Position numbers and translations under genes: made by a program | DNA from: Chondrosia reniformis | Lineage: Eukaryota; Porifera; Demospongiae; Chondrillida; Chondrillidae | DNA length: 64,000 bases | NCBI GenBank assembly: GCA_947172415.1 | Contig: OX359192.1 | Coordinates: 5,520,501 to 5,584,500, forward strand | Direction of reading: 5' to 3' | Notes under the pieces: model-generated | The model's input: only the letters and a program-made list of their open reading frames with translations | What the model was told of the DNA's origin: nothing | Databases searched by the model: none | Shown: piece by piece, positions 1 through 64,000 of the stretch | How the letters are laid out: each line of letters opens with the position of its first letter | Numbering within the stretch: the stretch's first letter is position 1

Positions 1-3000
1 TTGGCAGAGCTTATTTTCTACGTGACTAAGAACAGCACTTCTTTGTTCCCAACTAGTAGCAATATCTGTGATATTCTAAAGGAGTTTACAGCATTTCTGT
101 ATCCTCTACCTACTTTGGCATTCTCTTACATACGTAGCTAAATAAGTGAATAATCACTGGAAGGTATTACGCCTACCAGCCAAGTGACCCAATCTTATCT
201 AGGTTAGGGACCAAAAAGTCCTATTAAAATGGCAACCAGTAATCTTTCAGTAGTTGGCTATTCACTTCTTTATTGTAGCGTTTTAGCGTCTAGTTCTTAC
301 ATACGTAGCTAGTATGGCTCATTGGTACTGAACCCTTAACAGTTCCATCCAGCCATCCCGGTGGAAGTGATACCCTGGTTGCAGAGGTCTTGCTCTACCT
401 TGGCCAGTACGACCATGTTCATGTACGTTGCTCATGAATAGCTACAATAGTTTACAGCTAAGTATCAGATGATATTTGCTGTGTTTTAGTCTTACTGCAG
501 ACAAGTTAGCTCATTTGTTAAACAGGGAAAGCAATCATTGAGTTTTCTAAATGGATTGGCATATCTCGTTCAAGGAAGCTTTGAATTAGCTTATCAACTG
601 TTTGTCGCATCCTCAAGCAGTGAGCTCCCTCACGGAACCAGTCTATCAAGGATTGATGTCTTTCTTTCTCTTGTATAGATTTTACAAATGAGCCTTTTCT
701 TGCCAAAATCATAGGAACTTCTGAGAATAGCGGGATTTTGAAGGAGACATATTTTAATAAAATCTTCAAGCTGTTTGAATTATATGATTCCAGAGAGAAT
801 GTAATTCCAATCTTGGAAGAGGCCATCAATGACAAAGAAACTAGCACTGTGACAACAGATGTTTTGTGGTCCACTCTGTTTAAATATCATTTGGACTTTG
901 AACATTTCTCTGAGGCTCATTCTGTTGTTATGGCAACACCTAATAGAAAGCGGTAAGTCAAAAAACATGAATTATGTTTTCTGTTTTCATGTTGAAACAT
1001 GAATGTTGTATTGTTGTGATGAATAGGCGGTTAGATGCACTGCGTCATTTTGTTAATGTCTTACTTGATGACAAAAAGTGGACTGTCTTGTGTGGCTTCC
1101 ATTTCTTGGGGCTGGAAGGTTATGTTGCTAAGCAACTGGAGCTGAAAGCAAGGAACACAGACATATTGGGGAGCCATGTGTATGAGGCAGTGTATTCATT
1201 TTTTGTGAGCAGGAAGAACTACAAGAAAGGTAATCTCCACCTGATAGGCCATTTATATAGAATGAAAAATCTAATATACCATTTTCCTACATGCTATGCC
1301 TATTCTGTAAAAAATGTAATTTTTGTGTGTTGGTTGGGGTTCAGGTGCAGCTGTGATGTATGAGTATGCTCTCAGACTTAGTAGTGAGCTGGAGGGACTG
1401 GGAGCTCTGTCAAAGCAGCTGTCTGCACTCTCAGCCTCACTCACCACTCTGCAGCTGCTCTCCGAGGAGTCTGCATGGATCTGTGCACCTCCCATGGCCA
1501 CCAACATCAGACCTTTTGTAATAACAGTTGATGACATTCGTCGGGAATATGTTATTGCAAAGTGCAGGCTCTTAGTTTCCAAAAGAAACACCCACATGGC
1601 CATGCCCATATTAGGTAGGTTATGAATATGTTTGGCCATGCCCATATTAGGTAGGATTTGAATGCATTCATAACTGTTAGTGCTTTTTTTTAATTTAGAT
1701 GTAGCCAGAAGTGCAAGGGAGACACTGGCTCTTCTTGTCAACTCTCAAGACTTCTCATCCGCCTTCACTCTGGCCAATACAGCCAACCTCTCAAAAGTGT
1801 CCATATTTGAAGGTCTTGCACAAGCATGCTTTAGACAAGAAGGCGTATCCCACAGAACACTTAGTGCTGAAGGACTAAGCAGACAGAGGTGAAGCGGTTG
1901 TAACATGATTTGAGTGTACTTCCACAATCTGGCTCTACACCCTTTTAGTCTATTTGACCAGAAGTGCAATATTTTAAGAAAAGCTCTACATCAGTGCAGA
2001 AAAGATGAAGAATCAGATTGCTATGCAGTAGTAGTAATCACATTTCTTTCTAGTAGAGTGAAGCTACCACAGTGGCTAGAGGACGATTTTAAGGTAAAAT
2101 TTTCACTGGTGCCATATCTTTTCTCCTTTACTTCTTGTAATTCTTAAAAGGCTGTAAATCCTGAAGAATTGTTGAAATTATTTATCAGATTTGGGCAGCT
2201 GGATCGTTGTGTAGAAATGATTGAAAATTTGTTGCTCTCATACAAGGTATGTGATCATGTGATTAGCATGTGATTCTATTATACGTATGTATGTGTATAT
2301 AAAACCAAGAGCATTGTAGAATGTTCTTAGTCTGAGAACATATCTGAGTAGAGATAGCCATACATAGGCAATATGTGCAGCTTCTAGTTGGATCATGTGA
2401 CTAACATGTGATTCTTTGCAGTCAAGTCCCAGTCCAAACCTAAGTTCCTGTTTGCCACTCTCTTGCGTGGATCATGTGTTAAAGAAATGTGCGGAAGCAC
2501 AGGATGTTGTCAACAGAAAAGTAAGATTCTATCTACAATAACTTCAATATCATATTTTCGGTTAGCATAGATACTGCATAGGGATGTAGGAAATTTGAAA
2601 ATGGTTTGGACAAAATAGAAATATGGCAAGCTTAGCAACCCAAAAACACTTTATATATGGAAAGGAAGGAAAATTGGTGTAACATGTGGATGAAGAGAAC
2701 TCAAGTCTTTGAGCCTTATCCATTGGCCTGGACAGCTGTTTCTGGGAATCAATTCCTCATTATGCACTTTAATGTGTTGTATTTACTGGTAACACTTTCA
2801 ATGCTATTCAGAATGAGCCCTTGCATGCATGGATGTACACACTAGTAGGAATTCTTTTGTTACTGAAAGTTCATGCAAGAGTTCATTAGAATATAAACTT
2901 TACCTTATTAATCCACCTTAATGTATTTTTTATAACACACCTCTTTCTCTGTTAGAAACTTCAAGACTGCTTGAGGAGCATCGTGCAACAACCTTCACTT

Positions 3001-3024
3001 TCACATTCATATTTGTCACATTAA
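1..3024 (+). CDS. NUP160: NUP160, C-terminal part (runs in from the left edge)
   Basis: Nucleoporin 160 is a scaffold subunit of the Y-shaped NUP107-160 complex of the nuclear pore, which also acts at kinetochores. Exons that splice in phase: 500-619, 679-952, 1027-1229, 1345-1614, 1699-1888, 1949-2093, 2151-2245, 2422-2520 and 2956-3024. The joined protein follows the alpha-helical C-terminus of vertebrate NUP160 closely (LWSTLFKYHLDF, RLDALRHFVNVL, AAVMYEYALRLSSEL, FEGLAQACF, VKLPQWLEDDFK, VDHVLKKC) and ends in SHSYLSH-stop. Open frames at 1-130 and about 355-420 are probably further exons, but I could not close their phases. Introns are as short as 57-59 bp. The exon ending at 1614 has a duplicated splice donor downstream. 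Identity is secure; the 5' part lies outside the window. Confidence 0.9.
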
Positions 3025-3030
3025 CAGTCG

Positions 3031-3096
3031 CCCTAAACATTCATTCACTATGTACAACACTCACCCTAAACATTCATTCACTATGTACAACACTCA
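3031..3096. repeat. 33-bp tandem duplication in NUP160 3' flank
   Basis: Two adjacent copies of a 33-bp segment (core ACATTCATTCACTATGTACA) follow the NUP160 stop codon. It lies between the NUP160 stop and the stop of the convergent syntaxin gene, so it is probably 3' UTR on one or both strands. Confidence 0.7.
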
Positions 3097-3123
3097 TATT
3101 ATGTTTACAAATAGATTAATGGA

Positions 3124-3591
3124 TTAGCAATTTCCAGTTCCACAGGCGGCGGCCACTGCAATTATAATAACAATGACTACTACTGCAATGATAGCTCCAG
3201 TGACCACTGCAGCTATGATTATTCTCATTTTTCTGTTTTTGGATGCCAGCTCCTTTCCCTATGTACATACATACATACATACATACATACATACATACAT
3301 ACATACATACATACATACATACATACATACATACATACATACATACATACATACATACATACATACATACATACATACATACATACATACATACATACAT
3401 ACATACATACATACATACATACATACATACATACATACATACATACATACATACATACATACATACATACATACATACATACATACATACATACATACAT
3501 ACATACATACATACATACATACATACATACATACATACATACATACATACATACATACATACATACATACATACATACATACATACATACA

Positions 3592-3623
<32 letters not shown>

Positions 3624-4576
3624 CATAGGATTGCTAACAGAACACTATGTGTGTACCATCTCACCTTTTCCACATCAGAGGCTCCCTTACTAACATGGTC
3701 TGCAGCACTAACTACGTCCTCTTCAATGGTATCTATAGTTTCTTGCTGGTCTGTCACATATGTAGCTAGGTTCCTGGTTATATCATTCAGGTCACGAATA
3801 TTACTACAGAAGAATCCAACACAGGCATATCCTCAGCATCCTCCATGATCCATAATTATAATGCGGCTAACCCATGGAGTTCATTTAGTTCAGCATTCCT
3901 GGTCTCCAGATCAACTGCCACATCTAGTGTCACTTGATCTTGTTGTTGTGATGATCCACTAGTGCCCATAGTTTGGATGGAAGTCAAAGTCACTATATAT
4001 GTAATATATAAACATACCACAACGTGAAACGATATTAATATTTAAAGGAAGTGCACTTGCATGACTTTATCTTCACTTACTGCTTCTAGCCTGAAGAGGA
4101 AAGTCCCTCTGTTTCTTTTCATACTCTGTGAATACCTTTTTTGCCTTGGCAGCAACCGGCTGCAATTCTTTCGCCAATTTTGTACTTCTAATTTTATCTT
4201 CCGCTGTTTCGCTAGCATTTCAATGTTCAAATAAAAGCATTTAATTTACAAATGATGTCATTTTAGTCTATATTTACTGTAACTGTCTATGTATTAAGAA
4301 CCTACTTTTTTTTAGTCACAACTTTCTTTACTTCTTCTATTCCACTGACTATTCGTTGGTGCAACTGCGACAGTTCTTGTCTCAAAGATTCGTCGTCATT
4401 TCCTCCCCCGATTCGTACAAGCTTTTTCTCTAGGTCGTTGACATCATAAGACACTCTCTGAAGTACCTTGGGTTTTGAAAGCGAAGGGCATTAGAATTAT
4501 ATCCCAAAGGTTTTGGGTTCTCGATTGCATACGAATCATCTTACGAATCTTACGAATTACTCACCCCAGCGGCCAT
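3124..4576 (-). CDS. Qa-SNARE, syntaxin 7/12-like
   Basis: Six exons on the minus strand: 4565-4576, 4306-4466, 4081-4211, 3872-3992, 3665-3803, 3124-3252. They sum to 693 nt (230 aa plus stop), and all phases close. The first exon encodes only Met-Ala-Ala-Gly. The N-terminal part (VLQRVSYDVNDLEKKL, KLAKELQPVAAKAKKVFTEY) resembles the Habc region of syntaxin 7/12. The SNARE motif (NIRDLNDITRNLATYVTDQQ then ETIDTIEEDVVSAADHVSKG) has Gln at the zero layer. After ELASKNRK comes one hydrophobic tail anchor, ending CGTGNC-stop. Family role: fusion of endosomes and lysosomes. The last intron is almost entirely a TATG microsatellite. The exact syntaxin subtype is not certain. Confidence 0.85.
3261..3627. 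repeat. Tetranucleotide microsatellite (CATA)n, ~90 copies
   Basis: An almost perfect run of CATA/TACA of about 365 bp fills nearly all of the last intron (3253-3664) of the syntaxin gene. Read on the coding strand it is (TATG)n and ends about 7 nt before the 3' splice site. It produces spurious open frames (MYVC / YIHT repeats) in several frames. Confidence 0.97.
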
Positions 4577-4658
4577 CTTGTCATCGATAATAGAAACAGT
4601 AATGGGAGGCACTCTACGTACTACGTATAATTAGCAGGAAGTATTAGTTTACAGTTTA
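4577..4658. promoter_or_regulatory. Short spacer upstream of syntaxin gene
   Basis: About 82 bp separate the syntaxin start codon (minus) from a short ATG-initiated frame on plus. No TATA box or other core element is obvious. Called only because promoter activity must lie near here. Confidence 0.3.
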
Positions 4659-4772
4659 ATGACTTCGACTTTTAAGAGTGCAAATATCGCACATCCACTT
4701 TCTTCGAGGGTTAATCAGTGTGTGACATCAGAGCTTCTGGCAAATGAAGTAACTGCTGAGGTAGTAAATTAG
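4659..4772 (+). CDS. Possible 37-aa microprotein or first exon
   Basis: An ATG-initiated frame of 37 codons (begins MTSTFKSANIAHPLSSRVNQ) lies head-to-head with the syntaxin gene. A good donor (GTAAGC) follows the stop codon directly, and another possible donor (GAG/GTAGTA) lies inside the frame, so this may be the 5' exon of a longer transcript. I recognise no family and found no convincing downstream exon. Confidence 0.25.
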   Translation: MTSTFKSANIAHPLSSRVNQCVTSELLANEVTAEVVN

Positions 4773-4934
4773 GTAAGCCTATATGTTATTATTATGCTAT
4801 AATAATAGTATATCCCCTTTAGGGCTAGCTATAGTCCTACAATATATAAAGAGTATATAATGCAATTTAAATGACAACCAATAATTCATTCATCAAAAAT
4901 GTTAATTCCATAAAAAAGTCTTCAATTCTTAATT

Positions 4935-5035
4935 GGCCCATCTCTCATACTAGATAGTGGTAATTATAAGAGGTTGAACTCATGACCTGCTCAACAGACA
5001 AGACACTGAGCCATCCTGTTACTCCTGAGGGTAAA
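4935..5035 (-). mobile_element. tRNA-like SINE fragment (degenerate)
   Basis: On the minus strand an A-box-like TGGCTCAGTGT (5013-5003) is followed by a B-box-like GAGTTCAACCTC (4981-4970), the pattern of a tRNA-derived SINE head. The A-B spacing is shorter than in a typical tRNA, so this would be a degenerate copy. The surrounding 4773-5559 interval holds no gene that I can see. Confidence 0.35.
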
Positions 5036-5559
5036 TAACTGTGACTCCTACAGCCCAAGATCCTCCTAGTCTGGACCTAATGGTCGTATGGGAACAATCC
5101 CCCACTTCCACTTAACATCAGTCTCATTCGTCTCCTCTGTCTTCACTCCAAAGCATCACTCATTGAGCACTCACTGCACATTAGTCCAGGGTGGACTGCA
5201 CCATTATAGTTGGTGGCTATAAGAGTTTATTTTGATCACATTTAGTGCTAGTGGCACTTCACATCTATTCAGCAGGGCGAGAGAAGAATTACACCTTCTT
5301 CATGTGACCAGTCAATAATCACTCCATTTTACCTCACCACAATACACAGATCATATCTGCGGTTTCCAGATTCATTTAGCTTTCAGATGGTAGCCCCAAC
5401 AGGTAGCCCACCAGTGAAGGCAACAAAGTGGGCGTGGTCGCACGTTTCCGAAGCCATTGGAATTTGAGCCTAATCTAGCGCATTCCCTACTGTCATCTGT
5501 CATCCTGGCCTTCTGTCTCTTCTGAGAAGATACTTCGGTTCGGTCTACTACAGCCGGCT

Positions 5560-8500
5560 ATGGAATCCAAATCAAGGGACAGTTACGTCATCTTACCTGC
5601 AAAGAACAAAAACTTGAAGAATGGTCTAGTTTTAGAAAAGTTATTTGACGATGATTCGAACTCGCGTATAAAGCAGATATACTGTTGTGGATTTTCTTTC
5701 ATGACGATGGCCATAATACAAGGTATTTCATGTTTAGTGTTAGATTTGGGTGACTCTTGTTCTCCGAATCTCATTGATTGCGATTGCAGGTTTAATCGTA
5801 ATAGGTCTCCAAATTGCCATTAGTGTCTTGGGAGGTTTAGAGGGAAGCTTTCAATTCAGAGAGAGTCACGTCCTATTGGACCACTGCAGCTGTGAGGCGC
5901 TACCGCTTTACCGGGATGAATTAAGAGATCGTGGATCTGAGAGTCTCCTAAATACATTGAAAAACATTTCCTCTGACAGCGACATTGCCAAGTACTGTGA
6001 GGAAGTAGAAATTATGAATACTTTTACAGCTAACAGAACTGGGAGCTCAATTAGTAATCAGGTAGACCCTCGTCGTGTCTTTTTGAACTGTACCTTATTA
6101 ATGGTGCACTATTTTTAATTTTGCAGTTGGGCATAGATAAGCAGTTTTACATATTTTTCTTCATCGGCATTTTGGTGTACAATACGATTATTCTAGTAAT
6201 TTCGGTGAGCTAAAATGTTGGAATGAATAGTTTAACTGTTTGTTAACCAACATCTTGATATACTTAGCTTAGGACAAAGAATATCATCGGTGTCTACTTC
6301 TTCTTGCTGCTAAACTTCCTCCAAGTACTGTACAGTTTTCTTCAAGGTGAGGTGTTGTCTGTGAATAGCCATCATATAATGATATCTCCATTGTTCATAT
6401 CAGTTTTATTAAGGGGATCAGATTGACTTTGAATTGATCACTATTTATGTAAATATTCTCTTTTCAGTATATCAGTTTAGAAATTTTGATAGCACAGTTG
6501 GACTTTTATCAATAGGATATATCGCTCTTGCCAATGTAAGTCTTGTCGATGATTTATGTATATAGAGTGTAGAGTCCCATTCCTGATTTAGGTATATATA
6601 GAGTGTAGAGTCCCATTCCTGATTTATGTATATAGAGTGTAGAGTCCCATTCCTGATTTATGTATATAGAGTGTAGAGTCCCATTCCTGATTTATGTATA
6701 TAGAGTGTAGAGTCCCATTCCTGATTTATGTATATAGAGTGTGGAGTCCCATTCCTGATTTATGTATATAGAGTGTAGAGTCCCATTCCTGATTTATGTC
6801 ACAAGTTACACAAATGACTTTACTCTTTCTTCAGGCTCTAGTGCTGATGATTTTTACAGTGGTATTTGCACTATTTACTTTTGCTATGCACAAGGCGTTT
6901 GGTTGGTGGATATTCACTTGGTTTAGGCTATCGTCCGATGGAAATAGTGAAGAAAATCCACCGAAAACACATTCTAGTCAACTCAGATGTAAGAGAATAA
7001 ATTTGACTACCTCATTATCACATGACCTTGCCTTTCTCATCTCCTGCGTAGTCTATTATAGAAATTATCAGATTGCCATGCAAACGGCTCAGCTGGTGAT
7101 TCTATTCTCTGTTAGTCTGCCTCTCCAGTTAGCATTAATATGTAATTTATTTATACATTAATTTCCTTCTAATTTTAGATATGTTTCTTTGTTGCTGAAC
7201 TGGTACTACTGTTACACGTGTGTGATTGGGAGTACTGGTTCACTGTGTGCATCACCATAGTGTTACCAGGCCTGCTACTGCTGGGCTACATTGCGGTTAG
7301 TACTATCAGTGCCATCTCTGTACTATATATATATAAAATGAGGGACAACTTAATATGATGCCTAATTGTAGGGGGTATCTAGGGATTTATTACAAATCCT
7401 AATAATTGGCAATTTTTTAGGTGATATATAGGGATTTTTTTCTAACTCATCTTTGAGATGGTTCATCTTATAATTATTTCTTTGAGCATCTAGAGATGCA
7501 GTTTGTTTCTTTAGAATATGAAAGAGACAACCTCCAGCAGTCACCATCAGTCACTAAAGAAGAAGATCCCCACAGTCAAAAGGTCCAATTCTCAAGAAAC
7601 AAACTGTGTCTCTAGATGCTCAATAAATTAAGATAAACCATCTCAAAGATGTACTATATTGTCTGAATATGAGCCCTGGCCTTTATTTATGAAGCCTGCT
7701 TCCATAAAAGTATCCTTAGCCTGACTTTCTATACAATGCAGCATTCTCATTGCTGCATCTGGAGGGCAAGTTGGTAACACACTTCAAGTCACATCTGGAA
7801 CAAGTATTACGTTGAAAATTTACTGTCCTTTAGAGAGAGACATAGCCTCACTAAAACTGTGTAGTCTAGTCCAAGATTCTATACAGACAAAGATTTAGTT
7901 TAAATTAAGCTAAGGCAGGCAAACAATTAAGAGTGTATGATACATTACTGTAAAGTCAATGAGGTTCAGTGGTATATAAGCAGGAAGTGACATGTATCCC
8001 TATATACATATAGTAGTTATCATGTTACCATATACTAAGCCGTATGAACATCAGTTGCGCCCACACACACCTAACTAGGCAGTGCTGTGTGTACCTTTCT
8101 ACCATGTAGGTGCGCAATGAAAACATTATCTTGACCCTACTACTACAACTGATAATATTCCTTGGAATAGTATTTTACATTTTCAAAATTGTCCGGTTAG
8201 CAGAATATCACCACTCGGAAATCATGTATTGATATTTATATTATTTTCAATTTTACTATTCTGTGTAGATTTGCCCTAAGAAACTGCCCTGTTTGTTTGA
8301 TTATATCTTTTACTGATATGCACCTAGGCATATCTGAGAGGAGTCAGTCCTTTGAACATTTGGTACTGTTTGGTCAGTGGATTTAGCCGAAATACGTCTC
8401 AAAATATGACAACAACCTTTTCTTCCATATAGCGGTAATTAACCTTATCGCGTGCGTGGTCCTATTTGTGCTGATTATAATAGTCGAGCTGAACTATTAC

Positions 8501-8701
8501 AGAGGCCTAAAGGATCACTGTAAGTAATGGAAATACACTCGGTCATTCAGTGCTGCTTACATTGGTTGTTAAAACATTTCTCTAGTTTACAAGACATGGA
8601 AAAACAAGACAACACTATACAAAATACTTGATCTAGCGATAGCCATTCCTTTTGGACTTCGCAAAGTCTTTTGTTATTGTTTCAAGAAGTACAAGGAATA
8701 A
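5560..8701 (+). CDS. Multipass membrane protein, 12 exons, unnamed (possibly DUF7789-like)
   Basis: Exons: 5560-5722, 5790-6061, 6127-6204, 6268-6346, 6468-6535, 6835-6988, 7052-7110, 7179-7295, 8110-8195, 8269-8372, 8433-8519, 8586-8701. They sum to 1383 nt (460 aa), and every phase closes. The N-terminus is cytosol-like (MESKSRDSYVILPAKNKN). A first membrane helix precedes a ~75-aa Cys-containing hydrophilic loop (DHCSCEALPLYRDELRDRG). About seven further hydrophobic helices follow, and the basic tail ends VFCYCFKKYKE. The pattern FGWWIF ... RFYYRNYQIAMQTAQ recalls the invertebrate DUF7789 family, but this is from memory and weak. No enzymatic or channel motif seen. Gene structure strong; function unknown. 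Confidence 0.75.
6549..6796. repeat. 34-bp minisatellite, ~7 copies, next to a splice donor
   Basis: Direct repeats of a 34-bp unit (core TATATAGAGTGTAGAGTCCC) start about 13 nt after the 5' splice site at 6536 of the multipass membrane protein gene and fill most of that intron. Copies are nearly identical, which indicates recent expansion. Confidence 0.95.
7448..7651. repeat. Long imperfect inverted repeat (hairpin) in an intron
   Basis: A left arm at 7448-~7524 (begins CATCTTTGAGATGGTTCATC) is matched by the reverse complement of ~7583-7651 (begins CATCTTTGAGATGGTTTATC). The arms are about 70 bp, around a ~58-nt loop. It lies in the 7296-8109 intron of the multipass gene. It could be a foldback/MITE element or a transcribed hairpin. 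No clear target-site duplication was found. Confidence 0.75.
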
Positions 8702-9967
8702 TGTTTATGAATTATTTTTCAGAGTTGATTTTTCTTTTTTCTCTTTTATTGGCACCACTGCATCTTCAGAAACAGTTCTTTTTCGACTGACAGCATTTTT
8801 CTAATATTAAATATTAAATTAGTTGGAATAGCTTTGTTGCATGTGATGTGCATGAGCTACTAACCTGTTTTGCATATGTCTTCTCAAGACTTGTCAATAA
8901 AAACGTATCCCTTTCCATTACAATTTCTAAATGAATTACATCAATCATAATCATGCTGAATAATCTATATTAATACTCCTGTGAATGTGCAAACTTGTAA
9001 AATTAGCCCTCCCCTAGGCCACGATCGTGTATACTGTCAGTTTTTGGACATAGTTCCATGTACATATATAACGTACCGACTGCGTGTTCGTTATAATCTT
9101 TGGTACCCACATATTCCTTTAGCTTGTATCTCTACAAATAATAGCGAGTTGTGAAACAATTCGGTGAAGACGTACATACAAATTATGCACTCCGTATACG
9201 ATTCGTACCTTGCTGAAATTGTGGCTATACTGAGAGAAGTGACTACTGTTGCTACTGGGGAGTTCTTTCAAAATGTCCCTCTATACAAGGATATGTGTGC
9301 ATGGCAAGCGTTTCTACCTTAAGCTCAGATTACCTTACCATAGCCATTCTGCTTTTAATGAGGGAAGTTATGAAAAATCCTGTAATCTCGCCATTTTGAT
9401 AAATCGATATCTGAACCACAAGTTTTATAAAAACAGATAATCCCTAAGACTTGCAATTGTAGCTGATCATAGTTTTTTCCATTGAATGATATACAATACG
9501 TGCAATGAAATGTTAATTACACAAAAATTGACACATTGATAATTATCCAATCTATTCAGAAATGTGAGTTTCATTAACACTACTTTCCTTAAAAACAAAC
9601 TTAGACCTGTTATTTGAATTCAGTGACAAGTTATGTGTGATTCCTCCTTTCTATGTCTTGAAATCTTTCCAATAGTTTATCTAGAGAATGCTACACAAAG
9701 AACAAACAACCAAATTACAAATGGCCGACAACAAGTTGCAACGTGAGTATATCATGAAACGAGTTGATTTACTAATGAAATAAGTACGTAATTGTTTATT
9801 ACAGCTGCTATCTCAGTGTACTAATAACTTAGGAACCAAATATGTGTACATTTTAAGTTTAGAAGGTTTTGAAATGTATCAGCCATTGAAACAAAAAATC
9901 AGTACAGTTGGGAAAAAGCAGCCATGGCCGTACTGTCGGCACCAGGGGCACCGGCCTTGGCTAAACC
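8702..9967. other. Intergenic interval between convergent genes
   Basis: AT-rich interval between the stop codons of the multipass membrane gene and RASA1. An AATAAA at about 8898 is a plausible plus-strand polyadenylation signal. Apart from a tiny spliced-looking frame at 9721-9824 I see nothing coding. Confidence 0.5.
9721..9824 (+). CDS. Possible spliced 13-aa micro-ORF
   Basis: ATGGCCGACAACAAGTTGCA plus two bases is followed by a strong donor (GTGAGT at 9743) and, 62 bp on, an acceptor (TTACAG ending 9804). Joined, it reads MADNKLQPAISVY-stop. The start context (AAATGG) and splice signals resemble other gene starts in the window, but the product is tiny. It may be a non-coding antisense transcript overlapping the RASA1 3' UTR, or chance. 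Confidence 0.15.
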
Positions 9968-12900
9968 TCACTCCAATCTTACTTCAACTTGAGAAAACTT
10001 CTTCAGTTCACTATAGTAGATTCTTGATAACAAACAGATTTCAGCATAGCTTCTGGTAACATCTTCTTTAGCTGAAGATTCTTTAGGCGAATTTGGTTCA
10101 TCCTAAACAAGAAGAGTATAGCACAAGAGAAGAGCATTCACTTAAGCAAATTCCTATCGTAACATGCTCACTAAACAAATATAAACATCAGAATGGCACA
10201 GACCTTTAATTTAGTGTCATTAAATTACTGCAAAGCCCTTATTACTAGCATTCCATTAATATAGCACTAGCCATTGAATATTCTTAAATACAGCATGCTA
10301 AAAATGTTAGTCGGCTTGTTAGCATGATGCAATCAATTTAGTACGCATGCGATTGCAATAGACAAGTTTCTGAAGCAAGTTGTTAAATCCATTTGGATTG
10401 AAGCTTGGCTTTTAAAGAAGTTAATATTGCTGTGTTGAAGGAAATGCAAGTCACTAATATTTTAGGCAGCCATTAAGGGGTAAAATTTGCTTTTGTTAAA
10501 TTTTGTATGGATTTACAGTAGCAGCTGCTAATGGAGATATAATTGAGCAGAGAAATTGCTCATCAGTAGGGTTGGATTGAACTGCGCAACCACACCCTTA
10601 TCAAAAGCTGTCAAGACAACAAAGATGACTGCCAACTCCAGGTCATGTGAGGGAAGTTCTCAAGGTTGGAAAAGACCCTAATTATATGCATGGATACTTT
10701 GAACAGAAGAGCACTGACACTTACTGAAAGTGCTTCAATAAAATGACTCATTTCGGGCCTCTTTTCAGACAAAAAGCTGTTGAGCTCCATTAGATACGTG
10801 TCCTAGGGTGATAAACAGTACAATAAGCTCTTACGTATGTAGTTCCATCCAACAGCAGTAGGTTCTTACTCGTGTCTTAAATTCTGTCTGATTACCCAAC
10901 TTCTGCAGTATCCTTGACAACAAGCTGAGCGTTCTTTCAGCAGTTTGGGAAGGACGGCTGTCTGTTAAACTAAACAATTGGGGCTTCAAAAGTGCTGGTG
11001 TGAACAGTCGTAAGAACAAAAAGCCACTGGAGAAATGAAGAATGTATACACTACACGGTGCAACTATGTATGTATGTGAGCATCTACAGTAAAACCTCAA
11101 TAATCTGCCTCCATCAATGTTTAAAGACAAGTTTGCACACAATATATTTCTTTCAGCTATGAATATTCAGTGCATTTAAAGTTTAGCATCTACAATTTCT
11201 AGTGTATCATTTACTGGAGGAGGTATATTTAAACCTGACGTTAATTTTAAAAGAAGGATTGAGATTTAATATTTTAGCTTGGAATTCTGTAACATCTGAG
11301 GCAATATTTAACTACTGCTATAATCATCTACCTCATAAAACTGCTACAAAACCAATGGTGGCGTATTGACTGAGGTTTCACTGTACGTATGTGTGTATAA
11401 ATGTAATAGGGTTTGTTTGTTACATTAAAAATGTCACAAACGTCATCAATCATTATTTACTTACATGAAACGATCAGGGGTATGCACATTTGTGATTATT
11501 ATGATAAAGAAAATTTTGAGAAATCACCAACACTTCTTTAAAAAAGGATTAAAACATTTGACCCGTAGGTCTTTGTCAGTTTAGAATGGCGAGAAGGTTA
11601 GTATAAATATGTACGTATGTATGCATGGACATCTTGTATACCTTACTACTGTGACTTGAACTTTACTATTGCCCGGCCAATGTTTGGACACACGCTCTCT
11701 CAAATTGAAATAGATATGTCGAAGTGGTCTAACAGGTAAGGTGATAGGAAATGGTAGGGAGAATCAAACAAAATATGTACTAGTTAGGCTTACTTTGGGC
11801 AGCTATCAACCGAACCAAATATACTGTCTGTCAACTGCTTCAGATAGACAAAAAGCTTTTCCTTATTTCCATTCACATTCTGAGTCATGTTGGGATCAAT
11901 CTGAAATGGAAGTGGAATCATGAATTTTCAGAATGAGACCTAAGTATCTAGATGTACAATCCATTTACTTCACAAGATTCTGAAGACCCAACGATTCGAG
12001 TGATAATGTCTTTAAGCACAAGCTTTAAGTAGGTACTGGCGGTCTGCTTCATATATTGATCCATTAACATTGTAGCCAGTGAACTTGATCGAAACAGTGT
12101 AGCGTCAGACTCTGTGAAACGGCAAATTTAAACAAGTGAATTCAACCGCATGAATAATCTAAATACACCGTTTTTCTTACACACATTTACTTTGCGTAAA
12201 AAAGCCTTTATAACTTTATAAACCTAGTGAGAGCTTTGAATGAGGATACAAGGGTTTACTTCTTCTTCTCCACTGGGCCTGACAGCTGTTTCTGGGAATT
12301 TCCACCCTTCATCAGTGACCCTGGGAATCTATGTCTTCTTCTTGATCTTTTGCGAGTCCTTGGTAAATATCAATCACAAACACAAAAAGAATAAAATAGT
12401 GTTTTCTGCCCTCATGGAGTTGCAAATAATCAGCTCAGTTCTCATATTACTGAGTACATATTAAGTATAATACGTATATTGCACAATGGTTGAAATAATA
12501 TATAATATATTATACTGTATACGTATACGTATGTATAATCATACTCTGAACAATTATAAAAACTGATCACATTCCTTGACCATGCCTAATGGCCACATGG
12601 AATATGTGGTCATTTTAGAAATTGACTGATGATCATACATTACTTCTGTCACTAGAACAATACATTAACTGGTATATACGTACATATGGACGTAAGTACG
12701 TATATAGTACTGTTAGTGCTGTTATAATCTGCACCTTCTCGAGATATAACTTTTTCAGTAGCTTCCTTAATAAGGGGGACAATTTCACCATAGTAACCAA
12801 ACAGGTTAACTAGCACACGAGCCAGATCGGCGTGATGGTTCCTGTACAGTCTTGCCATGATCTCTAAATACTTCAGTCTGTCTTTTGATCGAAAGAGCTC

Positions 12901-15900
12901 ATCTAATCCTGTGTAGTCCTCCAGATTTAGGATGGGTTCATGCTGTTTGTCAACAACAGAATGGAAAAGATCAACCACAGTACTACATATACTAACACAT
13001 ACTATTTACCCTAGAACCATGGTCAACCATTCAAGGTAAACTTTATTTTATTAAAAGTGATAAAAAGACCACACAAGAATAATATTTCGTTCCATCATGA
13101 ACTCACATGGCTGTGATTGAGTAATATATTGAGTAATTAAAAATAAGAGAATTTTGAGGAGGCAACCTTTGTAGTTTAATTTGTTTGTTATTATAAATTG
13201 GAAAGTTGATTTTCTTAAAGGAGAGGCAACAAAATATTTTCAAGGGGGGGGGGAGGGGAATTGCCCCCATCCCCTACTAAAACAAACCCTGGTGTTATCT
13301 TGTTCTTAAGGGCTCACTTGGTAAGTGATGGTAATTCTGGCGCTTCCTTTGCAGGTTTTAGAATTGGATGGGACAATTGAGTGCCACCTGTCATCTTCTT
13401 GTCCGTTAGGGAGCTCTTCCAACTTCAGGCTTGCTTGACCAATATGACCATCCACCAGCCTCTGCTTGTGGAGTAACTCTATGTTCACAGACTTTAAGTC
13501 AACAGGAAGGTGGCTACAAGGAAGAGAGAGCGCACATCTAGTCACTTCTATTTCAGTCTATAAGCATGCCAATATGCAACACATGAAAATTCTACAAGAC
13601 ATTCTTCCTCCAATCCAATTCAAGGCTAAGAAACAATATTACCAGTACAGAGTTATACACTGTGTGATAAACAGTACATATTAATATTTTTACATTCCTT
13701 CAACAGGAACCTCTTAAGTGAATACGCATTTTAACAGTCCTACACAGCAATATACCTTTCTGTATTCTTTAAACAATTTGAGGAGGATTACTCAATTGCA
13801 GGGCTGCATGCAGAACTTGGGGCCAGAGGGGGCAAAATGAAAATTTTCAAAATTAGGGGGTGGGGGTGGGCAATGGTATGAGGGTGTAAAAGCAGTTTAA
13901 GGGGGTCCCCAAAAGTCTACAGGAGGGGACAAATCAATCCTAGGGCAAATGCCCACCCCTGCACCCCTCTATGCAGCCCTGAATTGTCAGACAGCTATGT
14001 TAAATACCTGTAGTGTTTATATTAGAGGTTTCTGTTGACATAGACTTACTCAAACTTATAAACATCTTCAAAAACAGACTCTGCACGATCTACCAATTGA
14101 GATCTGGCAACTCGAACAGTATCCATGGAAACAACAAAGTAATACTGAGCTTGTTTTGCTAATTTAATCTCACGAACTGAAAGAACAAGAGTGTGTATCT
14201 GGTCCCTTGCGGCACGTGGAGAGGATCCTTCGGCCCTTTCTTGTAGACGATTTGTACATTCTGCCAGACACTCAAACCATTCCTATTAAGAGGAATCACA
14301 AAACGGTTTCATTGTTTCAAATGTCAATATTTTGATAAATGTTTCCAAACAAGAGCATACCCTCGAGGTATCCGGGTTCTTGCAGGTCAAGTACCACAAC
14401 TGTTCTTCCCTTGCGTATTGAGATCGAACACAAAAGGACTCCAGCATTCCCGTCAGACTTCTATGAACAGGGTACACCTTGCAGTGGACAAGATCCAACA
14501 ACCCCTTTGCTCTGTGGTGACCTTCCTTTTCATAGAAGTGCAATTCTCCCTCCTTTGGGTCCAACACAAGAAACATTTCCTTCCATTTGCCAAGCAACTT
14601 TCTGCCTTTCTTTGTCAAGAAGTGAGCCTTCAAACTGGATCCATCTTTCTTCTTTCCAGCAGACAGGGAACCACTGGCATTTGATGGGGTCACATAAGAG
14701 ACCATTTTCTTTGAAGGCACAGTCTTTGAGGTTGCTTCTGAAGGACCCTAAAAGTTTAAAAAAATGTAACTAAATATCACTTGAAAGATTCTTGGCAATA
14801 TACAAATGCAGTAAAATTGTTAAATGTGTATAACACTCCAATCGCTCCTGTCTTCTTTATTCAAACACTATTTAAGGATCACTCAGCCAACACACATGTA
14901 CGTGCAGTTTACATGCACAGTCTGAGCATGCTTCTAAAAGGGAGTTTCCCAGAATGTCTTTGATGGCAACAAATTTAATGAATAGAAAATCATTAACAAG
15001 AGCAATTTCCTAGTTTGGCAAAGAGTGAATTGAAAATAATATGAATTAGGACAATCTGACATAACATTACATTGATAATTCAATAGTCTTTAAATTGAAA
15101 GTCAACACAAAAGCATCTGCTTCTTTAAACTTAGCAAACAGGAAATGACAAGCTAAATTGAACTCACTCACCACTTCAAGGGGTACCCTGAGACGAACTC
15201 CAGCACTAATGTCTTCAGTAGTGTATCTCTCAATGATATCATCAATACTAAGAATGAGGAGGAATTGCTGAGTGATGGTGAGGTGGAAGTGTTGAGTGAT
15301 GGTGAGGTGGAAGTGTTGAGTGATGGTGAGGTGGAAGTGCTGGTGTGATGGTGAGGTGGAAGTGCTGAGTGATGGTGAGGTGGAAGTGTTGAGCGATGGT
15401 GAGGTGGAAGTGCTGAGTGATGGTGAGGTGGAAGTGTTGAGTGATGGTGAGGTGGAAGTGCTGAGTGATGGTGAGGTGGAAGTTCATTTATAATTACATT
15501 TTGACCAAAGTCTGATCTTGGTTGGAAGACTACTCATACGTACATGCAAACACAGATGACATCAAGTGATGTCATACCTACGTACACACCTTGAGTACTG
15601 TCTGCCCCCCAAACTGAGATAGCACTGATAGTCCATGCTCTCAATGAGAAACCTCTGCACTCCAGTCGTAGTCTTTACTGCCATGGAGTAGCCATTCAGA
15701 GAAGGGCGTACTATAAAATCACCTATGTTACCTTCTACATAAAATCAGATGTAGGTATATGTATGAATACTCTAAAACACTATACCAAATACTACGTATG
15801 TACATCTATTCTATAGTAAAAGGCCTATATGGGAACTAAACCTAGTGAGAGCTTTGGATGAGAATACAAGGGTTTGCTCCCATTATTATACAGACCATGT

Positions 15901-18060
15901 CTATACTAAAACCTAGTGAGAGCTGTGGATGAAGATACAAGAGTCTTCTCTTTGTCTAATGCTCCACTGGGCCGTGTGTGTAGGACAGTACATATTGAAG
16001 TGGAGGTAGAGATACTACCTCTATACCTACTTGCTTTTAGTAGTTCGATGGCTCTGTCCCGACTGATGTCGGCACTAAACCAGGGCTTGCCATAGTACCA
16101 GGGGTTCACCCCCGCCACTTCCTCCATTATAATTAAAGGTATTATTCCACTTTTTCCTGTTTTCTGAGACGTGCCCCAAGCCCAATTGTCATCCATTCTG
16201 TTCTTCAGCTGATACACCTCACCCGGTTCAACACTAGGCACATAAAGAGGACGCTGAGCACACAAAGAGGACGCTGAGCACATAAAGAGGACGCTGAACA
16301 CATAAAGAGGACACTGAGCACATAAAGAGGATGCTGAGCATATAAAGAGGATGCTGAACACATAAAGAGGATACTGAGCATATAAAGAGGATGCTGAACA
16401 CATAAAGAGGATACTGAGCATATAAAGAGGATGCTGAACACATAAAGAGGATGCTGAGCACATAAAGAGGACGCTGAACACATAAAGAGGATGCTGAGCA
16501 CACAAAGAGGACGCTGAGCACATAAAGAGGACGCTGAGCACATAAAGAGGACGCTGAGCACATAAAGAGGACACTAAGCACATAAAGAGGACACTGAGCA
16601 CACAATTGATGTTTTATATCTAAAACAGACACCTATGTAAATGCCTTATATACGATTCACACATTGTTTAAGAAAAACAAACTATGCACAACACATTTCA
16701 TGTGTGCAGGTAAGACATACATATAAATACAGAGCGATATAAGTACTAACTCAATTTCTTCTTGATTCTTTCTGTTGTAACTAGCTGTTGCTTTCATAAG
16801 CAAGTACACTGGAACAGGCTATGAAATAAAGGACACTACCTCAACATACTTTTCACATACTTGCATACATATAGGAAGGTTAACATTTAAATTTAAATCA
16901 AAATTCATTTAAATTTAAATCAAAATTCATTCAAAATTACATAAAAACTAATTTACCAGACTTCTGATCCACTTTCACATAAATTAACCTTCATTAACTC
17001 ATTAGAGATACCTTTTACTCTAATGTACAGTGAGACTACCGCTGCAGCTCATACACAGACCAGGAACCCAGGAACCATTAAAAAATATTCCCAATTATGT
17101 CACTTGTCCTAGTAGCACTTCCGTATGTTTTGCTCAATATTGAATGCATTAGTGTAAGGATATTTCCTTGTAAAGGTCAAATACGTAAATGTAACTGTCA
17201 ATAGCCACTTGCACAACACTGCAAATTCTGCAGAATTCAGTCTACTAAAGTACCTAGAACAAGAGCTATAATAAGGAATGTACTCAGGCTATTACAGGGC
17301 TGGTTGCCTTGGTAACCGAGCAAAGGCTCGTTCAACTTTAACTATGGATGTCTATCTTCACAAACTGACAATTGCTCCTACTACACACACAAAGATGGCG
17401 GCAGGTTCATGGGGGAGCTTACCTGGGGAGGCGGGACAGGGTACTGAAGATAGCCATCCTCCACCACATAATTCCTGGAATAATACCCTATCAGATCTTG
17501 GAGGGACAGAAACTGGCGATTGCCAATATAATAGTCTCCGCAGATGGTGATGATACGAAAGTGATGGACGTACGCGTTCTGGGCCATGTAAGAAAGAACA
17601 TAAGTTCCCGGTCTAGTTTGGCTCTCTCTGACTAGGAAACAGTGAGGAACGCCAGCACCTTTCAATCTCGACACTGCGTCCTGTCTGGTTATACAACCGT
17701 GAAACCACCTACAATTGTACGTTCAATATTGAATATAAACAAGTCGTGGATATACAAGCTGGAGTCTTGTATGCATGTATATAGGCTACCGTAAGACACA
17801 TTTGTACGCATACTGCGAGGGTTCGACTTCTTTACTTACGCTTGAGAGGGCGGCGCGGTCAGATCCATCACTTCAGTCATTTCAGTGTCGCTTGTGTCTT
17901 CCTCTCCCTCTCCTGTCTCTATCATTTGGTAATCGATTTCTCGTGAACATGCTAAATCATCTATACGGAAGTATACCGGCTCAGGTATAATGTCTTCTTC
18001 GTTGTCTCCACACGTTTGTCCACCGCTGGGGTGACGACTGTGCAGTAATCCTGTCGCCAT
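9968..18060 (-). CDS. RASA1: RASA1 (p120 RasGAP)
   Basis: Ras GTPase-activating protein with the full SH2-SH3-SH2-PH-C2-RasGAP order. Exons: 17840-18060, 17423-17708, 16751-16818, 16031-16233, 15590-15734, 15172-15247, 14361-14747, 14050-14282, 13318-13513, ~12735-12981, 11969-12111, 11794-11900, 10870-11026, 10725-10802, 9968-10102. Diagnostic parts: SH2-1 (WFHG, FLVRES, FLSLQDLIGYYS), SH3 (VYQLKNRMDDNWAWG), SH2-2 (PWFSADISRD, FIVRPS), PH (FLTKKGRKLLGKWKEMFLVL), and RasGAP with the arginine-finger segment TLFRSSSLATML and FLR motif (FLFLRLFTPALLKP). It ends EVRLE-stop. It turns off Ras downstream of receptor tyrosine kinases. The 13318/12981 junction and the piece between 11794 and 11026 were not resolved, so one or two small exons are missing. 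Confidence 0.93.
12149..12350 (+). repeat. Dispersed repeat family copy A (RASA1 intron)
   Basis: Carries the shared landmarks of a ~200-bp dispersed family: a start like CATGAATAATCTAAA, then CCTAGTGAGAGCTTTG, then CAGCTGTTTCTGGGAAT and CATCAGTGACCCTGGGAATC. Orientation is plus, opposite to RASA1 transcription. Confidence 0.85.
15248..15487. repeat. 24-bp minisatellite, 10 copies, abutting a RASA1 3' splice site
   Basis: Ten copies of a 24-bp unit (plus-strand core GATGGTGAGGTGGAAGTG). On the RASA1 coding strand this is pyrimidine-rich (CACTTCCACCTCACC) with a CAG in each unit. It ends directly at the acceptor of the exon starting at 15247. The resulting open frame (HFHLTITQ repeats) is an artefact. 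Confidence 0.95.
15761..15975 (+). repeat. Dispersed repeat family copy B (RASA1 intron)
   Basis: Same family as copy A. It includes CTATAGTAAAAGGCCTATAT and CCTAGTGAGAGCT, the latter present twice (about 15841 and 15911), showing an internal partial duplication. The 3' part is truncated after GCTCCACTGGGCC. Confidence 0.8.
16241..16600. repeat. 20-bp minisatellite, 18 copies, abutting a RASA1 3' splice site
   Basis: Exactly 360 bp made of 18 units of 20 bp (CATAAAGAGGACGCTGAGCA with a few point variants). It ends 7 bp from the acceptor of the SH3 exon (exon boundary 16233). On the coding strand each unit supplies a pyrimidine stretch (GTCCTCTTTATG), so the last unit appears to act as the polypyrimidine tract. 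Confidence 0.97.
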
Positions 18061-18145
18061 ATTGTAATTTAATTAAAACAACGTGACATGTTACCAATTT
18101 CATGTGACTGCCATGTGACAGTAGACACGTGTATTAGATGGAGCT
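18061..18145. promoter_or_regulatory. Probable bidirectional promoter RASA1 / UTP4
   Basis: Only 85 bp lie between the divergent start codons of RASA1 (minus) and UTP4 (plus). Both 5' UTRs and any core promoter must fit here or overlap the genes. No TATA box is evident; ACACGTGT (18126-18133) is an E-box-like palindrome. Confidence 0.55.
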
Positions 18146-20227
18146 ATGGACAAGGGTGTTGTCCTGCAAGTACATAGAACCAGATTTTTGCATCATGACG
18201 CACAAGCAATACACTGTCTTGCATTCTCTACCGAAGAAGACCTTGCTGTAGCCAGATCTGATGGAAGTATTGAGCTGTGGCGCCGCCACGAGGAATGGTA
18301 CCCCCACGGAGTAATTCCTGGTAGGAGGGATTCTTCGATAGAAGTACTGCAATGGTCTTACAAGTTCCTTTACTCGGCTGGACTGGACGGCTGTATCACG
18401 CATTGGGACGCGGACTCGTTGCAAAGTCTTTGCTGTACAGATACTAACGGAGGAGCTATTTGGTGTATGTCTCCCAGTCCCGCCTCGACTGTCTTGGCAA
18501 TAGGATGCGAGGATGGCTGCGTTCACCTGTACGACCTGGCCAAGAATGGCACCCTGCATTTTACCAAAAAATTTGGTCATCAAAATGGCCGCATCCTCTC
18601 CCTTGCTTGGGACCCAGATCAGGATATCATTTATACAGGGAGTATAGACAGTACAATAAGAAGATATAATGTCTCCAGTGGCCAAAGTGACCTCCGCATC
18701 ACACTGGACGACCACCGGGGCCAGTCCACACTTGTATGGTGCCTACAGGCTGTTGGGGGTCACACCCTTCTGAGTGGCGACTCTACGGGAAAGATTAATG
18801 TGTGGGATGGCTTATTTGGAACAATGAAGCAGTCATACGAAATCCATCTTGCTGATGTCCTTGCAATGGTTGTGTCAAAGGACCGAAAGACAGTGTTTGC
18901 AGCTGGTATTGATCAAAAAGTGGTTTGTCTGAAACAGACTATGAAGGGGAATACCCCAGAGTGGCACCACTGTGGAGAAGTGGTTGCTCATACCCATGAT
19001 GTGAGGAGCTTGGCTCTCTCCTCTGAAGGTCTTCTTGTTTCAGGAGGAGTTGATACTACTTTTGTGGAGTATGATCTTGATGTCTTCAAGAAATCAAAGT
19101 GTACTACAGTGTACCCATTCCTGTCTAATAGTCACAAGTATCAAATTTGTGATCCTTTAATTCTTCACCAAAGACAATCCTGTGTAGAGTTGTGGAGATT
19201 AGCAGATTGTATCACTACTCCACAAAGTACACCCACATCTAGTGCCAAGCCAACGCCTTCTTCATCCACCAGTGTCACCTTAGCTCGTCAGCACTGTACT
19301 CCAATATGTCCCCTGAGATTGAATCTTCCCGATGCTGTCCAGCAGAATCTGGTTTGTAGTGCCACTGCCCCGGATAGATCAGTAATTGGTCTGGCAACGT
19401 CAGATACTCTGTGGCTTTATCAGTTTGAGGAAGAAAGAGGAGCAGTAAAGTTACTCACCTCTTGCAAGACCCAAGTTACCGAATTTGTCTTTCTCTCTGA
19501 CAAACAACTCTTGCTTGCTACTCCTGGTGGACTCCTGTTACGTGGTGTCATAGAAAGGCCGTCCGAAGAAGCAGTGCTAAAGCTAAGCGAGTTCTCTGCA
19601 GTGAGATCTGAACGGGTGACAAAGCTACTACTCAACAGCAGCCGGACAACATTGGCTGTCATCCATAATCACAGCTTTGTCATCATTTACAACTTAAAGA
19701 AGACTTGTCACTTTGAGTTACCTAAGTTATCTCTGGCAGCCTCAATGGCAGCCTTTCATCCATCAAAACCACTCCTGTTTTTGGCATGTGTTAACCGACA
19801 AATTGTTCATTTAAACTGTGAGACAGAGGAGCTTGGGGAACTTATTGCTCCTTTTGAAGAGCTAGAGAATGGCTTTGTTCACAAATGGGGACCTCTAATC
19901 GGACTAGCTGTTGTGGAGTGCAAAGATCATCATTTGTTAACCCTAGCCTCACAAAGCCACTGCATTTATGTCAACCTCAAGTCGCTTTTAAGCCAAAATA
20001 ACAGAAAAAGTGCTAAACTTGGTAAAAAACGTAAGACATCCCTCGTACATTCAATTACATGGTCCAAGCTACATGACCAAGGAGATGTGATCATCACTCC
20101 TTCAAACACCAAAATATACTTTTTAGCAAAAGTCAAGACTAATGAACTGGTATTTGGTGAAAAACATTGGGAAGATATAACTTCAGACATTTCACAGCCA
20201 ATCTTTAGGAAACGTTATAAAACTTAG
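18146..20227 (+). CDS. UTP4: UTP4 / cirhin, WD40 rRNA-processing factor
   Basis: A single-exon reading frame of 693 codons, close to the family length (human ~686 aa). UTP4 is a tandem beta-propeller subunit of the t-UTP/UTPA part of the small-subunit processome and is needed for pre-18S rRNA transcription and processing in the nucleolus. The start VHRTRFLHHD matches the family start VHRVRFF. WD-type repeats include LAVARSDGSIELWR, LYSAGLDGCITHWD, IWCMSPSPASTVLAIGCEDG, ILSLAWDP and HTHDVRSLALSSEGLLVSGG (family HHTHDVRTVAHSPTALISGG). The C-terminal propeller ends near a basic FRKRYKT tail, as in homologues. No introns, unlike its neighbours. Confidence 0.93.
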   Translation: MDKGVVLQVHRTRFLHHDAQAIHCLAFSTEEDLAVARSDGSIELWRRHEEWYPHGVIPGRRDSSIEVLQWSYKFLYSAGLDGCITHWDADSLQSLCCTDTNGGAIWCMSPSPASTVLAIGCEDGCVHLYDLAKNGTLHFTKKFGHQNGRILSLAWDPDQDIIYTGSIDSTIRRYNVSSGQSDLRITLDDHRGQSTLVWCLQAVGGHTLLSGDSTGKINVWDGLFGTMKQSYEIHLADVLAMVVSKDRKTVFAAGIDQKVVCLKQTMKGNTPEWHHCGEVVAHTHDVRSLALSSEGLLVSGGVDTTFVEYDLDVFKKSKCTTVYPFLSNSHKYQICDPLILHQRQSCVELWRLADCITTPQSTPTSSAKPTPSSSTSVTLARQHCTPICPLRLNLPDAVQQNLVCSATAPDRSVIGLATSDTLWLYQFEEERGAVKLLTSCKTQVTEFVFLSDKQLLLATPGGLLLRGVIERPSEEAVLKLSEFSAVRSERVTKLLLNSSRTTLAVIHNHSFVIIYNLKKTCHFELPKLSLAASMAAFHPSKPLLFLACVNRQIVHLNCETEELGELIAPFEELENGFVHKWGPLIGLAVVECKDHHLLTLASQSHCIYVNLKSLLSQNNRKSAKLGKKRKTSLVHSITWSKLHDQGDVIITPSNTKIYFLAKVKTNELVFGEKHWEDITSDISQPIFRKRYKT

Positions 20228-21169
20228 TCTATTTTAAGTAGAGTTTTGTAATTATTTGTGGGCATAAACTTAGAATCTATATACTGTGAATCCTTAATGT
20301 ACTTATTAAAAGTATCACTTTATTTTTTCTCGAAATTAATGTGAATCACATGCATGGAACTATACAGAAGAATGTTTTGAGGAATCCCCGGGGAGTATAT
20401 ATACGTGTGTGCTTAATTGTCCTTTTTGTAATTAGAGTTCATTTATGATAGTTCATGGTGATAAATTTTGATAAAAATACAATTGGACTAGGCCAAAGAC
20501 AGAATCTCATATGCATGTTGCATCTGGCCATGGCTGGCTGCCTTCAGTTTGCCCCACTGATCATGAAGCACCTACAGCTGGGTGCATAGTTACTTCAAGA
20601 ACGACATGCATGTGATGTTTAATTTTGTCAAGTGCATGCATCATTAATGTATACAATCTAATCTGCAATCCCAGGTCTCATCCTAAGAGTCCTCTTTGTC
20701 TCACCTATACCTGTTGTAGTCCTTGCAAAGGACTTGGTACACCACCCCTCTCTTCTTATTCTCTGGAGTACACATCCATGCAGAATACATCTTACTTTTT
20801 TCCTTTTTTCTTTTTCGTTTTACATTCCTTCTTTTTTCTCTTTTTTCTTTTCCGCTTACGTTCCTTCTTTTCGTTTACTTTCCTTGCTTAAATATTCCTC
20901 TATATTTACAACACGCATGACATTTATGATATGTGTCTGTGTTCAACGTTGTCGCTTTGGATTTTATAATACTTGTTACGCAATAATTTACAAGAGTATA
21001 CTGAATGCTTACTCATTTGCAATGAGTTGGGTTAGCTACATTATCATTATCAACAATTGGATTGTATATAACACTACACATGTACAATTAAGGATCATTT
21101 TTCTTTGATAATTTTGAAATAATACATGTATATGGTTAAATTAAAACATGTTCAAACAATGTATAGTTC

Positions 21170-21450
21170 TTAAATAAGTTCTTCATGGTTGTAAAGAGAC
21201 CATGCTGTTTCTTCTCCTTTTGAGCGTTGCTGCAGTACTTCTTTTTGCATCACTTTACTGACTGTAAAGGTGACCCCAGGGCACACCACGAGGAGGTAGA
21301 AGTACTTCGTGCCCCAAATGGCCTCCGGTTTCTCAACTCTGTTTGATACTTCCACTACTTGCGTCGTAAGAGAAGCTGCTCGGGAACGGTCCGGCGTACC
21401 TGACCGACCTGTGACCAGTTACTAGTCCTGCACTGCCTCACGCTACGGAC
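21170..21450 (-). CDS. Coding-like minus-strand segment, unidentified
   Basis: A frame ending in KGEETAWSLYNHEELI-stop (stop at 21170) runs upstream through KPEAIWGTKYFYLLVVCPGV and can be followed to about 21450. A second frame (EFVVRQGRACSVRSVRQCRT) overlaps upstream to about 21590 and stops at 21355. Composition is less AT-rich than the flanks. I recognise no family and could not connect the segments by splicing. It may be a decayed gene, an exon of an unrecognised gene, or chance. Confidence 0.25.
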
Positions 21451-24400
21451 AGAACAAGCCCGACCCTGGCGGACCACAAACTCCCACCAATGAGAATCAT
21501 CATGTGCACACAACGCAGCTTGAGAGCACTGTACACAGACTTTTAGCTCATTGGGATCGGCCAGGCGCTTTAGAGTAGGGACCCATCAGTTTACTGAACT
21601 ATAAGAAAAGAATTGAGAATACATGATATACAATGAAATACTGCATTGATGCATGGATACGAAAACTGAATACAAATTAAAATGCAAATGCTCCAAACCA
21701 ACCTGAAGCTGCAGCCTACAACAGGGGTTCCTGACCGACTACGTAGTGGCACTGGACCCACGCTCCTCCAGGTACGGGTCGTATAGTGAGAATCCGCACA
21801 CTAGCAGGATTAATAGTGAGATACATCTCCAGGCACTAACCCATAGGTAGAGAGACCACCCCACTATACGAACACCGATGACCCTTTGTCGCATGGTACC
21901 ATGGTCGTGCTCCTACCACGGTTTTCGCATCGATCCACACCAAAGTAGACCTCCAGAGTTGATAGCCCGGAGGCCAAAGACTGAAAATTTCCTTGCCTAT
22001 TTATAAGAAATTGTCGGCGGGAAACATCGTGAACTTGGCGGAAACCAAAATTTTGCTTATTGTTTTCGAGGTCATGTTCAAGCACAATAGACAACATGCA
22101 GAACATAACCCGGCCTATTCAGCAAGTTGTTATTGTTATTGAGTTTCGACTAGAAATCAATCATGGCTATCCAGCGAAGCAAATCATAAAATGTGTGACC
22201 CCATGAATAGAAGTGCTTAATTAATAAACACGTTCTGATTATTTTAGCATTTTATTTCACAAGCTCTCTTGCAAGCGCATGAATGGACATATCAATATGC
22301 ATGTTCAATCGGCATGTTTCATGTACAACACACGTACGCGTCACAAGGATATTTGTTCTATTGTTCAATCGATTTGTGAATCCAAGATGGCCGTTACTCA
22401 ATTGCATAATTGCCTAGCTAACTTTGGCGTTGTCCATGCCTAAACTACACGTACTCATTGGTAGGTCATCTGTTTAGAGAATCAGACAAACTATATAGCT
22501 ACTTTAAATGAAGGCTATAATGTTTTAAATTATGTATACGCATTAACCAGCATTTTACTTGTGAGATTCAAAATGTAATTTGTACTTCAAGTTATTGGCT
22601 TAACCCCCATTCAGGCGGGAAAAGATACTGAAAGAAAGTGTTGGATCAAGGGAAAATTTGCATGGAACTTACAATGAGTATAACACCTGTAAAAGTCCTG
22701 GAATACTGACATTATTTCGGACGACAAGTTTGACTGGCTATAGAAAGTGACAAATAAATGGATAAGATGATAGGGATACTACATCCACAGCTCTGTGAGG
22801 TTTTGGTACGTACTTAGGAATCATGCATAAGACAACTTCAATAGTTACATGGGAAATATTCATGCTCTTCATTTGTAAAGTTTAAATTAAGACATTGTAC
22901 TATTAGCTAAGTTTATTTTCTAATTGTTCAGTTGCAGCCTGTATGGATTGCAGCTGTTGCTATGGTAATCTTGTTATTTAGAATTTAGATGTAGCCATGG
23001 TAATTTATACTTTCCTCAAGTCTGACTAGAATGATAAGAATTGTTCTTATACAGTAGTTGTCAATACCACTTCAGACCACTAATAAGTACACTTTCAGTA
23101 AGTTTATTCCAAGTTTCATGCTACTATGAGTTTCATTTTTTGTTTCTATAACCCTTAGCTAAAAATTTTTTTGGTTTTTATGTCTTAAAGTAATGAAGGA
23201 AGGTAATGTTAGGTTAACCAAAGGAATCCCAAACTTGTGTTTCATACAGTTTGGCTTTAGTCCATAGCTCTCAGCTAATGTTCTCCAGCCAAACTATAAA
23301 TGCGGCAGTGCTCAGCTGGAGAGCTCCTTGGCCATGGACAATAGGTCAGCAATTAGTTTAAAGTGTCTCTATATGAGGTATCTGGCTGTCCTTTTAGTTT
23401 GTATTCTTTGTGTGATAATCATTTCAGATTATTTGTGATTGACTATATATTATTTAGAGAACTTTGTTGGAATGTTCTAGTCCAAATTATTGTTATGAAC
23501 AGTTATGGGGAATAACAAAGAACAATGGCAGGTCTAGTTCAAAGCAACTCAGTAACTGTCAGGGAATGATGTTTGTTACAATAACCACAAAAACGTTTCA
23601 GAATAGAAGCAAAGTAATTTGCACTGCAAGTCATTCAATCCCCTATACAAACATGTGAAAACCACAGATACAAACAAAAGAAGAGTTGGAGATGGTGATT
23701 ATAAAAAAAGTGCTATATGTTGGATTTTATGCAAATGGAACTGGAGAGACCAACCAGTAATGAACTAACAAATCCATTTTGGACAATACATTTAATTTAC
23801 TGTACCTTATAATTAATGGTGACATGTTGAAAACTTGAAAGAGACGTTGTGTAAATGTTATTCACTGTGTTGCACCGCCTATAGCTACTAGTACATCTTG
23901 TTAGAAACCATACACCAAAATAACATCCCAACGATTGGAAACCTGCAGAAAGAAAGGATATATTCGAACAGCACAACATCATGCAGATACACGGACAAAA
24001 AATGATTGCCATGGTAACGCCGTGGCAAACCACAAAGAACTTTGATGTCTTATTACTAAGCACAACAACGAAAAGTTGTTGGTTATTAAAGAGTAATCCA
24101 TGCACCACATTAACACACTACTCAATTATATGTGTTAAGGAATTCCTACATTGTACTCAAAGTTATATTCAATTTACCATACGATACAATTGACAAACCA
24201 CATTTAATTTTTAGTAAATGTACATCTTAGAAAATGCATGGAATGAAATGTGTGTTAAAACATCTCTTGGTACATCTATAAAAATTAAGTATTGGCTGAA
24301 AATTAAAACCATTTTATATAACTGAATTGAAATCTCCTAACAATTATACATTTTTTCTATTTAATGAATTGAGTTATATATATATAGAATGTATAACATG

Positions 24401-25066
24401 AAAATAACATTTTCCTAAAGAATAGCTGACATCAATACTTAAATAGACTGTTTTCCTATATTCAGCTAATACTTAGGGAAATGGAATTTTGGATAAGGGA
24501 ATTCCAGGAATTCTACCTTTTATCAGTAAGCCTGGGAGTCTTTGAGAGAGACATTGCATATTGTTATATTATGTAATAATAGATGGAATTAGTATTGTGT
24601 CTTCAAAAAATGTTATCTAGAAAACATGGCTGCCCTTTTTGAAGGGATTTTCCATTGCATACCAAGATCACTTATTATACTACAACTACGTAACTATATA
24701 CATAGTATGACAAATTCTAACATACACTTAGTGTGTACTCATGAGCATTGAAAAGTACATTTAGTTTCGTTTTTTATCTATACATGTATAATTACAATCA
24801 AGTACTACACAATGCAAGTTACAAAATGGTGTTGATTATGAATGCATGCAACCAACCATCAGCAATCCTAGCTCTCTCTCAAGGTAAATTAAATCTGCTG
24901 TGGTTATTAGCTGAGACCCCTTTAAGACTGGAACTTTTGTGGATATATGGCATGCAAATGCATCATCTTCAGCCTACGTATACTAAGGTGTGAAAGGTAA
25001 TTGGTAGGCCATGTGTTCTACCTTTTACAATTTGTGAAAACTACTACTCACTATGCAGAAATTAAG

Positions 25067-25125
25067 GATTTCAATGCTTTTTCAAGCCTGCAGCATTTCA
25101 ATGCTTTTTCAAGCCTGCAGCATTG
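25067..25125. repeat. Short tandem duplication
   Basis: Two adjacent copies of a ~30-bp segment with the core TTTCAATGCTTTTTCAAGCC and a shared GCAGCAT end, in intergenic DNA. Confidence 0.7.
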
Positions 25126-26616
25126 TGACTAAAAGTCTTTTTTAGTTATTCCATTGAGATTTTACTATAGGAGTCTCTTTAAATCTGTAACCTGCACCAC
25201 ACATACATATATATGATCATGAGTAAGTAAGTGTACAATAATGTTCTGTCAAATGTTTGGTCAAATATACTAAATTCATGGAGCATGGCTTCTGTAGTTA
25301 CACTATTCATGGTGATTCAATGTTTCCATTTGAAAATATAGCCTTTTGTACTGTTTAGCACTTTTAGACAGCTACAAAAGACACTGCAATCTTTTGAAAT
25401 TACAGCTATCGGTGGTTTCATTAGCACTGTGATTATTCAGGTATATATATCAAAGTAAGCCATGTATGTCGTGTCTAAATTTAGAAATAGGAATATTTAA
25501 CACCGAAAATTATATATATTGTTGATTAGCATATATAACAAGTTGAATTTTCCACTATCAGAGAGTATAATCAAGCCCAGATAACATGACCATATTATAC
25601 TGACCACTTATATATACGTAGCTATATACATAAGTAATACTGGTACTGTATATTATCCCATAGAGAGGTATATGTCATGATCAGTGTCCATGCATTGAAA
25701 ACCAATCAAGATCAAGTTCCATACTTCATAATTAGTACTATATATACGTACGTATATATAGGAGGTAAATTAACCATGTATGTGTGCAATGACACATTAC
25801 TCATAAAATAAAAGGTATAGTCATAGCAAAACACTGTTACAGAGTAATCTAAATACCATATTCCCCAAACTATAAACAAGAATATGAGATTATATTACGT
25901 ATACGTAATAACAATTTCATAGTTATAAGTCCATAGAACCTTGAATATAAGAGGATATGTAAATAGATCGTTTACCTTCTGAATTATCCAATTACTGTAT
26001 ATAGAGGACAGATCTAGATCTAGAGCTATTTCCTTATACCTTCATTCTTCAATGGAGTTTTACTTTAATGATTATTAGTTCTCTGTGACAATTCTATTTC
26101 TATTATACAGAATTTGCCAACTGCAATATACAAACCTAAGATTTTTATAGTTAATTTTTTTGAATGGTTCATCTTTTGACTGCTTGAATGCATATGTAAA
26201 GATGTACATGTAATTGGTTGAAGATTACAGCCATGGATTTGTTATAATAAAGTTTATGCATTGAAGAATCTTAAAAGCACCTCTCAGGTGAAGCTCTTAC
26301 AGTGCATGCCACTCCTATTTAAACTAGACAAGAAAGAGGAACATGAAATACAGAATATGATAACAAGGCATTTTCTAAGTGTATAATACTGTAGTTGGAG
26401 TATGCCAACAGCTGTATAGTCAGTGAAACAACTTGGCCTTGTAGAGTGACATATGTTTTCCACATGAACATAATGAATATCTTGGTTCATATAAAAGAAG
26501 TTCAGACATACAGGGGTCTTCTGCATAGACAAATTTAGTAAAATTATAGCAGTTCTTGAAATAAACAGTGGACTTGTGAATTTTGCAAAAGGTGCATTTT
26601 ATAAGTTAGGTAAAAG

Positions 26617-29481
26617 TCAATTGGATGGCATTCTTGTAACTGGAAATTGTAGTTTTCGATGATCCGCTCCTCGAATGCGCAGTTTGTGCTGAGTGTAGTA
26701 TTTGATGGCTTGAGGGACAGTGGGAAAGGGCTTGCTGAATTCCCCTACAACATAGTCATTGACTTCGGGGTCTAACGATATTTTAACGTGAATATATTGT
26801 AACTGATCTTCTTGTGACGAACACCTTTAAAAAAAAAGAGAAAACTCGTCAAGTGTAAGAAACATCTGACAAAATTAGGGTGGAGATGTAAGCTCAGAAA
26901 TGTAAAACAATCATCTAAAGACTATACATATAAAATACTCAATAAATATCTAATTGATATGCTATAAACAGATTTGGATTACATGCACATTTGGTGCAAA
27001 CAAAAGCCATTAATGGAGTTAGCGTCATAAATAACATCACATTACCTGTATACGTACCTACTTCAAACATCTACACATTATAGTAAACTAGAAGGACAAA
27101 ATACAATTCCCCCCCTTGCTAAATACTCTGAAAGAAACACTGCATATACTGACTTGACTATTGACATTAGCAGCAAACATATATAATACTTTGCTGACAA
27201 AGAGGTTTCAATTCCAGCACCAAAAGAAGAATATAAAGTGCATCAGTGGCACTTATATTTCTATGTGGGTAAACTAATGGTAAACATTAACAGAATAGTT
27301 AGCATAGTTTTGTATATTTAATAAATGTGAAAATGCTAATAGAGAAGGCACGTTTTCAACAAATAGAATCAAGGAATGCATTCACAAGTGTCTAGAAACA
27401 AAACACTGCAAATCAGGGATTAATGAGGTGCTGTGTGAGAGGGCAATGATGAAGGGAGGTGCTGTGTGAGAGGGTACTGATGAAGGGAGGTGCCGTGTGA
27501 GAGGGCAGTGATGAAGGGAGGTGCTGTGTGAGAGGGCAGTGATGAAGGGAGGTGCTGTGTGAGAGGGCAATGATGAAGGGAGGTGCTGTGTGAGAGGGCA
27601 GTGATGAAGGGAGGTGCTGTGTGAGAGGGCAATGATGAAGGGAGGTGCTGTGTGAGAGGGCAGTGATGAAGGGAGGTGCTGTGTGAGAGGGCAGTGATGA
27701 AAGGAGGTATTGTCAAAAGACTTGGTAAGTAAGTTGAGCAAGTCTAGATATACATAATTAAGTTGTAAAGACCACCACCTAATATGGTCATACTTTAGCT
27801 GCTATGATTCACATATAATTACAACTTAAATGGCTCAATAAAGCTCATAATTTAATGTATTAAAATCATTAAACCTCTCAGAGATCTTTTTCAAGGTTCA
27901 CAAGCATGTGGTCAAACAAGGGTTAGGATTGACTTACAGACTATCTTTAGTGTTGTACAAATAGACAATGCTCAATTCATTCCATGCATCTCTCTCCACA
28001 TGGCATGTTGTGTATCCTCTATATCCCTACCAATCCTTTTTGGATTTACCATATTACCATATTTGTTCACACTCATAGTAAACAGTGAAAGCGCTTGTTA
28101 ACAACATCCTTATTGTAGGAACATCAACACATGCATACACACCATTTAACATCTACTATGCAAAAGTGGTTAATTCTCTTGGTTGTCATGACAATAGGTT
28201 GAGCAATGCCACACCTCTCTATTCGCTGGATCAAAACCACATGTACAAATGTAATGTACTTATGTACATGTACTCACTTTAATGACAAGGAAAAACTTGT
28301 TTTCGAGGTTTCACTCTTTCTGACTAGAAAGCTAAACTCGGGCTTACAACTCAAGATATCCTCCGCCTGATTTCTACTGATGGTTCCATGATACCAGCTA
28401 CAGAAATGATATCATGTCATGAGGAAGAAACATCATGCCACAAGGAAGCTCTACAAGAAATTAATAGTCTAATAGAAGCCCATTTTACAAAAGTCAGCCA
28501 TAACCACAAGCTATAGATCCATCAGAAAGGAAACTACATACAGAGTTGGCACAAATTTCTGCAAGCTATACCTGTACAATCAATAAATGCTTTTATAATT
28601 TGACTAGACTACCAACCTGACAATAAAAGAATTTAAGCAAACATATAGCAGGGTGCTTGAATCCATATAAACAGATATCTCTTCCTCTGAAGTATTACAA
28701 TATGTATATTCTAATGCTGCATCCTTCAATAAGGGACACAGTGGTATTATGCCCTGGGATGCACATCTAGTACACTAGACCGCTTGCACTCTGTACGTGA
28801 CCCTACACCTGCCAAGCCCTTTCCTTAAAGAACAGCCTATCTGTGACCAAGCCATAGTATACGTTACAACACGCCTACTTACGGTTGTTCCTCCAATGGT
28901 CGGTTGCTATCAATCTCGTGCATCAGGAGTGGGGCCGACCTGTAGGATCTCGGCGGACCAGACATTGTGGCGCTCCTAAAGCGATTCTCGTTATTTGACT
29001 GACCAGGCATATTGGAAGGACCGGGAGGCGAGGAGTCACGCGGCACCGGTGGCGGGCGCATGGTCGGAGGTTTCTTCCTAGCCCGACTATCCCACGGGTC
29101 TTCGTATTCATCCTCCACTGAACGGGGAGTCTGTATTAGTACACCAGGCGGCGGGTCAGGTAGTCTAGTAAAGGGTACACGAAACTCCCAAGGTTCTTCA
29201 TAATCTGGCCCTGGGTTCTTGGGAACCTCGTTGTCGGGTCCGGAAGGTCCTTCCATTGAGGCAGGAGGATGCGCGCTGCCCTCAGAAAAGTTGTGTACCT
29301 CTGTGGTAGAAGACCTCTTGGTGCTAGCTTCTTTAACCTGCTGCATTGTTTTGTCTGAGATCCTACGATAAGAGTGTCTCCCCACAGAAGTCCTCTGTGG
29401 TAAACCCTTTAGGGCATCTACTGGTTGGCAGTAATCATCGAATATCTCTGACTTCTGGGAGCTTGAGTTTAGTAAAGCCAT
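26617..29481 (-). CDS. SHB-family SH2 adaptor protein
   Basis: Three exons (28883-29481, 28278-28397, 26617-26824) give 927 nt, 308 aa, all in phase. The N-terminal ~200 aa are Pro-rich and disordered, with tyrosine motifs DYEEPWEF and EYEDPWDS that resemble phosphorylation sites in SHB/SHD/SHE/SHF. The C-terminal SH2 domain starts WYHGTISRNQAEDIL, has the phosphotyrosine-binding Arg in SFLVRKSE, then SKTSFSLSLK and IKYYTQHKLRIRGADHRKL, matching the SHB group (WYHGAISR, LVRNSETSKNDFSLSLK). The role would be a scaffold downstream of tyrosine kinases. The middle intron holds a minisatellite. Assignment to the group is good; one-to-one orthology to a vertebrate paralogue is not implied. Confidence 0.88.
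27420..27717. repeat. 31-bp minisatellite, ~9-10 copies (SHB-like intron)
   Basis: Direct repeats of a 31-bp G-rich unit (core GAGGGCAGTGATGAAGGGAG) in the 26825-28277 intron. Unlike the other arrays here it is mid-intron, about 600 bp from either splice site. Confidence 0.95.
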
Positions 29482-29678
29482 TGTTCTTAATAAGGTTGGT
29501 ACTGACCGGGTATTTGACAGAATGCGTTATTCGATACTAATTTAATACAAGGATCGTCAATGGAAACTCGTTACAGTATTGATTTAAATATGGCGGATAT
29601 TCATTGTATATACAAATGAATACAAAAAATAAAGTATTTAATGATACCAGAAAAAAGTCATGTACAATCGGAATTTCA

Positions 29679-31472
29679 CTAAGAAGTCATTTTGGAAAAG
29701 GATTGCAATCCATTACTATGCCATTCTTCACTAGAAACACATGTATCAGGGAAGGTCTTGAGTGATGCCAATACAGTGGCTCCAATGAAGGCAGAGTGAC
29801 TCCTCAACTCTGAAGCACGCACATGAATGGGATACCCAGTAGGAGAGAGCTTCTCAAGCTCTTTCTGAAGCCTCTCCTGAAATCCAGTCAGTAGAGTGGC
29901 AGCTCCTGATAGGTAGATATGACTGGCCATTTGCTTTCTCTCGTCTATGGCACATGCTTGAATGGCGACCCAAACTGAGTCTTGTAGGGTGGGGACGTCC
30001 TTCCCCCACAGGCTGGGGCTAAAAAAGCCCTCTGCAGCCCTGAACAGAGGAGAATCTAAAGCCAATACCTTTTTATGATCGGGCAAGTTGAATCTGTCCA
30101 CGTCTGCTGCTCTGGCAAAGTTTGCTGTCAATTCTGAACAGCTTTCCAAGTCACTCTGAAAATCCTGTGAAACATATCCAATGCTTTCCTTTAGGTATCT
30201 CATAATGTATGTTTCTGTGTCTGAAAAGTATCTTATCCCCTTTTCACTGGACATTCGTGTGAGACTTTCGGTCACAGCATTTCCGCCGAATGGTAGCTTG
30301 ACCACTCCCCCCTCGACCTTGAATCCACTGACAATAGGCACCACAGTTGTCCGATCACCCATATCAACTACTATCCCAGAGGAGGCACCATAGGAGTACA
30401 GAGATAAAACAGCCTGCTCTTGAAGGTGCAACTCACGCACTCCAATTTGGTCAAACATCACCTCTCCTACCATCTGCTTCTCCTCATCTGCAGCAGCCTC
30501 CATTGTCATTATAACTGAGCACAGTGCAGGATCAGCGTTCAGCTCACTGAAAATGTAATTAACCAAGTAGTACAAAAAACTACTTTTAACAACCTTTTTG
30601 TCCATCCTGTTAGAATGCTTCCATGGATACACAAGCTTTAAGGACACCCTGTTCTCGGGTATCACAGCATTTGAACCTACTGACATTACCTCTCCACTTT
30701 CAGGATCACAGGCAAACACAGAGGGAAAGAATAACTGTGGTTTGCTGTTTTCAATGGCATATCCTGCCCTGACTGAACAAGCACCTATGTCAATGATAAC
30801 AGTATGGCAATCCACTGGTGTGACTATCCCTGGTAGCAGGGTAGGGTGGTGAGACTCAAGAGTCAGGGCTCTCTTCCACAGAAGAAATTCTGATTGGTCT
30901 ACACGCAATACCAAAAGTCGACCCTTATCGTCCACAATGGTAACCTGGGTACCATTCTCAGCTGATATGGTGGCTGCTCGTAAGGGCAACACTCCTAATG
31001 GTTTGACATCCTGTTTCATTTCATAGTAAAACAAGGATCCTTCCTTGATCTTAAAGTATCTACGTTTATAACCTTTCATAACGGTCTTTTTGGCTTGCCC
31101 GATTGGGAGTTTATCCAAAAAACCTCTGTATCGACACCTTTCTACTTCATTGACGCCTCTCAATGACTCCACGTCGGCGTACAGTTCCTCTATTACACAA
31201 GACGGATCCCATTCCAGTGAATTGATGGGTTGTGCCAAAATAACATCCAAATCCTCATCTCCCTTGGACGTTCGCTTTGTCTTGGTGGCTTTGATGTAAG
31301 CAGCGCTCTGATTTTTACTCAATGTCAATCCAGTTTGACGAATATCCGCCTCCGATTTAGACACTCGAATGCGTTCAACGAAAGATTTTGATCGAAACTT
31401 GTTTGCACGTTTTGATGTCGAAGTTTTATAATTCTCCATCGAATGATCACTGGATTCCAACCTTTCGGCCAT
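29679..31472 (-). CDS. PH domain fused to actin-like protein
   Basis: A single uninterrupted frame of 597 codons. Residues 1-110 are basic and low-complexity. A pleckstrin-homology domain spans ~114-206 (YRGFLDKLPIG, GYKRRYFKIKEGSLFYYE, FLLWKRAL with the typical C-terminal Trp). An actin fold follows at ~222-597: HTVIIDIGACSVRAGYA (phosphate-1 loop), EQAVLSLYSYGASSGIVVDM (compare actin QAVLSLYASG-TGIVMDSGDG), LSGAATLLTGFQERLQKEL (compare LSGGTTMYPGIADRMQKE) and FIGATVLASLKTF. The nucleotide loops are changed (DSGDG to DMGDR, LSGGT to LSGAA), so ATP binding may be weak or lost. The PH part could tether it to phosphoinositide membranes. I know no standard animal gene with this order, so no symbol is given. 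Intronless. Confidence 0.9.
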   Translation of the reverse strand: MAERLESSDHSMENYKTSTSKRANKFRSKSFVERIRVSKSEADIRQTGLTLSKNQSAAYIKATKTKRTSKGDEDLDVILAQPINSLEWDPSCVIEELYADVESLRGVNEVERCRYRGFLDKLPIGQAKKTVMKGYKRRYFKIKEGSLFYYEMKQDVKPLGVLPLRAATISAENGTQVTIVDDKGRLLVLRVDQSEFLLWKRALTLESHHPTLLPGIVTPVDCHTVIIDIGACSVRAGYAIENSKPQLFFPSVFACDPESGEVMSVGSNAVIPENRVSLKLVYPWKHSNRMDKKVVKSSFLYYLVNYIFSELNADPALCSVIMTMEAAADEEKQMVGEVMFDQIGVRELHLQEQAVLSLYSYGASSGIVVDMGDRTTVVPIVSGFKVEGGVVKLPFGGNAVTESLTRMSSEKGIRYFSDTETYIMRYLKESIGYVSQDFQSDLESCSELTANFARAADVDRFNLPDHKKVLALDSPLFRAAEGFFSPSLWGKDVPTLQDSVWVAIQACAIDERKQMASHIYLSGAATLLTGFQERLQKELEKLSPTGYPIHVRASELRSHSAFIGATVLASLKTFPDTCVSSEEWHSNGLQSFSKMTS

Positions 31473-31553
31473 ATTTGGACCACGCCTAGCTTCATTACGA
31501 AGCCATAGCGAAAAATATTACCGGTTTTGCCTCATTAATCAAACAACACAACA
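31473..31553. promoter_or_regulatory. Probable bidirectional promoter PH-actin / LYSMD
   Basis: 81 bp between divergent start codons. Contains CCGGTTTTGCC but no clear TATA box. Confidence 0.5.
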
Positions 31554-33344
31554 ATGGCCGCTCGAAACTCTAGATCGTTAATCAAATCTGAGAGCCCAGG
31601 CAGTATCACTGTAAAGCCAAAGACAATGACCAGTAAACCATCAAAATATTCACTAGCAGTCGTAGAGGAAATTAAACCGCAACAACAAAACGTAAAGTCT
31701 GGACGAGCTTACATTTTCGGCAAGCGTCAAGTTAAGATGGCTGTGAATCAAGATCAGGACGTATCAGACAGTGAGGAACAAGTACAGCTAAAACCGCGCA
31801 AGCCTCCGAAGGGACGAAGTGAGCGCAAGAAACAATCGATTCAGTACATCGAAGAGACGGTAGAAAAAGGAGACACTTGTCAAAGCTTGGCCATTCGCTA
31901 TGGTTGCACGGTTAGTTGTACATCAGTAGATTTCAAATCTTGGGTATCAATTGCTTTTGTATTTATTATCACCTTATGTTTGCCATTTTCCATGTAATGA
32001 TGTAATACTATCTTAGGCAAACATGCCATTGAACTGGGGACTAGCCCAATCTATGGTATTTTGGGATGGTACATCCTTCCACTTTGAGTGTGTAGCTACC
32101 ATCCCAAAGATAAGTTCCACACAGTTAGAAGGAATCCTTATTCTATTCCAATCTATGGTAGTCAGGTGTGAGATGTGTGTGTCAATTAAGTTTCTATAAC
32201 TAGCTGTGGTTTTTAAATGGCTTGTTTTTACTGTCAACTCTGTGTCTCCACACTTTGCTTGACCTGTATCCATGCATGAGCATACACCTGGAACTTTTCA
32301 GGCTCTATTGGCTTATGTATAGTATGCATGGTTTGAAATGCGATCACTAGGGCAATAAACTGCAGTCCTGCCAACTCTCCCAGATTTTCCATGAGTCTCA
32401 CAAATTTACTACTAATATCACGTTCTCATGGATATTCAAATTCACTGATTTTATGGATCAATTTGAAGCCGACCTGTCAGTCATGTAGATTTTAAGTCAA
32501 TTTCGACCGTTGATCACTAAAATTCACTGTGGATGTCAAGCAAATGTAAAGCCAGGGAAGCGTATCTTCCCTGGGGCTCCATACTGTATCTTGAGGTTTT
32601 CAGAAAGTTCAGGTTGGCAGGCTGGGAAGTATATGTACGAATACACACAGGTGCATACTTTGGAAAGAGAATCCTTGTTGATTTCCAAGCAAAGTGAAAG
32701 TAATCATTGGAATGTGATATAGTTGCTATCAATCATCAACAATCTTATTCACATGAGAGAACTTACGTCTTGAATGGTATTCAGTGGTTGTTAAAAATGT
32801 AGCCATTTGCCTTGTTGGGGTTCTGAGATGAAATGTTCAGTTTATTGATTTGTATGTATTTCTACATATAGTCCAACAGAACTAAAACAGTTTTGGCATT
32901 TTCTTATAGTATGCTAAAGATGTATTAACTTGATGTAGTATATTTGAGACCTGTATACCTTCTAATACACTTTTTAGAGAACAAAATGTCTGCACACCAC
33001 TTAATATCTTGTTACTAGGCTACATGTACACACCTATGTATATACAACTGTTATGATATAATTTCACAAGTGTCAATTTCCTTTGTGACAGTCTGTGAAT
33101 TATCAAGTACATTAATGATGTCACTAAAACTTTTAGTTAAGTTTCAGTTCTTTACCCTTTTAAGGCTTTAGTTATTTCTTCTATTTACAAACTCAAAGTG
33201 TTTTCCTCCATAGATTACCATCAGGAATTTTCAAGCTCTAAATATAGTGATAGCATATGTATTGAATACCCTATTGTCTTCTATTCAAATAAAATTCTTA
33301 CTATCTGTATATGATAACATTCCCCTTCCACCATACATACATAC

Positions 33345-33375
<31 letters not shown>

Positions 33376-34750
33376 GTTTCTTGTTAGCACCTAGATATCG
33401 ACCTCTCTGTAAAATGTCTGGTAGTCCTACAAGAGCTGGTATTTCCTCTACTAGGGAGAAGTCCATTGACTCCTCTGCAGTAGGTCTTCACTAATCCAAA
33501 TATGCTGCACAATTAAGGCATGCTCAGATTAATGAAAATTTCCATATATACAGTGCCAGTTACAAAATGCTATGCTTTACAACAAGCAAAGTAGAAAATA
33601 AAGATGTGTACAGCCAATGTATTAGCAAGCAACACCTCATAAATCGCCAACGAAGCGATTTTCGGTTATATTCAGTTATTTGCAGCCATTAATGCATGCT
33701 TTTCTAAATGCCAAGACTTCAGCTTGGTGTACCCAAACACAGAAGTGTATGGTTAAGTTACTTAAATTTCAGTGTATATGCAACTTCTGTACGATTGGCC
33801 TTATCATATACGTATATATAATCAGTGTCTTGTTTCGATACTTTTTGCAGATGTATTAGTGAACACTGCCATTCCTACTTCTAACATCATTTTTGTAAAT
33901 GTTTTTTTTATTTACTTGCGTATGTAATAAGGTTATGGAAAGTTTTCTTGTATATGTCTACATATGTACGTACTTAACTCAAAATTCTTGTGTGATTAGT
34001 GAACTTAGGCGTCTACTCTTATTCATCTTGTTTTGTTTCTTGTAGGTCTCCGAAATTCGACACCTCAACAATCTATATAATGACTTTGACATATATGCAT
34101 TAAAAACAGTTAAGATTCCATTAAAATGTCATTCGCTGTTAACAGAAAAGGAAGAACTCGAGAAGAGACGAAAATTAGGAAAGGAAAGAGCAGCATTAGA
34201 AGCAGAAGTAGCCTCATCTACAACTCCATCAGATTCTGAACTAACACGTGTCAGTGATCAAATGGTTTTGATGGAATCTGATGATGGCTGCAAGGCTGAC
34301 GAGGACACAGAAGGTGAGGATAGGGAAGAAGGAGACTACAGTCTTCTTGAAGAAGAACAGCATCCACTCCTTGCAAGTGGTTACTTTGATTCTAAGAAGG
34401 CTCCAACAATTAAACCTGCATTCAAATGGAAAAATTCCATGAATGTTGTCCTCCAGAAGCTAGATGAGGATCTCCAGAAAATTAGAGAAAAGAACGATGA
34501 ACAAAGAGCTTCCAAAGCAAATGGCAGCCATCCTCCTGTAGAAATATATATTTCACCTGGTTATCAGACGCCTAAGCAATCCTTTGAAGAAGACCTTCTA
34601 TCTACTAGTATGTTTAGTTCAATTCCAACTAAATACACCATTATTGGAATTATGGTTGGACTTATTTTACTGGTAATTTTTATTGTAGTAGTGAGTACTG
34701 GAATAGCTGCTACAAGTAAAACAACTGATCCTCCAATTAAAAATGATTAA
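31554..34750 (+). CDS. LysM-domain membrane protein (LYSMD3/4-like)
   Basis: Two exons, 31554-31910 and 34046-34750, total 1062 nt (353 aa), in phase. The LysM domain spans the junction: YIEETVEKGDTCQSLAIRYG then VSEIRHLNNLYNDFDIYALK and VKIPL, matching the LYSMD family. After an acidic linker, a single C-terminal membrane segment (YTIIGIMVGLILLVIFIVVV) precedes a short polar tail, as in LYSMD3 and LYSMD4. Vertebrate members are Golgi/plasma-membrane proteins of unclear role. The 2.1-kb intron is one of the largest here. Confidence 0.85.
31911..34045. other. Large LYSMD intron with simple repeats
   Basis: Contains a (GA)n microsatellite at 33347-33374 and a motif (CCAATCTATGGTA) occurring at both 32047 and 32149. 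CCTGCCAAC near 32369 is mirrored by GTTGGCAGG near 32613, perhaps the ends of a decayed DNA transposon. No coding segment was recognised. Confidence 0.45.
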
Positions 34751-34919
34751 TTTTTTTTTCAATCTATCTCTAAATTTTTATTTATCTATTCTTTTATTTA
34801 TCACTCACTTCTCTATTATCTTTTATGGAGACAAATTGACAAATTAATTTCAAATTATATATATATATATATAAGAAGCTAGCTAGATGTATTATATTAA
34901 AAATGTCATCAGTTTTCAG

Positions 34920-36992
34920 TCAACTACTGTCACTCCCAGACTCCTCCTCAGCATCTTGTAACCAAGCAACCACAGGTTCCATTTGTGTGGCCAGTAGAGA
35001 ATAAACTGGATCTGTGCCTAGGTTCTCTGTCCACCTCAAAATCTCGGATTCCTCCAAAATATCGAGATCATAGAGTAGCAAGACCAAGCGAGGAATAACA
35101 GGAATCACAAGAGAAGCTTTCTGAAGTGCACACTCGCCCATTGCAAGCAGAACTGTCTGTTGAGTCTCCCTCTTTTTGACATAATGGCTAAGCATGTCCT
35201 TCTGAAGGGTAACTGCCTTCTTTACATATTCCACAAGCTCCTTTGTCTGCAGCTCAGCAGTTTGAGGACCTTCCAAAATGGCCTTGATTATTGTTGGAGG
35301 TACATCTTCAATGGGAATGTTATAAGCATGTTTGGATGAATTTATCATGAGGATGAGGTTCTCTGACGAAGTCTTCTCTACCAGCCCTGACCTAATACTG
35401 TCAAGGACTTCATGGTAAAAGAACATGGCTTCCTCTACTGCTGCTGACTCCATTTCTGGTGGTTCACTGTGATGGGAGGATACCTCACTGAAGGAACTAT
35501 CAGAGGCTGCACTGTCCTCCACACACCACTTCTCCATGATAATATCGCTGTCGTCTGCACTCACTAAGGAAGGCAGTTCCCATTTCCCCCCTCTTCCTTC
35601 TGCACCAAAAGGCGAAGGAGTTTCTACAGTTTCCTGTATAACTGCATCATCTTCATCGGAATCAAATCCAGAGCTGGCTTTAAACTCCCTACTGTCCTTC
35701 AAGGTGATGCGAGTACCCTGGGGTACGCAACAGCTCGGCCCAAGGATTACATTGTAGGAAATAATGCAACCAGGCTGCACTTTGGTGCCAGATTTGAGCA
35801 CTGAAGAATTACATATAATGGACTGTTTGAGTTTGCAGTAGTCTTCTACTACCACATTGTCCCAAATATAGCAGTCACTAATATCAACATGTTCCCCTAT
35901 CTTGCAATTTTTCCCAATAACGCTCTTTGAAATTCTAGTATCTCCTCCTACTGATGTACTCTGACCTATAACCACGTCCTCGGTCAACTTGCAATCTCTT
36001 CCAAGCACCACAGAACTGCCCAAATAAACATTGTGTCGGCTGTATGAGTGACGGGGTGAATTGGAAATTGGCTGGTCAGGAACGAGAGGATAGACCCATC
36101 TGTTGATCACGTCTTTGCTGATTGCATCATAGGTATGCAGGTTTGACACCCTGGCTGCATATTCCTCAACAATGATGTTGACATAGATGTTATTACCGAG
36201 GACTTCCTCATTCACAAGAATGCCCCTTACAAAATGATCCCGTGTTTCATAATCAAAGTTATCAGAGAAAATGGCGGGAACTTGTGGCGAGCAGACAGAC
36301 ACATGGCAGTCCATCAGATCATAACAGAGATCTACAACCTGCCTGGAGGCAGTCTTCAACACACCCAGGGGTACATTCATATGCCGTTTCTTCATCACCT
36401 TCTCGTAGTGGATCAGTCTACTGGTGTCTGCATCAACCACTACCAAAATATCATCTTCAGAACTACGTGTACGATGCCCAGGAGAAGCTTGCTTGTAGAT
36501 GACACTCATTATAGTCATCTTGTCGGCACGCCTCCTCTCCTTGTGTTTCTGGATCACAGATCTCAAGTCCATGTTGGAAATGACGTCACCTGACACAAGC
36601 ACAAAATCGGATTGGATGAGGGACCGCGAGTATATGTCTCTCAGTACATCACCGACTGATATTGGACGATCCGAGCTCAGCACTCGAATGGATGCAGGGC
36701 AGGTTGATTTGGAGTAGTGCGATTTATCAATATGCTGCCTTATCATATCTGCGTGGGCCTTGCAGTATACGAATATCTCTTCTACTCCATTCTTTACCAG
36801 AAATTCCAGGGTGTAGTCAATCAATGGCGTGTTGACCAAAGGAAGGAGAGCTCTCGGCTGCTCCAAAGAAATGGGAAGAAAGCGATAGTTGAAGCTATCA
36901 GCAATAAGGACTGCTTGAATAACATCCTTTGCGTCCCACTTTTCATCGCCAGTGGATTTTCTAGGATTTTTCTGGCCTTTGGATGAAGACAT
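34920..36992 (-). CDS. EIF2B5: eIF2B epsilon subunit
   Basis: A single-exon frame of 690 aa (human ~721). This is the catalytic subunit of the guanine-nucleotide exchange factor for eIF2, the target of the integrated stress response. The N-terminal nucleotidyltransferase-like domain (AVLIADSFNYRFLPISLEQP, LLPLVNTPLIDYTLEFL) is followed by left-handed beta-helix hexapeptide repeats (VVIGQSTSVGGDTRISKSVI, IGEHVDISDCYIWDNVVVED). The C-terminal W2/HEAT domain (VIPRLVLLLYDLDILEESEI) carries the exchange activity and the acidic EEES tail. The start at 36992 gives the expected N-terminus. Intronless here, although animal orthologues normally have many introns. Confidence 0.95.
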   Translation of the reverse strand: MSSSKGQKNPRKSTGDEKWDAKDVIQAVLIADSFNYRFLPISLEQPRALLPLVNTPLIDYTLEFLVKNGVEEIFVYCKAHADMIRQHIDKSHYSKSTCPASIRVLSSDRPISVGDVLRDIYSRSLIQSDFVLVSGDVISNMDLRSVIQKHKERRRADKMTIMSVIYKQASPGHRTRSSEDDILVVVDADTSRLIHYEKVMKKRHMNVPLGVLKTASRQVVDLCYDLMDCHVSVCSPQVPAIFSDNFDYETRDHFVRGILVNEEVLGNNIYVNIIVEEYAARVSNLHTYDAISKDVINRWVYPLVPDQPISNSPRHSYSRHNVYLGSSVVLGRDCKLTEDVVIGQSTSVGGDTRISKSVIGKNCKIGEHVDISDCYIWDNVVVEDYCKLKQSIICNSSVLKSGTKVQPGCIISYNVILGPSCCVPQGTRITLKDSREFKASSGFDSDEDDAVIQETVETPSPFGAEGRGGKWELPSLVSADDSDIIMEKWCVEDSAASDSSFSEVSSHHSEPPEMESAAVEEAMFFYHEVLDSIRSGLVEKTSSENLILMINSSKHAYNIPIEDVPPTIIKAILEGPQTAELQTKELVEYVKKAVTLQKDMLSHYVKKRETQQTVLLAMGECALQKASLVIPVIPRLVLLLYDLDILEESEILRWTENLGTDPVYSLLATQMEPVVAWLQDAEEESGSDSS

Positions 36993-37058
36993 GGTTTTGC
37001 ATGTGTTGAAAAACTGAGTAAAACCCTAGACTTTAGTGGTAGCTACACCCTTCGAAAA
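36993..37058. promoter_or_regulatory. Probable bidirectional promoter EIF2B5 / HAUS1
   Basis: 66 bp between divergent start codons; no TATA box visible. Confidence 0.55.
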
Positions 37059-38480
37059 ATGGAGGCACAACATTTGGCGGTAAATTCGAAGCTAAACCTG
37101 AAAACTACATATCTACACTGTATTCACATGCCATGTACTTTTAATGTTACATCTCTTAGATAAAGCGCTGGTTAGAAGAAGTATTAGGGCGTGACCGAGT
37201 TCCTGATTATGAAATTAATGCAGCTACCCTTGAAGTTCTTCAGCAACTAATGACTACTAATAAGCGACAAACCAAGATTCTGCACGAAGTTCAATCCGAT
37301 ATGAAGCGAACGATAAATGAATACGAATCAGAAGGTTTGAAATTACACCTACAATGCCTTTTGTTTTCACCAGCTGCCCTTCCCTCAGTCTCCTTACTTA
37401 TATCATGCCATGTGAATGAGTGGATACATAATACTTTTCTATTCCAGCTAAGAGATTGTCTTCTGTCTTGGAGTGGGTTGGAATTAGTGTTGATAAGTTG
37501 TCAGAAGCTGATCTGAAGGTGTTGCAACACCTTGTGGAGCTTGCCATGGAGCTAAATACCAGAGACACAGACCTGACAAGGTGTGACAGGAGCAACAATG
37601 TCTCCTTCATTCCTTTACCACATGATTGTATTTCAGTCTTACTTTAGGAATGTGTGAACTGTCAAGACAACAAAGTAGCTGTTCAACAGAGCTGAAGACC
37701 ACACAGTTACACATAGCTGATATTGAGAGCAGATTAGCAGTAGCCAAAACACAGCATGAACAATACAAAAGGCAAGTAGCCCCTCTGAAGAAGTCCCTGT
37801 CATCTAATCTACTTCCTTCTGTGTCTTGGTACACTTGAATTGATTTGTTCTTTTCCACTTTCAGGGCTTTGGCTGAGGAGAAGGAACGCAGTCACTACTT
37901 GAGTTCTGTAACTGAAGAAAGGACACGTCGTTCTGGATTCCTTGTACAGAAATCCAAACAGTATTGCAGGCAAGCTGAATTACTTCAAGTGAGATTAATA
38001 TGACTTGAAATTTAGACTATTTTTAATATCCTATTACATCTCTTAGATGCAACTTCAAGCAAATGAGTATAATCCTGAAATTAGCCATTCTTCATTAGTT
38101 CAATTGGGAGAAGTAAGTGTATCCCTTTATAACCACTATCTGTACAAAATACACTGTGACTCTGCACTATAACAGGAGATAAAGGTAAAAAAAGCAAGAT
38201 TAACATCTCTCAAGTCTCAAGTAGCTAGCTACCAGAACCTTCCTGCAGTTAGTACAAATAAATTTCTGTCACCATTGTACGTCTGTATACTACAATTTCC
38301 TCTTTAAACAGAATATTGATTTAGCAAAATTGAAGCTACAGGAGTGTCAACAGGAACTGGTAGGTTATCCCAAATCAGCACATTTTACAATTTTCACTTT
38401 TTAATATTCCAACCACTGTATAGGAACGTCTTGATGAAGAAATTGCAAGAAATATTGACCTTACTCATACTAATCGATAA
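37059..38480 (+). CDS. HAUS1: HAUS augmin-like complex subunit 1
   Basis: Nine exons: 37059-37079, 37160-37334, 37448-37580, 37637-37771, 37865-37988, 38047-38112, 38176-38247, 38312-38359, 38424-38480. They sum to 831 nt, 276 aa, against 278 aa in human. Augmin drives branching microtubule nucleation in the spindle. Conserved pieces: IKRWLEEVLGRDRVPDYEIN (human WLKKIFGDHPIPQYEVN), YESEAKRLSSVLEW, AMELNTRDTDLTS, ISHSSLVQLGEEI, LAKLKLQECQQEL. It is largely coiled coil. The intron after 37771 begins GC (AAAAG/GCAAGT), a GC-AG intron; reading it as exon would break the protein. Confidence 0.92.
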
Positions 38481-38574
38481 CGGTTTTGGGCATATGGTGA
38501 AATACTCAGTACTGCAATTACATACGTACTAATAACACAAATGTTAAAATAAATATCCTAATTATAACGTTGCT

Positions 38575-40866
38575 TCAAATCATGGATGGATAGGGCCATT
38601 TGTGGTCTGGAAAGTAGGAAGCCATTTTTCCTGGTCCTGTTTTCAGTGAATACAATAGTCCTACAGAAGATATGGCATCTCCTAGCCCTACAGTCTTGAG
38701 TGGTCTACGACACACCAGCACAGGACTAAAATCAAACAATATGTCATTTCTGGACCAAGACACAGTTGGGTTGGTGGGATCAAACACATGTTCTCTTATC
38801 TCAAGCTGCTGGTATTGAGTTGAGAGTTTGAATGATGTAGGTATTTGCAGTTTCATTTTTTCAGGAACAATTTCATCATCATCGCAGGCTTGTTTACCAG
38901 CTATCTCTGCCCCCTTGGTAACTGCTACGTGGTTAAAGAGCCAACTGTTGTTCTGGTGAGCAATTATGTGAAACTGCAGTGAATGAAAGTGTATCCGTGA
39001 CAACCTGGATGAAGTCATTGTCATCAACCAATACAACATGTCTGCAACTACACCGATAGTTGGGTAGTCTTGACTGTTGGTGAGGCTGGATGGGCCAGAC
39101 CCTGTAATTAATAAGGATTTCAACTCTTGTTCATTTAAACCTAGGGAAGAGATATGAGGGAGTACTAACACTAGAATATCTCTAATAAACTCTTCATTGG
39201 AAATGCTGGCAAGCTCCAAATGTATATTTACATAAGGTTCTATTGTCTGCAGCTTGGAAACTAGTGTCAAAATCTTTTTCATCCTAAAGTTTCTAGGTTG
39301 CTGTTCTAACATATGCAATCCAGAAATGACTACAACATCAGGAGAACTGGTTCCCACTTCTGTCATAAAATTGTCCAATTCTGTCATCTCAGAATTTGTA
39401 ATGTCATTGGAAAATATGAGTCTATTTGCACAATCAGCCTGTACATCGCCCCATTTGTCTCCCTTGCTATATTCTAGGATCATATGGATCTCCTCTTTTG
39501 CAGATCTTCTTAGCTTGTAGGTGATTCTGGGATGAAGAGACTGTCCCAATGTTTTCCCCACTAGTCCTCCCAGGTATACAGATGTATCACTTCCAGTAAG
39601 TTCAGCCATCTTCTGCGCCATTAGAGCAGCATTTCCTCCAATAAACACCTAGTACAACCAAAAGATGCCTGTTAATTAGAAATTACTCTTACTACCATCC
39701 TTAGAAACAATACTTTAGATTTTGCAATAATGTCTACTGCATATTAAAAATCTACAATAACCAACTTTGAAACTATGAGCAGAAGGAAAGCTTATCATTA
39801 TACGGGTACTTAATATAAAACACCATTTTCTGACATAAATTCTATGGTAAAAGGTCTATAGGGAACTAAACCTAGTGAGAGCTATGGACAAGGATACAGG
39901 AGTCTTCTCTTTATTTTTCTGCTCCACTGGGCCAGAGAGCTGTTTCTGGGAATACCACCCTTCATCAGTGACCCTGGGAGATCCTTAACTCTCTCTTCTT
40001 TTGGGGTAATTTATACAAATATATATGCATCAGAATGTTATCCTTATTAGGAAGATATCACACTTACCCTGTGACACAGCTACAGTAGGACTGACCTCGT
40101 GTGGTAACTTCTCGGCAGCAGCTACTATTTCTTCAAACTTTTCAGTGTCATTAAAAGCCCTTTCTAAAGCTGCACAATGCATCATTGAATATGCCAACAT
40201 CCTTGACAGGTCTTCCAATGTCTGAAACACTGGAAGTACCTCTGGAGGTAGGGCTCTGACATTGAGCTCTTTCAACAGTTTAGGGCCCGACAGTATCATA
40301 TCCAAGTTGACATTCAGTCTACATATAGGGAAGGTCTCATGGAATACAGTTTAGTAGCTGACTGGCCTAGTGCAGAAGTTCAAAGCTCTATAAGATTCAC
40401 TGTCATATATTGGCTATCTATCTCGTGTGTCTGTATGCTACACATTTTGGGCAGAATAATGTTCTAGGTATTTGGTACATTAGCTGATTCTTATACTATA
40501 CTTGATCATTGCGATTATTTTTTTCTCTTCTACACTTTACAATCTGTTTAGTGTGTAATCATAGATCTTATATATGGTTACGTATTCCCCACCGTAAAAT
40601 TTATGGTTTAATCTCTTATAGACTAACAGTGCAGTAAAATGTTTAGTAAATAACCCCCGGCTACCAGAAGCAAAGCAGTCTCTACCGTTAGAAATGTGCT
40701 TCACTAACCCGACCATTATCTTTTTATGTGTCATCATTTCTACGTCCAGCTTCCTCCAGTACTCTGCTATAGCTTCTTCTGGCGAAACGTTCGCCTGCTT
40801 CTTCGAGTGCTGGAATACTACTGCGATAACAATCAGTAATATAGCGATCTCGTAGCGACCGGCCAT
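38575..40866 (-). CDS. ADPGK: ADP-dependent glucokinase
   Basis: Three exons (40709-40866, 40096-40318, 38575-39648) give 1455 nt, 484 aa (human 497). ADPGK phosphorylates glucose using ADP at the ER. The N-terminal hydrophobic segment (IAILLIVIAVVF) fits a signal/anchor. Ribokinase-fold landmarks: LNVNLDMILSGPKLLKEL, FIGGNAALMAQKMAEL, DVVVISGLHML, IHLELASISNEEF, SLGLNEQEL, IHFHSLQFHIIA, and TVGLGDAISSVGLLYS with the catalytic Asp in GLGD. A better donor at the end of exon 2 (GAG/GTCAGT) than the obvious GGTAAG keeps the frame. Intron 2 contains a copy of the dispersed repeat. Confidence 0.94.
39810..39992 (+). repeat. Dispersed repeat family copy C (ADPGK intron 2)
   Basis: Nearly full-length copy: AAACACCATTTTC, then CTATAGGGAACTAAACCTAG, CCACTGGGCCAGAGAGCTG, CATCAGTGACCCTGGGAG. 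Opposite in orientation to ADPGK. Confidence 0.88.
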
Positions 40867-40975
40867 CTTTCTTTGTTGGGACTGTCTTAATTAATATTAG
40901 TACCTTTGCTAGGTTTGCAATATAAATTAAGTGTTACTAGCTACCTTACCACTGTACAGTAAATTGGTGGTCGAC
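40867..40975. promoter_or_regulatory. Probable bidirectional promoter ADPGK / nicalin
   Basis: 109 bp between divergent start codons; AT-rich, no clear TATA box. Confidence 0.5.
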
Positions 40976-43900
40976 ATGTACACGTGGACTGGCGCTATGT
41001 GGACCGTGGCAGATGCTGTTGAGGCCTTCCGCTGTCTTTTAATAGTTCTTTTGACCATTCAGTGGAGCGGGTCGGTTGAAGGTGTCCAGCAGTTTTCCAT
41101 TCATCGAATGCAGCATCTTGACGTAGGGGCTACTGGATTTGGTAACTTAATGATGCATTCTAACCAGTCCTATTTATATTGGTCACACATAATGTCACAT
41201 GTATAATAACCTAAACATCTGTCCCCTGTAAATAGTTGATATGAGAATTGGGAATCATACAAATTAAACTGTATTTATTTCTTAGGGCAATTTTGTAGAG
41301 TTTTAGATACAATTTTATATTAGCTATTCATGCAATTATTGTGCTTAGTGTAATTGTATGTTGTATGGCTAGCAATTACCGCTCCAGTTAAGAAAAGATG
41401 GCTGCCCTCATCACATCCAACTGCTTATAGACCAAGAGCCAAGGCAGTCTAAATTGTCACTGCCAGATATTCTGTAATTATGTAAGAAACCTTCAGAGAA
41501 GTGTAGATACCTTTGATTTGTGTGTGATTGTTGGCTCTGTGACTATAGGTTCTCCAGTAGCGTATGTCAACATGGAGGGAAGATCTACCCAATCTCCAGT
41601 ATTGAACCGCAGATGTGTGTTTGTTAAATGGAAGGACCTGTCCATGGCAATCTTTGACAACCTGCTAGAGAGAGGAATGGGAGCTATAGTAATATTAATG
41701 CCAGGTTCATTTGCCGACATATCTGACAGTGTCAGAGAGGAATGGAGGGAATTGGAGAGACAGCTATTATTTAAGGACATTAAAATACCAGTTTATTTTA
41801 TGACTGAGAATGAACAGATTTTGTCTATTATTCAAAACATGGATGACGATGCTGTTAGAAGCAATACCTCATCAGTGCTAGCTAGTAAGCAGTTGCATGT
41901 ACTTGTGTATGTATAGGTGTGGATGCAGATATGGTTGTAGGTATACATTGGTAATTGGGTCGTGATACTGCATTAGGTAACATTTGCTTTGCATTCTCAT
42001 TTCTGACTGTATAATAATTGAAACCATTGTGGTTTCATTATCACTACATACTGTATAGGTACTTATACAATTGTGTGTCCTACTCTGTATATGTAGGTGT
42101 ACTGGGGTCATTTGGTAGCTATGGTTACTACATGACCACAAGAGGGGCAGAGCCTAAGAAGTTAACACATTCACTAGTGCCATCCATCTCGGGACTTTTA
42201 AAAGGAAGTGGAATTGCAGACCAGCTTCCAACTGTAGCTCTTGTCACTCATTACGACGCCTTTGGAATATCTACAGTTAGTATCTCATGCATGTTCAGAT
42301 AATCAATCTAGGTCTACCTCATTTGGTATACCCATGCCTTACTATATACATGTACAGTAGTACGTATATATCACTATTAATACCCTATGTGAACATTTTA
42401 ATGAAAATATGTCTAGTTGAAACCTTCTATTAAACAGTTATTTGGTCATTGAAAGTAGCTAAAGTGCTCCTTTTTACTTTCAATATGACCTCACTTTCAA
42501 GACAGCTTCATGTTACTGTCTATGAATTACTTTACAGGGGCACAGTCGTGGGGCTGATGCAAGTGGAACAAGTGTTGTCGCCATGCTGGAGCTAGCAAGA
42601 CTCTTCAACAAGTAAGTTTCAATAGAGCTAATCTGCTTATTTCATGAGATTTTTTCAAGGACTGTCTGTGTCTTAACTTGTAGGCTTTACTCAAATTCAC
42701 TGACAAAGCCAAGGTACAATCTTCTCTTTCTCATCAGTGGAGGTGGAAAATTGGGTTACTTTGGAAGCAGAAAATGGCTGGATAATAACTCTGGTATATA
42801 CGTACATGTACTATCCCAGTCTTCACAATGTAGATAATTGTATCTGTACAAATGGATTAGCTAGTGACAAAGGGGTAATTAGTTTCCGTTTCAGATGCAT
42901 TACTTTATTTTGAATATTTACTTTGATCCTGGCAGATTCATGGCTGTTAGGGAGTGTGGATTTCTTTCTCTGTCTGGAATCCCTCGGCAGTGAAGAGCTT
43001 TATCTTCATGTTGCTAGGCACCCAAAAAATGGCTCCCATCTGGCCATATTCACTGATCACCTCAATTCTGTAAGACACATTGTTGTGTTACTGCAGTACT
43101 GTTACCTGTGAAATGTCTTCCATGGTCCTTAGAGTGCTCAGTTCATTTTTAACAAGAGGATACATACTATACATAAGAAGATACGGGCATCTGATGACCT
43201 TTTATCTTGGGAGCACGAGCGGTTTGCACTAATGAAGCAACCGGCCGTCACTCTAAGCAGGCATGCAGCACATGGTAGCTATGAGAGGTACACTGTGTTT
43301 GATGACATGTGAGTTATACTGTATCACATGACATATTGGAGACATTCAGTTGGCCAATGTTTGAACCCTAAAGGTCAGTCATCAATGAAGCTGTGTTGGT
43401 CAGAAATGTAGAAATTGTTGCAGAGGCTGTTAGCCGGTACATATATGAGCTTCCTCCAGCATACCAGGGCAGGCTATTTAAGGATCACTTGGTACAGTAG
43501 CCCACACACTACATATCTTGTTCCAATTGCTCCTTTGCCTCACAAACCTTTCCACACAACTCCACCCCTCACAGGCTGTCAACAGGGAGCTAGTAATGTC
43601 CCAGCTACGTTTCTTGACATCTCATACCAGGTCCCAGCAGCTGCTTCACTCAGACCATGCGGTTGTACAATTCATACTACAGGTACACCAATTGTAGGAA
43701 TACCTTACACAAGCTGTTACTGAACGCAGACAACCTAAATGTATTATGTCTGTACGTGATGCGCCCTAAATGATTCATTCATCCAAAGCTCTTTCCAGGT
43801 TTAGTTCCCTATAAGCCTTTTTTACGTATATGTCATACTTATGTGACATATATGGTGTACATATGTGAAACGCATGGCATATTTATCACGGTATGTGATA

Positions 43901-44883
43901 CCTATGGTACATATATGATATGTATATTATACTTATGGGATATGCATGCAATACATATGGTATGCGAATGTTATACTTCTGTGATAAGTATTTGATACAG
44001 GCATAGCATGTAGGAAAATGGTGTATTAGATTTTTCATATGATTTATCAGTTTCAAGTCTGACCAATATATTAATAGGTTATTGTGAAAACTGGTATTTT
44101 AAAGTAATACATGTAATGCACGACTGTTTACAGTACTTTCAATGTTATGGTTTACCAATTTCAGACGCTGTCGAGATATACATCTGATGTACAAAAACAC
44201 GTCTACACAACTTCCAAGAGGTATATATGATTCATCTTTTTATAAACTACAAAAATCCCGATATACTCTTAATTGTGTTCTCTAGTGACCCGGAATTCCA
44301 CTTTTATGACATGATGTCCACAGAACTACAGGTGTTTAGGTAAGATGATAGGAGCGTCTAATTTAAGAGGCCCATAGTTCAGATAATGACTTAGGATTCT
44401 AGGTTGATGAATTATAATCTCTATGTATAATTCTGAATAACATAACTTTCCTTGATACATGTAATTTATCCACCTCTATATTGAGTTTTGCATTTCTTAT
44501 CTGATGTATGTGGAGATGTAATGTTTCTGGTTATGTGAATTGAACCTTAGATTGGATTTGTACATTTATGGACACTTTCTGACACCATATGCTGACACTA
44601 TGTGTGGTAAACTTGCTAGTGTTCATCAGCACTTGGAGTGTGTGATATGCAGTATTGCTTCTCTTTCTCTTATTCCAGTGTGAAGCCTCCAATATTTGAC
44701 CTTTTCCTAGCTATTGTTATTGCTTTGTATATTCTATTCGTATATATCCTAGTTCAGGTAGGTGATGAACACTCATTCTGTTTTGCAGAATGTTATAAAG
44801 ATATCTATCTCTCTCTTTGTATGTAGAAATTTGATGTTATCACCTCACTGTTCAGTGGCAATCATAAAGTTAAATTATCTTAA
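40976..44883 (+). CDS. NCLN: Nicalin
   Basis: Thirteen exons: 40976-41141, 41549-41884, 42097-42275, 42538-42611, 42684-42793, 42936-43069, 43133-43308, 43374-43491, 43575-43682, 44165-44220, 44286-44339, 44679-44757, 44827-44883. They sum to 1647 nt, 548 aa (human 563). Nicalin is an ER membrane protein with an M28-peptidase-like lumenal domain; it works with NOMO and TMEM147 in the translocon-associated PAT/BOS machinery. Landmarks: FSIHRMQHLDV, RRCVFVKWKDLS, VALVTHYDAFG, RGADASGTSVVAMLELARLF, YNLLFLISGGGKLGYFGSRK, LSWEHERFAL and FHFYDMMSTELQVF. A C-terminal TM helix (PPIFDLFLAIVIALYILFVY) completes it. Start chosen as ATG at 40976. Confidence 0.93.
43772..44042 (-). repeat. Dispersed repeat copy J, split by a degenerate TATG-rich insert
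   Basis: In nicalin intron 9, reverse-oriented family sequence is present at about 43772-43822 (GTTTAGTTCCCTATAAGCC) and about 44003-44042 (GCATGTAGGAAAATGGTGTA). Between them lies a ~180-bp degenerate array of variants of TATGTGATAC / GGTATATATG. The split suggests expansion of a simple repeat inside the element. Confidence 0.65.
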
Positions 44884-45292
44884 TTTAAATCAACTGTTAG
44901 TCCAATTATTCTCGATTCTCTTTTAATAGGTCATAGTGACGTCGTTAATTAATGAGCCAATTGCGCAATAATTGGTGCGTTACGAATACGTTTCTAAAAA
45001 TGGCTGTCGAGTATTGTAGTACAAGTACGTCTGGAATCTAACAGTAAATTTATTATAGCAAACAGGTTAGTCTTCCAAAAGAGAAGTGTTGCGTTATATC
45101 TAATGACTACTTGACAAGCCACTTTGTAACTAAAGGACCTGTCATTCTATATATTAATTCATAGATTATATACACTTAAATTAGGTACCCGTAAGTGTAA
45201 TCTATGGTTAATTTAACAGGTAAAATTTAATACTGTTTGTGCGAGTAATGTGTTCAGTTAGACTAAATGAATTCTCTTCCACCTATTGTAGC
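44884..45292. other. Spacer and probable 5' UTR of DDX46
   Basis: 409 bp between nicalin and the DDX46 start. A polypyrimidine-AG (CTCTTCCACCTATTGTAG) ends 2 nt before the DDX46 ATG, suggesting a 5'-UTR intron. A short upstream frame starts at about 44999 (AAAATGGCTGTCGAG, 13 codons). Confidence 0.45.
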
Positions 45293-48200
45293 ATGGGTCG
45301 AGGGAGACATAGGTCGCGTTCGCCAAGAGAAGAAGGAAGTAAACGATCAAAGAAGTCAAAGAAAGAGAGATCACGCAGTCGCGAGAGAAAGAAAGAAAGA
45401 AGAAGATCAAGATCACGTAGTCCACTGATGGCTATGAGATGGAATCGTTGGAGGAAGAGAGTGGAAGAAGAAGACCCGCCCTCAGATGCCAAGAAGGAAC
45501 TTCTTCAATACATCAAGAAAATAAAATCCAACAAACCTAGCAGCAGTAATAGCCAGCAGGGCAGCAAGGAAGGGTCACCGAGCATAGATACTGGTAAAGC
45601 TTCTGACTCTAAAGGAAGTAGCACTGTGTTGGCGGAAATGAAAGCTACGGAGGCAAAACTTGATGAAGAGATGCGCAAGCGAAGAGAGCGGATTGAGGCC
45701 TGGAGAGCTTCCAAACAGAAAGAAGCTGAAGAAGTGAAGACAGCAGAGGCTGATAATGAGACTACAAAGAAAGGTTGGACCTTGGAAGATGACGATGACT
45801 CAGATGAAGAGGGTACCCCGATGGACACTGATGCAGTTACCGTCCAAGCTGATGAAGATGATCTGGATGCCTACATGAAGGAGATTAACCAGGAAGTCAA
45901 GAAAATCAAAGATTTGGACAGGAAGAAGCTGCCGGCTAAACCTCTGCCCTCTGATGTAGTGGCTCCAGTGCAGGCTCCACAGAAGGATGACAATGGTAGT
46001 GTTGACAGAGGCGAACTGTTACACAATGACCAGGACCACATGGAGTATTCATCGGAGGAAGAAGACATGGGTTTCTCAACTGCTATAGCCAAGCTAGTCA
46101 AGAAGCATAAGAAGAAAGAGCTGCCAAAAGTCAATCACAGTCAGATAGAATATGAAGCATTTAGAAAATCATTTTATGTAGAAGTTCCAGAGCTGGCAAG
46201 AATGACAGATGAAGAGGTGAAGCAGTACAGGGAATCTCTAGAAAATATTCAGATCAAAGGAAAGATGTGTCCTAAACCGGCAAAGACATGGGCACAGTGT
46301 GGCCTTAGTGCTAAAATACTGGAAATCCTGAAAAAGAATTCCTACGAGAGACCAACACCAATCCAGGCACAAGCTATACCTGCTGTCATGTCTGGACGGG
46401 ATCTCATTGGAGTGGCTAAAACTGGAAGTGGGAAAACCCTTGCATTTGTCTTGCCCATGCTAAGACATATCATGGACCAGCCCCCTCTGGAGCCCACAGA
46501 CGGCCCTATTGGCATGATCATGACCCCTACACGGGAGCTGGCCCTTCAGATTTACAATGAGACCAGAAAGTTTTGTAAATCTCTTTACCTCAATGTAGCA
46601 TGCATATATGGTGGTACTGGCATTAGCGAGCAGATTGCAGGCCTAAAGCGAGGAGCAGAGATCATTGTGTGCACTCCTGGCCGAATGATTGACATGTTGG
46701 CCGCCAACAGTGGGAGGGTCACCAATCTACATAGAGTCACCTATCTCGTGTTGGATGAAGCTGATCGTATGTTTGATATGGGCTTTGAGCCACAGGTGAC
46801 CAAAATTGTCCAAAACATCCGCCCAGACCGTCAGACTGTGCTCTTTTCCGCTACCTTTCCACGTCAGATGGAGGCACTGGCTCGCAAGATTCTGGATAAG
46901 CCCATTGAAGTGCAGGTGGGTGGCCGCAGTGTCGTGTGCAGAGATGTAGAGCAACACATTGTTGTCCTAAATGAGTCAGAAAAGTTTCTCAAATTGCTAG
47001 AATTGCTTGGCTTGTTCCAAGTAAAAGGTAATGTGCTGGTTTTTGTGGAGAAGCAGGATACAGCTGATCATCTATTTAAAGATCTTTTAAAGCACGGTTA
47101 CCCAGGCATGTCATTACATGGGGGAATGGATCAGTTTGATCGCGACAGTACTATTGCAGATTTCAAGAATGGTACCATTCCACTGATGATAGCCACCTCT
47201 GTGGCTGCTAGAGGCTTGGATGTAAAGAATTTAATTCTAGTGGTGAACTTTGACTGCCCCAACCACTATGAGGACTACGTACACAGATGTGGAAGGACCG
47301 GGAGAGCAGGAAATAAGGGCTTTGCCTATACATTTATAACCTACTCCCAAGAGAAAATGTCTGGAGAGTTGATCAAGGCCCTCCAACTCTCTGAGCAGGC
47401 AATCCCTAAAGCTCTACAGGAGGTGTGGGACTTGTACACAAAGAAGCTGAAGGAACAGGGCAAAGAGAAGCAACTGAAAAAAAGACGGTTGGCTATTGGA
47501 TTTTGTGGCAAAGGTTTTAAGTTCAATGAGGAAGAAGCAGCTAAACAGACAGAAAAGCGACTCATCCAAAAGACTACTCTCAGGGAGGCAGATGATGACG
47601 ATGAGGGAAACGACGAACTATCTCTTTTAACTATTGATAAAATTTTGGAGAAAGCCTTTAGTGCTCAGCCAAGATGTAAAGACCCCAGCCAACCACAGAT
47701 TCCTGATTCTAAGGCAAAAGATTTACCAAACCCAAAATCAGCAGCTGGTAAGGCCTTAGCTGCAGCGACTGCTATTGCTGATAAAATATCTCAGTCTCGT
47801 AAGATAGGCATCGGTGGGGTTCCCCTGGACGCCACTCAGACCGCTGCAAGCGATATCATGAAGGGAGGCTCAGTGGCCTTGAAAGGAGCAGCGCTGGCTT
47901 CTCAGATAGCAGCTGGCATTAATGCAAGGGTCGGTGGTGTGGGTGCCACAGATGTGATCTTACCAGCTGGAGTGAAGCAGCCAGGAGACCAGGAGGGCAA
48001 AGAGGAGGCCACTGAAAAGGGAGTGCGCTATGAGGTTGAGGTGGAAATCAATGACTTTCCACAACAGGTCCGCTGGAGGCTCACTAATAGAGATAACTTG
48101 GATACTATTGCAGAATACTCTGAAGCCGGGATTACAGTTCGTGGCCAGTACGTTTCTGAGAGATCCAAACCCAAAGAGGGAGAGAAGAAACTCCATCTTG

Positions 48201-48331
48201 CTCTTGAGGCTGGAAGCGAAAGGTCTATCCAAGTGGCCAAACAGGAGCTGAAACAATTGGTAATGGAAGAAATCACCAGAATGGCTTCGTCTCATGCACA
48301 AAATAAGCCTGGAAAGTACTCTGTCGTATAG
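45293..48331 (+). CDS. DDX46: DDX46 / Prp5 DEAD-box RNA helicase
   Basis: Intronless coding frame, 1012 aa from the ATG at 45293 (human 1031). An earlier in-frame ATG exists at 45248, but the MGRGRHRSRSP start matches the family (MGRESRHYRKRS), and an acceptor-like site lies just upstream of it. DDX46 remodels U2 snRNP during pre-spliceosome formation. N-terminal RS region, then YSSEEED, KIEYE-type motif (QIEYEAFRKSFYVEVPELA), Q motif (YERPTPIQAQAIPAVMSGRD), Walker A AKTGSGKT, PTRELAL, DEAD motif VLDEADRMFDMGFEPQV, SATFPRQ, and motif VI HRCGRTGRAG (Ala-to-Cys versus human HRAGRTGRAG). C-terminal Ala-rich part and KRYEEELEINDFPQ-type segment (YEVEVEINDFPQQVRW). Confidence 0.96.
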   Translation: MGRGRHRSRSPREEGSKRSKKSKKERSRSRERKKERRRSRSRSPLMAMRWNRWRKRVEEEDPPSDAKKELLQYIKKIKSNKPSSSNSQQGSKEGSPSIDTGKASDSKGSSTVLAEMKATEAKLDEEMRKRRERIEAWRASKQKEAEEVKTAEADNETTKKGWTLEDDDDSDEEGTPMDTDAVTVQADEDDLDAYMKEINQEVKKIKDLDRKKLPAKPLPSDVVAPVQAPQKDDNGSVDRGELLHNDQDHMEYSSEEEDMGFSTAIAKLVKKHKKKELPKVNHSQIEYEAFRKSFYVEVPELARMTDEEVKQYRESLENIQIKGKMCPKPAKTWAQCGLSAKILEILKKNSYERPTPIQAQAIPAVMSGRDLIGVAKTGSGKTLAFVLPMLRHIMDQPPLEPTDGPIGMIMTPTRELALQIYNETRKFCKSLYLNVACIYGGTGISEQIAGLKRGAEIIVCTPGRMIDMLAANSGRVTNLHRVTYLVLDEADRMFDMGFEPQVTKIVQNIRPDRQTVLFSATFPRQMEALARKILDKPIEVQVGGRSVVCRDVEQHIVVLNESEKFLKLLELLGLFQVKGNVLVFVEKQDTADHLFKDLLKHGYPGMSLHGGMDQFDRDSTIADFKNGTIPLMIATSVAARGLDVKNLILVVNFDCPNHYEDYVHRCGRTGRAGNKGFAYTFITYSQEKMSGELIKALQLSEQAIPKALQEVWDLYTKKLKEQGKEKQLKKRRLAIGFCGKGFKFNEEEAAKQTEKRLIQKTTLREADDDDEGNDELSLLTIDKILEKAFSAQPRCKDPSQPQIPDSKAKDLPNPKSAAGKALAAATAIADKISQSRKIGIGGVPLDATQTAASDIMKGGSVALKGAALASQIAAGINARVGGVGATDVILPAGVKQPGDQEGKEEATEKGVRYEVEVEINDFPQQVRWRLTNRDNLDTIAEYSEAGITVRGQYVSERSKPKEGEKKLHLALEAGSERSIQVAKQELKQLVMEEITRMASSHAQNKPGKYSVV

Positions 48332-48464
48332 ACTGTACACCATCCCGCCTCATATTTATATTGTAAGCATGCATTAATTTATATAATTAATATAACTTAA
48401 TTTATTTTACTTAATAAAATTTCCATCGAAATAAGTACGAACAACGAGTAGATAACATTAACAG

Positions 48465-48626
48465 TCATTTTTTGGAGTTTTCAGTAGAATCTTTAACTGC
48501 AGCTGAAGGGCGCTTGTTTCTTGAATGGTGTTGCTGGTAGTATGGTCTGAATATATAAACACCACTTATCATCCCAATTACTACTGCTACCATTAGCTGA
48601 CTCGATGGTAGAAAATTTCGAAGCAT
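48465..48626 (-). CDS. PIGBOS1-like single-pass microprotein (53 aa)
   Basis: A 53-codon frame with ATG at 48626 and stop at 48465. It has a short polar N-terminus (MLRNFLPSSQ), one hydrophobic helix (LMVAVVIGMISGVYIF), then RPYYQQ and a basic/polar tail ending ENSKK. Human PIGBOS1 (54 aa, mitochondrial outer membrane, linked to ER contact and the unfolded-protein response) has the same layout, with GVYIFQP at the end of its helix and a KKS end. It is head-to-head with the Ras-like gene (147 bp) and tail-to-tail with DDX46. The match is short, so orthology is an inference; that it is a real small gene is supported by the good start and hydrophobic helix. Confidence 0.6.
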   Translation of the reverse strand: MLRNFLPSSQLMVAVVIGMISGVYIFRPYYQQHHSRNKRPSAAVKDSTENSKK

Positions 48627-48773
48627 GAAAATGGCTGCCTATCTCTTTTCTACTGCGCCATATTATTCATTAGATTTTCGTTCATAGATGACGTCATTTA
48701 GGGAGGGACAGAAGGACGTTTTAGTAATCGACGAAAGAAAGACTTCGGACAGCAGCTCTTGTTCGAAAAGAAT
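48627..48773. promoter_or_regulatory. Probable bidirectional promoter microprotein / Ras-like gene
   Basis: 147 bp between divergent ATGs, with a TGACGTCA-type CRE palindrome core (ATGACGTCAT at 48689-48698). Confidence 0.55.
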
Positions 48774-50758
48774 ATGCCTTCAAATTATAAATTAGTCATC
48801 CTCGGCGAGGGCGGTGTAGGAAAGTCAGGTGAGTGTCCTGGTGACCCGTCAATTCCTTCTGTCGCAATCTTACGGCTAGTTGCGTAGCCACAATGTGTCT
48901 ATTGGTGTAGTTGGCTCCTCTAGTGACCTCCCATTGTAAAGCCATTAGTTAGCCTTTGTACAGCACGTACATGGCATTTTTAGGGGTAACCGAAATGGTA
49001 ACGGTTAAGTAGGAAGATGAGAAGTTGTTGGTGTAAGTTTCTTTGTTAGAAATACCATTGAAAAGCGAGCGCTACCTGACAACGGTAACTGTATACAGAC
49101 TCTGAGACAATGTAATAAGAGGCGTGCTTTTGTACTAGCTACATGTACCATTGTATGTTGAATCTGTGTTGTTGCTATAGAATGGCTATTCATCCCATTT
49201 CATTAGGTGGTTCTGTTTTAATAAGCAGTTTTAGTGACTATATGTCTATGGAATTGTTCTCTAATAAGCCACATATTTCATTATGCATAGCCTAGCAAAC
49301 CAATCTGATAATTATTGACAATCAGAGAATGAAATGACAGGGTCATCCCCTTTAGATTTCAGGTAGATAAATATTCTGTACCTATATTAACCCCTGGATT
49401 AAGGTGGTATTGAATCAGCCTTTCATTTTCAACTCTGTTAAAATTAGGAGGAGCAGGCAAGGAACACAAGAATGTCTTGCTAATTAACCTGACTCAAACC
49501 TCTTTAACCATGCAGCAATTTTTTCTATGTTATTATCTCTTCCATCAAGTAATGCGGTCAAAACTATTTTCACATTTTTGTTTTTTGTTTTGTGTTAATG
49601 GATGCAGTCTACCTATTTGAGTATTAACATTAAAATTAGTCTAATAAGACTCAATGGGGGCCAACCCTCTAACGTTTGATTTGGGAATATCTAGGATGCA
49701 ACTTCAACCTGTTTCTTTAACTCTCTTTTGCTGCAGCTATTACTATACAGTTCACAAGCAATGTGTGGACGCCAGACTATGATCCCACTATTGGTAGGTT
49801 CAGCAGTGTTCTACAGCGGTGTAGTGGAGTGTTATGCTGTGTGTCATTCTCCCATCTCTAGAGGATGCATATAGAATAGAAGCAGAGATTGACAATGAGA
49901 CAGTGGGCCTAGATATCCTAGACACAGCTGGACAGGTAGCTAGATGGTCTTTGATTCTTGGTGTACAAGTGTAATCATCAATTTTCTGCCCTCTAGGAAG
50001 TGTTTAGTGCTGTAAGAGATCGTTACATGAGGGATGGAGAGGGATTTATGCTGGTGTATTCCCTCACACAAAGATCAACTTTTCTCCCCATGCCGCGCTT
50101 CTATGAACAAATAAAGAGAGCTCGTGACACAACTAAACATGTACCTGTAGTTTTAGTAGGAAATAAGGTAATCATGTTTGCATGTTGTGTACATTTTGTG
50201 TACATGTGTATCGTGTGTGTACATTTTGTGTATATGTGTATCGTGTGTGTACATTTTGTGTACATGTGTATCGTGTGTGTACATTTTGTGTATATGTGTA
50301 TCGTGTGTGTACATTTTGTGTACATTGTATTGTGTGTGTACATTTTGTTTACATTGTATTGTGTGTGTACATTTTGTGTACATGTGTATTGTGTGTGTAC
50401 ATTTTGTTTACATTGTATTGTGTGTGTACATTTTGTTTACATTGTATGTACATTTTGTTGTATGTGTTGTAAGATAATGACTATTTGTGGTGCTGCTACT
50501 CTCATTTCTCTCTTATTTTAACATCTCCACCAGAGTGATAAAGCTGACATTGAACGTGAGGTGCCGTTTGGGGAGGGGGAGATGTTAGCAAGAAACTTTC
50601 AATGTCCCTTCTATGAGACATCGGCAAAGTTACGAGTGAATATAGATGAAGCATTTCATGAATTAGTGAGACAGATCAAGAAGCATCATCAAGAAAATTC
50701 ACAAGGCGAAAAGAAGGATTCGAAAGGAGAATCAAAGAGTTGTTGTATTCTATTATGA
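48774..50758 (+). CDS. Ras-family small GTPase (Ras/R-Ras-like)
   Basis: Five exons: 48774-48828, 49737-49793, 49862-49935, 49997-50167, 50534-50758; 582 nt, 193 aa. G1 is GEGGVGKS, with Glu at the position of Ras Ala11 and the glycines of positions 12 and 13 kept. The effector region is YDPTIED, G3 is DTAGQ with Gln61 present (so not Rap-like), G4 is NKSD and G5 is ETSAK. The segment SAKLRVNIDEAFHELVRQIK resembles R-Ras (ASAKLRLNVDEAF). The C-terminus SCCILL fits a CAAX box (CILL), predicted to be geranylgeranylated. It would act at membranes in growth or adhesion signalling and be a possible substrate class for RASA1. Exact subfamily uncertain. Confidence 0.88.
50168..50470. repeat. TG-rich minisatellite in the Ras-like gene intron
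   Basis: Repeats of a ~30-bp unit (core GTACATTTTGTGTACATGTG) plus shorter variants start about 18 nt after the donor at 50168 and fill most of the intron. Spurious frames (CVHFVYMCIV repeats) run through it on both strands. Confidence 0.92.
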
Positions 50759-51241
50759 TTCTATGACATTTCATGGTGAAGTTTAGTTTGTAGTCCTGCT
50801 GCATGATGTTAAGTAGAGAATTGTTATTATGTATATTATTGAGAATTTATAACTTTTATACCAGAAAGAAAACTTATGAATATTGTTTCCTACACTTTAT
50901 TTTAGAAAAGAGAGGTTTCTGTTTAACTTGTAACAATACTAACTAAGGGTGTTAAAGCGTCCAGTTGAAAGGGAAACAACAATCACAAAGACCAGTTTTA
51001 TATAACCATAAAATGTCATTTTCCTGTAGATATGGATGACATACGAGGCAGGCTTTGTCTTCTATATATGAAACTGGCTCTTTATACATACCACTTCAGT
51101 AATTAGACGTAATGGTTGTCTCCTTCTCACATGCATACCTTTCAAATGTATATACATATTGTATTAAGTATACGAGAATTTTATATATGAAATAGGAAAT
51201 ATTACTACGCTACAAAGCTATCATTGAAGGTGCACATTTTG
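50759..51241. other. Convergent 3' flanks of Ras-like gene and PSMA4
   Basis: 483 bp of AT-rich sequence between two stop codons. I see no gene here; both 3' UTRs must end in it. Confidence 0.5.
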
Positions 51242-52841
51242 TTATTTCTGTTCCTTTGCTTTGGCCTCTTTCTTCTTCAGTCTTTCCTTCTCTGCTTTGG
51301 CTTTAATCTCTTTTTCCTTTTCCTCTTTTTCCTGTGCCACTTTCTCCTCGTAGGCCTTGATCAGCTCCTCCACCTCTGCAGTCTGAAGTATGCGAATGAC
51401 AGTCTTACCATCTGCTCCATCAGATGTGCGCGATAATGTTGCAATTTCCACTAGGGTTAGATGGAGAAGAAGAGGACAGAGTTGGTGTTGCATGCAGAGA
51501 AAGCTACTATGAGTGAAAGTACCTTCTGAGAATTTATGTGATCAATATTTGGGTACACATATTTGGAGTAAGGTAAGCAAATAAACAAATAATAATATAA
51601 ATATAAGTTTATCATCACAGCCTTTGTACAGGCCAAGTGTAATTAACTCCTTTACTTCATCTTTCACCTTTTCAAACACTTACGGGTCTACTTCAGTGAG
51701 GCCCTGAAGAAGACCCTCAGTGGCAGAACATTAAACATTACCAATTCTGTCCTTAGATGCTCAAAAAGTCAAAAGATAAGTTCAATATAGTTAGAAGAAA
51801 TCCATATTTGAGAATGCCTTAGGAAGGCACTTTCGCACAGGCTTTGAAAATGCTATCTTTTGTAATAGCTACTAATGATGAACGAAATACCACACTTCAT
51901 GCACATACAAGTAGCTCCTACCTTTGTCTGCAGTTAACTTTGGAGTATCAACTGTTTTACTCAATACCTTGATTGCTAGTCCGAGTGCCTCTTTCAGCGT
52001 AGGGGTATTTTTATAGTCTTGTTTCAGTATTGAATTAGCAGCTTGATGATTACTGCCAATACATGTAGCCTTCCAGCCTCCATAGTTTCCACTTGGATCA
52101 CTCTGGTACAACTGGAAGTTGGAATGGGGATCCCACCCCATATAAAGTAGTGAGGTGCCAAAAGGGCGGCGACCTCCAAATTGAGTATACCTCTGCTTCA
52201 AGTCACAGAGGTGCGTCACCAGCTGTTCCACTGGTATGTGCTCACTATACCAATACGTATGTCTGGCAGCTGCCACACGCAGGTCATTCACAAGGATGTT
52301 TGCGTCTGCTGTAATGCCCGCCACACTGCATGCTATGTTCCTAAATACGAAGAGGGGGCAGTAGAACCATACTACAGTGTGATCTCATGGAACCTTGGCT
52401 ATTTGTTCAAGGTACAATATACAGTCAATACAGTCACACAAATTGTTACTACTCCTAAATAAGTAATCATTTCGACATTACACTAGAGCGTGCTTACTCG
52501 TCGAGCTTGAATATCTTCTCAGAAAAAACACTGTCGTCCAGCAGCTTGTTTGTGTTCTTTCTCTCAGCAGCAAGCACAACTCCGTCGGTACCAAGTAGGC
52601 CTAAACAAGTCCCTGCGTGGTTTACCGCCTCTATAGCGTACTCAACCTGAAACAGACGACCTTCAGGCGAGAAGATGGTGGTCCTGGAATCATATCTTCT
52701 AGACTGCAAGGAAACAAGTTTTTAAGCAAACTGTTGTTACTCAAGAGTCCATGACATTGGAATATTATTGTGTCAGCTATTCAAATACCCCACCTAGCCA
52801 AGATACTGTATAAAAGCCAGGATCAAAAAACATCTTACCAT
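51242..52841 (-). CDS. PSMA4: 20S proteasome subunit alpha 4
   Basis: Exons: 52839-52841, 52498-52703, 51922-52340, 51242-51450; 837 nt, 278 aa (human 261). Coding exon 1 is only the ATG, followed at once by a donor (ATG/GTAAGA). Joined to exon 2 it gives [20 protein letters not shown], the canonical alpha-subunit N-terminus with the RYDSRTT gate segment. Further matches: [90 protein letters not shown]. The C-terminal ~45 residues are highly charged ([13 protein letters not shown]) and somewhat longer than in human. Role: structural alpha ring and gate of the 20S core. Confidence 0.95.
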
Positions 52842-53705
52842 TTTCTGTCCTCAAAATGGCTGCAGCTATTGCTGAGAATTCTACGTCATCAAAATTTTTC
52901 GGGGAAACATATTCCCCCGAATTGTTACGTCATTATTGATAGCTTCAGAGTCGCCGCAAACAGTCTAATATATACATTTGGCGAATATATTGTTTCTGTG
53001 GAGGTTTTCTCATTAAAGAGTGTAGTCATATTCGTCAGAGGAAGATTGGAAAAGTCTCCAAAGTAAGTTGATTTCGAAGGAACATGAAACGCCCATATAC
53101 CGATCGAGATGGATCGTTTAAATGTTACATTCTTAATCTTTTCATCTCTCAGTGTGTGTATATGAGAGAAAATAGACTTGAAGGCCTCGATGAATCTTTG
53201 AACCGTATAGATTAGTTTAACAAATAGTCTGTAAAGATTAGACGGTATAACTGCCCTTATTTCTCATGTGTTCGTCTTATGTTATATTTATCATAATTCA
53301 TTGCTGTTGTCAGACCTACGCTGATTTATCACGTACGAATAAAACCATAACCTAACAGTAACCACTTCAAATAGAATTTCCTAGTCCTCAGTTTCCTTGT
53401 AATGAAAAGTGTGACAATGACTTAGAAATTCTTACATTTTGTCATATTGGTGATGTAATACATGTATCCATGGAAACACCTCAGCTGGTTGAACAGAGAA
53501 CTTACATTATTACTCTCTCACTCTACTAACACCTTTCATTAAATACATTATGTATTGGTTGTAATATTAATTGATTTACATGACATATACAAATGGAATT
53601 GCTATGCGTTAATACACTAATATTTACCATTCAATATTTCTTCCTTTCTTTTCAATTTTGAGGTACATTTGGTTTCAGAATTGTCACTCTTAAGAGAGTT
53701 TCAAA
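52842..53705. other. Spacer between PSMA4 and CDC34-like genes
   Basis: 864 bp between divergent ATGs. A 27-codon frame (ATG at 52856, strong AAAATGGC context, begins MAAAIAENSTSSKFFGETYS) lies only 14 bp from the PSMA4 ATG on the other strand. It may be a microprotein, a uORF or a first exon. The rest is AT-rich with no recognised gene. Confidence 0.45.
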
Positions 53706-56226
53706 ATGGCTGCCTCTCCTTCTGTCCGTCATCTCTCACTTGAACTAAAGGCACTTCAGAAAGAACCTGTTGAAGGCTTTAGAGTATTTCTACCAAATGA
53801 AGGGGATATCTATATTTGGCATGTTGCCATATTTGGCCCTCCTGACACATTGTATCAGGGAGGGTACTTTAAAGTAAGGCCACAATCTTCCATGTATCCA
53901 TTGAAATCAACACTTGTATGAAATGATTCATTTGTCTATCATCTTTGTGAGGCAGACACTGTTGATTACATCATAACCAACCTCTTTCTAGTCCAATGTA
54001 CCAAAGAGATTGTATATCCATGTATACACATGAATAATGTAATACACCATTTTTCAACATGCTACATCTATTTTAGAGTAAAAGGCCTATAGGGAACTAA
54101 ACCTAGTGAGGGCTTGGGATGAGATTTTCCTTCTCCTTCTCTTCTTCTCCACTGTGTCAGACAGTTGTTTCTGGGAATTCCACCCTTCATCAGTGACCCT
54201 GGGAATCTTTGTCTCCTTCTTGATGTTTGTATATTCGTGTATCCTTTGTATAGTGTTATATGGAGCAAAAACAACCCCAATACACACATAGCATATGAAA
54301 TCTAAATAATAGTAATGATAATATATACACTCAATCCTCCCTTATCCGGGCACCTTGGGACCAGGCACTGTCCATAACTCAGAAAACTTGAAGAGTATAG
54401 CTGTTTTATATACAAATTGAGTAAGCTACGATGCTTGCTATGCGAGGTAAATGAATTTTAAAATCGACTTCACACTTCGCAGCTGAACTAGTTAACTATT
54501 ATTCACATTCTTGGTGATCATTAAGATCAGTAAACACGTTTGCCTTCAAAAATCGCTGTGAACGCAACCGTTGTCATTGCCATTTTGTTTACTTGCTGAT
54601 TCAGCAACCACTTCATGCTGCCCGGTAGAGGGACGTGCCTATATCTGGGGTGTCCAGATAAGGGAGGATTGAGTGTACTCACTGTCTATTGTTGTATTAT
54701 TATAAGCATATGTTGAGGTAAAGCTTTGTTTGCTGTTCATTCTGCAGGCTGAAATGACATTTCCTAAAGATTACCCATATTCACCTCCAAAGTTTAGATT
54801 TCTTACCAACATTACACACCCCAATGTCTACCCTGTGAGCTATTGAAATTGTCTATTACTCTCATGGAGCTCTGGTGTACGTTACATGTTAACTTTGATA
54901 AACACTGTTCTTATTTAGGATGGAGAATTATGCATATCAATTCTTCACCCACCTGGAGATGACCCTGTTAGCGGAGAACTGCCCTCAGAACGATGGAACC
55001 CCACTCAGTCTGTCAGGTTGGTACTCAAACTAGTCACCCATCTTGTAAAAGCACTTTCATTGTTGATTGTTTATATTGTGCAATGAATGGTTACTGCCCT
55101 AATTGTATGTCCTATAGCAGGAGGAGGGGTAACTGTAACATTTATTAACTCATAATGAAATAGTGTAGAATTGCAGTAGTCATTATTTACAGTTAAACTC
55201 TCACGCACATTTAACAATCAAATATTTGCAAATATTTTGTAATATTACAAAGTGCCTAATGGTCTATTGTATCAATCAAACCTTTTTTGGCTTTCATAGC
55301 AAATTATATATTTTGTACAATAATAGATTATTACAACAGATTGTTGGGTTATTTTGTACTTAATACTAGCAAGCTTAAAAGTCCCTTCAATGTACATATC
55401 ATTATCCATCTTCATAATTGACCAAAGATTATTGGAGTGATTTTGTCTAATATGCTCCATTATTGTGTACATTGTACATACCATATTTGTCTCTATAGAG
55501 GCTTGGTCAAAAAGCACTGGAACAAAGTAGAGGCCTGGGCCTCTATTCAGACAAACATGGTATACGTATGTATATTTCTATACTCAGCACTTCTTATTTA
55601 TTTACACAGAACAATCTTATTAAGTGTAATATCATTACTGAATGAGCCCAACACGTATTCAGCTGCTAATGTGGACGCATCAGTTAAGTATAGAAAATGG
55701 CGGGAGTCTAGAGGGAAAGATAAGGAATATGAGCAGATCATAAGGTCAGTGCGACAAATCACCTTCCTATGATATCAGGCTCACAAAGGTGTTAAGACCT
55801 AACCACTTCCTGCAGAAAACAATACTGCAATAGAGGCTAATTGCTGTCTTCTTGTGTCACCCCCAAATCAATTTGCTGATTTCCCTTGCCCATGCATTTG
55901 CTACCTTATCAGTCTTGTGTTAATTTTGAAGACTGTACCTTGTTGTAGTGTATGCTTACAGGCTGTGATTGTGTTATTGCAGAAAAGAGGTTGAAGATTC
56001 AAGAAGAGAAGCAGAGAAAGATGGTATCAAGGTACCCACGACCTTAGAAGAATATTGTCAACAGTCAAAGCAGGGTAACTCCACTCACGAGTCTCAAAGT
56101 GACTTTGATCTTTGTGATGATTATGATGAGAATGACTATTATGTAAGCTCTGAGGATGACGAGGATATGGAAGAAGGCGAACAAGATGATGAGGGGACCC
56201 AGTGTAATGGAACAAGTCATTCATGA
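53706..56226 (+). CDS. Ubiquitin-conjugating enzyme E2 R (CDC34/UBE2R)
   Basis: Five exons: 53706-53873, 54748-54834, 54919-55016, 55610-55744, 55983-56226; 732 nt, 243 aa (human CDC34 236, UBE2R2 238). This E2 works with SCF-type cullin-RING ligases to build Lys48 chains. Landmarks: [52 protein letters not shown], the HPN-type motif HPNVYP, the active-site Cys in [12 protein letters not shown], the acidic-loop insertion [15 protein letters not shown] typical of Cdc34, and [20 protein letters not shown]. The acidic C-terminal tail ([15 protein letters not shown]) is the part that docks onto cullin. Intron 1 holds a dispersed repeat and a MITE. Confidence 0.94.
54029..54228 (+). repeat. Dispersed repeat family copy D (CDC34 intron 1)
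   Basis: Full-length-looking copy: CATGAATAATGTAATACACC, AGTAAAAGGCCTATAGGGAA, CTAAACCTAGTGAGGGCT, CAGTTGTTTCTGGGAATTCC, CATCAGTGACCCTGGGAATC. Confidence 0.9.
54328..54675. mobile_element. pogo/Tigger-like MITE with TA target site
   Basis: 348-bp element with ~27-bp terminal inverted repeats. The left end CACTCAATCCTCCCTTATCC and the right end, read as reverse complement, CACTCAATCCTCCCTTATCT each continue GG-CACC. Both ends are flanked by TA (54326-54327, 54676-54677), the Tc1/mariner/pogo target duplication. The CTCNNTTATCCGG style matches Tigger/pogo ends. There is no transposase frame, so it is non-autonomous. It sits in CDC34 intron 1 about 100 bp from dispersed repeat copy D. Confidence 0.9.
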
Positions 56227-57171
56227 CCATTTTATATTTTTCCAAATTATATGTGCCAACTTTTCAGCTGAGGTTGTGGATAAACAGAAAGCATTTTCAC
56301 TCACTCCCTGCAACCTAGCATTTCAAATAATTTTTCTGTAAATTGAAAATTAAGTTAAAACCTTCAAGTTTCAAAGTGTGTCACATATTGGGGTAGCGAG
56401 ATACTTAAATGGTTATGATAGTCTTTCCTCAGTGTTCTCTGTCTCAATTCCATTTGAGGGACAGCATTTCATGTCTTCAATGTCCTTCCTACAGGATAAC
56501 ATTATAGAGTGTTTGTTTGCTTCTTGCTCCTTTAACTCTTTTAAATTGTTTCGTAGCTAAAGAAATGGAAAACAACACATCTCATCTCTGACATACATCT
56601 ATTCTAGAGTAAAAGGCCTGTAAATATAGTAAGAGCTTTTGATAAGGATACACAAGTTTTCTCCATCACCACTGGGTCAGACAGCTGTTTTGTGTACCTC
56701 GGCCTTCATCCATGTATTGCAACAAAACTGCTTCAATGAGTAGAACAGTGTTTATAAAGAATGTTTATGTATTCCCAGTAAATACATATACATACATTTA
56801 ATTATTGAATGCCTTGATCAAGTAAATTATTTTACTTCCCCTATCATGCAGGTTTATTACAACTATATTGGAAAATATCTTGAAGATTATTTCACTGTGG
56901 ATAAGTAGTATACATAGCATTAACAACTGCAATGTCATTTAAGTGAAAATACAAGAGTAAATCGTATAATGGGATATTTTGGAAGGTGCAAATTTTCGTA
57001 TAAATGGCTGTAAAGCCTTCAGAATTAATTTTCGTATTCTTATTTTCGCTTTCACATTTTTACTAGTAAGTACACACGTACACGTAAAATGTTTCGTAGT
57101 ATTTATTTTCGTATGGCGAGCATTCATACGAAATTCAAAATTTCCCGCTATACGGTATATTGTATTTTCAA
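56227..57171. other. Convergent 3' flanks of CDC34-like and PMF1 genes
   Basis: 945 bp without a recognised gene. It holds dispersed repeat copy E (56590-56715) and AT-rich sequence; frames around 56939-57185 look like chance. Confidence 0.5.
56590..56715 (+). repeat. Dispersed repeat family copy E (truncated)
   Basis: Shares CATCTATTCTAGAGTAAAAG, AGAGCTTTTGATAAGGATAC and CACTGGGTCAGACAGCTGTT with the family, then diverges. Confidence 0.8.
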
Positions 57172-57833
57172 TTAGGTACTTTTAGTTGCTATGGTTACCT
57201 TTTCTAAAAGATCTCTCTTTTCCTTGCATTTAGTGACAGCTTGAATATCTGACACATCTTTGCCAGGATTGCCACTGAATCTCCTGTAAGGATGCTCACA
57301 TTAAGAAGCACCCCTCAACCAAACAAGTACACATACCTAGTCTGATGAAATCAGACACTCAACTTACACAATAAGTGTTCCAGTAAGGAGCAATTATTGC
57401 GAAAGTATAGGGTATGATTTCGTCACACTACCACATACCATGCTGGTGAACAGTCCTTATATTCAGCATACAATCTCTGCTTGGTCGCTATCATTTCCAA
57501 TACATTGCACTCTTGTAATACCTTTCCTATAATAACATCCTATCAGACAAATTAGAAGGTTAACTACTTAACTGCTTGGCAAAGTAACCTACGTACATCC
57601 AATTCTTGCTTTATTTGCTGCTTCTTGTCAGCTAAGAGATCGGTGACTGCTGAGAGAAATTCTTCGGAAAACCGCTTCGACAATTCCCTAGTTCTGAGTG
57701 CTCTGCATGTAAAGATGATTAACGAATAGTTAAAAATGGACCCAACAAAATGTATAACTACTATTCACCTCATAAGGTTCTCGTGGTGGACATCCAAAGA
57801 TTGTCGAAATTTCTTTTCCAATGATCCCGCCAT
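57172..57833 (-). CDS. PMF1: PMF1 / Nnf1 kinetochore protein (MIS12 complex), short form
   Basis: Four exons (57769-57833, 57593-57702, 57439-57526, 57172-57283) give 375 nt, 124 aa, in phase. PMF1/Nnf1 pairs with MIS12 in the outer kinetochore. The key match is PAWRFSGNPGKDVSDIQAVT then KCKEKRDLLEKV against human PAWRPSGIPEKDLHSVMAPY with QQRDTLRRHV; upstream RFSEEFLSAVTDLLADKKQQ fits the helix before it. Human PMF1 has ~205 aa, so the distal coiled coil is missing. After LLEK the sequence GTAACC could instead be a donor leading to further exons that I did not find. Identity fairly good despite low overall conservation. Confidence 0.75.
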
Positions 57834-57889
57834 TTTCACATTTTTAGTTTGGTTTGTCAAATTTGGAATGGAACTTTAGCAAAACAAAG
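57834..57889. promoter_or_regulatory. Probable bidirectional promoter PMF1 / IER3IP1
   Basis: 56 bp between divergent start codons. Confidence 0.55.
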
Positions 57890-58260
57890 ATGGCTTTGTC
57901 TCTTGGATGTCTTTTCGAGGCCGCGTTACTAATCATTAACGCCATAGCGATACTTAATGAGGATAGATTCCTTAGCAAAGGTAGGCTCTATGTGTTTAGA
58001 TATTACTCGATGTGACCGCTTTTGCCTGTACAGTTGGTTGGAGCAAAGACTACAGGAATGAAGGTTTCGGAGAGCAAAGAGGTATAAAAAGTAACTTAAT
58101 CAATTTAATATCATCAGTAAGAACATTACTACGAGGTAAGCTGACTGTGCAGAGTTTTCCCTCAATTATTATTCTATTTTCTCAACTCTTCCTTTTCTTT
58201 ATAGTGCCATTGATATTTGTGAATATTGTTGTCATTGCATACGAACTTTTACTGGGTTAA
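57890..58260 (+). CDS. IER3IP1: IER3IP1 (Yos1-like ER-Golgi protein)
   Basis: Three exons (57890-57980, 58034-58135, 58205-58260) give 249 nt, 82 aa, exactly the human length. It is a small ER/Golgi membrane protein related to yeast Yos1, needed for ER-to-Golgi transport and ER homeostasis. An N-terminal hydrophobic helix (EAALLIINAIAIL) precedes NEDRFLSKVGW. The centre reads GFGEQRGIKSNLINLISSVR (human GFGEEPGIKSQLMNLIRSVR), and the C-terminal helix is VPLIFVNIVVIAYELLLG. Convergent with the ADP-ribosylglycohydrolase gene, whose stop is only 42 bp away. Confidence 0.95.
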
Positions 58261-58302
58261 CTTCACTCAAACATACTGTAGTTATTTATCATGTAATTGT
58301 TA

Positions 58303-60965
58303 TTATACAAATTTTCTTGAAATTCTTTTTGATACTTTTTCTTTTGCATGGCACCACATTCTTTCAAAATCTTTCAAAAGTTTATCATCTTGGCACTCAA
58401 GAGGGAGACCTCTGTAATTTGACTTTATTCTTTCAATGTCACTCTCCAGTTCTTCCAAGCTAAGTTTACAATAAAAAGATTATCACCTTAGACTAGATAT
58501 ATGTACATGAAAAATCTAATAGACCGTTTTCCTACATGCTATGCCTTTTCTGTAAAAGAGCCTATAGGGGCTTTATCTGGATCTTCTGTGAATCCTTGAC
58601 ATGTACACACCATTAATGTAATTACTTTGAATAATATTATATGTCACCTTTTATACTGTTTTGGACAAGGATTGGTCTTCCGGACCACCTGACCATTCTC
58701 ATCCTCCAACATCCCATAACCATCCAATTTGAGACTGCTATATTTAGCTGATACTACAGACACATGAATAATCTAAAACACCATTTTCCTAAAGACATGG
58801 TTGAACATAAACATAGAAGATATATATTGAACAATAAAGTAGCGGATTTGACTGCACTAAAGCCATAGCAAAGGTTTAAAGAGGAAGTGAGTTATCACCA
58901 GAAGGTATTACACAAACCTAGTAAATAAATTCAATAATTTAATTGTAAAAATGAAATCATTGGTGGCTCAAGTATAATTAATGAAGTTGTGCTCTCTGAA
59001 CATACATTTATCTTTAGAGAGAGGCGGCGACTGCTGATCCCAATTTGTATTATCCATGTCATGCAAAGACGGGGTACTTATAGTGGAAGCTAAATCATGT
59101 ATCTCTTCACTCATCCAACCAATCAAGGATGACAGGAAACACTTTTCCCTCCAATCCAATGGTATACTTTCGTAACCATAGTAACAACCAGCTATCTGAC
59201 CATATATGGCTCCAACTGTGTCAGTATCCATTCCCAAGTTGACTGTATACATTATAATATCCAATGCATACACCTATTATATTATACATATGACGGCTAT
59301 GTGGTACCTGCTTTTAGACAGCCATCCTTGAAGTTGTCAGTATTGTAAAATGCCCACAATGCTGCCTCTAATGTCTTCACTACATAACTCGAAGCTATTA
59401 TTTCTGGAGGGTTTCTTTCTTTGTATGACCCACAAGCAACTTCATCGACAGCTTCACACTAGGGTAGGGAGGGTATACAGTACAGGTCACACCTTTAAAG
59501 TTGGTAAAGTTTGACTTTGATTTCGTATTTGTTTCTCTGTGTGTATGTTGTATCATCATTGAACTCTGGATATTACCCCTGCCCACTCATGTCTCCTGAG
59601 GAGCACAATGAGCTAATGGTATGTGGCTATGTGAATGAATGTATTCATACTTAATACTGGGAGCCCTAGAAAGTAGCTCACATTGGCTAAGTGGCTATCC
59701 CAGTCTTAATAAGACAACACAAAGTTGTCATGGTGACCAAGTTGCTTACCAGAGGGTTCTGCTCCCAGTAGCCCTTGACTGGCGAGTATCTAGTGGACAG
59801 CAGCTCCTCCTTTGAAGCTCCTTCTAAACAACCCACCAACAGAGCAGCAAAGTATCTAAAGAGAGCTTGGACACTTGAGAGCATCCTTCACACATTCATT
59901 TCAAGCTTACATGACAAGAAGACAAGATTTCTAGGGTCACTGATGAAGAGTGGAATTCCTAGAAACAGCTGTCTGGCCCAGTGGAAAAGAAGTGAAGGAG
60001 GAGAAAACCCTTGTATCCTCATCCCAGTTCTCACTAGGTTTAGTTCACTATAGGCCCTATAGTCTAAAGTAGATGTAGCATGTAAGAAATATGGTGTGTT
60101 AGATTATTCATTATGCATACCTGCATGCATCCTTGGCAGCAGTTGCTCCATGGGTAGTTCGAGCTGAGTCTGCACTCAACTCCATGGCTGCTACGGGATG
60201 CTTGTGAAAGGCCAGTGGAACTGGGCACAAACGCATCAGGCAGCCGTTGCCAGCTGCATTGTCAGAGGTGGAGCCCTGGTAAGGGTTTGAGAAACCTCTA
60301 CTACTAAATCTGAATATCGCTGAACTGGTTGTCATGCCAATGTCAAAGCATTCTCCATTGCTGGACAGGTGGCCACTCTGTGTACATATTGCAACAATGT
60401 GGTGTGAAGCATAGATTACTTGGATAATGCAGAGAGCAGCCTTACGCTGTACCATCCATGATACCTCTTCATTTGATCTTGAGGATTGTACCCTTGGCAT
60501 TCAATTAGACTTTCAGCTATACATAACGCCATACTAGTGTCATCAGTCCACTATGACAATGTCAAGGGAGGAATCTTCAGTAGTATTATTTGAAACATTT
60601 TATCAAAAACTGAACTAATAAGCCTTGGAGTCAGAAAGTAACTAAATTTGCTGTTATTTCTTGCATATACTTTTGGTTTATTACTAAGAGTAAGATTCCT
60701 TATAGTGTGTATTACTATAGTTTATGGACACCGTATTAAACACACATACAAACCAGTAGGCCTCAGTAACAACTACCTGGCTGGTCCAATTTGATTAGCT
60801 AAAATCGATTGCCTATTTCCTGACCTGGCCTGGCAGTAGGGAAAACGGACCGCCTCCAATCATATCACTTAAAGGCTCGAAAGATCCAGCCTTTGAAAAC
60901 TCTAGAGTTGTTCCCACGGCATCACAAACAGCAAGACCAGACAAACAACCGCGAATCTTATCCAT
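58303..60965 (-). CDS. ADP-ribosylglycohydrolase, bacterial-type, with C-terminal extension
   Basis: Eight exons: 60825-60965, 60446-60550, 60121-60377, 59750-59855, 59308-59458, 59006-59242, 58648-58753, 58303-58459; 1260 nt, 419 aa, all phases closed. The first ~310 aa are a DraG/ARH fold: [20 protein letters not shown], metal motif [79 protein letters not shown] and the second metal motif [19 protein letters not shown]. These are closer in style to prokaryotic ADP-ribosylglycohydrolases than to vertebrate ARH1/ARH3. The family removes ADP-ribose from proteins or nucleic acids. Exons 7-8 add ~90 aa ([32 protein letters not shown]) of unknown role. Confidence 0.85.
58508..58571 (+). repeat. 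Dispersed repeat fragment H
   Basis: 5' fragment in the last intron of the ADP-ribosylglycohydrolase gene: AAAAATCTAATAGACCGTTT, CCTACATGCTATGCC, TGTAAAAGAGCCTATAGGGG. A similar 5' fragment (copy G) is at 1258-1315 in a NUP160 intron, and a shorter one (I) at 58758-58795. Confidence 0.75.
59921..60118 (-). repeat. Dispersed repeat family copy F (reverse)
   Basis: Reverse-oriented full copy in an intron of the ADP-ribosylglycohydrolase gene. As reverse complement it shows AATGAATAATCTAACACACC, ACTAAACCTAGTGAGAACTG, CACTGGGCCAGACAGCTGTT, CATCAGTGACCCTAGAAATC. Its start lies within 3 nt of the exon boundary at 60121, so the element abuts the donor. Confidence 0.9.
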
Positions 60966-61007
60966 TTTGTAAGGTTAATTTAAATAGGGGAACTCCCTAA
61001 AGCGAAA
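60966..61007. promoter_or_regulatory. Probable bidirectional promoter ADP-ribosylglycohydrolase / HACD3
   Basis: Only 42 bp between divergent start codons, the tightest pair in the window. Confidence 0.55.
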
Positions 61008-63558
61008 ATGGCCGCCAAAACTGACTATCTTTTTCCAACAGTGTTATGGGCGCAACGGAAGGACTTCTTGCTCCTTAGAGTTATGCTACAGTCTGTCGAG
61101 GTAATTAAACAGTAAAGTCACTGCTATGTGTGCATATTAGAGGCTGGTTGCATTCTTAATTAGAAACCAGACTTCAAAGTTACTGAGACGTACATGGAGT
61201 TCAAAGGTATTGGGTTTGGCCAAAGTGGAAAGAACACTTACAGCTTTTCTCTCACCTTTTTGGAGCCAATTAGTGTAGAAGTAAGTATTTCTTAGCCATT
61301 TATTCCATAGCTTTAACTTTCTGGTTGTATGGTAACGCGAAGCTTAACCATTGTTCTTTAGTATTCTACCTGCCCCAGCTAACTTAAAGTATATTAAGAC
61401 GTAAATAAAATGGCTGTGTAAATACCGGTCTGAGGTATACAATGTAGTTTTACTTTCAATTTCTAATTTTGCAGAATTTGCGTTATACGTATTCTGAAAA
61501 AGAAATTCAATTTAGAATTCCAAAGCTATCTCGTAAGAGCTGTCTGTAGCTAATAGGAAGTAGTACAATGTGATTTTGTATGGGACACTCCCATCTCTAC
61601 TGTACAGCTGGTACATGGCCACGCCTTCAAGTTGAGAACATCAAGCCACACTGGTTAATGGTAGATTTTGATCACTTTGTTGATCAAGACAGTGAAGAAG
61701 AGGATGGCAAGGGTGATGCAAGCCAGTCTGATGGTTTGTTGGAGGAGCAGCGGCAGGTTGTTAGCTAGTCCAGTGGTGTAGTGGTGTTATCAAGTATCAC
61801 GTGCAACTTTGTTGTTACTAGAAGCTTCATGAAGTTGAACAAGTGATTGAAAAGGTTAAACAGGATGTGAAGAAAGCAAGGAGTTGTAAGCTGTGTGTAA
61901 ATTCCCTGCTTGCACAATATCTGTATCTCTTATTGTTTTGGCAGGTCTTGACCGTCTGAGACGCTTTTACTTGTTCATCTACAATACTCTTCAATTCCTG
62001 GTCTTTATGGCCATGTTTATCATGTTATTGTACCATCTACGGAGGGGAAAAGGTAGTTCAACCAGCCAATACCATTTAATTAGCTGTATTCTAATGTGAG
62101 CTCACTATGTCCTTGCATCCATAGCTGGCATGAGGTTGTCTTATGAGGCCATTCAGTACCCAATGAAGGTGATGCATTTGCTAATGTTCTTGGAGATTCT
62201 GCATGCCGTAACTGGAATTGTTAAAAGCAATTTGTTTTCATCTATTATTCAAGTACGTCTGGGTTTTAGTATCTAAATGGTTGTGGTTTAAGAGTACCTC
62301 TCTGTGTAGATATGTGGACGCAATATGATGCTGTTCATGATAGTGTCTCCAGTGGAGCAACTTCACCAGCACCTGGTAGTGTTTACCTTGTTCTTTGCGT
62401 GGACAGCAGTTGAGACCATCAGGTACGTATAATTACATGCGTCATTTCATATCCAGGTTTTCTCTTAGGGAGGGAGGTGGGGGCTTTCTCCGGAAGACCT
62501 GGCTAATAGTACTGTATACATAATACCACAGCCTCCTCATCCTCATGTTGATTCACTTAGAGCATCACTCAAGTGCTACGTTTCACAACTAGTTATAGAT
62601 TTCCTTTCCATATACCTTATCTCCCATGTGTGTGTGTATACATCTGGTTTTCTGCCGTGTCAGGTATCCATACTATGCCTTGTCTGCCCTCGATGTGGAG
62701 TTAGGCATGGTCACTTGGCTCCGCTACACAGTCTGGATGGTTCTCTATCCAATGGGTGGTCTCTCAGAAGGTAAGGTTCACCAAGAGCTTCCCTTCGACT
62801 GTGAATGCACTTCTACTTCCTGTTTTACAGTTCACTGTGAATGCACTACTACTTCCTGTTTTACAGTTCACTGTGAATGCACTTCTACTTCCTGTTTTAC
62901 AGTTCACTGTGAATACACTTCTACTTCCTGTTTTACAGTTCACTGTGAATGCACTTCTACTTCCTGTTTTACAGTTCACTGTGAATGCACTACTACTTCC
63001 TGTTTTACAGTTCACTGTGAATGCACTTCTACTTCCTGTTTTACAGTTCACTGTGAATGCACTACTACTTCCTGTTTTACAGTTCACTGTGAATGCACTT
63101 CTACTTCCTGTTTTACAGTTCACTGTGAATACACTTCTACTTCCTGTTTTACAGTTCACTGTGAATGCACTTCTACTTCCTGTTTTACAGTTCACTGTGA
63201 ATACACTTCTACTTCCTGTTTTACAGTTCACTGTGAATGCACTTCTACTTCCTGTTTTACAGTTCACTGTGAATGCACTTCTACTTCCTGTTTTACAGTT
63301 CACTGTGAATGCACTTCTACTTCCTGTTTTACAGTTCACTGTGAATGCACTTCTACTTCCTGTTTTACAGTTGGCTGTGTTTGGTTGGCACTACCGCACA
63401 TAAAGGAACAAGGATTATTCTCATTTCAACTTCCAAATGAATTCAATTTTTCATTTGACCTCGCCACCTTCCTTCAAGTATACCTCTTTATGGTCCCGTG
63501 TGGTAAGTTGATACTATTAAGGTTATATGTGTCAGCTGACCTCATGCACCACCTCTGA
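61008..63558 (+). CDS. HACD3: HACD3, p23-domain 3-hydroxyacyl-CoA dehydratase
   Basis: Exons: 61008-61100, 61164-61280, 61475-61532, 61608-61756, 61822-61885, 61945-62052, 62125-62252, 62310-62422, 62664-62770, 63371-63502, then an unresolved 3' end. About 356 aa are covered (human 362). An N-terminal CS/p23-like domain (VLWAQRKDFLLLRVMLQSVE, NTYSFSLTFLEPI) precedes a PTPLA multipass dehydratase (RRFYLFIYNTLQFLVFMAMF, SPVEQLHQHLVVFTLFFAWT, YPYYALSALDVELGMVTWLR, YTVWMVLYPMGGLSE). The predicted catalytic Tyr and Glu of YP-x5-E are present, and Glu is the last full codon before an intron that is a 16-copy array. It performs the third step of very-long-chain fatty-acid elongation in the ER. The end coordinate is the stop if exon 10 simply reads on (KLILLRLYVSADLMHHL). 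Confidence 0.9.
62795..63370. repeat. 36-bp minisatellite, 16 copies, each a full 3' splice site
   Basis: Exactly 576 bp, 16 units of 36 bp. Each ends CTACTTCCTGTTTTACAG preceded by a CTGTGAATGCAC segment that resembles a branch-point region. The last unit is the real acceptor of the exon at 63371. The frame of the flanking exons stays open through the whole array (12-residue units CECTSTSCFTVH). Confidence 0.97.
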
Positions 63559-63729
63559 ATGCCAGCACAAGTCTGTAGTGCAGCCAGCCTCCATGTACAC
63601 CCTTTAGTTGTTCTGGTTCTTGACACTTTTAATTGTGTTAATGAAATTGTTGTCACTCTTGTAAGTGATGGAAAAATTTGTTATTCTAAAGTTTTAAAGA
63701 GAAGTTGAGTGACTGTTTCCAGCAGTTTT

Positions 63730-64000
63730 ATGATGTCCCTAGGGAGTGGTAAATCTAAGTCAGATGATTCCTATATTGCTCTGATTGCCAAGGCTATCCT
63801 GAAATCTGATAATAATCGCTGCACTTTAAAGGATATTTACAGTTATATCAGTAGCAATCATTTTGACTTTACTGAAAAGTGTGCCCCAAGCTGGAAGAAC
63901 AGTGTTCGACATAATCTCTCTCTGAATGAGTGTTTTATAAAGACTGGACGTTGTGAGAGTGGCAAGGGCAACTACTGGTCTATACATCCCGCTAATTTGA
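63730..64000 (+). CDS. Forkhead transcription factor, FoxQ2-like (5' part, runs off the window)
   Basis: From the ATG at 63730 the frame is open to the window edge (90 codons). It encodes MMSLGSGKSKSDD followed by most of a forkhead domain: SYIALIAKAILKSDNNRCTL, KDIYSYISSNHFDF, SWKNSVRHNLSLNECFIKTG, GKGNYWSIHPANL. The recognition helix NSVRHNLSLN is intact. The wing segment CFIKTGRCESGKGNYWSIHP resembles FoxQ2 (CFIKSGR-NGKGHYWAIHPAN) more than FoxF, FoxL or FoxB. The usual KPPYSYIA is KSDDSYIA here, so an upstream exon could exist; an acceptor-like TTTCCAGCAG precedes the ATG. It would be a nuclear DNA-binding regulator. Subfamily is from a partial domain. Confidence 0.85.
   Translation, partial: MMSLGSGKSKSDDSYIALIAKAILKSDNNRCTLKDIYSYISSNHFDFTEKCAPSWKNSVRHNLSLNECFIKTGRCESGKGNYWSIHPANL

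Follow-up and report, generated by a model that had tools for sequence, protein, structure and literature searches.

Intron 9 of a HACD3-type gene in the sponge Chondrosia reniformis consists largely of a tandem array in which every unit ends in a candidate splice acceptor. Is this array a source of length-variable, Cys-rich isoforms of an elongation enzyme, or has a neutral intron lengthened through repeated copying of its own acceptor? We addressed this question in the window, the whole stretch of 64,000 nucleotides analysed here, and in other parts of the same genome.

The host gene and the anatomy of intron 9

The protein joined from 11 exons was compared with Pfam. The results showed a PTPLA domain at 157 bits against a cut-off of 27 (4e-46), identifying the product as a HACD/PTPLA dehydratase. 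A CS domain is a feature of HACD3, and the N-terminus of the same protein gave a weak match to it (16.6 bits, 0.016; cut-off 21.3). Exon 9, whose 3' end reads CTCTCAGAAG, meets the intron at GAAG/GTAAGG, with the donor at 62771. Its Tyr and Glu presumably hold the active-site roles, the Glu as catalytic residue, that we assign to them by analogy with yeast Phs1. The one solved relative found, chain 22of_B of hpo-8, aligns without gaps over the exon 9/Glu region. The other nine introns of the gene measure 33-241 nt with a median of 63, so the 600-nt intron 9 is the exception and an intron of 60 nt is typical. The initial annotation had the exon at 63371-63502 as the last mapped one. It is probably not the last of the gene, as one more short exon of 23 nt, itself uncertain, is possible: positions 63503-63558 hold a candidate 33-nt intron followed by an uncertain terminal exon at 63536-63558, and the unspliced reading is equally open. 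The features are collected in Table 1.

Table 1. Positions of the HACD3-type gene, its intron 9 and the SH3 gene intron in the window
Feature	Position	Strand	Remarks
HACD3-type gene, 11-exon model	61008..63558	+	In-frame translation, PTPLA 4e-46; last exon uncertain
Exon 9	62664..62770	+	Ends ...LYPMGGLSE + 1 nt, phase 1; bears putative Tyr/Glu of PTPLA active site
Intron 9, spliced to last copy	62771..63370	+	600 nt, donor GTAAGG
Intron 9, non-repeated 5' part	62771..62794	+	With copy 1, a 60-nt intron, presumed ancestral size
Acceptor array, 16 x 36 bp	62795..63370	+	Every copy ends CTACTTCCTGTTTTACAG
Exon 10, (V)GCVWLALPHIKEQGLFSFQLPN...FMVPC	63371..63502	+	PTPLA 85.3 bits when joined at last acceptor
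Exon 10, first 9 bases TTGGCTGTG	63371..63379	+	7/9 identical to unit start TTCACTGTG
SH3 gene intron, 18 acceptor copies of 20 bp	16234..16750	-	517 nt; array 16238-16602; exon starts 16233

The intron had initially been described as a 36-bp array of 16 units, each closed by a strong acceptor, and this description was borne out. The acceptor TTTTACAG is present in 16/16 copies, which end at 62830, 62866 and so on to 63370, and all 15 spacings are 36 bp. TRF, run on the window, reported 62798-63379 with a period of 36, 16.2 copies and a 97% match. The 16-copy array itself is far beyond chance. Depending on the acceptor used, intron 9 would be 60, 96 ... 600 nt long, each length being a multiple of 3. 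A genome search matched the array once (such counts are lower bounds).

Each copy is laid out as TTCACTGTGAATGCACTT followed by the tract CTACTTCCTGTTTTACAG, and its last 18 bases are the same in all copies. Two variants exist, both upstream of the tract. Even copies from 2 to 12 are variant, and odd copies are standard except at the 5' edge of copy 1; this alternation up to copy 12 suggests growth in 72-bp steps. The initial annotation had given the AG the same position in every unit, which held; copy 1 departs from the others at its 5' edge, which reads TCGACTGTG in place of TTCACTGTG. It therefore lacks the TTCAC present at -32 in the other 15 copies, a motif that is branch-point-like only by consensus. 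Long near-perfect repeats can be mis-sized, but we give an assembly artefact almost no credence: the array is just 576 bp long, the order of its variants is non-random, and odChoReni1.1, if it is the assembly in question, was built from HiFi reads with a QV of 69.8, according to the available part of its description (PMC12181767).

We then compared the unit with the bases on either side of the array. In HACD3 the repeat appears to extend over the intron-exon border, since the start of exon 10 resembles the unit start with a chance of about 0.0013 for a match of at least 7/9; with 9 bases the match is short, and modest for HACD3 alone. A stretch similar to the unit start, TTCGACTGTG, is present within the intron at the array's upstream edge.

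Reading frame and predicted insert

Exon 9 was joined to each of the 16 acceptors, and 60 nt of exon 9 and 90 nt of exon 10 were checked. The results showed that the phase-1 frame was kept and that no joined stretch contained a stop, and translation of the fully retained intron also gave an open reading, so that both claims of the initial annotation, acceptors all in phase and full retention open, were upheld. Each extra copy would lengthen the protein by the 12 residues HCECTSTSCFTV, in which S/T and C/Y substitutions occur. The expected continuations at the exon 9 junction are TTGGCTGTGTTTGG for the last copy, TTCACTGTGAATGC for any internal copy and GTAAGGTTCACC for the retained intron.

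An open frame is weak evidence here, because 36-mers drawn at random from this window have an open reading in any one frame with a probability of 0.52 and one unit length in three is divisible by 3 by chance. One reverse frame and one further forward frame are also open through the array. The periods of the regular border arrays compared were discounted as evidence of selection for the frame, as 3n occurs in 3/6 of them (p 0.32 under chance).

These figures bear on the proposal that the array is under selection as a ladder of Cys-rich isoforms that differ by multiples of 12 residues and serve the elongation enzyme in some way. The open joins, the open retention and the 3n unit are what such a ladder would show; nevertheless, judged from the sequence, we regard it as highly improbable. 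Openness and a 3n period often arise by chance, and they are not shared by the SH3 and kinase-like arrays described below. Moreover, the predicted insert would lie just after the active-site Glu, where chain 22of_B aligns gap-free, and the PTPLA score over the exon join falls from 85.3 bits at the last acceptor to 72.3 bits with one extra copy.

Border arrays elsewhere in the genome

To compare the HACD3 array with others in the same genome, we examined genes with repeated splice sites at an exon border. In the SH3 gene of the window, the pyrimidine-AG is kept in 18/18 copies. Joined at the last copy, the gene reads into an unbroken SH3 domain (SH3_1, 31.4 bits); 12 of the 17 internal acceptors bring a stop into the joined frame; the other 5 would add whole codons. 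By eye, an SH2-like reading follows the SH3 exon at the 16234-16750 locus on the minus strand. A kinase-like exon at C4:6440836 is preceded by 5 copies of 39 bp; reading through the last acceptor is unbroken, and all internal copies (4/4) would give an in-frame UAG. The kinase match there covers a short stretch and lies below the Pfam cut-offs (0.0014; RIPK4 0.02). An acetyltransferase exon at C3:7502427 (4bmh_A, 6.1e-10), presumably O-GlcNAcase-like, carries a 42-bp unit in 4 copies, none of which closes the frame, and the array at a Calx-beta exon at C9:1070220 is irregular.

A second PTPLA gene, on C7 (L055 1633-1984), carries a mirror-image donor array of 7 copies of 49 bp, each holding the exon end followed by GTAGGT. 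Spliced from the first donor, its domain is intact (PTPLA 116.8 bits). The intron after this donor array contains a 36-bp array of 3.4 copies.

The unit was next aligned with the first 12 nt of the exon. The numbers of matching bases were 12 for the kinase-like exon, 12 for Calx-beta, 11 for the acetyltransferase, 8 for HACD3, 8 for C9:4740204 and 2 for SH3, so that a likeness between unit and exon start is seen in 5/6 of the acceptor arrays compared, with SH3 (2/12) as the exception. Taken from sequence, the class of border arrays in this genome is real. The growth of an intron by duplication of its own acceptor, one of the two origins first offered for the HACD3 array, is thereby also backed by similar arrays on other genes, two of which internal copies would wreck.

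Could the HACD3 array instead be an ordinary intronic minisatellite that happens to hold AGs and to end at an exon, with no exon bases copied? Minisatellites with units of 34 and 30 bp nearly fill introns at 6550-6799 and 50186-50447 (plus strand) of the window, where they begin about 14-20 nt past the donor and have no splice sites in the unit; moreover, the exon match is just 7/9 in HACD3, and 2/12 in SH3. We consider this reading very unlikely all the same, as the tract and AG of the genuine acceptor recur in each HACD3 copy, this acceptor being the last copy itself, and exon starts are matched at 11-12/12 by the units of the kinase-like, acetyltransferase and Calx-beta arrays.

Genome-wide motif scans gave mixed counts against their controls, and an excess of acceptor arrays is suggestive only. 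A scan for triple TTTTNYAG found 155 places versus 55 for the reversed control (counts swelled by long arrays), and the scrambled-motif control gave 61 versus 92. By eye, there were 26 clusters among the matches listed (to C9:4744345); the scrambled motif gave 14 up to the same point. The CTGTARRR acceptor scan counted 1037 against 293 for its control, the matches listed ending within C1. No excess was seen with the TTTCNYAG acceptor scan (168 versus 242) or the GTAAGT donor scan (884 versus 1067).

We then read the ends of the arrays for exon-like starts. Such a start was found in 5/24 TTTTNYAG clusters read, among at least 26 listed (C7:4924691 and C8:7203653 were left out): HACD3, the kinase-like exon, the acetyltransferase exon, the Calx-beta exon and C9:4740204, for which the exon call is based solely on an open frame of some 30 codons. 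Neither exon-check count includes the SH3 array or the C7 donor array, which came to light in other ways, and exon calls outside Pfam or PDB matches were made by eye. No exon-like start was seen at the end of 5 minus-strand TTTTNYAG clusters (0/5) or of C1:580777 from the CTGTARRR scan, and no exon was recognised at the end of the 8 TTTCNYAG clusters read, of 18 listed.

Several other repeats were noted on the way. C9:4740204 and C9:4743905, about 3.7 kb apart, share one 22-bp acceptor-like unit, and only the former abuts a possible exon. At C1:6631521 (L025 1499-1585), a 16-bp array, AATTTTACAGGTTAGT, has in each copy an acceptor that runs straight into a donor-like GTTAGT, as if around an exon of zero length; no coding context was seen for this array. 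On the minus strand of the window, a 24-bp array at 15255-15483 stops some 20 nt short of a probable acceptor. Both CTCAG and CTCAA occur at its AG positions, and the array can be read without a stop in the frame used by the exon that follows. A (TACA)n tract at 3264-3621 has 89.5 perfect copies and is open in several frames.

Origin of the array and choice of acceptor

The reading that we favour, and consider probable, is that the intron 9 array is a minisatellite that straddles the 3' border of a very short intron, a so-called mirage, tolerated because the last copy is mostly spliced, and that its frame is coincidental. In an ancestral intron of about 60 nt, a 36-bp tandem duplication would have arisen between the similar stretches TTCGACTGTG in the intron and TTGGCTGTG at the exon start, and unequal exchange or slippage would then have multiplied it, partly in 72-bp steps. 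If the spliceosome mostly takes the copy next to the exon, the first 15 copies would simply be intron, the HACD3 mRNA would be unchanged, and internal copies would be a minor leak at most; the reading frame common to the copies would be a coincidence. The suggestion of a neutral intron that duplicated its own acceptor is supported in that a 60-nt intron is typical of this gene and the unit corresponds to the final 36 nt of an intron of that size, beginning with exon-like sequence. By simple geometry, 70 of the 95 possible placements of a 36-bp duplication in a 60-nt intron cross a splice border; with tiny introns and many minisatellites, border-spanning arrays are therefore expected.

Which copy is used? 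The last copy is predicted to make the functional HACD3 mRNA; on the sequence and on analogy this is most likely, with the balance clearly on its side. In short introns, the nearest pair of splice sites across the intron is preferred and upstream 3' sites are favoured, as far as the available part of one source goes (PMC9225289), and this proximity rule predicts copy 1, with an insert of 180 residues directly after the active-site Glu. No mark on the last copy was seen within the intron, because the last 18 bases are identical and folding treats the copies alike, all AGs of intron 9 being equally paired. Selection of a copy through RNA structure was rejected: the fold was much more stable than those of plain shuffles (z -7.3) but was ordinary against shuffled repeated units, 24/150 of which fold as well (this test was run on 8 copies).

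The same minisatellite might thus have its internal acceptors, chiefly the first, often used, giving HACD3 inserts of up to 180 residues, with the gene impaired or the second PTPLA gene covering for it. The proximity rule (PMC9225289), the fit of a 60-nt intron to this gene, the 15/15 open internal joins and the presence of that second gene on C7 all favour such use, which we nevertheless hold to be a minority possibility. The same rule would cost the kinase-like and SH3 genes most of their protein, through internal stops in 4/4 and 12/17 copies; the PTPLA score drops from 85.3 to 72.3 bits when one further copy is included; copy 1 is without TTCAC at -32; and amphioxus mirages reportedly splice regularly (PMC3087553, in its available part). 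A wider version, in which border arrays arise frequently via tiny introns and many copies are truly spliced, with isoform ladders in HACD3 and the acetyltransferase and mRNA decay in the SH3 and kinase-like genes, appears improbable to us.

The value of the HACD3 array is that of a natural splicing experiment, rather than of evidence for Cys-rich isoforms. To our knowledge, the rules of splice-site competition come mostly from constructs or pairs of sites. Here 16 (HACD3) and 18 (SH3) near-identical acceptors stand behind one donor, and in HACD3 the proximity rule as given in the available part of PMC9225289 favours the first copy while protein integrity demands the last. Were many copies used, array length would become an inherited control of how long the protein is and how much of it is made. 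Border arrays would also offer a route by which tiny introns grow tenfold, and they suggest that mirages, described from amphioxus (PMC3087553, as available in part), occur in sponges. The literature searched yielded no report of sponge arrays of this kind, a weak result as subscription journals were thinly covered.

In amphioxus, mirages are minisatellites across intron-exon borders in Adh3 and in the globins BflGb6 and BflGb9, and Adh3 data together with globin RT-PCR are said to suggest that regular splicing is undisturbed (PMC3087553, available part). The sponge arrays share with them tandem repeats that span a 5' or 3' border, many copies with AG or GT, and concerted evolution; the amphioxus Adh3 units of 10-72 bp include the 36 bp found here (same part of PMC3087553). 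In HACD3 the unit appears to span the border, the copies carry splice signals and are homogenised (97%, alternating variants), and the donor array of the C7 PTPLA gene (7 x 49 bp) adds the 5' border to the 3' one. The differences are that the host is a sponge rather than a cephalochordate, that the copy numbers are 16 and 18, compared with 6 and 3 for the two BflGb6 haplotypes, and that in the HACD3 array every copy has an acceptor and the exon-like part is no longer than about 9 bases (compared with PMC3087553 as far as available). From its sequence, the HACD3 array is apparently a sponge member of this known kind, the mirage minisatellite.

A minisatellite with multiple splice donor sites was reportedly described in the human IFI6 (6-16) gene by Turri in 1995. 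Its copies are used as donors in transcripts, according to the available part of PMC4526556; both it and the HACD3 array have copies bearing splice sites, which are used donors in IFI6 and candidate acceptors in HACD3. NAGNAG tandem acceptors (PMC3250501, in the part available) are likewise close alternative acceptors able to keep the frame. Acceptors 20 nt or more apart are assigned to first-step recognition in the accessible text of PMC9225289. NAGNAG consists of two sites 3 nt apart (PMC3250501, same part), whereas the HACD3 sites are 36 nt apart and each has its own tract.
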